Assembly: GCA_020200135.1 (NCBI GenBank)
Contig: JAIVJI010000007.1
Coordinates: forward strand, 64,420 to 128,419
Length of the DNA stretch: 64,000 bases
From: Acidobacteriota bacterium
Lineage (GTDB): Bacteria; Acidobacteriota; Blastocatellia; Pyrinomonadales; Pyrinomonadaceae
Reading direction: 5' to 3'
This document shows positions 1-64,000 of this stretch, in pieces. Made by a program: the position numbers and the translations under genes. The notes beneath the pieces are model-generated. The model was not told the origin of the DNA and ran no database searches. It saw nothing but the letters and a program-made list of their open reading frames with translations. The number at the start of each line of letters is the position of its first letter. Within the stretch, counting starts at the first letter, position 1.

Positions 1-468
1 CCCCTCGTGGATGAGCAGTCCGGCGTCGGCGTCTCCGGCCTGCACGGCCGCGATGATCTGGTCGAAGGGGACGACCACGTACTCGAAGTCGGGGCAGAGG
101 ATGCGCAGCGCGAGGAAGGCGCTCGTCATCGTGCCGGGCACGGCGACCTTCAGCCGCGCGATGTCCCCGACCCCGTGCGGCTCGCGCGCGACGACGATGG
201 GGCCGTAGCCGTCGCCGATTGACGCCCCGTGCGGGAGCAGGGCGTACCTGTCCGAGACGTAGGCGTAGGCGTGGAAGCTGACGGCCGTCACGTCGTAGAC
301 GCCGCGCGTCGCCTTCTCGTTCAGCGTCTGGATGTCTTCGAGCGTGTGCTCGAACCGCAAATCGCCGGTGTCGATCTTGTTCGTCGCCAGCCCATAGAAC
401 ATGAAGGCGTCGTCCGAGTCGGGCGAGTGCGCGACCGTGATGGTGCGGGTCTCTGTTGCTGTCGTCAT
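1..468 (-). CDS. mqnD: 1,4-dihydroxy-6-naphthoate synthase / MqnA-MqnD family, partial at window edge
   Basis: Minus-strand frame from ATG at 468 stays open to base 1: [53 protein letters not shown]...; SPDSDDAFM motif typical of the family; lies near mqnE and ubiA-like genes. Confidence 0.85.
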
Positions 469-505
469 GATGTTAAAGAATCAGTCCTTGTAATGAAGTC
501 GTCCG

Positions 506-982
506 TCATTCCGCGGCCCCGCCGTCGGCCGCCGGCCCCCCGCCCCCGGCCTCGCAGCGCAGCCCGCGTTCGAGCAGCAGGGAGGCCAGCGCCAGCGGCG
601 AGAGGTAGTTGATGTAGAGGCCGCCCCCGCCGGGGATGCGGAGGTACGAGTCCTCCTCCGTCCAGGACTCCCAGTGGCAGAGGAGCGCGTTGACCTCCGG
701 GCACCAGCCGACCTTGATCGAGGCGCCGGAGAGGAGGTAGGCCGTGCCCCCCGTGTAGGTCTTGTAGCGGGAGGCGTGCAGCTCAGAAGACGGGGCGCTG
801 GACGCTATCGGGAGCACCGGGGCCTTGCACCTCCTGCGCTGCCCGTCCGTCCGCAGGACATAGTCGGGCAGCTCGTAGCGTTCGTAGAGCGACTCGACGC
901 GCGCGATGACCTCGTCGCGCCCAAGTTCGCCGGGGAGCGCCGCCAGCTCGCGCTTGAAGTCCTCCAACTGCTCCGGCCTCAC
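506..982 (-). CDS. hypothetical protein
   Basis: 158 aa ORF, stop/start overlap with next minus-strand gene (979). Confidence 0.6.
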   Translation of the reverse strand: MRPEQLEDFKRELAALPGELGRDEVIARVESLYERYELPDYVLRTDGQRRRCKAPVLPIASSAPSSELHASRYKTYTGGTAYLLSGASIKVGWCPEVNALLCHWESWTEEDSYLRIPGGGGLYINYLSPLALASLLLERGLRCEAGGGGPAADGGAAE

Positions 983-1533
983 GGCTCGGGCTCCTGCGGC
1001 TCGTCGGGGTGGCGCTCGACGGCCTTGCGGAGCAGGCGGAAGCGCCCGCGGTCGAAGAGGAAGTAGTAGGCCGTGTAGCCCCCGCGGCCGTCGTAGTAGT
1101 TCTGCGTGATGCGGAGCAGCTTGCTGTCGAGGCGGAACCAGCGCGAGCGCGCCGCCCCGTCCTCCGTGTCGGGGATGTCCATGTACTCGACCGGCGGGAA
1201 GTAGGCGCGGCCGGTCACGGCGTCCACCACGCCCATCTGCGCGCAGCCCGTGCCGCAGCCCCAGACGACGACCGTGTAGCGGCCGGCGAAGTTCGGCCCC
1301 GCGCGCGAGTCCTCCCTCAGCCGCGTGCGGTACGCGCGCGCCTTACGGCTGTCGAGCCGGACGGGCGCGACCGTCCCGCGGTAGACCTCGCGGACGGGGT
1401 AGTCCTCGAAACGCGGCGCGGGCCGCCCGCCCCGAGCCTTCCACGCCTGCGCGCTCGCGCCCGGGCTGAACGCGTGCGCGCAGGCGAAGAGGGCGAGCGC
1501 GACCGAGAGTAGTTGTTTCAAGCTCGTCTTCAT
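979..1533 (-). CDS. hypothetical secreted protein
   Basis: Internal ATG at 1533 gives a signal peptide MKTSLKQLLSVALALFACAHAFSPGASAQA. Confidence 0.65.
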   Translation of the reverse strand: MKTSLKQLLSVALALFACAHAFSPGASAQAWKARGGRPAPRFEDYPVREVYRGTVAPVRLDSRKARAYRTRLREDSRAGPNFAGRYTVVVWGCGTGCAQMGVVDAVTGRAYFPPVEYMDIPDTEDGAARSRWFRLDSKLLRITQNYYDGRGGYTAYYFLFDRGRFRLLRKAVERHPDEPQEPEP

Positions 1534-1589
1534 GGGTAGTCGTGGAGGCCGACCGGCCCGCACGGCCGCGCCCGCCCCAGGTCAAGCCT

Positions 1590-1904
1590 TCAACCCTGAG
1601 ACTTCCCGTCGCGCCCCTGCGAGATGATGTCGATGATGGCGTTAAGCCGCTGGTCGGTGTGCGCCTGCGCCTCCGCTAGCTCGGTCATCTTGACGGTTAA
1701 ATCCGTCTGCGCCCTACCGAGTTCGTTGACGGTGTTGTTTAGGTCGGTGGCTGCGTTATAGAGGTGGACTGCGGCTGTCTCAAGCTGGCCGATACGCTCT
1801 TCAGCCATCTCCTGCGACCTGCGCATCCGCTCCATGCCTTCGGCAAAGCTCTCCTGCTGTTTGATGATGAACTCCATCACCCTCTGAATCTCTTCGTTGG
1901 TCAT
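1590..1904 (-). CDS. hypothetical coiled-coil protein
   Basis: 104 aa, heptad-like Leu/Ile pattern, few shadow-ORF features. Confidence 0.6.
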   Translation of the reverse strand: MTNEEIQRVMEFIIKQQESFAEGMERMRRSQEMAEERIGQLETAAVHLYNAATDLNNTVNELGRAQTDLTVKMTELAEAQAHTDQRLNAIIDIISQGRDGKSQG

Positions 1905-1983
1905 GCGCGTCTCCTCGTCTCAAGAGTCGTCGGGTGGTGGTGTCACGCTGGTTGGCGGGCCCGCGCGGGCGGAGGCGATTTCG

Positions 1984-3096
1984 TCACGCGTGCGCGGGCT
2001 CGCGTTCGACGGGACGGTAGAGCGTGTCGCGCTCGACCGCCTGGAGGCCGGCGTCTTCGATGAGCGCGACGATCTCGTCCTTCGACATCTTGACCTCGCC
2101 GTTCGACTCGACCGAGTAGCTCTCGGAGAGTTCGCCGCCCTCGGTGATGGTGCCGTCGAGGTCGTTCGCGCCGTAGTGGAGCGCGACCTGCGCGAGCCGC
2201 TTGCCGAGCATCACCCAGTAGGACTTGACGTGCGGGAAGTTGTCGAGCATCAGGCGCGAGACGGCCATCGTCTTCAGGCTGTCCACGCCCGAGGGGCCGG
2301 GCAGGTGCGCGAGCTGCGAGCCGGGCGGGTAGAAGGCTAAGGGTATGAAGCACTGGAAGCCGCGCGACTTGTCCTGCTGCTCGCGCAGCCGGACGAGGTG
2401 GTCGACGCGGTCTTCCAACGCCTCGATGTGGCCGTAGAGCATCGTCGCGTTGGTCTTGAGGCCGGCCGCGTGGACCTTGCCCGAGAGGTCGAGCCAGCGC
2501 TGCGCGTCGGTCTTGTGCGCGCAGATCATCGAGCGCGTCGGCTCGCGGAAAATCTCGGCCCCGCCGCCCGGGCACGAGTCCATCCCCGCCTCCCTGAGCT
2601 TCGAGATGACCTCCTCGTCCGTCATCTTGTAGAAGCGCGCGAAGTGGTCGAGCTCGACCATCGTCCACGCCTTCAGGTGGAGGCGCGGGTAGTGCGCCTT
2701 GAGCGAGGAGAGCAGGTCTGTGAAGTAGCTGAACGGCAGCTTGGTGTTCAGGCCGCCGACGATGTGCAGTTCGGTCGCGCCCTCGCGGACGGCCTCGCCG
2801 GCGATGCGCAGAGAGTCCTCGATGTTGTGCGTGTAGGCGTCGGGCTGCCGGGGCGTGCGGAAGAAGCCGCAGAACTTACAGTCGGCGTAGCAGACGTTGG
2901 TCGGGTTGAAGTGGCGGTTGACGTTGTAATACGTCACGCGCCCGTGCAGCCGTCGCCTGACCGTGTCGGCCAGCCGCCCGAGCGCCGGCACGTCCTCCGA
3001 GGCGAAGAGCGCCAGCCCGTCCTCGAAGCTCAGCCGCTCGCCGGCCTCGACCTTCGACGCGAGTTCGTTGAGTCTGGGGTCGTGTGAAAATTCCAT
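1984..3096 (-). CDS. mqnE: aminofutalosine synthase (radical SAM)
   Basis: [17 protein letters not shown] radical-SAM CxxxCxxC motif, full-length MqnE/CofH-like sequence. Confidence 0.92.
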
Positions 3097-3100
3097 AGTC

Positions 3101-3991
3101 TTAAAATCTGTTCATGAGAGCCGCGCCGCCGAACGTGGCGAGCAGGATGACGCTGACGAAGGCGTTCGTGGTGAAGAACGCCGCGTTCAGCCGGCCCAGA
3201 TCGTCGGCGCGCACGAGCGAGTGCTGGTAGACCAGGAGCGCCCCCGTGGCCGCGACGCCCGCGAGCGCCGCCGCGCCCAACCCGGTCAGAAAGTATAACC
3301 CAACGAGCGCGGCGAACGCCCCCGCGTGAAGCCCGCGCGAGACCCACAGAGCGCGCGCCACGCCCACCCGCGCCGGTATCGAGCGCAGCCCCGCGCGCCG
3401 GTCGAAGTCGTGGTCCTGGCACGCGTAGAGCACGTCGAAGCCGGCCGTCCACAGCAGCACCACGAGCGAGAGCAAAAGCGGCACGGCCGACCCGAACTCG
3501 CCGCGCACCGCGACCCACGCGCCCGTCGGCGCGATGGAAAGGCACCAGCCGAGCACGACGTGCGAGAGCGACGTGAAGCGCTTGGCGTAGGAGTAGAGCA
3601 GCACCGACCCGAGCGCGACGGGCGAGAGCAGCAGCGCCGTCCGGTTGAGCATCAACGCGGCGACGAAGAAGAGCGCGGCCGACGCGAGCGTGAAGCCCCA
3701 GACGAAGCCGACCGAGAGCCGGCCGGCGGGGATGGCGCGCGCGGCCGTGCGCGGGTTGGCGGCGTCGTACTCGCGGTCGGCGATGCGGTTAAAGGCCATC
3801 GCGGCCGAGCGCGCGCCGACCATCGCCGCCGTTATCCAGAGCGCCTGCCAGGCGGTCGGCAGCCCCGTGGCCGTGAACCCGCGCGCCGCCAGCAGCGCCC
3901 CCAGGAAGGCGAAGGGCAGCGCGAACAGCGTGTGCTCGATCTTTATCATTTCGAGCGTCGTGCGGATGTTGCTGGCGGCGGTCGTCGTCAT
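3101..3991 (-). CDS. UbiA-family polyprenyltransferase (menaquinone-type)
   Basis: [23 protein letters not shown] and [18 protein letters not shown] motifs; multi-TM; adjacent to mqnE. Confidence 0.88.
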
Positions 3992-4156
3992 CTCGGTCTG
4001 TCAGGGAAGCAAAAAGCGGGCCGGGTCGGAGTCGGGGTTCGAGCCTTCGGGCGAGCCGCCTGAGCGCGGAAATGCGGGCTTTTCAGGCCGCGCACGCTAG
4101 CAAAATGCCAACCCGCGCCCGCGCCCGTGGCTTTCCGCCAAACGCCGCCGGCCCGC

Positions 4157-4615
4157 TCAGCGCGGCCGCCAGTAGTCGGGCGACTCCTTCATCGAGGGGT
4201 CGGGGCGCTCCATCCAGCGCTCCGGGCGGTGCAGATCTATGAAGCCGAACTTTCTGTAAAGCTCGTGCGCGTCCCTGGTCGCCAGCACCCAGCGGCGGAA
4301 GCCCTGCAACTCCGGGTGAGAGAGTATGACCTCCATCAGCCACTTCGACAGGCCGCGCCCGCGGTGCTCCTTGAGCACGAACACGTCGGCCAGCCACGCG
4401 AAGGTCGCGTAGTCGGTCACGACGCGCGCGAACCCGACCATCTCGTCGCCGTGGTAGACGCCGAAGGGGACGGAGTTCTCCACCGCCCTCCGCACGACCT
4501 CCGGCGAACGCCCCTGCCCCCAGTAGCTCTCCTCGCTGATGAACCCGTGGACGACCCCGAGGTCTAAACGCCCGCGCTCCGTGCTGATCGTGTACTCGCC
4601 GCGATGCCAATCCAT
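4157..4615 (-). CDS. GNAT family N-acetyltransferase
   Basis: VFVLKEHRGRGLSKWLMEVIL acetyl-CoA motif; start set to ATG 4615 because the longer ORF reads into an inverted repeat. Confidence 0.85.
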   Translation of the reverse strand: MDWHRGEYTISTERGRLDLGVVHGFISEESYWGQGRSPEVVRRAVENSVPFGVYHGDEMVGFARVVTDYATFAWLADVFVLKEHRGRGLSKWLMEVILSHPELQGFRRWVLATRDAHELYRKFGFIDLHRPERWMERPDPSMKESPDYWRPR

Positions 4616-4622
4616 AACATCT

Positions 4623-4700
4623 CGTGAACCGTAAACCGTAAACCGTGACAAGAAGAAATGTCCGTCTTCTCTTGTCACGGTTTACGGTTTACGGTTCACG
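4623..4700. repeat. 30-bp perfect inverted repeat (18-nt spacer) built of heptamers CCGTAAA
   Basis: cgtgaaccgtaaaccgtaaaccgtgacaag ... cttgtcacggtttacggtttacggttcacg. Confidence 0.9.
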
Positions 4701-5304
4701 GCTCTTCTCCTTTCCAACGCGTCCCGGTCGGGTGCGGGATGCCGAACTGGTCGAGGAGGCGGAAGACGAGGTGGTCTACGAGCTGCTCGATGGTGCGCGG
4801 GCGGTGGTAGAAGCCGGGGCTCGCGGGGAAGACGCGCGCGCCCGCGTGCGCGAGCCGCACCATGTTCTCGAGGTGGATGGAATTGTAGGGCGTCTCGCGC
4901 ACGACGAGGACGAGCCGGCGCCCCTCCTTCAGCGTCACGTCGGCCGCGCGGTGAATCAGGTTCGTCACCGCGCCCGAGGCGATGGCGCCGAGCGTCCCCA
5001 TCGAGCACGGCACCACGACCATCCCCGCCTGCGGGTGCGAGCCCGACGAAGGCTTGGCCGCCATGTTGTCGAGCCGGTGGAACTGGATGAGCTTCGAGTC
5101 GGCGGGCAGCCCCACCCACTCGTTGACCGCGCGCACGTCGCCCGGCTCTATTTTCGCCCCCATCTCGACCCGCGCCACCGTGAGCGCGGACGCCGACATA
5201 ATGAGGTTGACGCGCTCGACCGCGCCGCTCGACGCCATGTGGGCGAGCGTGCGCTGCGCGTAGATGGAGCCGGAGGCTCCGGTGACCGCGACCGTCAGTT
5301 CCAT
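4696..5304 (-). CDS. ubiX: UbiX-family flavin prenyltransferase
   Basis: [20 protein letters not shown]...; [41 protein letters not shown]. Confidence 0.9.
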
Positions 5305-5306
5305 CC

Positions 5307-6059
5307 GTGACCTTACGCGCGGCGGGCGGCGTGTCGGGCGATTCGCGCCGCGCCACACGCGCCGCGCGCCGCGTCTCGAACCTGCACTTCGAGGATTTGG
5401 GGCACGCGCGCGTAGACCACGCGCGGGCCGCCCGCCAGGGCTTCCCCGAGGTCGTCTTCGGGGCGGGGAAGACTCGCGCGCAGGTGGTCGAGATCGTCGG
5501 GGCACTCGCGCGCCGCTCGCCCAACCTGCTCGTGACGCGCACCGACGAGGGCACGTTCGGCGAGGTCCGCAACGTCTGCACAGAGGCCGAGTGGCACCCG
5601 TCGGCGCGGCTCATCCGGGTCGTGCGCGACCGCACCGAGCGCGGGGCGGGGACGGTCATGGTCGTCACCGCCGGCACCTCCGACATCCCCGTCGCAGAGG
5701 AGGCCGCGCTCACCGCCGAGGCGATGGGCAACCGCGTCGAGCGCATCTGGGACGCGGGCGTCGCCGGCATCCACCGCATCATGTCGGAGCGCGAGCGCCT
5801 GCGGGCGGCGCGCGTCCTCGTCGTCGCCGCCGGGATGGAGGGCGCGCTGCCCTCGGTCGTCGGCGGGCTTGTGAGCGTCCCCGTCATCGCCGTCCCGACG
5901 AGCGTCGGCTACGGCGCCAGCTTCGGCGGCGTCGCCGCGCTGCTCGGGATGCTCAACTCCTGCTCGTCGAACGTCACGGTCGTCAACATCGACAACGGCT
6001 TCGGCGCGGGCTTCGTCGCCAGCCTTATCAACCGGCAGGCGGGGGCGGATGAAGCCTGA
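5307..6059 (+). CDS. larB: LarB-like nickel pincer cofactor biosynthesis protein (AIR carboxylase-like)
   Basis: [68 protein letters not shown]. Confidence 0.88.
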
Positions 6060-6092
6060 GCCCTGCGCGCCGTCCCTTTCGGGTCAAACCTT

Positions 6093-7196
6093 ATGAAGCC
6101 GAACGCGTCGCAAATCTTAGCCGCCTGCCTACTCCTGCTCCTCGCGTGCGCCTTTCATCCTGCTGCGCGCGGCCAGTCGCGCCAGCCTTCGGCGCGGAAG
6201 TTCGACGAGTTCACGACGGGCATCGGCGGCGCGCAGCAGCGCTGGTGGTACAGAAATGCTGAGGCGGAGGGCAAGGAGCTGAAGGAGCGCTTTCGTCTCT
6301 ACGCCGAGCAGCTACGGAAGGAAGGCGCGCGCCCCTACGCCATTACGTACGGCCCGCGCGTCGTCGAGTGGGAGATTTACAACAGGTCAATCGCCAGCAT
6401 GCGCGCGGGCGCCCTCTGGGAGTACCTGACGCCGGCCGGCTTTGACTGGAGTCAGATTAACTGGGTCAACGGCGGCTTCCGCGAAGAGGCTGCGACCGAA
6501 CTCTGGATAGTGCCGCCCGGCGCACAGCCACCCTGCCCGACGCCGACCGTCCGGCCTGAGGACGTTGCCTACTGCCCGCGCGTGGGTGTCACGGGCGCGA
6601 CCTACATCCCCGCGCCGTCCGGCCCCTTGAGTTTCAAGGCGAGCGTGAGCGCCAACGACAAGAAATTCAGCCCGACCATCTCGTGGATGGTTTCTCAGGG
6701 GCGGATAGTCGGCGGCCAGGGCACGGACACGATATCCGTCGAGCTGCCGCAGGGCGCGAGTGGGGAGGTGTTGGCGAAGGTCGTGGTTCACGGCTACTCG
6801 CTCGAATGCCCGGCCGAGTCGTCGGCCGCCTACGCGAAGACGACGGTCGGCGTCACACACTTCAAGCTCGACGAGTTCGGCAACATACGCCAGGGGGATA
6901 CGAAGGCTCGGCTGGATAACTTCGCTATCGAGTTGCAAAATGACCCGACGCTGCAAGCGCACCTCATCGTCTATGGCGGCCGACTCGGGCGGCGCGGGGA
7001 GGCGATAAGACGCGCGGACTGGCTGAAAAATTACCTGGTGCAGACGCGCGGCTTAGACCCCGCGCGAATCATCACCGTCGAGGGCGGCTTTCGCAACGAG
7101 CTATCCGGCGAGCTTTGGCTCTCGCCTCTGGGCGCCCCCCCGCCGCCCGTGAGGCCGACCATCGACGAGGACTACGTCAAGCCGAAGGGGAGGTGA
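6093..7196 (+). CDS. secreted protein with two copies of a KFDEF...ELWI domain
   Basis: Signal peptide; internal duplication (aa about 35-150 and about 260-350). Confidence 0.75.
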   Translation: MKPNASQILAACLLLLLACAFHPAARGQSRQPSARKFDEFTTGIGGAQQRWWYRNAEAEGKELKERFRLYAEQLRKEGARPYAITYGPRVVEWEIYNRSIASMRAGALWEYLTPAGFDWSQINWVNGGFREEAATELWIVPPGAQPPCPTPTVRPEDVAYCPRVGVTGATYIPAPSGPLSFKASVSANDKKFSPTISWMVSQGRIVGGQGTDTISVELPQGASGEVLAKVVVHGYSLECPAESSAAYAKTTVGVTHFKLDEFGNIRQGDTKARLDNFAIELQNDPTLQAHLIVYGGRLGRRGEAIRRADWLKNYLVQTRGLDPARIITVEGGFRNELSGELWLSPLGAPPPPVRPTIDEDYVKPKGR

Positions 7197-7205
7197 GGAA
7201 CAAAC

Positions 7206-7730
7206 GTGAGAAGTCTGCTTCTGAAACTGTTCGCCGCCTCGCTCTTCGTGCCGTCGCTCGCGGCCTCCGGCCTGCACGCGAAGGGCGCGCGCGCCGTCGC
7301 GCAGGAAGGCCGCGCACAGGACTGCGGCCTGCTGATACAGTCGCGCAAGTTTGACGAGTACGGCGACCTGCCGGCCGAAGAGGAGAAGTCGCGCCTCGAA
7401 AAGCTCGCCGCCGCGCTCAAAGCGGAGCCGGAAGACACGAAGGCTTTCGTCATAGGCTACGCGGGCCGCAACGGGCGTGCGGGCAGCGGCCTGGCGCGCG
7501 CCGACAGGGCCAAACAGACTCTCAACGCTCAGTCCTCTTATAATTCCTACAACACGAGGGTCAACACCCTGGACTGCGGCCGCAGGGAGACGCCCTCGAC
7601 CGAGTTTTGGATCACGCCCGCGGGCGGCGCGCCCCCGCGCTGCATGCCGACCCTCGACCCGCCGACGCCAGCTCCCGCGAAAGGCGGCCCCGCGCGGCGG
7701 CCGGCGCGCCGCTCCGGCCGGAGGTTATGA
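7206..7730 (+). CDS. secreted protein with one KFDEF...EFWI domain
   Basis: SRKFDEYGDLPAEEEKSRLEKLAAALKAEP...TEFWITPAGGAPPR resembles the domain of the upstream gene. Confidence 0.72.
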   Translation: MRSLLLKLFAASLFVPSLAASGLHAKGARAVAQEGRAQDCGLLIQSRKFDEYGDLPAEEEKSRLEKLAAALKAEPEDTKAFVIGYAGRNGRAGSGLARADRAKQTLNAQSSYNSYNTRVNTLDCGRRETPSTEFWITPAGGAPPRCMPTLDPPTPAPAKGGPARRPARRSGRRL

Positions 7731-9208
7731 GCAAAAGAACAACCGCCCTCCTCATAACCTGCGCCCTGCTCTTCACGCTGACACTCTCGACGGGCTGCGG
7801 CGCGCGCCGGACGCCCGACCTGGGGCGCGTCTTCGCGGGCGCGCGCCTGACGAAGGGTAAGCGCCCCGTCATCGTCATCCCCGGCGTGCTCGGGTCGAGC
7901 ATCGTCAACCGCCGGACGGGCGAGGTCGTCTGGCCTTCGGTCTTCCGCTCCGACGTTGACGGGCTCTCGCTCCCGGCGACGCCCGACTTGGAAAACAACC
8001 GCGACGAGCTGGTCGCGGCGCGCATCGTCGAGGCGGCGCGTCTGGCGAAGATCGCGCCCGAGGTCTACGTCTACCACCACCTGCTGCGCGCGCTCGAAGA
8101 CTACGGCGGCTACCGCGAGGGCGACTGGGCGAACCCGCCCGAGGGCGGCGACCGGGACACCTTCTACGTCTTCGCCTACGACTGGCGGCGCGACAACGTC
8201 GAGACGGCGCGCCTGCTCGTCAGGCAGGTCGAGGCTCTGAAGCTGAAGCTCGGGAGACCCGACCTGCGCTTCAACGTCGTCGCGCACTCGATGGGCGGAC
8301 TCGTCGCGCGCTACGCCGCAATGTACGGCGACCGGGACCTCCCGCCGGAGGGCGTCGGGCCCGAGCCCGACTGGGCGGGCGCGAGCTTCGTCAGCAAGAT
8401 TTTCATGTTCGGCACGCCCAACGGCGGCTCGATGGAGGCGCTCGCCGTCCTGCTCGAAGGCTACTCGGTGACCGAGGGCCTGCGCCGCCGCGTACACCTC
8501 CTCAACAAGCTCTCGCGCGAGGACGTGATGACCGCGCCGTCCATCTTCCAACTCATGCCGCACGCGCCTCAGGCGCGCTTCCTCGACGCCTCCCTGCGGC
8601 CGCTCGCCGTAGACCTCTACGACCCGGCGGTGTGGCGGCGCTACCGGTGGTCGGCGGCCAACGACCCCGCGTTCCGCGAGGCTTACGCGCGCGGCACGCC
8701 GCGCGGTCAGGAGGCCCCGACCGGGCGCGGCACGCTCGGAGAGCTGGACGCGTACCTCGACGCGGTGCTCCTGCGCGCGCGCCGCTTCCACGAGGCGCTC
8801 GACGCGACGGGCGGCCCCCGGACGGAAGCCGCCGAGGCGCCGGTCAAGCTCTTCGCCTTCGGCGGCGACTGCGAGGAGACACTGACCGCGCCCGTCATCA
8901 TGCGCGACGAGAAGGCCGGGCGCTGGGTGACGCTGACCCGTCCGAAGTCTCTGCGGGGCGACGACGGGCGGAAGCTCGCGCGCTCCGAGGTGGTGCGCGC
9001 GATGTACGCGCCGGGCGACGGGCGCGTCACGCGCGACTCTCTGATGGGCGTCGGGCTCGGCGGCGGCGCGCGCCGCAGCGCGCTCTACGAGACGCCGCTG
9101 CCGCTCGCCTACGCCGCCTTCGCCTGCGACCTCCACAGCGACCTCCACAACAACAGGACGCTCCAGGACAACGCGCTGACGCTGCTCGTCAACGAGCTGG
9201 TGGGCTGA
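7727..9208 (+). CDS. lecithin:cholesterol acyltransferase-like lipoprotein (alpha/beta hydrolase)
   Basis: ATGA overlap with upstream gene; lipobox-like LSTGC; VIVIPGVLGSSI and VAHSMGGLVARY nucleophile motif. Confidence 0.82.
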   Translation: MSKRTTALLITCALLFTLTLSTGCGARRTPDLGRVFAGARLTKGKRPVIVIPGVLGSSIVNRRTGEVVWPSVFRSDVDGLSLPATPDLENNRDELVAARIVEAARLAKIAPEVYVYHHLLRALEDYGGYREGDWANPPEGGDRDTFYVFAYDWRRDNVETARLLVRQVEALKLKLGRPDLRFNVVAHSMGGLVARYAAMYGDRDLPPEGVGPEPDWAGASFVSKIFMFGTPNGGSMEALAVLLEGYSVTEGLRRRVHLLNKLSREDVMTAPSIFQLMPHAPQARFLDASLRPLAVDLYDPAVWRRYRWSAANDPAFREAYARGTPRGQEAPTGRGTLGELDAYLDAVLLRARRFHEALDATGGPRTEAAEAPVKLFAFGGDCEETLTAPVIMRDEKAGRWVTLTRPKSLRGDDGRKLARSEVVRAMYAPGDGRVTRDSLMGVGLGGGARRSALYETPLPLAYAAFACDLHSDLHNNRTLQDNALTLLVNELVG

Positions 9209-9230
9209 AGGGCGCCCGCCGTTTAGACGG

Positions 9231-9698
9231 ATGGCTGAATCGTCGGCAGTGCTGCTGTTCGTCTGCGCCGTGGCGACCGTCTACGTGCTCGCGGCCGGGA
9301 CGAGCGTGTGGGTCGCGGGCGCGCCCTTCGCGTCGCTGCCCGAGCCGCCGGCGGGCTCGCGCGGCGGCATCGAGACGGCCGTCAGAGACGTTCCGGGCGG
9401 CGGCTTCACCGTCTTCCTCTACCACACGCCCGACGAGATTCCGGAAGCGGCCGAGACGGGGCGCGTCGACCTCTACTGCGCCGGGCACACGCACGGCGGG
9501 CAGGTGGCGCTGCCCGTCTACGGCGCGCTCGTCACGCTCTCGAAGTTCGGCAAGAGGTTCGAGTCGGGGCTCCACCGCGTCGGCCCGACCTGGCTCTACG
9601 TCACGCGCGGCGTCGGCATGGAGGGCGGCCCCGCCCCCCGCGTCCGCTTCTTCGCGCGCCCCGAGATCACCGTCATCGAACTCGCCCCGCCGCGTTAG
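9231..9698 (+). pseudogene. metallophosphoesterase lacking its N-terminal catalytic region
   Basis: C-terminal LYHTPDEIPEAAE..VDLYCAGHTHGGQ...GVGMEGGPAPRVRFFARPEITVIEL present; no DxH or GNH motifs upstream. Confidence 0.6.
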
Positions 9699-10034
9699 CC
9701 GAGCGCCGGCCTCGTCCTAACAATAAAACTTCCAAGCTCCCGAATATCGAAACTGATTCGACGGCTATCAGAACTGATAGTCCGCGCCCCGCGCCGCCGC
9801 GCACGCCCCGCCCTCCCCGCGCGGGGCGTCAAACACGCGCGCGCAAGCGAGTTAAGCGAGCCCGCCCACCGCCGCCCGCGCGCGGCACGCCGATAGCCAT
9901 GGAGACGTCGCCAGGCGGGGGACGGGTCAGTCATTCGCGCGAGCGCCCCGGACAGCTCGACGCCCTCGGGCGATGAGCCCGCAAGCCGCCGAGCCCGCAC
10001 GTCCGAAAAAAATTAGCAGGAGGGTTCAATTGTT

Positions 10035-10397
10035 ATGAGTGAACACACGTTGACGTCGGTCATCGAGGGCGATCTGTTCGCGGTCCTTCTTTACCTCGAA
10101 GGGCAGAGAATAGATCTCAGCTACAACGGCTCGGACACGTACAGGTCCACCAACACCATTGCCGTTGCCGGCCCCCTGAATGTCACCTTCGTTGGCCGCG
10201 GCGTCTCACCCGCGGCGTGGAAGCTGACCATCAGCAAGGGCACCAAGAAGCTGGTCGAGCACGAGGACACCATCGGGCCCGGCAACATCAGCGCGTTCAG
10301 CACGAACGTCGAGATTAAGGAGGACGGTAACGCGAGCAGCAAATCCGCCTCAACCAAAGGGGGCGCCAAGAAGTCCAGCAAGAAGGGGGGGAGCTGA
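10035..10397 (+). CDS. hypothetical protein with Lys/Ser-rich tail
   Basis: 120 aa, RBS-like aggagg upstream, followed at 2 bp by the next CDS. Confidence 0.6.
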   Translation: MSEHTLTSVIEGDLFAVLLYLEGQRIDLSYNGSDTYRSTNTIAVAGPLNVTFVGRGVSPAAWKLTISKGTKKLVEHEDTIGPGNISAFSTNVEIKEDGNASSKSASTKGGAKKSSKKGGS

Positions 10398-10399
10398 CG

Positions 10400-11806
10400 A
10401 TGATTACCCCGCTGAAGAGGGCGCTGGCGTGCTCGTCGCTCGTCGCGCTGCTCGCCGCCGTGACCTGCGCGCAGTCCGCCCTTCAGGACGCGAGCGGCGA
10501 GAGCAGCGTCTTCATAAAAGACGGCGGCGGCTTCGCGCGCATCAACCCCACCGACAAGAGCATCGACATCGGCTTCCTGCGCGACAGGGGTGACGAGAGG
10601 TGGTACTTCGGGCTGGACGCCAAGGGCAAGGCCGGCGGGAACTTCGCCTCCCTCTTCAGCGGCCGCACGCCCGCGCCCGAGGCCCGGCTCGGCTTCACGC
10701 TCGGGAAGAGGTTCGTGGCCGTGGACTCGGACTTCAGAACCATCCAGAAGTGCGCCAAGACGACGGCGCCCGAACTCCTAGCCAATCCGCCGAAGCTGAC
10801 CCCCGAGGGGAGGGAGCAGTTCGTCGAAAAGCTCAAGGCGAGCCGCGCCCCCGAACTCCTGAAGGAGATCACTCAGACAAGGAGGGACGAGATAAAGCAG
10901 GAGCTACTCAAGAGGGCCAAAGAGGACGGGGCCTCGGCCACCGTGGCGGAGTTGTACGCGGAGCAGCTCGCGGACAAAAGGGTCGCGGCCGAGGCCGAAA
11001 CCCTCGCCAAGAAGGCGGACGAACGGGCTGAGGAAGAGGCCAAGAATAAGCTCGCCGCCTCGGGCGGCCTGGACCCGAACGCCGGGCCGCTCGACCCGGC
11101 GGGGGCGGACGTCCTCGCCAAGGCGCTGTGCGCCGCGGAAGACCCGAACCTCATTCGACGGCTCGACCCGGACTGGCTCGCCTTCAGGTTCGAGTACACG
11201 CGGGCGAGCTACAAACTCCTAAACACGGGCGGGGCCTTCGCCGACCAGATCAGGAAGCAGAACTTCGACGGCTTCTCGGCCACCGTGGCCTACAACGCGC
11301 TGATCACTCTCGACAGCGTGAAGGAACTGAGGAAGCAGAGGGAGGCGCTGAGGGCGGCGCGCCGGAACAACCTCGACCCGCCGGAGTTGACGCCGCGTGA
11401 GTCGAAAGGCTCCGTGATTCTGGGCATCTCGCTCGGGGTCAAGCGCGCGAACAACATAGATGACCTCAAGTCCACCGATGTCGAGGACCAAATCTTCACG
11501 TCGTCGAGCGAGACGACGCAGCGGAGCGCCTTCGCCAAGCAGACGGTGTTGAGAGGCGATTACAAGGAGTACATCGCCGTGCCGCTCAACACGGACGTGG
11601 TGTGGTATCCGGGGCGGTTCAGGAGCCGGATAGCCTTCGACTTCTTCACGCGCTCGAACCTGGGTTCGACCGACAGGAAGTTCGTCCCCGGCGCCGGCGT
11701 CTTCCTCACGAAGGAGGGCAAGCCGACGAAGGTCGTCGGGGGCATCAGTCTCGCCTACGACGACGGGAAGGCGCGCTTAGGTCTCGTCAGCGGCTTCCAC
11801 TTCTGA
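10400..11806 (+). CDS. hypothetical secreted protein
   Basis: 468 aa with N-terminal signal peptide. Confidence 0.65.
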   Translation: MITPLKRALACSSLVALLAAVTCAQSALQDASGESSVFIKDGGGFARINPTDKSIDIGFLRDRGDERWYFGLDAKGKAGGNFASLFSGRTPAPEARLGFTLGKRFVAVDSDFRTIQKCAKTTAPELLANPPKLTPEGREQFVEKLKASRAPELLKEITQTRRDEIKQELLKRAKEDGASATVAELYAEQLADKRVAAEAETLAKKADERAEEEAKNKLAASGGLDPNAGPLDPAGADVLAKALCAAEDPNLIRRLDPDWLAFRFEYTRASYKLLNTGGAFADQIRKQNFDGFSATVAYNALITLDSVKELRKQREALRAARRNNLDPPELTPRESKGSVILGISLGVKRANNIDDLKSTDVEDQIFTSSSETTQRSAFAKQTVLRGDYKEYIAVPLNTDVVWYPGRFRSRIAFDFFTRSNLGSTDRKFVPGAGVFLTKEGKPTKVVGGISLAYDDGKARLGLVSGFHF

Positions 11807-11821
11807 GCGGGGCGCCGGCTT

Positions 11822-11872
11822 AAAAAAGAGGAGGCGCCGGGGGGGCCGCGTGGCCCGCCCGGCGCCTTTGTT
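11822..11872. terminator. bidirectional intrinsic terminator between convergent genes
   Basis: ggcgccgggggggccgcgtggcccgcccggcgcc hairpin flanked by A and T runs. Confidence 0.75.
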
Positions 11873-11892
11873 TACACGCGGCTGGCCGCCGG

Positions 11893-13647
<1,755 letters not shown>

Positions 13648-13758
13648 CTAAGTTTTTGCGGCCCCTCTCGGACAAGTATCCGTTGACCAAGACGAGCAGC
13701 CATTCTCGCGCACGGCGCGCGCGGAACGCAAACCGCGCCGACGTGCGCCTATGCGAGA

Positions 13759-14913
13759 ATGTCGCGTATGAGAATCGTTATCGTCGGCGGCGGCATCGGG
13801 GGCCTCGCGGCGGCGCTGGCGCTGAGGCGCGAGGGCTTCGAGCCGTCGGTCTACGAGCAGGCGCCCGAGCTGCTCGAGGTCGGCGCCGGCATCGCGGTCT
13901 GGCCCAACGCCTTCAGGGTGCTGGAGCGTCTGGGCCTCGGCGGCGAAGTGCTCGCGCGCGCGGGACACATCCGGCGCGCGAGCTGGCTCGGTCACGACGG
14001 GACGACTTACAAACACTTCGCGTTCCCCGAAACTGGCGCGCCCGCGGTCGCGCTCCGCCGCGCGGACTTACAGGCGACGCTTTGCGGCGCGCTGCCCGCC
14101 AGTTCGCTCCGCCTCGGAAAGACGTTTGAAGGCTTCGCCGAACAGGGCGGGGAAGTCGTCGCGCGCTTCGGCGGCGGGACGGAGGTCGCCTGCGACGTGC
14201 TCGTCGGGGCGGACGGGCTGCACTCGCGCGTGCGCGCTCAGGTGCTCGGCGCGGGCGGGCCGGTCTACCGCGGCTACAGCGTCTGGCGCGGGGTCGCGCG
14301 GCTCAGAGAGGCGACGCTCCCGCCGTCGACGGCGCTTGAGGTCTACGGCGAGGGGCGCCGCTTCGGCGTCGGGCCTCTGGGGCTCGGCCGCACGGGCTGG
14401 TGGGCGACCGCGAACGAGCCCGAGGGGACGCCCGAGTCGCCCGCGGAGCACGCGCCGAAGCTGTCGCGGCTGTTCGGCGGCTGGTGCTCGCCCGTGACCG
14501 AGCTGGTCGGGGCGACGCCTTCCGAGTCCATCCTGCGCAACGCCGCGTACGACCGCCCTCGGGCCGCGCGCTGGGGCCGCGGGGCCGTCACGCTCCTCGG
14601 CGACGCCGTCCACCCGATGACGCCCAACCTCGGGCAGGGCGGCTGCATGGCCGTCGAGGACGCCGCCGTCCTCGCGCGCTGCCTCGCCAAGTATGAGGGC
14701 CCGGGCCGCGCCCTGCGAGCCTACGAGTCGAGACGCCGTGCGCGCGCCGACGCGGTGGCGCGATATTCAAGACTCTACGGCGCCGTCGGCCAGTGGGAGG
14801 GAGGCGCCGCCACGCGCCTGCGCGCGCGCCTCCTCGCGTCCGTCCCCGAGGCGGTGGGGAGAAAGTTGTTGAGAATGGTTTTCGACTACGACGCTTACGC
14901 GGTTGAGGTCTGA
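13759..14913 (+). CDS. FAD-dependent monooxygenase
   Basis: MRIVIVGGGIGGLAAALALRREG; VTLLGDAVHPMTPNLGQGGCMAVEDA. Confidence 0.92.
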   Translation: MSRMRIVIVGGGIGGLAAALALRREGFEPSVYEQAPELLEVGAGIAVWPNAFRVLERLGLGGEVLARAGHIRRASWLGHDGTTYKHFAFPETGAPAVALRRADLQATLCGALPASSLRLGKTFEGFAEQGGEVVARFGGGTEVACDVLVGADGLHSRVRAQVLGAGGPVYRGYSVWRGVARLREATLPPSTALEVYGEGRRFGVGPLGLGRTGWWATANEPEGTPESPAEHAPKLSRLFGGWCSPVTELVGATPSESILRNAAYDRPRAARWGRGAVTLLGDAVHPMTPNLGQGGCMAVEDAAVLARCLAKYEGPGRALRAYESRRRARADAVARYSRLYGAVGQWEGGAATRLRARLLASVPEAVGRKLLRMVFDYDAYAVEV

Positions 14914-14953
14914 AAAAGGGTAGCCCGGCCGTCGAGCCGGGCTACCCTTTTTC
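14914..14953. terminator. bidirectional intrinsic terminator
   Basis: aaaaagggtagcccggccgtcgagccgggctaccctttttc. Confidence 0.85.
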
Positions 14954-14984
14954 AGACCCGCTTGAGCGGCCGAAGGTCCAGCCT

Positions 14985-16103
14985 TTACTTCCCGGCCTGC
15001 GCCTGGCCGGCCTCTTTCTGGAGCATCTCTATCTCGCGCTGGAGCGCGCCCTTCAGCTCGACGTCGGTCGTCTTCTCGACCGCCTTCCTGAGCGCCATGA
15101 TGCGCGCCGTCGTGAGCGCCTGGTCGGCCGCGACCTTCACGTCGGGCTCGACGCCCGTGCCCTCCCAGTTGGTCTTGGTGATGGGGCTCACGGCGCGCCC
15201 CCTCGGGATGAAGACGCCGAAGTGCTTCGAGAGGCGGTTGCTGCCGCCGGGGTTCGCGCCGCCGCCGGTCGTCTCGCCGATGATGGTGGCGCGCTTCAGG
15301 TTCTTGAGGTTGTAAGTGAACTCCTCCGCGCCCGAGAAGGTGTTGTTGCTCGTCAGCACGTACACGTCCCTGCCCGTGTAGCGCTTGCCGGCGACCTCCT
15401 TGTGCGTCCAGAACTCCTCGACCCGTTCGCCCTTGCCCTCGCGCCAGTGCAGAGAGTTGAGGTGGACGGGCTCGGCGCCGAAGAGGTAGGAGCAGATGAG
15501 CGCGACCATCGCCGGGTTGCCGCCGCCGTTCTTGCGCAGGTCGAAGATGATGGCTTCGGTGTTGCTGAGGAAGTTGAAGACGGCGGCCACGGTGTCGCCG
15601 CCGCCCTCCGGGTCGGTGAAGCCGCGGAACTCGACGTAGCCGATGTTGCCCGGCAGCCGCTCGACCTTCTGGAAGCCGTAGTTGATGCGCGCCATGTCGC
15701 GCCGGAACCGCTCGCGCTCCTCGGCCGTCGGCTCGCGCGGGCCGCCCGTCCGCTCGGGGATGGGCTGCGCGGAGTAGCGCACGCGGAGGTGCTTGTCGCG
15801 GCTCACCTCCTGCACGTCCGAGGTCAGCTTCTGCGCGAACTGCCTGGCGCTCGTGATCTGGTCGTACTCGCCACGGGCTACGCGCGCGCGGACGGCCTGC
15901 TCCATCTTGGCGGCCGCGTCGGCGAAGACGTAAGTCTCGTTGAGGCGCTTGATGAGGTTCTCGATGACCTCCTTGCGCGCGGCGGCGTCCACGGTCATGT
16001 CGGGCGGCTCGGGCGGCGCCTGCCGCGCGGGGGCGGCCGAGGGGTCTCCGAGCATGAAGCACGCGCAGAGCGCGAGGGCGAAGAAGGCTTTAAACCTGTG
16101 CAT
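14985..16103 (-). CDS. S41 family (C-terminal processing/IRBP-like) peptidase
   Basis: signal peptide; IIFDLRKNGGGNPAMV and VYVLTSNNTFSGAEEFTYNLK motifs. Confidence 0.9.
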   Translation of the reverse strand: MHRFKAFFALALCACFMLGDPSAAPARQAPPEPPDMTVDAAARKEVIENLIKRLNETYVFADAAAKMEQAVRARVARGEYDQITSARQFAQKLTSDVQEVSRDKHLRVRYSAQPIPERTGGPREPTAEERERFRRDMARINYGFQKVERLPGNIGYVEFRGFTDPEGGGDTVAAVFNFLSNTEAIIFDLRKNGGGNPAMVALICSYLFGAEPVHLNSLHWREGKGERVEEFWTHKEVAGKRYTGRDVYVLTSNNTFSGAEEFTYNLKNLKRATIIGETTGGGANPGGSNRLSKHFGVFIPRGRAVSPITKTNWEGTGVEPDVKVAADQALTTARIMALRKAVEKTTDVELKGALQREIEMLQKEAGQAQAGK

Positions 16104-16312
16104 GTGACTGAAATTCTCCTTGTCTGTTGCGGCCGGTCTTGACTCGTGACTGAAATCGAGTTTCAGTCATATATTACGACACCCCGGTCCCCGAGTTCCA
16201 CTATCTTTCGCCGCCGGGGAGGGGCGTTGCGGCCGGGCGGGGCGTGATGTAACATCAGGCCGCCCAAAATCAAGCCGTCAACCGAGAGACAATCCGGGAG
16301 GAGCTTTAGAGG

Positions 16313-17614
16313 ATGAGCGACCTTTTGAACGCGCCTTTGGCCGAGGTGGACCCTCTAATCTCACGCGCCGTGGACGACGAGGCGCGGAGGCAGGCCGAAG
16401 GGCTGGAGCTGATCGCCTCGGAGAACTTCGTCTCGGAGGCCGTGCTCGAAGCGATGGGCTCTGTCTTCACGAACAAGTACGCCGAAGGCTACCCGCGCAA
16501 GCGCTACTACGGCGGCTGCGAGTTCACGGACGTCGTCGAGCAGGCGGCCATCGACCGCGCCAAAGAGCTGTTCGGCGCCGACCACGCCAACGTCCAGCCG
16601 CACTCGGGCTCGCAGGCCAACATGAGCGTCTACCTCGCGGCCCTGGAGTACGGCGACACCATCCTCGGGATGAACCTCTCGCACGGCGGACACCTCACGC
16701 ACGGCCACCCGCTCAACTTCTCCGGCTTCAGCTATCGTGTAGTCGAGTACGGCGTCTCGCGCGAGACCGAGCAGATAGACTACGAGGATCTTGAGCGCCT
16801 CGCGCAGGAACACAACCCGAAGATGATCGTCTGCGGCGCGTCGGCGTATCCCAGGATCATCGACTTCGAGCGCATCGGCGAGATAGCGCGCTCGGTGGGG
16901 GCGCGCGTGATGGCGGACATCGCGCACATCGCCGGCCCGGTGGCCGCCGGCCTGCACCCTTCGCCGGTGCCGCACGCCGACTACGTGACGACGACCACGC
17001 ACAAGACCCTGCGCGGCCCGCGCGGCGGCCTCGCGCTGTGTAAGGCCGAGCACGCGGCCGACGTCGACCGGAAGGTCTTCCCCGGCGTGCAGGGCGGCCC
17101 GCTCGTCCACATCATCGCCGCCAAGGCCGTCGCCTTCGGCGAGGCGCTGCGCGAGGACTTCAAAGAGTACCAGCGGCGCATACTCGCCAACGCGAAGGCG
17201 CTGGCCGACGAGCTGCGGGAGCAGGGCTTCCGCCTCGTCTCGGGCGGGACGGACAACCACCTCGTCCTCGTGGACGTGTTCATGGAGGGGAAGGGCGTGA
17301 CCGGCAAGGTGGCCGAGAAGGCCCTGGAGGCCGCCAGCATCACCGCCAACAAGAACACCATCCCCTTCGACACCAACAAGCCCTTCGTCGCCTCGGGCAT
17401 CCGCCTGGGGACGCCGGCGCTGACGACGCGCGGGATGGGCGAGGATGAGATGCGGCAGGTCGCGCGCCTCATCGCGGCCGTGCTCCACGACCCGGAGTCG
17501 GAGGAGGTTCGCGACCGCGTGCGCGAGTCCGTACACGAGCTGGCCGCGCGCTTCCCGCTCTACGCGCGCCGGCTGCGCCTGAGGGCCGAAGCCGAGGGCG
17601 TGGGCGCCGACTAA
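16313..17614 (+). CDS. glyA: serine hydroxymethyltransferase
   Basis: [54 protein letters not shown] lysine motif. Confidence 0.97.
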
Positions 17615-17713
17615 TGCGCCGCGCGCGATGTTTCGCACGTAGTGAACCTCGCTTTAAAACTCAGTCCTCGCGCCGCGCCGACGCGCGGACGCGCTTCACG
17701 AAGGAGGAGAACG

Positions 17714-17938
17714 ATGAGCAGGATTAACGACCCGTCAGAGGAAGGCGGCGGCGGCCCCGGCGAGGGCGGTGGCGGCTTCGTCGATCCGTCCGAGGGGAAC
17801 CGCGCGCAAGGCTCCAGCGAGGAGCGCCGCGAGGACGATGAACGCGGCGAGGGCGGCAAAGGCGGCGGCCGCGAGGGCGGCGGAGACGCGCCGAAGACCG
17901 CTTCGAAGGGCATCAATCCCGTCCAGCACTCCGAGTAG
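17714..17938 (+). CDS. small Gly/Glu-rich protein with DPSE motifs
   Basis: strong SD gaaggaggagaacg before ATG; MSRINDPSEEGGGGPGEGGGGFVDPSEGNRAQ... Confidence 0.6.
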   Translation: MSRINDPSEEGGGGPGEGGGGFVDPSEGNRAQGSSEERREDDERGEGGKGGGREGGGDAPKTASKGINPVQHSE

Positions 17939-18026
17939 CGACACGGCCCGCGGGCGTGCGCCCGTGTACGCGACTTGCCCTGCCGCGCGGCCCGGCGCGG
18001 TGTTACTTCACGAAAGGAGCAGTGTC

Positions 18027-18152
18027 ATGTCCAGCAGGGAATTCCCCGGCGGCACACAGGTCGACCCGTCCGAGGACGCGCTCGAGGGCGAGCAGCAGGC
18101 GCAGGTCGATCCGTCAGAGGATCAGGACGAAGAGGCGGAAGTCGTAGAGTAG
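18027..18152 (+). CDS. small acidic protein with two VDPSED motifs
   Basis: SD acgaaaggag; MSSREFPGGTQVDPSEDALEGEQQAQVDPSEDQDEEAEVVE. Confidence 0.58.
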   Translation: MSSREFPGGTQVDPSEDALEGEQQAQVDPSEDQDEEAEVVE

Positions 18153-18292
18153 ACGGCCGGGTTTTCAGCGCCCGCCGGCATAACCCGAGGGGCCGGCGTT
18201 CAGCGTGAGGGCGCGAGCCTTTGTGACTGACCGCCGGCCTCTCTTTCCTTTGAGAACACAACTTTTCCGTTGAGGACAAAACTTTGACGCCT

Positions 18293-20467
18293 ATGGTCAG
18301 AAAGATTTCCGCCGCCCTCGCCGCCGCGCTGCTGCTCTCTTCGAGCTTCGCCTCGCCGCCGCCGGCGCGCGCGCAGGCGGCCGCCCCGGCCGCCCCGGAG
18401 GCGCGTGCGAAAGAGTCTCCGGCGTGGATGAAGGACGCGCTGGCGAAACTCGAAGCCGAGCTGGCGTCGAAGTACGGCGAGGCGCAGCGCGCGCGCGCGG
18501 CGCGCGGGCTCGGGCAGGTGGCGGGCTTCTGGCGCGAGGAGGACGGCGCCGCCGCCGCCTTCGGCGAGTTCGTCCGCGCCAACTTCGCGGGCGACCAGGC
18601 GACGCTCGACACGATGTTCGAGCGCTTCCAGCACAACCTCGAACAGCTCTACGGCCACATGGGCGAGATCGGCCGCGAGTTCCGCACGCAGGCCGACCTC
18701 GACCGCGGGCCGATACTCCCCTTCGACGACCTCTTCAACGGCTACGACCCGGGCGCGCACCTCTCGGACGACTTCTTCCGCAACAAGCTCGCCTTCGTCG
18801 TCCTGCTCAACTTCCCGCTGACAACGCTCGAACAGCGCCTCACGGAGGGCGAGCGCTGGACGCGCCGGCAGTGGGCCGAGGCGCGACTGGCGTCACAGTT
18901 CTCGCGCCGCATCCCGGCCGAGGTCAACCTCGCCAACGCGCGCGACTCGGCCGAGGCCGACCGCTACGTCTCGAGCTACAACGTCTGGATGCACCACGTC
19001 CTCGACCGGGAGGGACGCCGCCTCTTCCCCGCGCGGATGCGTCTGCTCACGCACTGGAACCTGCGCGACCAGATCAAGGCCGACTACGGCGACCGGGTCG
19101 AAGGACTCGCGAAGCAGCGCGCCGTCCAGCAGGTGCTCGAGCGCATCGTGACGCAGACCATCCCGGCCGCCGTCGTCGACAACCCGCGCTACGACTGGAA
19201 CCCTTTCACCAACGCGGTGCGGCCGACGACCGAGCGCGACTTCAGCGCGCCGGGCATCGAGGTGCCGGGCGCGCCCGTCCCGGCGGGCGCGGCGCTCGAC
19301 GCGCCGGAGCCCGACACGCGCTACGCGAAGCTCCTGCTCGCCTTCCGCTCGGCGCGCCGCGTTGACCCGTACGCGCCGACCGCGCCGACCTACATCGCCC
19401 GCAGCTTCGACGAGGGGCGCGAGATACCCGAGGCGCGCGTCCGCCGGATGTTCGAGCAGGTGCTCTCCTCGCCGCTCGTCCCGCGGGTCGCCGCGCTCAT
19501 CGAGCAGCGCCTGGGCCGGCCGCTCGAACCCTTCGACGTCTGGTACGACGGCTTCCGCCCGCGCGGCGCGTACACCGAGGCGCAGCTCGACGAGATAGTC
19601 TCGAAGCGGTACCCGGACGCGGCGGCGTTTGAGAAGGATATTCCGAACATTCTCGTCAAGCTCGGCTTCTCGAAGGAGCGCGCCGAGAGTCTCGCCGCCA
19701 ACGTCGTCGTGGACCCGGCGCGCGGGTCGGGGCACGCGATGGGGGCTTCGATGCGCTCGGCCAAGACGCGCCTGCGCACGCGCATCGAGAAGACGGGGAT
19801 GAACTACAAGGGCTACAACATCGCCGTCCACGAACTCGGCCACAACATCGAGCAGACGCTCTCGCTCAACCACATCGACCACACGCTCCTCCAGGGCGTG
19901 CCCAACGCGGCCTTCACCGAGGCGCTCGCCTTCGTCTTCCAGCACAAAGACCTCGAACTGCTCGGGCTCTCGCGCCCCGACGCGCAGAGCGAGGCGCTCA
20001 AGACGCTCAACGCCTTCTGGGGGACGTACGAGATAGCCGGGATGGCGCTCGTCGACATGCGGACGTGGCACTGGCTCTACGAGCACCCGCGGGCGACGCC
20101 GGCGGAGCTGAAAGACGCCATGCTGCGGATAGCGCGCGAGGTCTGGAACAAGTACTACGCGCCGGTCTTCAAGCGGCGCGACGTGGTGCTGCTCGCCGTC
20201 TACTCGCACATGATCAACTACCCGCTCTACCTTCCGAACTACCCGCTCGGCCACATGATCGCCTTCCAAATCGAGGAGCAGATAGAAAAGGCCGGCCGCA
20301 TCGGCCCCGAGTTCGAGCGCATGGCCACCGCCGGCAACATCGCCCCCGACCTCTGGATGAAGAAGGCGACCGGCGCCCCCGTCGGCCCCGAGGCCATGCT
20401 CAGCGCCACGCAAAAGGCGCTCGCCGCGCTGGCGCGGCCGGCGCCGGCGGCGGAAAGGGGCCGGTAG
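18293..20467 (+). CDS. secreted zinc metallopeptidase (HExxH gluzincin-like)
   Basis: signal peptide; NIAVHELGHNIEQ followed by FTEALAFVFQ. Confidence 0.75.
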   Translation: MVRKISAALAAALLLSSSFASPPPARAQAAAPAAPEARAKESPAWMKDALAKLEAELASKYGEAQRARAARGLGQVAGFWREEDGAAAAFGEFVRANFAGDQATLDTMFERFQHNLEQLYGHMGEIGREFRTQADLDRGPILPFDDLFNGYDPGAHLSDDFFRNKLAFVVLLNFPLTTLEQRLTEGERWTRRQWAEARLASQFSRRIPAEVNLANARDSAEADRYVSSYNVWMHHVLDREGRRLFPARMRLLTHWNLRDQIKADYGDRVEGLAKQRAVQQVLERIVTQTIPAAVVDNPRYDWNPFTNAVRPTTERDFSAPGIEVPGAPVPAGAALDAPEPDTRYAKLLLAFRSARRVDPYAPTAPTYIARSFDEGREIPEARVRRMFEQVLSSPLVPRVAALIEQRLGRPLEPFDVWYDGFRPRGAYTEAQLDEIVSKRYPDAAAFEKDIPNILVKLGFSKERAESLAANVVVDPARGSGHAMGASMRSAKTRLRTRIEKTGMNYKGYNIAVHELGHNIEQTLSLNHIDHTLLQGVPNAAFTEALAFVFQHKDLELLGLSRPDAQSEALKTLNAFWGTYEIAGMALVDMRTWHWLYEHPRATPAELKDAMLRIAREVWNKYYAPVFKRRDVVLLAVYSHMINYPLYLPNYPLGHMIAFQIEEQIEKAGRIGPEFERMATAGNIAPDLWMKKATGAPVGPEAMLSATQKALAALARPAPAAERGR

Positions 20468-20565
20468 TCAAGGCGGAGCCCGAGCCTTTATACTGACGAC
20501 AGGTTTTTTTGCGTCGCCGGCGCCGCGCCGCGGGCGTCGTCCGTTGGAGAAAGGAAAGACGATTG

Positions 20566-21252
20566 ATGCATCCCACCCCCACGGGAGTCCTGTCTCTCGC
20601 CCTGTGCCTGTGCGCGTTCTGGGCCGCCGCCGCGCCGCCGCGCTCCCTCGCGCAAACACAGGCGGGGCCGCCCCCTCCGCCGCGCCCGACTCCCGCGCAA
20701 AAGGCGCCCGCGCCGCTGCCGCGCAAGGCCGTCGCGGGCGCGCGCGCCGGGCAGGGTTGGCAGCGTTACGAGATCGGCGCGCCGCCCGTGCTCAGCGTCG
20801 ACCTCCCGGCCAAACACGAGGTCGAGACCGAGATGGTGGCGATGGGCGGGAGCCTTTCCGCGCCCGCCTACGTCTACACGGGCGAGACCGCCGACGGCAC
20901 CTACATCGCCTACTTCATCGAGAACCTGCCCCTCGACTCGGCGCGGATGCCCGAGGCCATCAAGAAGCAGTTTTACGACGGCGTGTGGGAGGGGATGGCC
21001 AAGGGGATTAAGAGCGGGATGGAGAAGAACGGCCTCCTCATCGAGCTGGTGACCGGCCAGTCGAAGATGGTCAAGGTCGGCGGGCTCGACGCGCGCGAAC
21101 AGGATTTCACCCTCGGCCCGCTCAAGGGGCGCGCGCGGGTCGTGCTCTCGGGCAACCGCGCGTTCCTCGTCCTCCTGCTGGAACTGGGCGACACCATCTC
21201 GGGCACGGGCCTCGCCTTCCTCGACTCGCTCGAAGTCCGCGCCCCGCGCTAG
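20566..21252 (+). CDS. hypothetical secreted protein
   Basis: ATG 20566 with signal peptide, ends shortly before helicase gene. Confidence 0.7.
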   Translation: MHPTPTGVLSLALCLCAFWAAAAPPRSLAQTQAGPPPPPRPTPAQKAPAPLPRKAVAGARAGQGWQRYEIGAPPVLSVDLPAKHEVETEMVAMGGSLSAPAYVYTGETADGTYIAYFIENLPLDSARMPEAIKKQFYDGVWEGMAKGIKSGMEKNGLLIELVTGQSKMVKVGGLDAREQDFTLGPLKGRARVVLSGNRAFLVLLLELGDTISGTGLAFLDSLEVRAPR

Positions 21253-21274
21253 GGGCGGCCAGGCGTCAGAACAC

Positions 21275-23290
21275 ATGGAAGAGATTTTCGGCCCCGGCGG
21301 CCTCATCGCCCGCGCGCACCCCGAGTACGAGTTCAGGCCCGGTCAGGTCCAGATGGCCGAGGCCGTGCTGCGCGCGTTCGAGGAGCGGCGCCACCTGCTC
21401 GTCGAGGCGGGGACGGGGACGGGGAAGACGCTGGCCTATCTCGTCCCGGCAATCGCGGCGGCGGCCGCGCGGGGCGGCCGCGTCGTCGTCTCGACGGGGA
21501 CGAAGAACTTGCAGGAGCAGTTGATGGAGAAGGACATCCCCTTCCTCCAGCGCGTGCTCCCGCGAAAGTTCTCGGCCGCCTACATGAAGGGGCGCTCGAA
21601 CTACGTCTGCCTGAACCGCGTCAAGCGCGCCGAGACCTCGCCCATCCTCGACGGGCTCGACGACGTCGACCACTTCGACGCCGTCCGCCGCTGGTCGCGC
21701 GACTCGGCCTCGGGCGACCGCGCCGAACTGACGGAGCTTCCCGAGAACCTCACCTTCTGGCGGCACATCGACGCGCGCTCCGAGATTTGCACCGGCCAGA
21801 AGTGCGCCGACTACGACGCCTGCTACATCACGCGGATGCGCCAGCGCGCCTCGGACGCCGACATCGTCATCGTCAACCACCACCTCTTCTTCGCCGACCT
21901 CGCGCTCCGGGGCGGCGAGTACGGCCAGGTCATCCCGGACTACTCGGCCGTCATCTTCGACGAGGCGCACCAGGTCGAGGACGTGGCGGCCGAATACTTC
22001 GGCGCGCAGGTCTCGAACTTCCAGCTCGAAGACACGCTGCGCGACCTGCAGATGCTCCCCGTCACCGACTCGGGCACGAACCGCGAGCTGACGCGCGCCG
22101 CGAACCGCGTGGCGCGCTTCGCCGAGCAGTTCTGGATGGGCTTCGCGCGCGAGGCGCGCTCGGACGAGGGGCGCTTTCCCTTAGCGCCCGGCACGTTCGC
22201 GCGCAAGGGGCGCAATGGTGAGATAGAGGCCACGCCGCTCGGCGACGCGTACCTCGGCGTGGACGGCGCGCTCGGCCGCCTGGAGACGACGCTCGACGCG
22301 CTGCGCGAGAAGCCGCCCGAGGTCGAGAACCTCGTCCGCCGCATACGCGAGACGCGCTTCAACCTCGAATTCATCGTCGCGGGCGACGACCGGCGCTACG
22401 TCTACTGGGTCGAGCGCCGCGGGCGCGGGACGTTTTTGCGCGCCTCGCCCATCGACGTTTCGACTCTGCTTCAGGACAAGCTCTTCGACCGCGTCGAGAC
22501 GGTCGTGCTCACCTCGGCCACGCTCGCGAGCGCGGGCAGCTTCGACTTCATCAAGCAGCGTCTGGGTCTCGCGCCGGGCGTCGAAGACGAGCGAGAGGCC
22601 GACGGCGGCGGGGCGGGGAAGACCGACGAGCTGGTCGCTTCCTCGGGCTACAACTACGAGGAGCAGGCCGTGCTCTACCTCCCGCCGCGGATGCCCGACC
22701 CGCGCAGCGAGGGCTGGACAGACCGCGCGGCGGCCGAGGTCGTGGAGCTTCTCAACGTCTCGCGCGGCCGCGCCTTCGTCCTCTCGACTTCTTTGAGCGG
22801 GATGCGCGCGCTCTACGACCGCGTCGCGCCCGAGGTCGAGTTCCCGTGCTTCGTGCAGGGGAGCACGGCGAAGGCGGGGCTGTTGGAGAAGTTCCGCGTG
22901 ACGCCGAACGCGGTGCTCTTCGCGACGGCCAGCTTCTGGCAGGGCGTGGACGTGCGCGGCGAGCAGCTCTCGTGCGTCATCATCGACAAGCTGCCGTTCG
23001 CCGTCCCGACCGACCCGGTGGTCGCCGCGCGCCAGCGCTTCATCGAGCAGCAGGGCGGGTCGAGCTTCTACGAGTACAGCGTCCCGCAGGCCATCATCAC
23101 CCTGAAGCAGGGGCTGGGCCGCCTCATCCGCTCGGCCACCGACCGCGGCCTGCTCGCCGTCCTCGACCCGCGCCTGCGCACCGCCTCCTACGGCCGCCTC
23201 TTCCTCCAGAGCCTCCCGCCCTGCCGCGTCACCTCCTCTCTCGCCGAGGCGGCCGCGGTGTTTGAGTCGGACGAGACCCCGGTGAGATAA
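21275..23290 (+). CDS. Rad3/DinG-family ATP-dependent DNA helicase
   Basis: VEAGTGTGKTLAYLVPAI Walker A; VIFDEAHQ; QGLGRLIRSATDRG motif VI; clustered Cys. Confidence 0.93.
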   Translation: MEEIFGPGGLIARAHPEYEFRPGQVQMAEAVLRAFEERRHLLVEAGTGTGKTLAYLVPAIAAAAARGGRVVVSTGTKNLQEQLMEKDIPFLQRVLPRKFSAAYMKGRSNYVCLNRVKRAETSPILDGLDDVDHFDAVRRWSRDSASGDRAELTELPENLTFWRHIDARSEICTGQKCADYDACYITRMRQRASDADIVIVNHHLFFADLALRGGEYGQVIPDYSAVIFDEAHQVEDVAAEYFGAQVSNFQLEDTLRDLQMLPVTDSGTNRELTRAANRVARFAEQFWMGFAREARSDEGRFPLAPGTFARKGRNGEIEATPLGDAYLGVDGALGRLETTLDALREKPPEVENLVRRIRETRFNLEFIVAGDDRRYVYWVERRGRGTFLRASPIDVSTLLQDKLFDRVETVVLTSATLASAGSFDFIKQRLGLAPGVEDEREADGGGAGKTDELVASSGYNYEEQAVLYLPPRMPDPRSEGWTDRAAAEVVELLNVSRGRAFVLSTSLSGMRALYDRVAPEVEFPCFVQGSTAKAGLLEKFRVTPNAVLFATASFWQGVDVRGEQLSCVIIDKLPFAVPTDPVVAARQRFIEQQGGSSFYEYSVPQAIITLKQGLGRLIRSATDRGLLAVLDPRLRTASYGRLFLQSLPPCRVTSSLAEAAAVFESDETPVR

Positions 23291-23327
23291 TCCGAAAAAC
23301 CAGAGCAGAGGCGGAAGCGAGACGAGG

Positions 23328-23711
23328 ATGGCCGGACAATTCGAGGTGATGATCGAGCGGAACTTTTCGAGCGCGCACCAGTTGCGCGGCTACAAGGGGA
23401 AGTGCGAGAACCTGCACGGGCATAATTATAAGATCGAGATTTACGCGCGCGGGAGCGAGCTGGACAACATCGGCCTGCTGGTGGATTTCGGCGAGCTGAA
23501 GGAGGCGGCCGACGAGGTCGTCGCCTACCTCGACCACCGCAACATCAACGAGCTGCCGCCCTTCGACGAGGAGCTCAACCCGTCGGCCGAGAACCTGGCC
23601 CGCTACATCCTCGAACGCGTCTCCTCCCGCGTCGGCGACGAGCGCGTCCGCGTCTACAAAGTCCGCTGCTTCGAGACGCCCACGAGCGTCGCCACGTATC
23701 AGGTCGAATAG
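23328..23711 (+). CDS. queD: 6-carboxy/pyruvoyl tetrahydropterin synthase family
   Basis: FSSAHQLRGYKGKCENLHGHNYKIEI. Confidence 0.9.
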   Translation: MAGQFEVMIERNFSSAHQLRGYKGKCENLHGHNYKIEIYARGSELDNIGLLVDFGELKEAADEVVAYLDHRNINELPPFDEELNPSAENLARYILERVSSRVGDERVRVYKVRCFETPTSVATYQVE

Positions 23712-23736
23712 TCTGGAGTCTGGAGTCAGAAATAAG

Positions 23737-23766
23737 AAAAGCCCGGTTCGCAATGACCGGGCTTTT
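23737..23766. terminator. bidirectional terminator nested in heptamer inverted repeats
   Basis: aaaagcccggttcgcaatgaccgggctttt. Confidence 0.85.
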
Positions 23767-23783
23767 GCTTTGACTCCAGACTT

Positions 23784-25178
23784 TTAAGAAGCCGTGAGCG
23801 CGGGGATGTCTATCTTGTACTTCTTGATCTTGGAGTAGAGCCGGGGGCGATAGATGCCCAGGAGGTTCGCCGCCGCCTGCTTGTTGCCGCCGGTGCGCTG
23901 GAGCGTGCGCTCGATGACGAACTTCTCTATCTCTTCGAGCGTCATGTTGGGCGGCACGTCCCAGTTCGCGCCCGCCGCGTTCTTCTCGGGCAGCGAGCCG
24001 TTGTCGAACGGCAAGTCGACCGGCTCGATCTTGTTGCTCTTGGCGAGCAGCACGGCGCGCTCCAGGACGTTCTGCAGCTCGCGCACGTTGCCCGGCCACG
24101 TGTGCGAGAAGAGACGCTGGTAGGCCGTCTGCGAGATGCCGCTGATCGAGCGCTGGTACTTGCGCGCGTACATCTTGAGGAAGTGTTCGGCGAGGAGCTG
24201 GATGTCCTCCGAGCGCTCGCGCAGGGGGGGCACGTGAATCGTGATGGTCGAGATGCGGTAGAAGAGGTCGTCGCGCAAAGCCCCGTCGCGGATGGCGTCG
24301 GCCGGCAGGCGGTTCGTCGAGGTGATGAGCCGGAAGTCGACGGGGTAGGTCCTCTCCGACCCGAGCTTGCGGTAGCTGCGCTCCTGGAGCACGCGCAAAA
24401 GTTTCGGCTGAAGCTCGACCGGCATCTCGGCGATCTCGTCGAGGAGGAGCGAGCCCTGCTCGGCGTGCTGGATGAGGCCGTCCTTGTCGGCGTGCGCGCC
24501 GGTGAAGGCGCCCTTGGTGTGGCCGAACAGCTCCGACTCGATGAGCTCCTTCGGGAGCGCCGCGCAGTTGACCTTGATGAAGGGCTTCTTCGCGCGGAGA
24601 GAGTTGTAGTGGATGGCGTTGGCGATCAGCTCCTTGCCCGTCCCCGACTCGCCGACGATGAGGACGTTGGCGTCCGACTTCGCCACCGACTCGATGGTCT
24701 CGTAGATGGTCTGCATCTCCTTCGACGAGCCGATGATGTTGAAGTACTCGGTGCGCGTCGCCAGGCGCTGGCGCATCGTCGTCGTCTGCTCGACCAGGTC
24801 GCGGCGCTCCAGCGCCTTCTCCACGAGCGGCAGCAGCACCTCGAAGTCGAACGGCTTTTCCAGGAACCAGAAGGCCCCGGCCTTCGTCGCCTCGACCGCG
24901 CGCTCGACCGTCCCGTAGCCGGTCATTACGATGACCTCGGTCGTGGGGTGCGTGTCCTTGACGTGGCGGAGCACGTCCACGCCGTTCATGTCCTTGTCGG
25001 GCAGCTGGAGGTCGCAGACGACCAGGTGGTGACCGCTCCCGTCGAACAGCTCGACGGCCTGCGCGCCGTTCGAGGCCGTGTCCACCGTGAAGCCCTCCTC
25101 GGCGAGGTTCTGCTTGAGCGAGTCGGTCATCATCGGCTCGTCGTCGACCACCAGAATGCGTACTTCCTTACGTTCCAC
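23784..25178 (-). CDS. sigma-54 dependent response regulator (NtrC family)
   Basis: receiver, AAA+ (GESGTGKELIANAIH; ELFGHTKGAFTGA), Fis-type HTH. Confidence 0.95.
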   Translation of the reverse strand: MERKEVRILVVDDEPMMTDSLKQNLAEEGFTVDTASNGAQAVELFDGSGHHLVVCDLQLPDKDMNGVDVLRHVKDTHPTTEVIVMTGYGTVERAVEATKAGAFWFLEKPFDFEVLLPLVEKALERRDLVEQTTTMRQRLATRTEYFNIIGSSKEMQTIYETIESVAKSDANVLIVGESGTGKELIANAIHYNSLRAKKPFIKVNCAALPKELIESELFGHTKGAFTGAHADKDGLIQHAEQGSLLLDEIAEMPVELQPKLLRVLQERSYRKLGSERTYPVDFRLITSTNRLPADAIRDGALRDDLFYRISTITIHVPPLRERSEDIQLLAEHFLKMYARKYQRSISGISQTAYQRLFSHTWPGNVRELQNVLERAVLLAKSNKIEPVDLPFDNGSLPEKNAAGANWDVPPNMTLEEIEKFVIERTLQRTGGNKQAAANLLGIYRPRLYSKIKKYKIDIPALTAS

Positions 25179-25285
25179 TTCGTCTCCCCCTCTTGAAAGG
25201 ATGAAATCGGAACGATGAACGTCGAACTGTCGGGAAGAGCGGTTCAGTTCAGAGTCCAGCGCTCAAAATTCAGCGTTCTTATAAA

Positions 25286-25720
25286 TCAGTCTTCTCGTAG
25301 CGGCAGCCGCGCACGGATGCGGCCGCCCTCGTGCGAGACTTCGCCCCCGTGGGCGCGTACAATCCTGGCCGCGAGCGCCATCCGCAAACCGGTCGCGGTC
25401 TCGAACGGCGCGCCCTCGGCCGCGTCCGCCAGAAGGCGCGCCAGGTCGGTGCCGGGCTGCCGGCGCAGCTCGACCGAGCGCCCGTAGCGGACGAGGACGT
25501 TCATGTCCGCGGCGGCGCGCTCCAGCCCCGAGATGAGCTTGGACACGGTCTCCTGCTCGTCCTCGGGCCGCCCGGCCTTCTCCAGACGCTTGCGCAGGAA
25601 CGTGGCATAGAGTTTGAGACCGTTCAACTGATTTTTGAGGTCGTGAACGATCTGCACGGACGCGCTCCCGAGGTCGCGCAGGGTCTCGGCGTCCTGTAAT
25701 TCAGTTTTTAAAGGCTTCAT
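25286..25720 (-). pseudogene. sensor histidine kinase with most of the ATPase domain missing
   Basis: IVHDLKNQLNGLKLYATFLRKRLEK H-box directly followed by only the end of a HATPase domain (TGLRMALAARIVRAHGGEVSHEG). Confidence 0.5.
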
Positions 25721-25935
25721 GCCGCCTGTCCGGGCTTCCGCCGGGAAGAGATTAGTGTGACGGAAGCCGCCGGGTGTGCCGGGGCCATGTACTTATTTAA
25801 CCCAAGTCCCGTTGTTTTTTGTGTCGCGTTTCGATGCGCATCTTAACAAAAAACTTGAGTGTTTGCTAGTCGTACGTGCGGGTGGATTTTGTGGGAGTTA
25901 TTTCGCTAAACGGGGAGCAGGAGGCACGGGGCGGC

Positions 25936-26322
25936 ATGGACGAACAGGCAGGGGGGCGGCCGACCGTGCTGGTGGTCGAAGACTTCGAGGACAACCGCTT
26001 TATGATGAGGCGGCTGCTCGAAATGAGCGGCTACCGCGTGGTCGAGGCGGTCAACGGCAACCAGGCCGTCGAGTCGGCAGCCACCGAAAGCCCCGACATC
26101 ATTCTGATGGATTTGAGCCTGCCGCAGCTCGACGGGCTGGCCGCGACGCGCCGCATCCGCGCGCGTGAGGGCGCGCGCAAAGTCCCCATCGTCGCCGTCT
26201 CCGCGCACGACTCTGCCGACTTTCATGCCGAGGCGCTCGCCGCCGGCTGCAACGAGTACGTCACCAAGCCCATCGACTTCGACCAGCTCGTCCATCTGCT
26301 CGACCGGCTGACGGCGAAGTAG
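25936..26322 (+). CDS. response regulator receiver protein
   Basis: VLVVEDFEDNRFMMRRLLE...IILMDLSLPQLDG...CNEYVTKPID. Confidence 0.93.
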   Translation: MDEQAGGRPTVLVVEDFEDNRFMMRRLLEMSGYRVVEAVNGNQAVESAATESPDIILMDLSLPQLDGLAATRRIRAREGARKVPIVAVSAHDSADFHAEALAAGCNEYVTKPIDFDQLVHLLDRLTAK

Positions 26323-26557
26323 CCGCCGCCGCCGCTTCGGCGCCCGCCCCGCGTCGGTCGTTGGCCGTTGATTAACTCGGGCGGCCGCGATAATCCGGGG
26401 GGCGCGAGACTTCAGGTATCACTTCAAGCGGACGCTTCGTGAACACAAAAGTCGGACGCTTAAGCCTAATTTCGGACGGTCTGAAGCGAGGGTTCTTAAG
26501 CTCAAAACCCGGCGCCGGACGCCGCCGGCCGACGCCCGTGCGCTGAGCGCTTCACAC

Positions 26558-27058
26558 ATGCCCCGACGGTTCTCGTCACTCTTCCGCCAGAGCCTCGACC
26601 ACTTGACGCGCGCGTGGGTGGACGAAGTCTACGCCGACCGGCGCACGGACCTCGCCACGCTGCTCACTTTCCGCGAGCTGGTCGAGCACGTCCCCGACCT
26701 CTTCGACGAGCTGGCCTACCTGCTCGACGAGCGCGCCGACGAGGAGGAGATTTGCGAGGGGGCGCGCCGTCTTCGCGGGTACGCGCAGACGCGGTTTCAG
26801 CAGGGCGCGCTGATAGACGAAGTGGCACGCGAGTTGATGCTTTTGAGGGATACATTGTGCGAGTTTCTTTGGCGGGAGGTTCCCGTCGGCCCTGACGAGG
26901 GGGCTTCGGGTCTGCACGACGCGCTCCGGCGCTCGTGGCTTTTTTTCGACGAGCTGATCGCGCAGGCGATACTCGTCTACGCGGTGAGTCTGCGCCCCGT
27001 GATCCCGACGCGCGGGTCGGTCTGGCCGCCGCCGCCGCGCAGGCGGCGCGGGCAGTAA
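26558..27058 (+). CDS. RsbRD-type N-terminal sensor-like protein
   Basis: helical 166 aa sequence resembling RsbRD_N domains; next to histidine kinase. Confidence 0.6.
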   Translation: MPRRFSSLFRQSLDHLTRAWVDEVYADRRTDLATLLTFRELVEHVPDLFDELAYLLDERADEEEICEGARRLRGYAQTRFQQGALIDEVARELMLLRDTLCEFLWREVPVGPDEGASGLHDALRRSWLFFDELIAQAILVYAVSLRPVIPTRGSVWPPPPRRRRGQ

Positions 27059-27081
27059 ACATCGTGCGGGAAGGTGGACGG

Positions 27082-29484
27082 ATGAGGAGGGGGAAGAGGA
27101 AACGCAGCGCGCTCGACGTTCGCACCAGGCTTCTGCTGATGCTGGCGGTGCTGTCTCTGCCGCTGCTCATCGTGGGGCTCTACCAGCTCTACAGCTACCG
27201 CAAGAGTCTGAGCGACCAGTCGGCGGCCATCGCGCGCACGGAGGCCGAGGCCGCGGCCGGCGCGCTCGAATCGTGGATCGAGTCGCACCCGGCGCAGGCC
27301 GCCGACCCGCACGCGCTGACGCAGGCGGAGGCGCGCGAGCTGTTCGGGCGACTCACGCGTCGCGCGCGGCCGGGCACGCAGGCGGCCGTCGCCGTCTACA
27401 ACCCGGAGGGACGCGCCGTCTCGCTGCGCGTGGGCGCACCCGCGCCCGTGCCCGCGGAGCTTCCGGGGCGCGCGGGGCCGGAGCCCTGGAGCGACGGGGT
27501 GAACCGCGTCACGTTCGTCACGCGGACTCAGCCTTCTGGGTGGAGCGTGGCCGCGGGCGTGCCCGCGCCGGACGGGACGCCGGGCGGGCGCTCTCTGCTG
27601 CTGCTCGCGGCGGCGTGGATGCTGACGCTCACCGCCTCCTTCCTGCTCGCGGTCTGGGCCGTCGGGCGCTTCACGCGACCCATCAGGAGCCTCGTCACTT
27701 CCGCCACGGCGCTCGGCGAGGGGCGTTTGCACGAGCGCGCGCGGGTCGAGACCGACGACGAGGTCGGCACGCTCGCCGAGAGCTTCAACGCGATGGCCGT
27801 GAGCCTCGAATCGAAGTTCGAGGCGGTTAAGCTCCAGAGCGCGTTCATCGGCGAGGTGCTCGACAGCCTGCCGCTCTGCGTCGTCGTGCTCGACGCGAAG
27901 CTCTTCGTGCGCAAGGTCAACGCGGCGTTCGCGCGCGTGACGGGGCGGCCGGCCTCCGAGCTGACGGGTCGCGGGCTCTACGACGCGGCCGCCGGGCTCT
28001 CGGTGCTGCGCGACGTGGTCGAGGACGTGCGGCGCACACGGCGCGCGTTCGTCAACTACGGCCAGCCGCTCAGGCTCGCGGCCGCCGATGAAGAGGGCGG
28101 CGGCGCCGGGAACGTCGGGGGGCCGAAAGAGTCGGAAGGGGACGCGCAGAAGTTCTGGGACGTGACGGTCTGGCCCGTGACGGAACAAACCGAGGGGCGC
28201 GGCGATCTAATCCTCATCCTCTCGGAGGTGTCGAAGCGCGTGCGCGCCGAGCGTCTGGCGACCGCCGCCTTCGCCGCCGAGAAGTCGCGCGCGGCCGAGC
28301 TGGCGAGCGTCATCAACCAGATGGACGAGGGCGTCGTCATCGTCGACCGCGAGGGGCGCTACCGCCTGAACCGCGCGGCGGCGCGCGTCTTCGGCCGGCG
28401 CGAGGGCGAGTTCGAGGGCGGCGTCAAGGCGCTCGTCGTCGACATGACCTTGCGGGACACGGACGGGCGCGTGCTGGCCGCCGAGGAGACGCCGATCTGC
28501 CGCGCGCTCTCGCGGGGCGAGCACGTCTCGGCCGAGCAGTACAAGGTCATCCGCGGCGAGGGCGAGGAGCGCGTGCTCTCCGTGAGCGCGACGCCTTTGC
28601 GGGGCGAAGGGGGGCGCGCCGAGGGCGTCGTCGCCGTCTTCCGCGACACCACCGAGGGAGTGCGCAAGCACGAGGAGCTGCTCGCCGCCTACGGGCGCCT
28701 GCGCGAGCACGACCGTCTGAAGTCGGCCTTCGTCGCCAACATGAGCCACGAGCTGCGGACGCCCCTGAACGTCATCATCGGGCTGTGCCAGCTCCTCTCG
28801 CGCGACCCGGCGCAGCCGCTCGCGCCGCTCCAGGCCGACGCGGTCGGGCGGATGGAGCGCAACGGGCGCGCGCTGCTGGAGATGGTCAACGACATGCTCG
28901 ACTACTCGCGGCTTGAGTCCGGGCGCTCGGCGCTCTGTATCGAGCGGCTCGAGGCCGGCGAGGTCATCCGTTTCGTGGCGAACGGCTTCGAGCAGGAGGC
29001 GCGCGAGAAGAACATCGAGCTGCGCGTCGAAGTCTCGCCGGAGGTCGGCGTGGTGAGCACCGACCGGCGGAAGCTGACGCAGGTCATGACGTGTCTGGTC
29101 TCGAACGCCTTGAAGTTCACCTCCGCCGGGAGCGTCTCGGTGTCGGCGGGCGCCGAAGGGGCGGAGCGCTGGTATATTGAGGTGACGGACACGGGGATTG
29201 GGATGTCGAGCGACGCGCTGGCCTACATCTTCGACGGGTTCCGACAGGTGGACGACCGCCTGACGCGCTCTTACAACGGCGTCGGTCTGGGGCTCGCCAT
29301 CACGCGCCGCATCGTCGAGCTGCTCGGCGGCGAGATAAAGGTCGAGAGCCGGCAGAACGAGGGCAGCCGCTTCCGCATCATCTGGCCGCGCGAGGCGCAC
29401 CCGCGCACCGGCACCGGCTCGCTCGTCGCGCCGCCCGCGCCGCAGACCGAAGGCGCACAGCCGCGCCGCCTGCGCGCCGTCTGA
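27082..29484 (+). CDS. membrane sensor histidine kinase (HAMP, PAS, HisKA, HATPase)
   Basis: two TM segments, FVANMSHELRTPLNVIIGLCQLL, GVGLGLAITRRIVELLGG. Confidence 0.93.
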   Translation: MRRGKRKRSALDVRTRLLLMLAVLSLPLLIVGLYQLYSYRKSLSDQSAAIARTEAEAAAGALESWIESHPAQAADPHALTQAEARELFGRLTRRARPGTQAAVAVYNPEGRAVSLRVGAPAPVPAELPGRAGPEPWSDGVNRVTFVTRTQPSGWSVAAGVPAPDGTPGGRSLLLLAAAWMLTLTASFLLAVWAVGRFTRPIRSLVTSATALGEGRLHERARVETDDEVGTLAESFNAMAVSLESKFEAVKLQSAFIGEVLDSLPLCVVVLDAKLFVRKVNAAFARVTGRPASELTGRGLYDAAAGLSVLRDVVEDVRRTRRAFVNYGQPLRLAAADEEGGGAGNVGGPKESEGDAQKFWDVTVWPVTEQTEGRGDLILILSEVSKRVRAERLATAAFAAEKSRAAELASVINQMDEGVVIVDREGRYRLNRAAARVFGRREGEFEGGVKALVVDMTLRDTDGRVLAAEETPICRALSRGEHVSAEQYKVIRGEGEERVLSVSATPLRGEGGRAEGVVAVFRDTTEGVRKHEELLAAYGRLREHDRLKSAFVANMSHELRTPLNVIIGLCQLLSRDPAQPLAPLQADAVGRMERNGRALLEMVNDMLDYSRLESGRSALCIERLEAGEVIRFVANGFEQEAREKNIELRVEVSPEVGVVSTDRRKLTQVMTCLVSNALKFTSAGSVSVSAGAEGAERWYIEVTDTGIGMSSDALAYIFDGFRQVDDRLTRSYNGVGLGLAITRRIVELLGGEIKVESRQNEGSRFRIIWPREAHPRTGTGSLVAPPAPQTEGAQPRRLRAV

Positions 29485-29518
29485 CCGTAAACAAATTTTC
29501 GGAGGAGTCTGACCGGCC

Positions 29519-30139
29519 GTGATTCGTTGCGAGAACTGTGGTGGAGAGATCGCCGAGGGACGAGACTCCTGCCCGCACTGCGGGAAGGCCGTCGTCAGCG
29601 GCGGCGGCGGACAACTCGTGAAGGTCGCGGAGCCGCGCGAAGTCGCGCCGGCCGCCGTCCCCTCCTTCGGCGTGAGGAGCGAGGAGCGTGACAAGTCGCG
29701 GCTGGTCATCTACGCGGCGGTGGCGGCGGTCGCGCTGCTGCTGCTGGCGGGGCTCGGGTATCTCGCCAGCCGGCCGTCGGCGGAGCCGGGCGAGGAGCGC
29801 CTGGAGGGGGCGATACGCCCGGGCGCGGCGGAGTACCCGGGCGACAAGCTCGTCGTGGACTTCGAGCCGGACGAGGACGCGACCGGCGGCGAGAACACGC
29901 TGGGCAACTACGTCGTGACGATGAAGCCGACGGTGCGCAACTTCACCGGGCGCACGGTCAACGGGCTGGAGTTCCGCGCCGCCGGGCTCGACCTCAAGGG
30001 GAACGTCATCCGCGAGCGCACCTACGTCAGCGAGGGTGAGATCGAGACGAACAAGACCGCCTCGCCCGCCATCGGCCTCAACTTCCCCAACCGCCCCGCG
30101 CAGCTCAGGCTCGAACTGACGGGCGTGCGCTTCAAGTAG
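29519..30139 (+). CDS. zinc-ribbon membrane protein
   Basis: MIRCENCGGEIAEGRDSCPHCGK plus one TM segment. Confidence 0.75.
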   Translation: MIRCENCGGEIAEGRDSCPHCGKAVVSGGGGQLVKVAEPREVAPAAVPSFGVRSEERDKSRLVIYAAVAAVALLLLAGLGYLASRPSAEPGEERLEGAIRPGAAEYPGDKLVVDFEPDEDATGGENTLGNYVVTMKPTVRNFTGRTVNGLEFRAAGLDLKGNVIRERTYVSEGEIETNKTASPAIGLNFPNRPAQLRLELTGVRFK

Positions 30140-30142
30140 AAA

Positions 30143-30245
30143 TAGACGGTTGTCAGTAGACAGTGGCCGGTAGAAAAACAGGCGGCGCGCTCGGCAGATG
30201 ACCGGACGCGCCGCTTTCAGTTTTCTCTACGGACTACTGACTACT
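30143..30245. repeat. heptameric inverted repeat flanking a terminator-like hairpin
   Basis: gtcagtagacagtggccggtagaaaaac ... gttttctctacggactactgactactgcc around ggcggcgcg...cgcgccgct. Confidence 0.7.
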
Positions 30246-31191
30246 GCCCGTCGTTGACGAACAGCTCTTCGAGCGGGTTGCCGACCGGCTGGACGGCGAC
30301 GAGGCCCGCGCCGGCGTCGCGCGCGGCGCGGAGCACGGCGTCCACTTCCGACTCGGTCGGCACCTCGACGCGCGCGCCGCCCGGCGTGGCCGTCAGGCGC
30401 GCGCCGCTCAAAGGTGAGAGCGCCGCTTCGAGGCGCGCGGCGTCGGGCGCGGACAAGACGACCTCCATCGGGCGTGCGCCGCCCGCCCCGCGCAGCTCTT
30501 CGAGCCGGCCGACGTGCGCGAGCCGCCCTTTGCGCAGGACGGCGGCGCGGTCGCAGAGCACCTCCACGTCGGAGAGGATGTGCGAGCAGAGGAAGACGGT
30601 CGTGCCAGTCGTGCGCAGGCTGGCGATGAGGTCGCGCACCTCGCGCCGGCCGACGGGGTCGAGCCCCGACATCGGCTCGTCGAGGAAGACGACCGACGGG
30701 TCGTTGACGAGCGCCTGCGCCAGCCCGACGCGCTGCAACATCCCCTTCGAGAATTTTCTCAGCTGCTTATCCCAGGACTTCTCTTCGAGCCGCACGCGCC
30801 GGAGCATGTCGGCGGCCCGGGCTTTGCGCTCCGGGCGCGCGTAGCCGAACAGCTCGGCGCAGTACTCCAGCAGCTCGCGCGCCGTCAGGTAGTCGTAGAA
30901 GTACGGCTGCTCGGGGAGGTATCCGATGCGGGCGTGCATCGAGGTGTCGCCGATGTCGCGGCCGAGGATGCGCGCGCCCCCCGAGGTCGGGTAGATGAGA
31001 CGCATGAGGAGCTTGAGCGTCGTCGTCTTGCCCGCGCCGTTGGCGCCGAGGAAGCCGAAGATTTCGCCGCGCCCGACCGAGAGCGACAGCCCGTCGAGCG
31101 CGCGCACCCTACGCTTGCGCAGGAAGCCGACCTCGTAGTCCTTCGTCAGCGAATCTATCTCTACCGCCGGAGTCATCTCTTCAGTCCTCAC
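30241..31191 (-). CDS. ABC transporter ATP-binding protein
   Basis: GANGAGKTTTLKLLMRL Walker A; VVFLDEPMSGLDPVGRR. Confidence 0.95.
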   Translation of the reverse strand: MRTEEMTPAVEIDSLTKDYEVGFLRKRRVRALDGLSLSVGRGEIFGFLGANGAGKTTTLKLLMRLIYPTSGGARILGRDIGDTSMHARIGYLPEQPYFYDYLTARELLEYCAELFGYARPERKARAADMLRRVRLEEKSWDKQLRKFSKGMLQRVGLAQALVNDPSVVFLDEPMSGLDPVGRREVRDLIASLRTTGTTVFLCSHILSDVEVLCDRAAVLRKGRLAHVGRLEELRGAGGARPMEVVLSAPDAARLEAALSPLSGARLTATPGGARVEVPTESEVDAVLRAARDAGAGLVAVQPVGNPLEELFVNDGQ

Positions 31192-31194
31192 CTC

Positions 31195-32157
31195 TCACTT
31201 CGCGTGGACGCGCGAGCGCGCGTCGAGTTTCGCTTCGCAGCTCGCGGCGTCGAGCGCGTAGGGCACGCCCGAGGGGTCGAGCGGCGCGCCCGACGCGTCG
31301 AGCCTCAAACGCGCGGCGCGCAGGGCCGGGGCGACCTCGCGCCACGCGGCGGGGCAATGGCCCGCGCGCGCGCGGAAGTCGGCGAGGACGCGCGCGATTT
31401 GCTCGCGCTCGGCGAGCGAGTCGAGCTGCGCGACGCGCGTGGCGGCGTGCGCCTTGACTTTGTCGTCGGTGGCCTCCTGATACGTGCGCAGGTACATCTC
31501 GCGCGCGAGCTGGCGGCTGCCGCCCTCGTCGCTCATCTTCGCAGCCATCACGCGCATCCAGTCGGGCGCGCCCGCGACACGCGAGCCGGCCGCGTAAACC
31601 GTGGCGGCCTCGTGGAAGCGCCCCGCGCGCCAGTGTATGTAGCCGAGGTGGTGTTGGAGCCGCCACTCTTCGGGGTTCTCGCGGATGCCCTTCTCGACGA
31701 GGCGGACGGCCGCCTCGCGGTCGACCGACGGGAGGACGACCGCGCCGAACTCGTAGGCGGCCATGAACTGCGGGTCGAGCGCCGTCGTCTGTTCGAGCAG
31801 CGCGCCGAGGTTGCGCATCCCGAGCGGGCGCATGTCTTCGAGCGAGAACTGCCCCCCGTACGCCTCGACCTTGCGCCCGACGTACTGGAGCGAGCGCAGC
31901 CAGTACCAGTCGGCCGCGAGCCCGTTGAAGGCGAGACTCATGCGCCGCGCCGCCTCGGGTGTGACGTACATCTCCTCGTAAGCCGCGAAGGGGTCTTCCG
32001 CCGGCCGGCGCGCGTCGAGACTGCGCGAGAGCGCGAACGAGGCGGCGAGCCCGGCGGCGACGACCAGCGCGAGCAGAGCGTCTCGCGCGCGTTCGCGGCG
32101 CGCGGCGGCGGCGCGCGAAGTCGCGAAGTCTCCGGCTGTCTGCCCGGCGGTGGTCAT
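31195..32157 (-). CDS. TPR-like membrane-anchored protein
   Basis: MTTAGQTAGDF... with one TM and helical repeats; ATG overlaps the permease stop; read from the 3' part of ORF 31195..33525. Confidence 0.78.
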   Translation of the reverse strand: MTTAGQTAGDFATSRAAAARRERARDALLALVVAAGLAASFALSRSLDARRPAEDPFAAYEEMYVTPEAARRMSLAFNGLAADWYWLRSLQYVGRKVEAYGGQFSLEDMRPLGMRNLGALLEQTTALDPQFMAAYEFGAVVLPSVDREAAVRLVEKGIRENPEEWRLQHHLGYIHWRAGRFHEAATVYAAGSRVAGAPDWMRVMAAKMSDEGGSRQLAREMYLRTYQEATDDKVKAHAATRVAQLDSLAEREQIARVLADFRARAGHCPAAWREVAPALRAARLRLDASGAPLDPSGVPYALDAASCEAKLDARSRVHAK

Positions 32158-33044
32158 TTGAAGTTGCGCCGCTGGAAGACGAGCGCAGAGGCCGCGAGCA
32201 GCACGGCGATGTAGGCGAGCCCGTAGGCGACGCCGCCGAAGAAGTCTCCGGCCGTCGGCGTCCGCCCGTGCGAGGCGGCGGTGATGTAGGCGTAGTTCGA
32301 GAGGTTCGGCAGGAGGTAGTAGAGCGCCGCGAAGAGGACGCGCGCCGCGCCGCCGGCGGTCGCGGCCAGACCTTTGAGACCCGCGCTGAAGTGGCCGATG
32401 ACGAAGACCGCGAAGGTCAGAAGCGCCGAGAGCGCGGGCGACGAGAAGGAGGAGAAGAGCAGTGCGACCGCGACCAGAATCATCAGCTCGACGTAGACGA
32501 GCCCGACCGCCGGCCAGATGCTGAGCACGACGGGGCTCCAGCCGCCGCGCACGTAGAGGAGCGCGAGAGAGACGCCCGCGCCCATCACCGCGACGTTGAC
32601 CGCGAGCGTCAGGCACAGCCCCAGGTACTTGCCCAGAAGGAACTCGGCGCGCCCGACCGGCTTGGCGAAGATGGCGTAGATGGTGCGCCGCTCGATCTCC
32701 TTGTAGACGAGCCCGACGCCGACGAAGATGGCGATGAAGACGCCGAACAGGAGCGCCGCCGAGAGCCCCATGTCGATGATGATTTTCGTCTCCTGCGCGG
32801 CCGACAGCTCGCCGAGGAAGACCGCGCCGCCCGTCAGGATGAGCACGAAGAGGACGAGGTTGTAGAGCACGCGGTCGCGCACCGCCTCGCGGAACGTGTT
32901 GCGCGCGATGGCCGCGACGCGCGAGAGCGAGCCCGACATGCGGGCGGACGCGCGCGCACCCGGCCGCGCCTCCGCGGGCAGATCGGGCGCCGCCCCGGTC
33001 TGTCGTGCGGCGGTCTCTTCGCGGGTCGAGAGTCCGGTGTCCAT
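32154..33044 (-). CDS. ABC-2 type permease
   Basis: multi-TM, IARNTFREAVRDRVLYNLVLFVLILTGG. Confidence 0.88.
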   Translation of the reverse strand: MDTGLSTREETAARQTGAAPDLPAEARPGARASARMSGSLSRVAAIARNTFREAVRDRVLYNLVLFVLILTGGAVFLGELSAAQETKIIIDMGLSAALLFGVFIAIFVGVGLVYKEIERRTIYAIFAKPVGRAEFLLGKYLGLCLTLAVNVAVMGAGVSLALLYVRGGWSPVVLSIWPAVGLVYVELMILVAVALLFSSFSSPALSALLTFAVFVIGHFSAGLKGLAATAGGAARVLFAALYYLLPNLSNYAYITAASHGRTPTAGDFFGGVAYGLAYIAVLLAASALVFQRRNFK

Positions 33045-33050
33045 CGTTTC

Positions 33051-35129
33051 TTAGTTCGAGCGCATGTGCGCGCGCCAGCCCTTGCGCACGGCCTCCGGGA
33101 AACGCTTCTCGTTCTCCTTGAGCACGGCGAAGACCGCTTCGTCGGGCTGCAACTCGCCGGGCGTGGCGAAAGTCGAGGGGTCGCGGCGCGAGGCGTCGGA
33201 GGCCGCGTCGATGTCGTCGTCGATGAGCTTGCGCCAGCCGCGCGCCGCACGCGAGTCTAGCAGGACGGCCGCCGCCATTTCCAACTCGGCCTCGCCCGCG
33301 CGCCCGACGCGCGCCAGCGCCGCCGCGTGCCGCGCCCGCAGGAAGACCGAGCGCGGGTAGACGCGCACGGCCTCGGCGAGCGTGCGCTCGGCCGCCGCCT
33401 CGTCCCCGGCGTTCGCCTCCGCGCCCGCGAGGTACGCGTAGCAGGTCGAGGCGTTGAAGCCGCGCTCGACCGCGAAGCGCAGGTGCCCGACCGCCTCGCG
33501 CTCGCGCCCACGGTTGAAGAGCCACGTGCCGAACTGGTAGCGCGCCGAGGGGTTGAGCGGGTTGACGGCGAGAGCCGCGCGGAAGAGCGATTCGGTGCGC
33601 GCGGCGGCGAGCAGTTGGACGTGCGCGCCCTGCGCCGCCATCACCACGGCGACGAGCAGCGCCAGCGCCAGCCCGACGGCCGGCGCCGGGCGGGCCGCGG
33701 CGTCGAAGAGTCGGCGCAGCCCGCGCGGCCGTGAGACTTCAATCGGCTTCTTCTCCGCGGCGCGCTCTTCCTCCGGCCCGGGGCGCGCGGCGAACCTCAG
33801 GACGAGCGCGGCGGCGAAGAAGAACATGAGGCCGCTGCCCATCCAGCGGAACGAGATTGCGCTCGCGCCCGAGCTGACGGCGAAGACCGCGAGGCTCGCC
33901 ACCGCGCCCGGCACCAGCGGCCCGCGCGCGACGCGCAGGGCGCGCCAGGCCGCCCACACCAGCGACGCGCAGAAGCCGACGAAGAGCGCGAGCCCGACCG
34001 CGCCCAGCTCCGCGAGAATCTGTAGGTACTCGTTGTGCGCGCCGGCGTTGAGGTACTTCTCGTTGAGTCCGCTGAGCGGCGAGTCGGGGTGTCGTGCGGC
34101 GAAGGCCGCGCGCGCCTCTGGAATCGCCGCGCTGAAGTTGTTCGCGCCGACGCCCGCGAGCGGGCGCGCGCGCCACATCTCCAAGGCGGCGCCCCAGTAG
34201 AGGAAGCGCGCGCGCGTGTTCATGTCGCCCGCCGAGGTGGCGCCGAGGCGCGCGAGCACCGGCTGGTGCCTGCTCTGCTCGAAAGGCGAGGGCGCGTACT
34301 GGAAGGCCACGCAGGCGACGAGCGCGAGCGCGACTACGACAGCGCGCCCCTTGCTCCGCGGGCGGAAGCGCGGCGTGGCGAGCGCCGACGCGGCGAGGAC
34401 GAGGAGCCCCGCGCAGACCGCGATGAAGGCCGCGCGCTCGGCTATCTGGAGCACGGCCAGCCACGCGAGCGCGGCCGCCAGCCCCGAGAGCACCGCGGCC
34501 CTACGCCTGCGCACCGACAGCGCCAGCGACGCGAACAGCGGGACGCCCACGGCCAGCGGCTCGCCCATGCCGTTGGCGCGCAGCAGCGAGTGCGCCGACC
34601 CGAGGTGGCCGACGACGTTGGCCGCGGCGGTAACGAGGACGACCGCGCCGAGCAGCTTGAGCGAAGCGCTCAAGACGCGCCTGCTCGCGTAGGCGCGCAC
34701 GAGGAGCGGGAGGAGGAGCAGGTATGCGACCCAGGAGAGCGCGTGGTGCGCGGCGGCGAAGACGCTTGTCGCCCACAGCGCGGACACGGCAGACCACGCG
34801 ACGAAGGACGCCAGCAGCACAGACGTAAGGCGCGCGGCGCGTGTCCACGTCCCGGGGTCGTCGCGGCCCGGGCGCGCGCGACGGCGCAGCAGGAGCGCGA
34901 AGGCGGCCGCGAGGACGAGTGCGACGGTCAGCTCCTGTCGAAACGTGAAGCCGCCGTTGGCGAGTCGGGCGAGACCCGGCACGAACGGCGCGGCGAGCGC
35001 CAGCGGCCAGAGCAGCCCCGCGACCCGCTCGGGCTCGCGCGCGCACTTCGACGCAAAGCGGGACGCGCCCGCGAGCATTCGGCTGGCGGGCGGCGTGCGT
35101 CTCTCTGCGGAGGTCGTCAGGAGTGACAC
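33051..35129 (-). CDS. O-antigen ligase-like polymerase with C-terminal TPR region
   Basis: multiple TM, LAGVGANNFSAAIPE and HNEYLQILAELGAVGLALF motifs. Confidence 0.85.
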   Translation of the reverse strand: MSLLTTSAERRTPPASRMLAGASRFASKCAREPERVAGLLWPLALAAPFVPGLARLANGGFTFRQELTVALVLAAAFALLLRRRARPGRDDPGTWTRAARLTSVLLASFVAWSAVSALWATSVFAAAHHALSWVAYLLLLPLLVRAYASRRVLSASLKLLGAVVLVTAAANVVGHLGSAHSLLRANGMGEPLAVGVPLFASLALSVRRRRAAVLSGLAAALAWLAVLQIAERAAFIAVCAGLLVLAASALATPRFRPRSKGRAVVVALALVACVAFQYAPSPFEQSRHQPVLARLGATSAGDMNTRARFLYWGAALEMWRARPLAGVGANNFSAAIPEARAAFAARHPDSPLSGLNEKYLNAGAHNEYLQILAELGAVGLALFVGFCASLVWAAWRALRVARGPLVPGAVASLAVFAVSSGASAISFRWMGSGLMFFFAAALVLRFAARPGPEEERAAEKKPIEVSRPRGLRRLFDAAARPAPAVGLALALLVAVVMAAQGAHVQLLAAARTESLFRAALAVNPLNPSARYQFGTWLFNRGREREAVGHLRFAVERGFNASTCYAYLAGAEANAGDEAAAERTLAEAVRVYPRSVFLRARHAAALARVGRAGEAELEMAAAVLLDSRAARGWRKLIDDDIDAASDASRRDPSTFATPGELQPDEAVFAVLKENEKRFPEAVRKGWRAHMRSN

Positions 35130-35158
35130 TGTGCGGAAGCGTGGGTGGCGCGCGCCGG

Positions 35159-35671
35159 TTAGTTCCGAAGGGGCACGCCGCCGGCAGTCGAGGTGGGCGG
35201 GTTGCCGACGGCGACCGGGTGTTGGTAGATGACGCCGGGCGTGTCGGAGGAGAAGTTGCGCTGGCCGGCGTTGAGCGAAGTGGGTGCGGCGCCCGCGCAG
35301 AAGGCCGTGCCCGAGTCGGAGGTGACGACGCTGAAGATGTAGCCGCTCTTGGCCCTGTCGGCGGTGGTCGAGGTGCCGAGCGCCGAGTCAATCATCTTCG
35401 CCTCGACGAGGACGTCGAGGTTCCCGAACCCGGAGCCGCCGCCCTTCGTCGCGCGGTAAGCCTCCTGCGCGCTCGAAATCGTGCGGATGGCCGAGATGGC
35501 CGAAGCCTCGTTGGCGGCGCGCCGTGAGGCCAGGAGGTTCGGAATCGAGAGCGCGGCGATGATGCCGATGATGGCGACGACGATGAGCAGCTCGATGAGC
35601 GAGAAGCCGCCCGCGCGCCGGGGCCGCCGGCGTCTCGCCTGAGTCTTCCTTTGGTCGGGTCGGTCGGTCAT
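35159..35671 (-). CDS. type IV pilin-like protein
   Basis: GGFSLIELLIVVAIIGIIAALSIPNLLASRRAANE prepilin motif. Confidence 0.93.
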   Translation of the reverse strand: MTDRPDQRKTQARRRRPRRAGGFSLIELLIVVAIIGIIAALSIPNLLASRRAANEASAISAIRTISSAQEAYRATKGGGSGFGNLDVLVEAKMIDSALGTSTTADRAKSGYIFSVVTSDSGTAFCAGAAPTSLNAGQRNFSSDTPGVIYQHPVAVGNPPTSTAGGVPLRN

Positions 35672-35810
35672 CGGGCTGCCTCTCGGGGGCGGGTCGCCGT
35701 TGGGATTGTCAGGCCGCCCGTGGGGCTCGCGTGCGGCGTTGGAAACGGCAGCGCGGGGGCGCGATAGATGTCTAACGGCCCCCGCGCTGCTGCTGTCAGG
35801 TGTTGAAGTT

Positions 35811-36287
35811 TTAGTTGCCGATGGGGGTCGTGCCGGTCGTGTCCGCCAGCGGGGTGGAGCTCGACTCGGCCTTGGCGTAGATCACGCCCGCCTCGTCGGA
35901 GATGAAGTTGCGCGAGCCGCTGTTAGCCGTGCACTGCGTGCCGGTCGAGACGTAGCCGCTGCCCCAGTCGCCGTCCTTGGCGTCAAGCTCGAAGAAGTAG
36001 CCGCTCTTGCAGTCGCTGACCGAGTCGGCCGCGGCGACGGCCGAGTCAATGAGGCCACGCGAGGCCAGATCGGTCATGGGGCCGTAATCGCCAAAACCGA
36101 CGGTCGAGGCGTAGGTGCTCTGGGCGGTGCCGACGGTGCGCAGCGCGGAGACGGCGGACGCCTCGTTGGCGGCGCGGCGGGAAGCGAGGAGGTTGGGGAT
36201 GGCGATGGCGGCGATGATGCCGATGATCGCGACGACGATCAGCAGCTCGATGAGCGAGAAGCCCTTCTGGCCTTTGTTCTTGTGCAT
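35811..36287 (-). CDS. type IV pilin-like protein
   Basis: KGFSLIELLIVVAIIGIIAAIAIPNLLASRRAANE. Confidence 0.93.
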   Translation of the reverse strand: MHKNKGQKGFSLIELLIVVAIIGIIAAIAIPNLLASRRAANEASAVSALRTVGTAQSTYASTVGFGDYGPMTDLASRGLIDSAVAAADSVSDCKSGYFFELDAKDGDWGSGYVSTGTQCTANSGSRNFISDEAGVIYAKAESSSTPLADTTGTTPIGN

Positions 36288-36361
36288 TGCTTTAACGGTG
36301 CTCCTTAGAGAAGTTGTTTGAGTGAAGATTTCTTTCTCGCGCCGTCGGCCATCGTCTCAGG

Positions 36362-37864
<1,503 letters not shown>

Positions 37865-37881
37865 AGTTTTTCAGCAGGGCC

Positions 37882-39512
37882 CTAGCTCTGTTTGGCGGGC
37901 AGCTCTATCGTGATGGTCGTCCCGTGTCCCTCGCGGCTGCGGACGTTGATTGTACCACCGTGGTCGCGGATTATCTGGTAGACGATGGAGAGGCCGAGAC
38001 CCGTCCCGCCGGTGGTCGAGGACGAGAAGGGCTCGAACAGCCGCTCGACCTGCGCGGGCGACATGCCGCGCCCGGTGTCGGCGAAGGTGATGCGGACGCT
38101 GCTGCGGCCGCCCCCGCGCGCCATCTCCGCGCGGAGAGTGCCCCCGTCGGGCATCGCCATCAGCGCGTTGCGCGCGAGATTCCAGAAGACCTGCCGGATG
38201 CCCTCGACGTCGGCCAACGCGACCAGCGGCTCCTCGGGCAGCTCCTCCTCGAGCTGGTGCCCGTCGAGCATCTCGGGGCTGTGGCGCAGCAGCGCGAAGG
38301 TCTCGCGCAGGGGCTCGCGCAGGTCGGTCTCGGCGAGCGAGAACTTGCGCGGGCGCGCGTAGGTCAGGAAGTCCGTGATGATGCGGTTGAGCCGGTCGGA
38401 CTCGCTGAGGACGATGTCCATCAACTCCCGCTGCGGCGCGTCGGCCCCCAGCTCCGAGCGCAAAACCTGAATCGAGCCGCGCATCGCCGCCAGTGGGTTG
38501 CGTATCTCGTGCGCGATGCCGGCGGCGACCCGCCCGACCGCCGAGAGCCGCTCCTGCCGCCGCGAAGTCTCCTCCATCGAGCGGATGTCGGTCAGGTCCT
38601 GGAAGGTGATGACGAGCCCCGTCGTCTCGCCGCGCTCGGAGGAGAGCGGCGAGAGGTTGTAGCCGAGCTTGACGAGGAAGCCCTCGGGCGTCAGGCACTC
38701 CGACTCGTAGCGCGGGCTGGCGTGCCCGGCGGCCACCGCCGCGAGCGACTCCTCGATGCGCCCCCGGATGTCGCCGAACAGTATCGACACGTCCTGCCCG
38801 CGCAGGTTCGTGGCCGCGTAGCCCGTCATCTCCTCGGCCGCGCGGTTCACGGTGTAGACGCGCCGCTCCAGGTCGGTCGTAATCACGCCCGAGCGGATGG
38901 ACTCGACGATGCGCTCGTGCAGCGCGCGCAAAGAGGCGAGCGCGTGCGTCGCCTCGCGCATCTGCACCTCGGAGAGCGTCTGCCGCTCGGCGAGCCGCGC
39001 CGCCAGCAGCCCGACGACCAGGAAGGCCACGTCGTTGAGCCCCGTCGCCTGCGCGACCTCGGCGAGCGTGGCCGCCGTCAGACCCCGCCCGATGCCGCCG
39101 AGCCACCCCGCCGTCAGCCCGAGCATCGTCGCCGTGTAGAGGGTGGCGCAGCCCACCGCCATCACCAGCGCCCCGCGCGCACCCAGAAAGATGCTCGCCG
39201 CTGAGATGATCAGGATGTAGAGCGCCGTGTAGCGGCGAACTGCGCCACGGCCTGCGCGCGCAGCGGGATCCGCGTAAGACGCAGCGCCAGCGCGTAGACG
39301 GCCGAGAGCGCCAGCACCACGGCCGCGAAGGGTAGCGCCCCGCCGAGTCTGCGCGACTCCTGCGCGCCCGGCGCGAGCCCGCTCGTCCAGAGCACGCTCA
39401 CGCCGAACAGGAGCCCCGCGACCAGCAGACGCCCCGCGATGAGCCTCCAGACCCAGATGCTTTGCAGCCCCCCGTCGCCGCCGGCGGCCGCTTTTTCTTC
39501 GCGCGCCCTCAT
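37882..39512 (-). pseudogene. pilS: PilS-like sensor histidine kinase, reading frame broken near 39230
   Basis: N-terminal TM part in ORF 39210..39530 (MRAREEK...LRAQAVAQFAA), remainder in ORF 37882..39591 from YTALYILIISAASIFLGARGA. Confidence 0.75.
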
Positions 39513-39697
39513 CGCGCATAAGCCTAGCATAAAAGCCCTCCCGCCTTGAGTTTTTGTCCGTAATTGAGTCTAAAAGGCCGTGGATTGCCATTTTTGTCGT
39601 CTTTTTGAACGGCTATAGGAGGTAAATTTGGGATTAATGCAAAAGAATTTGCTAAATTTAAACTTGGTTTAATAACCTCTTGAAAATAAAGGGGTTG

Positions 39698-39726
39698 ACA
39701 CCCTTTGCCACTTCAGTTAATCTGCG
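39698..39726 (+). promoter_or_regulatory. candidate sigma-70 promoter for the GVIVSDG-repeat gene
   Basis: ttgaca - 17 bp - taatct in an AT-rich intergenic stretch. Confidence 0.5.
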
Positions 39727-39856
39727 CCCGGACTAAAAGCTTCTTCCCGGTGGGTCTGGAGCCGACGTCGCCTGTCTTTTGAACTCCTCTGCACAAACGC
39801 TACACAAACGAAGTGGTAGGCAGGTTCCCCTGTCCTCAGAGTTTTGCAGGCACTGC

Positions 39857-39872
39857 TGGAGCTATAGCTCCA
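39857..39872. promoter_or_regulatory. 16-bp perfect palindrome in 5' leader
   Basis: tggagctatagctcca, 28 bp before the GTG start. Confidence 0.5.
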
Positions 39873-39900
39873 CTCATTTTCGTCAGTTTTGGAGGTTAAA

Positions 39901-40581
39901 GTGAAAAAAGCGCATCTCCCCCCCGTGACGCCTTTACTGGTGTCATTCTCACTGGCTTTCGGTATTCTCGTCAGCGACCTGAGCAGCTACAAGTTCCTCA
40001 CAACCGCGCACGCTCGGGGCAGTTCCTGTTCGGGCAAAAAGGTTGCAACCAAACACGTCAGTGTGGACGACGGGTACGTCCTGGGCGGCATACACTTCCG
40101 CACGATCAGGGTTAACGGCCACGTCATCCCGCACGGCGTCATCGCGGCCGGCGTCCACATCAACGACACCACCATCGTGGGCGCGAACGGCGTCATCGTC
40201 AGCGACGGCAGCCCGACCACGAACGGCGTCATCGTGAGCGACGGCTCCCCCTGCGCGAACGGCGTCATCGTCAGCGACGGCAGCCCGAACGTCGTCGGTG
40301 TCATCGTCAGCGACGGCAGCCCGACCACGAACGGCGTCATCGTGAGCGACGGCAGTCCCAAGCCGGCCGGCGTCATCGTCAGCGACGGCGTCGCGGTCAA
40401 GGGCGTTATCGTGAGCGACGGCGTCATGGCCCACGGCGGCACGCTGACGGGCGACAACATCAGTGTCACCGACGGCGTCATCACCGGCGAGAACCTGCGG
40501 CTGACCGGCACCACCATCAGGGGCGGCACGGTCAACATCAACGGCTCCATCACGTCGGTGCAGATTTCGCCGGCAGGCTGA
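39901..40581 (+). CDS. secreted GVIVSDG-repeat protein
   Basis: ggaggttaaa RBS then GTG; signal-like N-terminus; seven GVIVSDG units. Confidence 0.85.
   Translation: MKKAHLPPVTPLLVSFSLAFGILVSDLSSYKFLTTAHARGSSCSGKKVATKHVSVDDGYVLGGIHFRTIRVNGHVIPHGVIAAGVHINDTTIVGANGVIVSDGSPTTNGVIVSDGSPCANGVIVSDGSPNVVGVIVSDGSPTTNGVIVSDGSPKPAGVIVSDGVAVKGVIVSDGVMAHGGTLTGDNISVTDGVITGENLRLTGTTIRGGTVNINGSITSVQISPAG
40189..40422 (+). repeat. 36-bp tandem coding repeat (GVIVSDGSPxxN)
   Basis: ggcgtcatcgtcagcgacggcagcccgaccacgaac iterated with variation. Confidence 0.9.
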
Positions 40582-40807
40582 CGCGACGCCGCCTCGGTTC
40601 GCGGCGCGCATTTGAGCGGGGCGTCGGGCTCGTCTGAGCGATTCAGGCGTGCCCGACGCCCCCTGGACTTTGAGGGTCGCGGGTTTTCGCCACCGGCGCC
40701 GTGAACCTGTTGACGGCGTCAAGAGCAGACACTAGACTTGAACTCGGGTGCCGGGGCGTCCCACCGCGCAGGCACTGGCTTCCCACGGCGCGACTCGCCC
40801 GAAGGCG

Positions 40808-42507
40808 ATGGACAGCAAACACTGGCAAGAGTATTACGTCCGCTTCGTCATCGCGCTCGGCGTGGTGGCGATGGCGCTGTGCCTGGCCGGGATGTCGTTC
40901 GCGCAGCTCGACACGAAGTTCCTGCTGCTGGCCGCGGTGACCGTCTTCCTGAGCGCGCGCGTCGAGATTCAAATCCCGCATTCGAGCGGTCACATCACCA
41001 TCTCCGACACCTTCATCTTCCTCACGATACTGCTCTACGGCGGCGGGCCGGCGACGCTCCTGGCGGCGGCCGAGGGCGCCTACTCCTCCTACCGCTTTGG
41101 CGACAAGGCGAAGACGGTCGCCTTCAACGGCGCGCAGATGATGATCTCGACCTACGTCACCGCGAGCGTGCTGGGTCGCATCTTCGGGCCGCCCGAGGCG
41201 CTGCCGACGACCGACAACCTGGGCCGTTTCCTCTCGGCCATCTGCGTGATGTCGGTCGTGCAGTACATCACCAACTCCGGGCTCGCCTCGGTCTACATGG
41301 CCTTCAAGCGGGGTCTCGGCGTCGGGCACACCTGGAGCCGTTACTACCTCTGGTCTTCGATCACGCACCTGGCGGGCGCGTCGGCGGCGGGGCTCATCTC
41401 GCGCGTCGTCGCACGCTTCGGCTTTTCTTACGTCCTGCTCACCGCGCCCATCGTCGCCATCGTCTACCTGACCTACCGCACCTACCTGAAGAGCGTCGAG
41501 GCCTCGGCGGCGCAGGCCGAGCAGGCCGAGCGCGAGCGGATGCGCGAGCACTACTCGCAGATGGAGAAGCTCTCGGCGCTGGGCGAGCTGGCGTCGGGCG
41601 TGGCTCACAACTTCAACAACACGCTGACCGGCATCCTCGCCCGCGCGCAGCTCATGCTCGACGCCGCGGACATGAAGGACGTCCGGCGCGGCCTGCGCAT
41701 CATCATCCAGACGGCCGAGGACGGGGCGCCGGCGAGCTGCGCGAGGTCCTCGTCAACATGGTCTTCAACGCGGTGGACGCGATGCCCGAGGGCGGCACGC
41801 TCACGCTCTCGACGCAGGAGGCGGGCGACGAGGTCGTGCTCACGGTCGCCGACACGGGGACGGGGATGGCCGAGGAGGTCCGCTCGCGCATCTTCGACCC
41901 GTTCTTCACGACGAAGGGCAAGGCGGGGATGGGGCTCGGGCTCTCGGTCTCTTACGGCATCATCCGCCGCCACGAGGGGCGCGTCGAGGTCGATTCCGAG
42001 GTCGGGCGCGGCACGACGTTCCGCATGAAGTTCCCCGTCATCGGCGAGTCCGACACGCAGCGCATACACGAGACGGGGCCGCTGCCGGCCGCGCGCGCCG
42101 ACGGCTCCTTGCGCATCCTCGTCGTGGACGACGAAGACTACGTCCGCGAGCTTCTGGCCGACATCCTCGAGCGCGAGGGCTGCGAGGTCGTGCTCGCGGG
42201 CGAGGGGCGCGAGGCGCTGAGCCTGTTCGACGGCAGCGGGTTCGACGCCGTCTTCACCGACGTGGGGCTGCCCGGGATGAGCGGCTGGGAGCTGTCGCGC
42301 GCCGTGCGCGAGCGCGACCGCGCCGTCGCGCTCGCCGTCATCACCGGCTGGGGCGACACCGTCACGGCCGAGGAGCAGTCGGCCGCGCAGGCCGACTGGA
42401 TCGTCCCCAAGCCCTTCACGATCGAGCGCATCGCCGGCCTCGTCGACGAAATCTCGCAGCGCAAGGCCGCCGGCGTAAAGCCCGCCACGACCTCGGCCGC
42501 GCGCTGA
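40808..42507 (+). pseudogene. membrane hybrid histidine kinase, frame broken near 41728
   Basis: ORF 40748..42028 encodes TM + GELASGVAHNFNNTLTGILARAQ up to QTAEDGA; the HATPase (ELREVLVNMVFNAVDAMPEGG) and receiver continue in another frame (ORF 40738..42507). Confidence 0.78.
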
Positions 42508-42616
42508 CTCGAAAAACCACCGCCCGCCGATTTCCGCTGCCGCAACTTGTCGCCGCCCGCCCGCACGTACTAAGCTGGCCGCAAATCGCTTTTACAACTC
42601 GGAAGGAGGCAGGGGC

Positions 42617-43045
42617 ATGGCAGACAACGTGCAGCCCGACGCGGGCGAGCAGGGCGAAGAGTCCACTTCGGGACTCTTACTCTCGGCTGAACCATTGCGG
42701 GGCTCGGCCACATACAGGCTGGGCGGGGACGACTCGGACAGCGACAAGGGCGGACTTCTCGGCGACGACTCTTCGGACTCTGACGCGAGCGACGCGCTCG
42801 GCGGCGACGACTCGGGCGCGGGCGACTCGGACGCCAGTGACTCCGGCGACGACGAGTCCGACGCCGACGGCAGCGACGTTGCCGACGCCGACGGCACCGA
42901 CACGGGGCTTGACGCCGACGGGACGGACCCGCTCGGCATCGCGCCCGGCGACGCCGACAGTTCGGACGCGTCGGAGGCTGGCGGCGCGCCGGACGCGGAG
43001 CGCAGGCGCCCCACCGTAGACGGGCAAGACGCGAGCGACTCCTGA
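42617..43045 (+). CDS. small Asp/Ser-rich acidic protein (candidate modified-peptide precursor)
   Basis: SD ggaaggaggcag; 142 aa; ATGA overlap with JmjC gene. Confidence 0.7.
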   Translation: MADNVQPDAGEQGEESTSGLLLSAEPLRGSATYRLGGDDSDSDKGGLLGDDSSDSDASDALGGDDSGAGDSDASDSGDDESDADGSDVADADGTDTGLDADGTDPLGIAPGDADSSDASEAGGAPDAERRRPTVDGQDASDS

Positions 43046-44295
43046 TGTTCGCTGCGACGGAAAGGCAGCCCGCGGGCCTCGAAAGTCTGACCCGGATGCT
43101 TGAGCCCCGCGCCCCGGAGGAGTTCCTCGACTCCTACTGGGGCGCGGGCTTCTTGCACGTCCGCGGGCGCGCGGGGCGCTTCGCGCGCATGATGCCGTGG
43201 GCGCGTCTGAGCGAGATACTCGGCCGCCACCGGCTCGACCACCCGCGCCTGCGGCTGGTGCGCGACGGGAAGCCCGTCCCCGTCTCGTCCTACCTGCGCC
43301 ACACGACCGGCGCGCGGCAGAAGACGACCGTCCCGAGGCTGAAGGCGTCGGAGCTTTCCCGCCAGCTCCGGGAGGGCGCGACGCTCGTCCTCGACGCCGT
43401 CGACGAGCTGTCCGAGCCCATCGAGGTGCTGGCGCGCGACCTCGAACTCTTCTTCCGCGAGCGCGTGCAGGTCAACCTCTACGCCGGGTGGCAGACCTCG
43501 CGCGGCTTCGACCTCCACTGGGACGACCACGACGTCTTCATCCTCCAGGTCGCGGGGAGAAAGCGCTGGAGCGTCTACGGGCAGACGCGCCCTCACCCTC
43601 TGGTCAACGACATCGAGAAGGCGGAGAAGCCCGGGCACGGGCCGCTCTGGGAGGGGACGCTCGAAGACGGCGATTTGCTCTACATCCCGCGCGGGTGGTG
43701 GCACGTCGCGGAGCCTCTGGCCGAGCCGACGCTGCACCTGACGGTCGGCGTCCACAACCGCACGGGGCTCGACCTACTGCGCTGGCTCTCCGAGCGGATG
43801 CGCGCGAGCGAGACTTTCCGCCGCGACCTCCCGCGCTTCGCCCCGGCGGCCGCGCGCGCCGCGCACGCCGCGCGCCTGCGCGAAGAGCTTCTGACGGCGT
43901 GGGACGACACTCTCGTCGAGCGGTTCTACGAAGACCTCGACGCGCGCGCCGACTCGAGGCCGCGCGTCGAGCTGCCCTGGATGGCGATGCCCGGCGCCGC
44001 GCCGCCCGCGCCGGAAACAGTCGTCAGCCTGCTCGCACCGCGCCCGCTCGGAGTAGAGGCGTCGGGCGGCGTCATAGAGTTCGCCTGTCTCGGCCGCCGC
44101 TGGCGCTTCGCCGAAGACGCGGCGCCCGTGTTGAAGAGACTCGTGGAGCGGCGCGCCTGCACAATCGCCGAGCTGCATGAGGCCGCCCGAGGCCGCCTCT
44201 CTCTGGCGAAGGTGCAAGCCTTCGTCGCGGAGCTGGCGCACCACGGGTTTGTTACGTTCGTGGGCGGCGGCGAGGGCGACGAGGTGGACGCTTGA
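43044..44295 (+). CDS. JmjC/cupin Fe(II)-2OG oxygenase (ROX/YcfD-like) with C-terminal winged-helix-like region
   Basis: GFDLHWDDHDVFILQVAGRKRW ... LLYIPRGWWHVAEPL; HxD...H metal triad. Confidence 0.88.
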
Positions 44296-45278
44296 CGCGC
44301 GACGAAGAGGTTGACGTGGCGCGTGCGGGAGAAGGCGACTTGAAGAGGCCGGACGACGCGCGCTTCTTCTGCTCGGAGCTTTCGCGGCGCTCGGGCGAGA
44401 GTAGCGTCGGCACGGCCTCGACCGGCGCGGTCTGGCTGCTGCTCGAATACCCGCACGGCTGGGGCCGGAACGCCGTCGAGCAGAGCGCGCTCGCGCCCGA
44501 GGTCAAGCAGTTCTTCCGAGACACGACGGCGCGCATCAGGCACTCGCGCGTCCTCCTCGTCAAGACCGACCGGGGCCGCACGGACGCGCGGATGAACCTC
44601 TTCGTCGTCCGCTGCCGCGAGCGCTCGCCCTTCGTCGTGCGTCTGCGGCTTGAGAAGTACGAGGACGTTCTGGGCCACGACCTCGCGGCGGTCGCCTCGG
44701 GGCGCGACACGCATGGCGGCGAGGCGTGCGACGGGCCGCTCTTCTTAGTCTGCACGCACGGCCGGCGCGACAAGTGCTGCGCGAAGTTCGGCATCCCGCT
44801 CTATAACTCTCTGCGCGAGGTGGCGGGCGACGCGGTCTGGCAGTCCTCGCACGTCGGCGGCGACCGCTTCGCCGGCAACCTCGTCTGCTTCCCGCACGGC
44901 CTCTTCTTCGCGCACACGACCGCCGAGGCCGGGCGCCGCGTCGTCGAGGAGTACCGCGCGGGGCGCGTCGCCCCCGGCGAGTTCCGTGGCCGCGCCTGCT
45001 ACTCGCACTTCATACAGGCGGCCGAAGCCTTCGTGCGCGAAGAGGCCGGGCTCGCGGGCGTCGAGGCGCTGCGCTTCCTCGCGGCCGAGCCGGCGCACGC
45101 CGACGCGTGGCGCGTCCGCTTCGCCGAGCGCGGCGCGCGCCGCCTCCACGAGGCCACGGTCGCGCGCCGCATGTCAGACTTCCACAACCACATCACCTGC
45201 CACGCGACCGAGCCGGCCCCCGTCCCGCAGTTCGCGCTCGAAGACTACAAGGCATCGACGGAACCTTTGAACCAATGA
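44292..45278 (+). CDS. sucrase/ferredoxin-like (thioredoxin-like) protein
   Basis: TTGA overlap start; GPLFLVCTHGRRDKCCAKFGIPLYNSLRE; C-terminal CHATEP. Confidence 0.75.
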   Translation: MTRDEEVDVARAGEGDLKRPDDARFFCSELSRRSGESSVGTASTGAVWLLLEYPHGWGRNAVEQSALAPEVKQFFRDTTARIRHSRVLLVKTDRGRTDARMNLFVVRCRERSPFVVRLRLEKYEDVLGHDLAAVASGRDTHGGEACDGPLFLVCTHGRRDKCCAKFGIPLYNSLREVAGDAVWQSSHVGGDRFAGNLVCFPHGLFFAHTTAEAGRRVVEEYRAGRVAPGEFRGRACYSHFIQAAEAFVREEAGLAGVEALRFLAAEPAHADAWRVRFAERGARRLHEATVARRMSDFHNHITCHATEPAPVPQFALEDYKASTEPLNQ

Positions 45279-47029
45279 CAGAGAACGTGTCTGGACATCC
45301 TAAAGCCGCGCCCGGTTTGCCCGGTTTGATAGGGCCGTACGGCGGCGCCCTCATCAACCTGCTCGCCGGCGTGGACGGCGGCGAACTGCTCGCGCGCGCG
45401 GCGGCGCTGCCGCGCGTACAGCTCACCGCGCGCGGCGTGTGCGACCTCGAACTGCTCGCCTGCGGCGGCTTCTCGCCGCTCCGGCGCTTCATGAACCGCG
45501 CGGACTACCTGAGCGTCCTCGAACGGATGCGGCTCGCCGACGGCACGCTCTACCCCATCCCCGTCACGCTCCCGCTGCCGACGGACGCGGGCGTCCGGCT
45601 CGACGCGGAGGTCGCGCTCTCCGACCAGCACAACAACCTTCTGGCGGTCATGCGCGTCGAGGAGATTTACGAGCGCGACCGCGCGGGCGAGGCGCGCTCG
45701 GTCTGCGGCACCGTTGACCCGCGCCACCCGCTCGTGGCCGAGATGAACTCGTGGGGCGACTCTTACGCCTCGGGCGAGCTGCGCGTGCTGGCCGCGCCGC
45801 GACACTACGACTTTAAGAGTTTAAGGTTGACGCCCGCGCAGGTGCGCGAAAGGCTCGCGGCGCTCGGCCGCGCGAACGTCGTCGCCTTCCAGACGCGCAA
45901 CCCGCTCCACCGCGCGCACGAGGAGCTGACCGCGCGCGCCGCGCGTCAGGTCGGGGGGACGCTCCTGCTCCACCCGGCCGTCGGCCTGACCAAGCCCGGC
46001 GACGTCGACTACTACACGCGCGTGCGCACCTACAAGATTCTCGCCGCCGACTACTACGACCCGAGCGGTACGGTGCTCGCGCTGCTCCCGCTGGCGATGC
46101 GCATGTGCGGGCCGCGCGAGGCGCTCTGGCACGCGCTCATCCGGCGCAACTTCGGCGCCAGCCACTTCATCGTCGGACGCGACCACGCCAGCCCCGGCAA
46201 CGACTCGCGGGGCCGCCCCTTCTACGGCCCCTACGACGCGCAGGAGCTGGTCGGGCGTCACTCGGAAGAGATAGGCGTCCGCCCGCTCGCCTTCAGCGAG
46301 ATGGTCTACCTGCCCGAGGAGGACCGCTACGAGGAGCAGACGGCCGTCGCGGAGGGCGCGCGGACGCTTTCGATCTCGGGCAGCGAGCTGCGGGAGGAGT
46401 ACCTCGAAGGCGGGCGCGACATCCCCGCGTGGTTCATGCGGCCGGAGGTCGCGGCCGTGCTGCGGCAGGCTTACCCGCCGAAGCACGCGCAGGGGTTCTG
46501 CGTCTGGTTCACGGGCCTGAGCGGGGCGGGGAAGTCGACGACCGCCGACATCCTGACGGTGAAGCTGCTCGAATACGGGAGGCGCGTCACGTCGCTCGAC
46601 GGCGACGCGGTGAGGGCGCACCTCTCGAAGGGGCTGGGCTTTAGCAAGGAAGACCGCGACACGAACGTGCGGCGCATCGCCTACGTCGCCTCGGAAGTGG
46701 CGCGGCACGGCGGGGCGGCGGTCTGCGCGGCGGTCAGCCCCTACAGCGCGACGCGCAACGAGTGCCGCGCGATGGTCGGCCACGAGCGCTTCGTCGAGGT
46801 CTTCGTCGACACGCCTCTCGAAGTCTGCGAGCGGCGCGACACGAAGGGCATGTACGCGCTCGCGCGCGCGGGCAAGCTCAAGTCCTTCACCGGCGTCGAC
46901 GACGCGTACGAGCCGCCGACCAGCCCCGAGCTGAGAATCGAGACCGAGACCCGCACCGCCGAAGAGAACGCCGACCGGATCGTCGAACACCTCGCCCGGC
47001 GCGGCTTTCTCCAACGCCCCCGCACGTAA
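45275..47029 (+). CDS. bifunctional sulfate adenylyltransferase / adenylylsulfate kinase
   Basis: QTRNPLHRAHEELTARAA and VGRDHASPGNDSRG (ATP sulfurylase); WFTGLSGAGKSTTADIL (APS kinase); ATGA overlap with upstream gene. Confidence 0.94.
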   Translation: MTENVSGHPKAAPGLPGLIGPYGGALINLLAGVDGGELLARAAALPRVQLTARGVCDLELLACGGFSPLRRFMNRADYLSVLERMRLADGTLYPIPVTLPLPTDAGVRLDAEVALSDQHNNLLAVMRVEEIYERDRAGEARSVCGTVDPRHPLVAEMNSWGDSYASGELRVLAAPRHYDFKSLRLTPAQVRERLAALGRANVVAFQTRNPLHRAHEELTARAARQVGGTLLLHPAVGLTKPGDVDYYTRVRTYKILAADYYDPSGTVLALLPLAMRMCGPREALWHALIRRNFGASHFIVGRDHASPGNDSRGRPFYGPYDAQELVGRHSEEIGVRPLAFSEMVYLPEEDRYEEQTAVAEGARTLSISGSELREEYLEGGRDIPAWFMRPEVAAVLRQAYPPKHAQGFCVWFTGLSGAGKSTTADILTVKLLEYGRRVTSLDGDAVRAHLSKGLGFSKEDRDTNVRRIAYVASEVARHGGAAVCAAVSPYSATRNECRAMVGHERFVEVFVDTPLEVCERRDTKGMYALARAGKLKSFTGVDDAYEPPTSPELRIETETRTAEENADRIVEHLARRGFLQRPRT

Positions 47030-47038
47030 AGGCCGCCC

Positions 47039-47941
47039 TCAACCCCGTCGCCTCGCGATGAAGTCGGCCAGCTCGCGCAGCCGGCGCGCGGCCGCGCTTT
47101 CGCCGAACTCGCGCGCGAGCACCTGCTTGACCTCCGCCACCTGCGACTCGATGCGTTCGCGCCCCCGCGCGTGCTCGGAGTCGTGCGTCGCGGCCGGCGT
47201 CGCTGAGTCCTCGTGCAGGTCGTGCAGGTCGTCCCTGATCTGGTAGGCGTTGCCGAGCAGCTCGGCCACGCGCGCGAGCGCGCCGAGCTGGCGCGCGTCC
47301 GCCCCGCAGAGGATGGCGCCGAGGCCGGCGGCGAGCCGCATCAGCGCCGAGGTCTTCAGGTTGCGCGCGGCGTCGAACCCGCCCGAGACGGCGGCGCCCG
47401 CCCCCGCGAGGTCGATGGCCTGCCCCCCGACCATGCCGCGCGCGCCGACGCACTCGACTATCTCGGCGTGCGCGGCTAGCGCGCGTCCCGGCGCCGACGG
47501 CGCGGCGCCGAGGACGATGCCGTAGGCGGCGTTGAGCAGCCCGAGCGCGACGAGGACGGCGACGCCGTCGCCGTAACGACGGTGCACGGACGCGCGCCCG
47601 CGGCGCTCGCGCGCGTCGTCCATGCAGGGCAGGTCGTCGAAGACGAGCGAGCTGGTGTGTATGAACTCGACCGCGACGGCCGCGTCCATCACCTCGTCGG
47701 CGCGCCCGCCGACCAGCTCCGCCCCGAGCAGCGTCAGCACCGGGCGCAGGCGCTTCCCGCCGGGGAAGAGCGCGTACTCAAGCGCCTCGTTGTACGGCGT
47801 CTCGAACTGCGCGGGCGTCAGCGGGAGGTGATGTCTGAGGGCGCGCTCGATGCGCGGGCGCATCTCGGCGACGTAATCCGACAGGCTCTGCGGTGTGGGT
47901 TGTGGTTGCAAGGGCGCGGCCATCCGGTCGTTTGAGGTCAA
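47039..47941 (-). CDS. polyprenyl synthetase (farnesyl/geranylgeranyl diphosphate synthase)
   Basis: FPGGKRLRPVLTLL; VFDDLPCMDDARERRGRASVH; QIRDDLHDL. Confidence 0.92.
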   Translation of the reverse strand: MTSNDRMAAPLQPQPTPQSLSDYVAEMRPRIERALRHHLPLTPAQFETPYNEALEYALFPGGKRLRPVLTLLGAELVGGRADEVMDAAVAVEFIHTSSLVFDDLPCMDDARERRGRASVHRRYGDGVAVLVALGLLNAAYGIVLGAAPSAPGRALAAHAEIVECVGARGMVGGQAIDLAGAGAAVSGGFDAARNLKTSALMRLAAGLGAILCGADARQLGALARVAELLGNAYQIRDDLHDLHEDSATPAATHDSEHARGRERIESQVAEVKQVLAREFGESAAARRLRELADFIARRRG

Positions 47942-47984
47942 GGCGGCCCGACTATAACGTCTCCCGCCCCTTTTTGCCAGAGCA

Positions 47985-49093
47985 CTACCGCCCCGGCGTG
48001 TTCGCGCGCGCCGAAGGGGAGTCGTCCGTGCGGAAGGGCGAGGCGGGCAGCCCCGCGCGGTTGTAGAGGTTGCAGTCGGGGTTGTCGGCCCAGCCGTAGC
48101 GCACCGCCGCCGGCCTCTCCACGCGAGGCGAACGGACGATGACCTCGTCGCCTTCGATAGAAGCCTCGGCCCACACGAAGCGCCCGTCCTCGCCCGCGAC
48201 GGCGAAGCCTCTGAGGCGGCCGCCGCCTCCGGCGACGAGCCCGCCCTCCGCGCGGTCGAAGGTGAGGCGCACGCGGTCGCCCTCGACTTTCATGCGGCGG
48301 TAGACGGGGCCGGAGTACTCGACCTTGCGGCCGTAGACCTTCGCCAGCGCGGCCAGCGCGAGGCGCTCGCCCACGTCGCGCTTGTTCTTCGGGTGGATGT
48401 CGCGTGCGTCCCCGATGTCGATGGTGACGGCGAGGCCGGAGTTCGGCACCGAACGCGAGACGCGCAGCTGGGCCTCGCGCAGGCGCGCCCAGTCGGAGTC
48501 GGCGGGCTGCTCGCGCCGTTCGAGGTAGTTGGCGAGCTGGACGATGAGGAAGGGGAAGTCGCCCACGCCGAAGCGCGCGCGCCAGTCGCGTATGAGCAGC
48601 GGGAGGAGCCGCTCGTACTGCGCGGCGCGGCCGACGTTGGTCTCGCCCTGATACCAGATGGCTCCGCGCACGGCGAAGGGGACGAGCGGCGCGATCATGC
48701 CGTTGTAGCGAATGGAGGGGACGCCGTAGTCGTTGCCGCCCTGCGGCGGCGGCTGCGTCGCGAGGTCGCCGAGCGCGACGCTCGGGCGGTAGCTCCACTC
48801 GCCCGCCAGCGAGACGGCGACCGAGTCGGCCCCTTCGGGCTCGATTCTCAACAGCCCCGGCTCGCCGTAGATGCCGCCGCCGCCTCGCGGCCGAGCATGC
48901 GCACGACGACGCGCGCCCCCGGCGTCGCCCAACCCCAGACGGGGAAGCGCACGCCGCGTTGCAGCACCATCCGGTCTCCGAAGAGTTGATGAAGGAAAGG
49001 CCGCCCGTCGTCGGCGCGGGCGGGCGCGGGCCGTCGCGCGTGCGCGTGCGCGGCGAGCAGGCAGAGCAGGAGCAGCGGCAGGAGTCGTTTCAT
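47985..49093 (-). pseudogene. sialate O-acetylesterase-like (SGNH) gene missing its middle
   Basis: N-terminal LFGDRMVLQRGVRFPVWGWATPGARVVVRMLG in one frame, C-terminal YNGMIAPLVPFAVRGAIWYQGETNVGRAAQYERLLPLLIRDWR in another; GQSN nucleophile motif absent. Confidence 0.75.
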
Positions 49094-49227
49094 AAGAGTT
49101 CGACGCGGGGCCAAGGCTTGCGCCCCGACAAATAGTTCTTGAAAAAGGGAGGGGGAATGAAAGAGAATGCGTGCGCCAAGCTCCGACAGTTTACACTCCT
49201 TCAAAACAGGCGAACCGCGGTGAGACC

Positions 49228-51672
49228 ATGAGCGCTTGCGCCGGCGATGATAATGTGTGGCCCGGGCTTTTGTCCACGATTGCAACAAAGGTCGGCGGCC
49301 GTCTGCTTCTAACGCTCGCGCTCGCGTGCGCCTGCGCGACCAATGACGTGGTTGTCGCGCAGCAGCCCTTCGTCCTGGGCGACGCGTTGGACGTGAGCCA
49401 GAACTTTCAGCGGATGGAGAACGTCTACTTCGTCGCCGCCCGCGTCAAAGAGTTTGACGCCGCGCGGGGGCGCGGGACGCTCCAGTGGGACAGGTACTCG
49501 CGCTCGACCACGCTCTCCTTCAACAAGATTGATGTGGGGCTCGGCCGCGCCAAAGCGACCGAGTTCCCCGGCACCGAGTACGACGCCGACCCCGCGCTGC
49601 CTTTCGCCATCGACTTCGTCAGCCCGCGCGTCGTCCGCCTGCGCTTCAACACGCGGCAGACGCCCTTGACGGACGAGCCTTCGCTGATGCTCGTCGGGAC
49701 TCCGCCGCGCGACAACTCGTGGAGAGTCGAGCAGACCGCCGAGGCGGTCACCTACACCGGCGCGCACGGCCGCGTCCGCATCGTCAGAGAGCCGTGGCGC
49801 GTCGAGTTCTACGACGCCGCCGGCCGGCTCCTGACGCGCACGCAAACGCAGGGCGACCCGCACACCTACTTCACGCCCGTCCCGTTCTCTTTCGTCCGCC
49901 GCGCCTCCGACCTGGGCCGGCGCGTCGCGGCGACGTTCGAGCTGGCACACGACGAAAAGATTTTCGGGTGCGGCGAAAGCTTCACGCGGCTCGACAAGCG
50001 CGGGCAGAAGGTCAACGCGTGGACGCGCGACGCGATGGGCGTGCAGAACGAGTGGATGTATAAACCCGTCCCGTTCTTCCTGTCGAGCCGCGGCTACGCG
50101 GTCTTCGCCCACACCTCCGCGCCCGTCACCTTCGACTTCGGCAAGACCTACGACCGCCACAACGTCGTCTACACGGCCGACGAGACGCTCGACCTCTTCG
50201 TCCTGCTCGGCGACCCGAAGGACGTGCTCTCCGAGTACACACAGCTTACGGGTCGCAGCCCCGTCCCGCCGCTCTGGTCGTTCGGCTTCTGGATGAGCCG
50301 CATCACCTACAAGTCTGAGGAAGAGGTGCGCGACGTGGCCGCCAAACTGCGCGCGCACCGCATCCCCTCGGACGTGATACACCTCGACACCGGCTGGTTC
50401 GAGACCGAGTGGCGGAGCAACTTTCAGTTCTCGCGGGCGCGCTTCCGCGACCCCGCGCGGATGATAGCCGACTTAAAGCGGCAGGGCTTCCGCGTGAGCC
50501 TCTGGCAGTACACGTACTTCACGCCGAAAAACGAGCTGTTCGGCGAGATAGTCTCCAGAGGCTACGCGGTGAGGGACGAGGGCGGGCGTCCGGCACCGGA
50601 GGACGCGGTGCTCGACATGTCCAACCCGGAGGCGGTGCGCTGGTATCAGTCGAAGCTCGCGGCGCTCCTCAAGCTCGGCGTCGGGGCCATCAAGGTCGAC
50701 TTCGGCGAGGGCGCGCCGGCCGCCGGCGTCTACGCCTCGGGGCGCACGGGGCTCCACGAGCACAACCTCTACCCGCTGCGCTACAACAAGGCCGTCGCCG
50801 ACGTGACGCGCGAGACGACCGGCGAGAGCGTCATCTGGGCGCGCTCGGCGTGGGCCGGGAGCCAGCGCTACCCACTGCACTGGGGCGGCGACGCGGAGAA
50901 CACCGACTCGGCGATGGCGGCGCAGCTTCGCGGCGGGCTCTCGTTCGGGCTGTCGGGCTTCACCTACTGGAGCCACGACGTGGGCGGCTTCGTAGACCGC
51001 GCGCCGCGCGACCTCTACCGGCGCTGGCTGGCGTGGGGCGTGCTCACCTCGCACACGCGCGCGCACGGCGCGCCGCCGCGCGAGCCGTGGGAGTATGACG
51101 AGGCGCTCGTCGAAGACTTCCGCCGCGCGCTCGGGCTGCGCTACTCGCTGATGCCTTACATCTGGGCGCAGGCGAAGGACTCTTCGGCGCGCGGCTTCCC
51201 CCTCCTGCGCGCGCTCTTCTTCGAGTACCCCGGCGACCCGACCTCCTGGACGATAGACGACCAGTACATGTTCGGCTCGGACCTCCTGGTCGCGCCTTTG
51301 ATGGAGCCGGGCGACGGCCGCCGCGTCTACCTCCCGCCGGGCGAGTGGATCGACTACCAGACGGGCGAGCTGCACCTGGGCGAGCGCTGGCGCCGGATAA
51401 AGGCCGGGCAAATTCCGGTCGTGCTCCTCGTCAGAAATCACTCGGCCGTCCCGCACGTGCGTGTAGCGCAGAGCACCGCCGACATCGACTGGCGCGGCGT
51501 CGAGCTGCGCGTCTTCAGCACCGACGACGCGCCGGCCTCCGGCCTCTTCGCGCTGCCCGACGGGGGCGCCCAGACGCTCGACCTTAAAGTCTCGGCCGGC
51601 TCCTACGCGCTGCAATCCGACCCGCTCCGGGGCCGTGTCAACTGGCGGGTCACGCGCTTCCCCGTACGCTAA
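49228..51672 (+). CDS. GH31 alpha-xylosidase/alpha-glucosidase
   Basis: LGVGAIKVDFGEGAP nucleophile region; GRSPVPPLWSFGFWMSR. Confidence 0.93.
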   Translation: MSACAGDDNVWPGLLSTIATKVGGRLLLTLALACACATNDVVVAQQPFVLGDALDVSQNFQRMENVYFVAARVKEFDAARGRGTLQWDRYSRSTTLSFNKIDVGLGRAKATEFPGTEYDADPALPFAIDFVSPRVVRLRFNTRQTPLTDEPSLMLVGTPPRDNSWRVEQTAEAVTYTGAHGRVRIVREPWRVEFYDAAGRLLTRTQTQGDPHTYFTPVPFSFVRRASDLGRRVAATFELAHDEKIFGCGESFTRLDKRGQKVNAWTRDAMGVQNEWMYKPVPFFLSSRGYAVFAHTSAPVTFDFGKTYDRHNVVYTADETLDLFVLLGDPKDVLSEYTQLTGRSPVPPLWSFGFWMSRITYKSEEEVRDVAAKLRAHRIPSDVIHLDTGWFETEWRSNFQFSRARFRDPARMIADLKRQGFRVSLWQYTYFTPKNELFGEIVSRGYAVRDEGGRPAPEDAVLDMSNPEAVRWYQSKLAALLKLGVGAIKVDFGEGAPAAGVYASGRTGLHEHNLYPLRYNKAVADVTRETTGESVIWARSAWAGSQRYPLHWGGDAENTDSAMAAQLRGGLSFGLSGFTYWSHDVGGFVDRAPRDLYRRWLAWGVLTSHTRAHGAPPREPWEYDEALVEDFRRALGLRYSLMPYIWAQAKDSSARGFPLLRALFFEYPGDPTSWTIDDQYMFGSDLLVAPLMEPGDGRRVYLPPGEWIDYQTGELHLGERWRRIKAGQIPVVLLVRNHSAVPHVRVAQSTADIDWRGVELRVFSTDDAPASGLFALPDGGAQTLDLKVSAGSYALQSDPLRGRVNWRVTRFPVR

Positions 51673-51691
51673 ACCAGGAGGGACTGTCTCG

Positions 51692-54082
51692 ATGGATTTG
51701 AACGCGACGCACACACTCCGACGGCCGCGAAACGTGCGCGCCGTCGCGCCGCTCTGCGCGCTGCTCGCGCTGCTCTGCGCCGCGCCGCGCGGGGCGTGGA
51801 CGCAAGCGGGGGCGCCCGACTACAGGAACCCGCGCCTGGCCGTAGAGCGGCGCGTGGCCGACCTGCTCGGGCGCATGACGCTCGAAGAGAAGTTGGCGCA
51901 GCTCGTCTGCCTGTGGGAGTCGAGGCCGGTGACGGAGCCGAAGGCCGGCTCCCCGAAACTCCACGGCGACTTCTCGCCGGAGAAGGCGCGCGGGGTGTTG
52001 AAGGACGGCGTGGGCCAGATAGCGCGACAGCGCGAGGGCAAAGAACCGCGCGAGGCCGCCCGCTTCGCCAACGCGCTCCAGAAGTGGCTCGTCGAAGAGA
52101 CGCGGCTCGGCATCCCGGCCATCTTCCACGACGAGATTCTGCACGGCCTGATGGCGCCGAAGGGGACGAGCTTCCCCACGCCCATCGCGCTCGCCAGCAG
52201 TTGGGACACCGAACTGGTCTCAAGAGTCTTCACCGCCGCCGCCTTAGAGACGCGCGCGCGCGGCAGCCACTTCGTGCTCGGCCCCAACCTCGACCTCGCG
52301 CGCGAGCCGCGCTGGGGGCGCACCGAAGAGACCTACGGCGAAGACCCCTACCTCGTCTCGCGGATGGGCGTCGCCGCCATCAAGGCGATTCAGGGGCCGG
52401 GGCCGAACGTGGACGGCGAGCACGTCGTCGCCGTCGCCAAGCACTTCGCCGCGCACGGCCAGCCCGAGGGCGGGACGAACATCGCGCCGGTCAACGTCTC
52501 GGAGCGCGTGCTGCGCGAGTACTTCCTGCCGAGCTTCGAGGCGGCGGTGAAGGAGGCGCGCGTGTTGAGCGTGATGGCCTCGTACAACGAGATGGACGGC
52601 GTCCCCTCGCACGCCAACCGCTGGCTGCTCCAGAAGGTGCTCCGCGACGAATGGGGCTTCGACGGGCTGGTCGCCTCGGACTACTACGGCATCCCGCAGC
52701 TCGAGAGCCTGCACCACGTCGCCTCCGACAAGACGGAGGCGGCGCGGCTCGCGCTCGAAGCGGGCGTGGACGCCGAGCTGCCCGACCCCGACTGCTTCCC
52801 CAGGCTCCTGCAACTCGTCAAAGACGGCCGGGTGTCGCAGGCGTCAATAGACAAAGCCGTCGCGCGGAACCTGCGCGTCAAGTTCCTGCTCGGACTCTTC
52901 GAGAACCCTTACGTCGACCCCGAGCGCGCCGCGCGCGTCACGAACTCCGAGGCACACCGCCGGCTCGCGGCCGAGGCCGCGCGTCGCTCGATAACGCTTC
53001 TGAAGAACGAGGGGAACCTCCTGCCGCTCGACCGCGGGCGCCTGAAGTCCATCGCCGTCATCGGCCCCAACGCCGACCGCGCGCACCTCGGCGGCTACAC
53101 CGACCCGAACCAGGGGGTCGGAATCAGCGTCCTCGAAGGCGTCAGGACAAAGCTCGGCGAACGCGTGAAGGTCAACTACGCGAAGGGCGTCCACATCACC
53201 CGCGAGGGCGGCGACTGGTGGGCCGACACGTCGCACCTCGCCGACCCGGCCGAGGACGAGAAGCTCATCGCCGAGGCGGCCGAAGTGGCGCGGGGCTCGG
53301 ACGTGGCGCTGCTCGTCTTAGGCGGCAACGAGGACACGAACAAAGAGGCGTGGTCGAACGACCACCTCGGCGACCGCGACAGCCTCGACCTCGTCGGCCG
53401 GCAGGACGACCTTGTCCGCGCCGTGCTGGCGACGGGCAGGCCCACCGTCGTCCTGCTCATCAACAGCGGGCCGCTCTCCGTCAACTACATCGCCGAGCGC
53501 GTCCTCGCCGTCCTCGAAGGTTTTTACCTCGGGCAGGAGACGGGCACGGGCGTGGCCGACGTGCTCTTCGGCGACTACAACCCGGCGGGCAAGCTGCCCG
53601 TCAGCTTCCCGCGCAACGTGGGGCAGCTCCCCGTCTACTACAACCAGAAGCCGACGGCGCGGCGCGGCTACCTCTACGCGAGCAAGGAGCCGCTGTTCGC
53701 GTTCGGCCACGGGCTGAGCTACACCACGTTCGAGTACTCGAACCTGACGGTGTCGCCCGCACGCATCACGCCGGGCGGCCGCGCGCGCGTGAGCGTCACC
53801 GTTAAGAACACGGGACGGCGCGCGGGCGACGAGGTCGTGCAGCTCTACGTGCGTGACCTCGTCAGCTCGGTCACGCGACCCGTCAGGGAGCTGAAGGACT
53901 TCCGGCGCGTCTCGCTCGCGCCCGGCGAGAGCAGGGCCGTCACGTTCGAAGTGACGCCCGACAAGCTCGCCTTCTTCAACCTGAACATGGAGCGCGTCGT
54001 CGAGCCGGGCTGGTTCGACATCATGGTCGGCACCAGCTCCGTCAAGTTCCAGACCGCGAAGCTTGAGGTGACGGCGCGTTGA
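51692..54082 (+). CDS. GH3 beta-glucosidase/xylosidase
   Basis: LVASDYYGIPQLESLH nucleophile region; C-terminal fibronectin-like domain. Confidence 0.95.
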   Translation: MDLNATHTLRRPRNVRAVAPLCALLALLCAAPRGAWTQAGAPDYRNPRLAVERRVADLLGRMTLEEKLAQLVCLWESRPVTEPKAGSPKLHGDFSPEKARGVLKDGVGQIARQREGKEPREAARFANALQKWLVEETRLGIPAIFHDEILHGLMAPKGTSFPTPIALASSWDTELVSRVFTAAALETRARGSHFVLGPNLDLAREPRWGRTEETYGEDPYLVSRMGVAAIKAIQGPGPNVDGEHVVAVAKHFAAHGQPEGGTNIAPVNVSERVLREYFLPSFEAAVKEARVLSVMASYNEMDGVPSHANRWLLQKVLRDEWGFDGLVASDYYGIPQLESLHHVASDKTEAARLALEAGVDAELPDPDCFPRLLQLVKDGRVSQASIDKAVARNLRVKFLLGLFENPYVDPERAARVTNSEAHRRLAAEAARRSITLLKNEGNLLPLDRGRLKSIAVIGPNADRAHLGGYTDPNQGVGISVLEGVRTKLGERVKVNYAKGVHITREGGDWWADTSHLADPAEDEKLIAEAAEVARGSDVALLVLGGNEDTNKEAWSNDHLGDRDSLDLVGRQDDLVRAVLATGRPTVVLLINSGPLSVNYIAERVLAVLEGFYLGQETGTGVADVLFGDYNPAGKLPVSFPRNVGQLPVYYNQKPTARRGYLYASKEPLFAFGHGLSYTTFEYSNLTVSPARITPGGRARVSVTVKNTGRRAGDEVVQLYVRDLVSSVTRPVRELKDFRRVSLAPGESRAVTFEVTPDKLAFFNLNMERVVEPGWFDIMVGTSSVKFQTAKLEVTAR

Positions 54083-55290
54083 GGCGGAAGCAACATCGTC
54101 GGGGCTTTGCCACGCGAGTCGTCCGGGCGTTCGCGCTCGTTCTCGTCGTCTGCGTGACGCCGGCGGCGGGCCAGACTCCGGGTCAGCCGCGTGACGCGGC
54201 CGGGAGACTGTCGGGCGTCCCCGCGTCGAGGCTGGCGCGGCTGCGGCGCGGCATCAACCTGAGCCACTGGTTCGCGCAGTCGCGCGACTACTCCGCGAAA
54301 CACCTGCGCGGGCACACCACGCGGGGCGACCTCGACCTCATCCGACGGCTCGGCTTCGACCACGTGCGCTTCACAGTCGAGCCCGCGCCGCTCTTCGACG
54401 AGGCGCGCCCGTCGCGGCTCAAGGGCGAACACCTCCGCCACCTCGACGTCGCGCTCGACATGCTCATGGCGTCGGGCGTGGCCGTCGTCTTCGACCTGCA
54501 CCCGGCCGACGAGTTCAAGCTCCGGCTGAGGGCGGACGACCGCTTCGTCTCTTCGGTCGCGGCCTTCTGGCGCGCGCTCGCGCGACACCTCTCGCGGCGC
54601 GACCCCGAGCGGCTCTTTCTCGAAATCCTCAACGAGCCGATGGTGGAAGACCCGCGGCGCTGGACGGACATCCAGACGCGGCTCGCGGCGGCCGTCCGCG
54701 AAGGCGCGCCGCACCACACCATCGTCGCCACGGGGCCGCGCTGGTCGGCCGTCGCCCAGTTGCTTTTGATGGAGCCGCTCGCAGACCGAAACGTCGTCTA
54801 CAACTTTCACTTCTACGAGCCGCACACCTTCACGCACCAGGGCGCGACGTGGGGCGCGGACTTCTGGCCGCACCTCAAAGGTCTGCCCTACCCTTCGAGC
54901 CCCGAGCGCGTCGCTCCGCTTTTACCCTCGGTCGAAACGGAGGCGGCGCGCGCGGCTTTGAAGGACTACGGCGGCGAGCGCTGGGACGCTGCGCGCGTCG
55001 GGCGCGAGGTCGCCCTGGCGGCGGAGTGGGCGCGGCGTCGCGGCGTCGCGCTCACGTGTAACGAGTTCGGCGTCTACCGCAGGTACGCGCCGCCGGCCGA
55101 CCGGCTGCGCTGGATAAAGGACGCGCGCGAGGCGTTCGAGCGTCACGGCATCGGCTGGACGATGTGGGACTATGCCGGCGACTTCGGCGTCGCCGTGCGA
55201 AGGGGCCGCCGCGTCGAGCCGGACGAGCTGACGGCCGCCGCGCTGGGACTGCGGCCGCTGAGATGGACGATTGGAGGGACCGACCGTTGA
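54079..55290 (+). CDS. GH5-like endoglucanase
   Basis: LFLEILNEPMVED acid/base region; TTGA overlap with GH3. Confidence 0.88.
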   Translation: MRRKQHRRGFATRVVRAFALVLVVCVTPAAGQTPGQPRDAAGRLSGVPASRLARLRRGINLSHWFAQSRDYSAKHLRGHTTRGDLDLIRRLGFDHVRFTVEPAPLFDEARPSRLKGEHLRHLDVALDMLMASGVAVVFDLHPADEFKLRLRADDRFVSSVAAFWRALARHLSRRDPERLFLEILNEPMVEDPRRWTDIQTRLAAAVREGAPHHTIVATGPRWSAVAQLLLMEPLADRNVVYNFHFYEPHTFTHQGATWGADFWPHLKGLPYPSSPERVAPLLPSVETEAARAALKDYGGERWDAARVGREVALAAEWARRRGVALTCNEFGVYRRYAPPADRLRWIKDAREAFERHGIGWTMWDYAGDFGVAVRRGRRVEPDELTAAALGLRPLRWTIGGTDR

Positions 55291-56786
55291 GCAAAAAACT
55301 ATCCAGACGAACTTTCGCGAAGGCCGCCGGCGCGGCGGCGCTCGCGGCCACGGCCTCGACGACGCCGTCGCCCGCTTCGACCGCCCTGACATCGACGCCG
55401 CAGGGCGGCGCGGGCGCGGCGTCATCCGGTCACGACGCGTTGCGGTCGTTCCCGCCCGGCTTCATCTGGGGCACGGCGACCGCCTCGTACCAGGTCGAGG
55501 GCGCGGTCAAAGAGGACGGGCGAGGGCCTTCCATCTGGGACACCTTCTCGCACACGCCCGGCAAGGTCGTCGGCAACGCCACGGGCGACGTGGCCAACGA
55601 CCACTACCACCTTTACAAAGGCGACGTGCAGTTGATGAAGGCGCTCGGCGTCAAGGCGTACCGCTTCTCCGTCGCGTGGCCGCGCGTCTTCCCAGGCGGC
55701 GACGGACGGCCGAACCCGAAGGGGCTCGACTTCTACAACCGGCTCGTCGACGAACTGCTCGCCAACGGCATCCAGCCCTTCGCCACGCTCTACCACTGGG
55801 ATTTGCCGCAGTCCTTACAAGACCGCTTCGGCGGCTGGGAGGGGCGCGACACCTCGAAGGCTTTCGCCGACTACGCCGCACACGTCAGCGCGCGCCTGAC
55901 CGACCGCGTCAAGCACGTCTTCACCATCAACGAGTTCGGCGCCTTCATCGAGGTCGGCTACCGCTGGGGCGTCCACGCGCCGGGCCTACGGCTTACGGGC
56001 TCGCGCCTGAACCAGACGCGCCACCACGCGGTGCTCGGCCACGGGCTGGCGGTGCAGGCCATCCGCGCCGCGGCGAAGCCGGGAACGAAAGTCGGCATCG
56101 CCGAGAACATCACGGTCGCCGCCCCCGTCTTCGAGTCGGCGGCGCACGTCGCGGCGGCCGAGCGCGCCACGCGCGAGATGAACGCGCAGTACCTGACCGT
56201 CATCATGGAAGGGAAGTACACCGACTGGTACTTGAAGTCGGCGGGCTCGGACGCGCCGAAGTTCACCGACGCGGACTTGAAGGCCATCTCGTCGCCGCTC
56301 GACTTCGTCGGCATCAACATCTACACGCCGCAGTTCGTGCGCGCCGACGAATCCTCCCCGGTCGGCTTCGCACACGTGCCGCACCCGAAGTCTTTCCCGC
56401 ACGCGCCGTCGCCGTGGCTCTTCGTCGGGCCGGAGGCGCTCTACTGGGGCCCGCGCCACGTCTCAAAGCTGTGGGGCGCGAAGGAGATTTACATCACGGA
56501 GAACGGCTGCTCGTCTTCGGACGAGCCGGCGCCGGACGGCAAGGTCTACGACACCGACCGCGTGACGTACCTGCGCAGCTACCTCACGCAACTGCGCCGC
56601 GCGACCGCCGAGGGCGTGCCCGTGCGCGGCTACTTCCTGTGGAGTCTGATGGACAACTTCGAGTGGGCGGACGGCTACACCAACCGCTTCGGCCTCCACT
56701 ACGTGGACTACGCGACGCAGAAGCGGAGCCCCAAGCTCAGCGCGGACTTCTACCGCGAGGTCATCGCGCGCAACACCGTCGTCTGA
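55287..56786 (+). CDS. GH1 beta-glucosidase with Tat-like signal
   Basis: TTGA overlap; LSRRTFAKAAGAAAL; FTINEFGAF, EIYITENGCS, GYFLWSLMDNFEW. Confidence 0.95.
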   Translation: MSKKLSRRTFAKAAGAAALAATASTTPSPASTALTSTPQGGAGAASSGHDALRSFPPGFIWGTATASYQVEGAVKEDGRGPSIWDTFSHTPGKVVGNATGDVANDHYHLYKGDVQLMKALGVKAYRFSVAWPRVFPGGDGRPNPKGLDFYNRLVDELLANGIQPFATLYHWDLPQSLQDRFGGWEGRDTSKAFADYAAHVSARLTDRVKHVFTINEFGAFIEVGYRWGVHAPGLRLTGSRLNQTRHHAVLGHGLAVQAIRAAAKPGTKVGIAENITVAAPVFESAAHVAAAERATREMNAQYLTVIMEGKYTDWYLKSAGSDAPKFTDADLKAISSPLDFVGINIYTPQFVRADESSPVGFAHVPHPKSFPHAPSPWLFVGPEALYWGPRHVSKLWGAKEIYITENGCSSSDEPAPDGKVYDTDRVTYLRSYLTQLRRATAEGVPVRGYFLWSLMDNFEWADGYTNRFGLHYVDYATQKRSPKLSADFYREVIARNTVV

Positions 56787-56790
56787 CGTT

Positions 56791-56852
56791 CGAGCCGGCC
56801 GAGGAACACATGGTGAGAATCACGCCTTCCCCCGGCCGGCTCGAACTCTTTT
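56791..56852. terminator. long-loop hairpin after the GH operon
   Basis: gttcgagccggcc ... ggccggctcgaac exact inverted arms. Confidence 0.5.
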
Positions 56853-56913
56853 CGAGGGCGTCGCCGCGCCGCTTCAGGTCTCGCCACCTCCGCGCCAACG
56901 GTGTGGGTGCTTC

Positions 56914-57600
56914 TTAACTCTTCTCGCTGGGCGCGCCCGCCGGGGGCGTCTCGCCGCTGGAACGGCGCGCGGGGCGTTCGAGGTGACTGGCGCTCTCCCA
57001 TTCGGCCAGCGTCGAGGCGTCGCCGCGAAAGATGTTGCGGACGACCGCGTCGAGCTCGCGTACGGCCTCTCGCCCGCGCCCCGCCGCCTCCGCGACGGCG
57101 ACCGTGGCCGAGACGCGCGCGGCCGACTTCTGCGCCCTGCCGTCTATCGACTGCTCGACGTTCCCGATGCGCGACCTGAAGCCTTCGAGGAAGTTCGCGG
57201 CCATGCCGCGTCGCACGAACTCGTCCTTGAGCGGCTCGGCGTCGGCCGCGAAGGCACGCGCGGTGAGGAGCCAGGTCTGCTCGCCGGCGTTGTGCGGCAG
57301 GCGGAACTTGTCACGCAAGCCCGGGGTGGCGCGCGCCATCGAGCGCGCGGTGCGGCTGATGGCCTCCATCTCCGCGCGCAGCACGTCGCTCGCGGCGTTC
57401 TTCTGCGCGGTCTTCTCCTTCGCCGCGCGCGCGTGTGAGGTCTGCAACGCCGAGAGTCCTTCCAGGTCGTCTACGGCCGAGCCGACGTGTGTGAACAGTT
57501 CCGCGCCCCGCGAGCCTGAGGGGAAGCTGTCGGCGTGCGCCCTGCCGAACTGGCGGACGCGGATTAACATCTCCAGAATACGGACTTCAGAGTTTTTCAT
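56914..57600 (-). CDS. hypothetical helical protein
   Basis: start MKNSEVRILEMLIRVRQFG with rich upstream region; coiled-coil character. Confidence 0.7.
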   Translation of the reverse strand: MKNSEVRILEMLIRVRQFGRAHADSFPSGSRGAELFTHVGSAVDDLEGLSALQTSHARAAKEKTAQKNAASDVLRAEMEAISRTARSMARATPGLRDKFRLPHNAGEQTWLLTARAFAADAEPLKDEFVRRGMAANFLEGFRSRIGNVEQSIDGRAQKSAARVSATVAVAEAAGRGREAVRELDAVVRNIFRGDASTLAEWESASHLERPARRSSGETPPAGAPSEKS

Positions 57601-57793
57601 TGAGCGTCTCCTTTGTGTAAGGCCAAAGAACGTGGCGGACATCCTTTAGGCAGGACTGTGAGAGGCGAGGCAAGAGCGCCGAGGTACAGCGCGCGCAGTA
57701 TACTCCTCCCGCGACACGCCGCAAGACCTTTTTTCAAGCCGCGCACACGACCAGAACCGCACACGCAATCCCCGCGCGCCACGCTTCGATAAA

Positions 57794-57960
57794 CTTACAC
57801 GTCGCTACGCCACACTCTCACGCCGCTGCAAAAAACTCTCGCGCATATACGGCCGACTCTCGCACCTCTACGCTCAACTCTCACGCCCGTACAACCGACG
57901 TTTACGCAGCTACGAGAAACTTTCACGCCGTTACGATAAACTTCCCTTATGCTACAGCCG
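57794..57960. repeat. degenerate 21-bp tandem repeat, about 8 units
   Basis: cttacacgtcgctacgccaca / ctctcacgccgctgcaaaaaa / ctctcgcgcatatacggccga / ctctcgcacctctacgctcaa / ctctcacgcccgtacaaccga / cgtttacgcagctacgagaaa / ctttcacgccgttacgataaa / cttcccttatgctacagccg. Confidence 0.85.
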
Positions 57961-58096
57961 TTTAATTCGGCCATTTTCAACCCGAAGATGACCGCCCGCG
58001 CTGCGCGGAGAGAGAGAGGCGAGAGTTAAAATTATTTGAGAGACTGACAGCGGATGAGGCAATATACCCCCGCATTCCGGGACACAAAGCCGCCAG

Positions 58097-58219
58097 CACC
58101 CGGGGCAAGCCAAACGGCTCGGCTTCTCACGTCCCGTTGCGGGCTTAGACCGACTGATTCGGCTTTTACAGCCCCATTGCGTAGTTAGACCGAATCATTC
58201 GGCACAATAGTAGTTATGC
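58097..58219 (+). repeat. 40-bp degenerate direct repeats ending in GTTATGC; candidate attI-like site
   Basis: ttgcgggcttagaccgactgattcggcttttacagcccca / ttgcgtagttagaccgaatcattcggcacaatagtagtta, plus weaker upstream copy. Confidence 0.5.
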
Positions 58220-58231
58220 GTCTTCAATCCC

Positions 58232-58603
58232 ATGGGTGAGCTGGCTCGTATTGAAGCAGAGGTTACGTTCATCCCCGCATCCGAGGGCGGGCGGCTCAAC
58301 CCTCCGCTGCTTGTATCTTCAGGCGGCTCGTACCGACCTCACATCGTTGTCGGCGATCCGAAGCAGAGACGTGCCATCACCGTCGGGAACGAAATCCGGG
58401 AGACCTACCTCGGCGTGGCATTCCTGTCAGGCCCGGACAAGGTGGAGGCAGGCGATCCATTCTTGGCGGAGCTTGCGCTAATATTTTATCCGCATCCGGC
58501 GTATGACTCGCTCGTGCCCGGCGCGACGTTTACAATCCGCGAAGGGGCTAAGGTCGTCGGGTTCGGAGAGGTAAAGAAATTTCTGCCACCCGGCGACGCC
58601 TAA
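58232..58603 (+). CDS. cassette 1: EF-Tu C-terminal-domain-like hypothetical protein
   Basis: RPHIVVGDPKQR...GVAFLSGPDKVEAGDPFLAELALIFYPHPAYDSLVPGATFTIREGAKVVGFGEV. Confidence 0.75.
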   Translation: MGELARIEAEVTFIPASEGGRLNPPLLVSSGGSYRPHIVVGDPKQRRAITVGNEIRETYLGVAFLSGPDKVEAGDPFLAELALIFYPHPAYDSLVPGATFTIREGAKVVGFGEVKKFLPPGDA

Positions 58604-58686
58604 CAACGGCATGCACCCGACCCGCGACACGCAGGCTCTCATCTTCAGCAGAGGGGCCGGCGGGCGGGTGATGCCGGGCGTTATGC
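58598..58686 (+). other. attC site 1
   Basis: gcctaacaacggcatgcacccg ... cgggtgatgccgggcgttatgc imperfect inverted arms. Confidence 0.88.
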
Positions 58687-58718
58687 TGCTGCGCCGGAAA
58701 AGTAAAATAATTGTCATC

Positions 58719-59465
58719 ATGAATGTACTTGCAGCCAATCCGCACATCTCTTTAGTGATTCCGGCATACAATGAAGCTGCGCTGCTTCCAAGACTGCTGG
58801 ATTCTATAGATATAGCGCGGCAAGTATTTGCAAGGTCAGGCGGCACTGTAGAGATTATTGTAGCTGATAATTGCTCGATAGATGAGACACGAATGATAGC
58901 CGCCGGACGGGACTGTAAGGTTGTCTCTGTTGAGCAAAGATGTATTGCCGCCGTGCGTAACGCGGGGGCCAAAATCGCTATGGGTAAATTACTAGCCTTC
59001 GTTGACGCCGACGGGACTATTCACCCGCAAACATTCAAGCAGTTATCCCAAATCCTCGCAGACGATTCAATCGTAGGCGGGGCTACCGGCGTAACATTAG
59101 AACGTTGGTCGCTCGGGCTAGCCGTAACGTACGCTCTCATCTATCCTTTTCTTGTCTTGACGAGAATGGATACAGGAGTAGTTTTTTGTCGTCGTGCAGA
59201 TTTCGATCTGATTGGTGGTTATGATGAGCGACTAAAGTTCGCGGAGGATGTAGCGTTTTTATGGGCGTTGAGATGTTTAGGGAAGAGGCGCGGGCAGCGA
59301 TTAACACGCGCCACATGTATCAGGGGAGTAGCCTCTACGCGTAAATTTGATGAGCATGGAGATTGGCATTACTTCTGGCTTCTCCGGAAAGTAGCGGTGT
59401 GTATGTTCAACCGCAAAAAGGTTGAAGAGATCGCCGACAGCTACTGGTATAAACCGAGCCGCTAG
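58719..59465 (+). CDS. cassette 2: family 2 glycosyltransferase
   Basis: HISLVIPAYNEAALLPRLLDSI...LLAFVDADGTIHP. Confidence 0.9.
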   Translation: MNVLAANPHISLVIPAYNEAALLPRLLDSIDIARQVFARSGGTVEIIVADNCSIDETRMIAAGRDCKVVSVEQRCIAAVRNAGAKIAMGKLLAFVDADGTIHPQTFKQLSQILADDSIVGGATGVTLERWSLGLAVTYALIYPFLVLTRMDTGVVFCRRADFDLIGGYDERLKFAEDVAFLWALRCLGKRRGQRLTRATCIRGVASTRKFDEHGDWHYFWLLRKVAVCMFNRKKVEEIADSYWYKPSR

Positions 59466-59479
59466 GTGTCTCGACCGCA

Positions 59480-59587
59480 GCATAACAACTCGTTCAACCG
59501 GAGCGCGGATTGAATTCTTCTCATCATTGACTGCTTCGATGGAAGTTGAATACTTCTTGCCGCGCCCGGTTAATTCGGGCGTTGTGC
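59480..59587 (+). other. attC site 2
   Basis: gcataacaactcgttcaaccgg ... ccggttaattcgggcgttgtgc. Confidence 0.88.
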
Positions 59588-59598
59588 GCTAGCGGGTT

Positions 59599-60048
59599 AT
59601 GAACATGAGACAATTTCTCGAAGGCCTGAAGGTGATCGCCTACCCTGCATGCTTCGTCGTCGGCATGATGGCAACGCCGGCTTACGGCATATTCAGCGGC
59701 GTGTTCTGGGGGAAGAACATCCAGACGCTCGAATCCCCGAACGGCGAACATCGCGCCGTGCTCCTGAAAAAGTTTAACCTCGCCGACATTAACTTCATCG
59801 TCAAGGTTGACGGCGAGCGGGTCTACTACTCGCCGGACTTGATGGGCTTCCCCGACCGCTGGTACCGGGAGACGCTAGTGTGGGATAAGACGGGCAGGGT
59901 CGTCGTGCTGGAGTTGATGGGGAAACGGGTCTTTGCCTACGACACCCAAACAAAGCGGGAATTACAGAAGGGCGAGTTGAATCAATATCAGCTCTGGCCC
60001 ATGCCGTCTGACCACAATTATGCTGACCTGAAAGATATAGATGAATAG
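59599..60048 (+). CDS. cassette 3: hypothetical membrane-anchored protein
   Basis: 149 aa ORF bounded by attC sites. Confidence 0.75.
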   Translation: MNMRQFLEGLKVIAYPACFVVGMMATPAYGIFSGVFWGKNIQTLESPNGEHRAVLLKKFNLADINFIVKVDGERVYYSPDLMGFPDRWYRETLVWDKTGRVVVLELMGKRVFAYDTQTKRELQKGELNQYQLWPMPSDHNYADLKDIDE

Positions 60049-60071
60049 TTGCTATAGTAGTCCCTCGGCGC

Positions 60072-60183
60072 GCATAACAACGGCATGCACCCGACCGCCC
60101 TTTGCTTGGCTGTCATCAACCTCGCGTCTTGCGATGTGGCTTGTGTGTCATCGTCGGGCGGCGGGATAATTCGAGCGTTAGGC
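60072..60183 (+). other. attC site 3
   Basis: gcataacaacggcatgcacccgaccgcc ... ggcggcgggataattcgagcgttaggc. Confidence 0.85.
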
Positions 60184-60279
60184 GCTTGTGGGGGCCCACA
60201 CGCTGGACAAACCTTAATTATAAGCGTCGCTGCTCGGAGCGAAGGCGGGGAGATTACTCAGATGCATAGCGGAGAGACT

Positions 60280-61563
60280 ATGAACCGGCGTCACTTTCTC
60301 AACGCCCTGGCAGGTGCCGCCATAGCTGCGCCGAGCCTCGTCGGTTGTGCGGCTTGGGCGACTACTCGGCCCGCGCGCCGCTGGGCTGCTGTGCAGAGAC
60401 TTCTCGATGGGTACGTCGCCGACAAGAAGATGGCGGGTGTGACCGCGGCGCTGTCCTTCGGGGGCTCACCGCCCGCCTACCCGTCCGCTGGTCACATCGC
60501 GCTCGATTCGGCCGTGCGCTTCGACGAGAACAGCCTGTGTCGCATCTACTCGATGACTAAACCAGTCACCGGCGCCGCGGCGATGATGCTCGTCGAGGAC
60601 GGCAGGATAAAGCTCGACCAGCCGGTCGCCGACGTGCTGCCTGAATTCCGCTCCTTGCGCGTCGCGATTGACATCCAGAAAAGCATGGAATCGCGCCCCG
60701 CCGTCAAGACGATGACGATGCGCCACCTGTTGACGCACACGTCGGGCCTCAGCTACTGGACCCCAAGCTCCGGCGCGGGCGTGCTCCCCACGGCCTACCG
60801 CGAGCGCGGCATCACGCCGGGTAACTACGGCGCGCGCCTCAACCGGCCCGGATACGGCCCGCAGGCGCGGGGCCTCGCCGAGATGGTCGAGCGCGTCGCG
60901 GAACTTCCACTCTTGTGCGAGCCGGGAACTGCTTACAACTATTCGATCGGACTCGACGTGATGGGGCTGGTGATCGAGCGCGTCGCAGGCCGTGGCTTCG
61001 ACGTGTTCCTTCGCGAACGATTGTTCGGCCCGCTCGACATGAGTTCGACCGGCTTCCAGGTCGCGCCGAAGAACGTTGCGCGCCTGACGACCAACTATGA
61101 CGTAACGCCGGAGGGTTTGAGACCCACCGATTCAGCCGCATCGAGCGTCTGGCTCCGACCGCCGACGCTCATCGCGGGTGGCGCCGGGCTAATTTCGACC
61201 GCGCGCGATTTCGCTCGCTTCGGCGCGATGCTGCTCGGAGATGGGGCACTGGGGCGCGTTCGAGTCTTGAAACCTAAGACGGCACGCCTCACGCGCTCGA
61301 ACCTGCTTCCGGCGGGCGTTGTCTACTCGGGCGGGGACGGATTCGGCGCCGGGGCGGCCTTGGTGCTGAACGGCACCAACCGGCGTTTCGGCCCGCCCGG
61401 CAGTTTTGGCTGGGGTGGCGCCGCCGGAACGCTCTGGAGGATCGACCCCGCGCGCCGGGGGAACATGGTCTTCATGAGCCAGCACATGCCCCCCACGACC
61501 TACCCCATTCGTGAGAATATGGCCGCCGCGATTGAGGCTGACATCAAGCAAGAGAAAGGCTGA
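60280..61563 (+). CDS. cassette 4: class C beta-lactamase-like serine hydrolase with signal peptide
   Basis: ggagag SD, MNRRHFLNALAGAAIAAPSLVGC; YSMTKPVTG (SxxK); YNYS. Confidence 0.88.
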   Translation: MNRRHFLNALAGAAIAAPSLVGCAAWATTRPARRWAAVQRLLDGYVADKKMAGVTAALSFGGSPPAYPSAGHIALDSAVRFDENSLCRIYSMTKPVTGAAAMMLVEDGRIKLDQPVADVLPEFRSLRVAIDIQKSMESRPAVKTMTMRHLLTHTSGLSYWTPSSGAGVLPTAYRERGITPGNYGARLNRPGYGPQARGLAEMVERVAELPLLCEPGTAYNYSIGLDVMGLVIERVAGRGFDVFLRERLFGPLDMSSTGFQVAPKNVARLTTNYDVTPEGLRPTDSAASSVWLRPPTLIAGGAGLISTARDFARFGAMLLGDGALGRVRVLKPKTARLTRSNLLPAGVVYSGGDGFGAGAALVLNGTNRRFGPPGSFGWGGAAGTLWRIDPARRGNMVFMSQHMPPTTYPIRENMAAAIEADIKQEKG

Positions 61564-61615
61564 CCGGAAGGCCGACCGAGTGCTATTTTGCTGAGAGATC
61601 GGACATCCGGCCGGC

Positions 61616-61699
61616 GCCTAGCAACGGCATGCACCCGACGCCCCGCAGCGTACCTATCGTGATAGTTGAACAGGGGCGCGGGTGATGCCGGCGTCAGGT
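61616..61699 (+). other. attC site 4 (variant core)
   Basis: gcctagcaacggcatgcacccgacgcccc ... ggggcgcgggtgatgccggcgtcaggt. Confidence 0.75.
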
Positions 61700-61741
61700 T
61701 GCTTTGTGTGAGGCGCGGGAAGAGTTGAAGGAGACGTTGGT

Positions 61742-62533
61742 GTGACAAACATTGGGACGGTCGAAAGTTTATGGCGTTACCCGGTTAAAAGTATGAGCGG
61801 CGAGGCGATGGCCGAAGCGTTTATGGGGTTTTCCGGCTTTTACGGCGACCGGTGCTTCGCCTTCAGGAATTCAGCCGCGCGCAAAGGATTTCCTTATCTG
61901 AACGCAACAGTGCAGCAGCAAATGCTGTGCTATCGTCCACAGTTTCGTTACGCCGAAAGGGCGGCGAAACCGCCGAATTTGCTCGAAGCGATGAGCATCG
62001 CGCCCGGTGTCACCCCGGCAAACGCCGAGCCGAACGACCTCACGTTGGATGTCGTCACGCCGTCGGGGGCGGTCGTCGCCGTTGACGACCCGGCGTTGAT
62101 AGAGATGCTCGGCGAAGGATTGCGCGGTGAAAATCAACTCACGCTCGTGCGTTCGGATCGCGCGCTGACCGACTGTCGCCCGGTTTCGTTGATGAGCCTG
62201 CAAACCGTCCGACAGGTCGAAGCGGAGCTGGGCATTCCGATTGATAAACGACGCTTTCGGGCAAACGTCTATCTCGACCTCGCGGCGGACGAAGGCTTTG
62301 CCGAGGATGAGTTGGTCGGGCGCCGCCTGCGTATCGGTTCGAGCGCGGTGGTCATGGTTCTGGAACGCGACCCGCGCTGTAAGATAATCTCGCTCGACCC
62401 TGACACGGGCGAACACAACCCGGAAGTGTTGCGCAAAGTCGCCCAGGCACACGCAGCCTTCGCCGGTGTTTACTGCGCCGTTTTGGTCGAAGGAATTTTG
62501 ACGAATAGCGATTCCATCGAGCTGTTGGACTAA
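61742..62533 (+). CDS. cassette 5: MOSC domain protein
   Basis: TVESLWRYPVKSMSGEAMAEAFMGFSGFYGDRCFAF...RFRANVYLDL. Confidence 0.88.
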   Translation: MTNIGTVESLWRYPVKSMSGEAMAEAFMGFSGFYGDRCFAFRNSAARKGFPYLNATVQQQMLCYRPQFRYAERAAKPPNLLEAMSIAPGVTPANAEPNDLTLDVVTPSGAVVAVDDPALIEMLGEGLRGENQLTLVRSDRALTDCRPVSLMSLQTVRQVEAELGIPIDKRRFRANVYLDLAADEGFAEDELVGRRLRIGSSAVVMVLERDPRCKIISLDPDTGEHNPEVLRKVAQAHAAFAGVYCAVLVEGILTNSDSIELLD

Positions 62534-62566
62534 AAGCGCGACGCGGCAACCAAAATATTGCGTTAT

Positions 62567-62600
62567 CTCTAACAGAGGCCTGCGCCCGACGCCCCGCCAG
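62567..62600 (+). other. truncated attC (left half only)
   Basis: ctctaacagaggcctgcgcccgacgccccgcc matches the left arms of sites 1-4; no matching right arm. Confidence 0.5.
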
Positions 62601-62634
62601 AGGAAATGCACGGTGGCATTCAACTTCTTCCGGC

Positions 62635-64000
62635 CTAACCGCGTCGCGCCGGGCGTTTCCCCGTGACCCATTCCGCGAACTCGATGCCGTCCCGGAGGCT
62701 CCGGCGCGTCGCCACGTCCTTCAGGTCCATCCCGAGCCCGACCATCACCCGCGCCACGCCCGCCCGTATGCCGGTTATCACCACCTCCGCGCCGAGCAGG
62801 CGGACGGAGTGCGCAGCCCGCATCAGCATGTCGGCGACGTGCGTGTCTACGGCCTGCACGCCGGTCACGTCCACAATCGCCACGCGCGCCCCGCTCGACG
62901 CCACCCCCCCGAGCAGCGCCTCCAACATCTGCGCGGCGCGCTCGGCGTTCATCGCGCCGACGAGCGGCATCACCACGACGCCCTCCCCGAGCGGGATCAG
63001 CGGAGTGGACAACTCCGCCGGCAGCGACTGCTGCGCCTCGATGACCTCCTGCCGCAGTCTTTCCCGCTCCTCCCCGGCCCTCTTGCGCTCGGTTATGTCG
63101 CGCGCCACTCCCTCCACGGTCGGGGGGCGCCCGTTGTCCGACGAGACCCGCGTGCTCACTTCGAGGGTGAGCCGCCGACCGTCCTTGGACAGAATATCCA
63201 ACTCGTAGACGGTCGGCGAGGGGTCGCGCAGCTTCTGCTCCGTCATCCGCTTCGCGCGTTCGAGGTGGTCCGGGTGGACGATCCGCGCGATGTTGAGCCC
63301 GCCGAGAATCTCCTCGCGCGTGTAGCCCGTGACCCTCACGCCCGCGCGGTTGATGGAGATGAAGGCGCCCGCGAGGTCGTGCGAGTAGATGATGTCGTTG
63401 GCGTTCTCCAGCAGCGACAGGTAACGCTCCTCGCCGCGGCGCAGCTCATCCTCCATCCGCTTGCGCTCGCTCAGGTCGCGGGTGACGCTCAGCAGCAGCC
63501 GCTCGCCGCCCAGGTCGGCGCCCGTGGCGCTGACCTCCACGGGGAAGGTCGAGCCGTCGCGCCGCCGGTGTCTGGTCTCGAAAAGGGCGCCCCCCGCGTT
63601 GGCCTGCCGTAGCTGCTCGGGCAGGAGTTCGGCCGTCTCGGGCGCGCGCAGGTCGCCGATGCCCATCGCGAGCAAATCCTCGCGCGCGTAGCCGTAAGCC
63701 CTCTCGGCGGCCCGGTTGGCCTCGACTATACGGCCGTCCGGGCTCATGAAGAGCATGATGTCGCGGGCCATCTCGGAGAGCAGGTGGTAGCGCTCCAGCG
63801 CGGCCCCCGCACGCTTGCGCTCGGTGACATCCTGGAAGAAGACCGAGAGGCCGTTCCCGGACGGGTAGGCGCGGACTTCGAGCCAGGAGTTGATGGCGGG
63901 GTAGTAGAACTCGAAGCTGACGGTCACCTGCTCGGCCACCGCCCTGTGGTACTCCTCGTACGGCCTGGAGCCGACCAGCTCGGGCAGCTCCTCCCAGATG
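62635..64000 (-). CDS. multi-PAS protein with C-terminal STAS (RsbR-like) domain, partial at window edge
   Basis: repeated PAS/PAC (VTGYTREEILGGLNIARIVHPD; DVTERKRAGAALERY); STAS VAIVDVTGVQAVDTHVADMLMRAA; frame open to base 64000. Confidence 0.9.
   Translation of the reverse strand, partial: IWEELPELVGSRPYEEYHRAVAEQVTVSFEFYYPAINSWLEVRAYPSGNGLSVFFQDVTERKRAGAALERYHLLSEMARDIMLFMSPDGRIVEANRAAERAYGYAREDLLAMGIGDLRAPETAELLPEQLRQANAGGALFETRHRRRDGSTFPVEVSATGADLGGERLLLSVTRDLSERKRMEDELRRGEERYLSLLENANDIIYSHDLAGAFISINRAGVRVTGYTREEILGGLNIARIVHPDHLERAKRMTEQKLRDPSPTVYELDILSKDGRRLTLEVSTRVSSDNGRPPTVEGVARDITERKRAGEERERLRQEVIEAQQSLPAELSTPLIPLGEGVVVMPLVGAMNAERAAQMLEALLGGVASSGARVAIVDVTGVQAVDTHVADMLMRAAHSVRLLGAEVVITGIRAGVARVMVGLGMDLKDVATRRSLRDGIEFAEWVTGKRPARRG

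Follow-up and report, generated by a model that had tools for sequence, protein, structure and literature searches.

A gene-cassette array without an integrase, preceded by a recurrent attI-like leader, in an acidobacterial genome

Within an integron cassette, the start (GTTRRRY) is complementary to the core at the end. Clusters of at least 2 attC sites without an integron integrase nearby are defined as CALINs in IntegronFinder, and they are commonly seen as wreckage or stray insertions. Their published origins include off-target insertion, loss of intI and rearrangement (PMC8618304), whereas integrons proper typically carry a single attI, beside intI (PMC9024848). Cassettes can also enter attG targets, which, in the work of Loot et al. 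2024 as cited in PMC12901181, diverge from classical att sites in sequence and structure, and Delta-attI-type cassettes (PMC12901181) hold a piece of attI within unusual cassettes of mobile integrons.

Here, we describe an array in a 64-kb stretch of genomic DNA (hereafter, the window). It falls under the CALIN definition, with more than 2 attC sites, cassettes and no intI nearby, but differs in that an attI-like site, common to several arrays in the genome, lies at its first junction. With sedentary chromosomal integrons, complete examples of which are present in relatives of the same family, it shares attC sites, cassette junctions and an attI-like core at G^TT; however, these integrons typically have 1 attI by intI, whereas about 8 attI-like sites without intI are found here. 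Like attG insertions, the cassettes lie in the chromosome away from intI, but here a single element, conserved and repeated, serves as the target. Finally, part of attI is displaced from intI in Delta-attI cassettes as well, although in the present case the attI-like site opens chromosomal arrays. In the open-access literature, to which the search was limited, we found no description of dispersed arrays supplied by multiple attI copies.

attC sites and gene cassettes

The array comprises the following features.

58214..58680, plus strand: gene cassette 1, from the TT to the G of its own attC (start GTTATGCGTC, reverse complement of the end GTTAGGCGTC)
58232-58603, plus strand: ORF of cassette 1, 123 aa, no family and no Pfam match
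58598..58686, plus strand: attC site 1 (R2 E 2.9e-27; bottom-strand fold z −3.56)
58681..59581, plus strand: gene cassette 2 (identical start and end 10-mers, GTTATGCTGC)
58719-59465, plus strand: ORF of cassette 2, family 2 glycosyltransferase (PF00535, E 8e-19)
59480..59587, plus strand: attC site 2, divergent arms GTTCAACCGG/CCGGTTAATTC (R2 E 3e-9; fold z −3.45)
59582..60177, plus strand: gene cassette 3 (start GTTGTGCGCT, end GTTATGCGCG)
59599-60048, plus strand: ORF of cassette 3, 149 aa, no match in Pfam or NCBIfam
60072..60183, plus strand: attC site 3, apparently mosaic or decayed, arms partly complementary (R2 E 3.8e-7; fold z −0.74)
60178..61693, plus strand: gene cassette 4 (start GTTAGGCGCT, end GCTAGGCGCC)
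ending at 61563, plus strand: ORF of cassette 4, beta-lactamase-family serine hydrolase (PF00144, E 3e-62)
61616..61699, plus strand: attC site 4, with a degenerate right core, GTCAGGT (R2 E 1.5e-14; fold z −3.50)
61694..62600, plus strand: possible cassette 5, ending in a truncated attC with the left arm only (approximately 62567-62600)
61742-62533, plus strand: ORF of possible cassette 5, MOSC domain (PF03473, E 4e-15)

The covariance model used for detection, R2, was trained on 28 attC sites of the congener G003 and on none from the window; it was made with G003 sites alone because an earlier model, R1, contained the 4 sites of the window. Across the 64 kb, R2 returned exactly 4 attC matches, all on the plus strand (E 2.9e-27 to 3.8e-7; next best match, E 0.18), and these are the same 4 sites, each following 1 plus-strand ORF, that a sequence-only reading of the window had proposed. 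In the whole genome, the attC left-arm pattern has 27 matches and the reversed control pattern has none. The inner stem of 24 attC sites displays changes on both sides at 13 of the 16 pairs, a level reached in 0 of 500 shuffles, and the bottom strands of sites 1, 2 and 4 fold better as DNA than shuffled sequences (z −3.6, −3.5 and −3.5, respectively). By contrast, no folding advantage over shuffles was obtained for the bottom strand of site 3 (z −0.74). Thus, R''/R' cores, imperfect inner arms and a bottom-strand fold are combined in sites 1, 2 and 4, and the arm complementarity that the sequence-only reading ascribed to all 4 sites is only partial in the poorly folding site 3. The latter looks mosaic or decayed because its upper arm, GGCATGCA, has no complementarity to TAATTCG. 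Further signs of decay in the array are the core of site 4 and a fifth attC remnant at 62567, which consists of a left arm only (approximately 62567-62600, repeat family D1) and received no score from R2. A final attC without its right half is frequent among the arrays (L137, L133, L135, L172 and the window remnant at 62567). An Rfam scan of the window matched no family.

Cassettes 1 to 4 span the TT of one core to the G of the next and have complementary own ends. The possible fifth unit departs from this pattern: no complementarity between its start and end was seen by eye, and homologues of the MOSC ORF in 2 congeners have no attC directly downstream, so that 61694..62600 could be either a fifth cassette or a flanking gene. 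The GC content of cassettes 1 to 4 is 0.594, 0.492, 0.548 and 0.654, respectively, compared with 0.684 for the window; the drop had been noticed in cassettes 1 and 2, where it is indeed present, but it is strongest in cassettes 2 and 3. The C-terminal half of the cassette 1 ORF displays a weak likeness to EF-Tu (E 0.7-1).

The junctions were also analyzed genus-wide. Among 75 array cassettes, the first 10 nt fit the reverse-complemented end of the same cassette (z 14.8 compared with shuffled pairs), and the same 10-nt fit to the own end is found when the 17 first cassettes are scored separately (z 7.7). The fit drops to background at position 11. Given established integron biology, a fit that stops at this position suggests that the units formerly moved as circles. 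Collectively, folds, stem covariation, junction matches and the R2 scan bear out the attC/gene-cassette architecture recognized earlier.

The attI-like leader and its counterparts

Cassette 1 is directly preceded by a leader with the following organization.

58119..58213, plus strand: attI-like leader, 2 repeats of 40 bp followed by a core ending CCGAATCATTCGGCACAATAGTA-G
58119-58158 and 58159-58198, plus strand: the 40-bp repeats of the leader

The last base of the leader core, ACCGAATCATTCGGCACAATAGTA, is the G of the first GTT (58213), which places a G^TT insertion point at the array start, as expected of an attI site. Position 58213, from which the array had been counted, is exactly the first cassette junction, and the crossover is expected between G58213 and T58214. 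In the same genome (G000), a matching leader precedes arrays on 5 other contigs (C104, C40, C67, C46 and C98), and 2 further leaders were detected, namely, a variant on C65 that terminates in the 40-bp unit rather than in the usual core, and a weak one on C120 (nhmmer E 0.007). Homologous leaders also precede arrays of the congeners G002 and G003, supporting the acidobacterial origin suspected from the sequence, these congeners being labelled as Acidobacteriota MAGs. In every case, the homology breaks off at G^TT. The final 24 nt of 6 leaders from G000 are 83-100% identical, compared with 28% for random 24-mers. Altogether, about 8 attI-like platforms appear to occupy different places in the G000 genome.

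Pattern searches with up to 3 mismatches in 4 genomes revealed no leader copy away from arrays; a general dispersed repeat was considered and rejected, copies occurring at array starts only. No leader copy without cassettes was found, and insertion at the leader was therefore read from the junctions. Arrays on C39, C9 and C25 had no detectable leader; the C32 array and a second array on C104 run to the contig end. No sigma-70 promoter was found in the leader and, hence, we do not claim a Pc promoter. The interval that separates the leader from the upstream gene contains, at 57782-57950, a short stretch of degenerate, low-scoring 21-bp tandem repeats resembling ACGCAGCTACGAGAAACTTTC.

The relative G020 is a member of the same family with an intact intI on contig C102. 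Approximately 100 bp from this intI lies a site ending in TGCGGAACTCTTCCGCATATACAGTA^GTT, which is present in 3 copies identical at 29/29 nt, one beside intI on C102 and the others in front of arrays on C114 and C128. The stretch common to these sites covers only 89-100 bp (93-94% identity) and contains no intI, and divergent versions of the site precede 3 further arrays. The identical recurrence of the intI-side site before 2 other arrays is the reason why leader 58119-58213 is best read, by sequence comparison, as a stand-alone copy of attI. In 4 other relatives (G008, G014, G027 and G036), the intI-adjacent sites are built on the same plan, a palindromic stretch followed by AAT, 3-4 nt, TA and GTT; beyond the genus of the window, the generic motif TATAATNNNTAGTTRGRY was too strict. 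G017 contains 9 copies of a leader of its own, each directly in front of an array, and no intI was found in this 95% complete assembly. The leader-before-array pattern was thus seen in at least 3 genera. Within the genus itself, the only intI available for comparison is the decayed one of G003, and the site next to it, GGTCTAATGGTA^GTT, is partly similar to the genus leader. The key genomes are available as drafts, and at least 2 of them are MAGs.

Integrase decay and cassette turnover in the genus

No tyrosine recombinase had been recognized in the window, and the search for intI was negative both there and in the whole assembly of G000 (5.27 Mb, 137 contigs, 93.5% complete), with no match at 1e-40. 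The only tyrosine recombinases detected reach 20-80 bits, the cut-off being 265, and the top 2 lack profile positions of approximately 185-240, the stretch that distinguishes IntI. Accordingly, no intI adjoining attI, as in a complete integron, was found in this 93%-complete assembly, which contains approximately 33 attC sites on about a dozen contigs. Since arrays break assemblies, intI could sit in the missing 6% or so. Among 60 genomes, including G000 and its relatives, 42 contain attC sites and 29 contain intI. The genus seems to be losing the gene, judging from G003, in which only an N-terminal fragment remains upstream of a 28-cassette array, and from G001, in which the intI reading frame is broken near the C-terminus. 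The dispersed arrays fetched from G000 and G002 had no intI remnant nearby, matches being confined to L144 and L159.

Comparison of orthologous loci points to changes in cassette content. G000 contig C65 and G002 contig C50 have both flanks in common (83-85%) and a leader in each, and their cassettes differ. Similarly, the right flank is common to C120 of G000, C26 of G002 and C55 of G003, whose cassettes differ. Certain cassettes have counterparts at different loci in congeners (e.g., 83% between G002 C67 and G003 C103). Because orthologous platforms hold different cassettes, we infer that cassettes were turned over at the platforms after the species split, while some integrase was present. 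At the window locus, the left neighbor genes are kept in G002 contig C56, and the right side is unmatched, the G000 contig ending there. No tRNA or tmRNA gene was found at the array borders.

Origin of the dispersed arrays

We consider it likely that the array was built by an integron integrase acting at a stand-alone copy of attI, one of about 8 such platforms dispersed over the genome. The evidence for this reading consists of the attC sites, the junctions, the shared leader that ends at them, the identity, within G020, of such leaders with the intI-side site and the cassette differences between orthologous platforms. The platform would be the leader at 58119-58213, with its repeated palindromic units and a core ending at G^TT, which IntI would bind and cut. 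Cassettes would arrive as circles, the folded bottom strand of attC recombining at the G^TT of the leader, and successive insertions would yield the 4, perhaps 5, cassettes. The best reading is a multi-platform integron, in which IntI, encoded elsewhere in the genome, would act in trans on the dispersed attI copies, the integrase being now lost or unseen in G000. Given that no intI was found in G000, the array is probably now fixed, or else depends on an integrase that lies outside the assembly. As to the spread of attI (90-140 bp), one idea is that a circle carrying attI and attC inserts elsewhere, and the Delta-attI cassettes might hint at the way in which attI spreads.

The alternative that survives best, albeit an unlikely one, is that several complete intI-attI-attC integrons each later lost intI, leaving attI and an array behind. 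Loss of intI does occur in the genus (the N-terminal fragment in G003 and the broken frame in G001) and several attC sites are decayed, but none of the dispersed arrays fetched from G000 or G002 retains an intI remnant, and the stretch common to the sites in G020 spans merely 89-100 bp without intI. Considerably less probable is off-target insertion by IntI into ordinary chromosomal sites of the attG type without involvement of attI: although this process is established, as cited in PMC12901181, figures among the proposed origins of CALINs (PMC8618304) and would agree with the arrays here that lack a detectable leader, unrelated attG targets would neither have in common an 85-140 bp repeat-bearing leader otherwise absent from the genome nor match the intI-adjacent site. 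Hardly credible is a distal piece of a single large chromosomal integron that rearrangement has split up, for which the division of the assembly into 137 contigs and the inflation of CALIN counts in draft genomes (PMC9024848) can be invoked, since such a piece would not open with a leader and a cassette that, at the leader junction, is complementary to its own end, and 2 of the array loci have orthologs in other species and are flanked by host DNA. The sequence-only reading had proposed either a CALIN or the distal portion of a chromosomal integron; the former applies by definition, and the latter is contradicted by the leader, which ends at the first junction in front of cassette 1 and recurs, with arrays, on other contigs.

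The published origins are a poor fit for a CALIN that has an attI copy of its own, shared with other arrays. For the family as a whole, we lean, by a narrow margin, toward a scheme in which attI multiplies as a stand-alone element of approximately 90-140 bp and a single integrase acts on the copies in trans, so that the integron would be distributed genome-wide. If attI copies are dispersed and act in trans, many CALINs could be capture sites that work or once worked, and several chromosomal places in one genome could receive cassettes at the same time. IntegronFinder 2 detects no attI outside class 1 (PMC9024848), and tools ignoring attI would, if the scheme is true, miss dispersed platforms. 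The number of CALINs with a hidden shared attI in other phyla thereby becomes a testable question.

Several observations concern the surroundings of the arrays. Loci L172 (G003 C18) and L186 (G002 C94), from different species, contain an identical 1.8-kb stretch with a leader, 1 cassette and a truncated attC, which may represent a contig shared through binning or a very recent transfer. In L147 (G002 C26), the end of the right-flank gene is duplicated upstream of the leader (reverse strand, approximately 2580-2690 and 5080-5180), and the duplication is accompanied by a gene of 157-161 aa that also precedes the leaders of C46 and C120 in G000. Directly upstream of the window array, at 51635-56786, ORFs resemble, by eye, a glycoside hydrolase cluster (GH3, GH5 and GH1 types).
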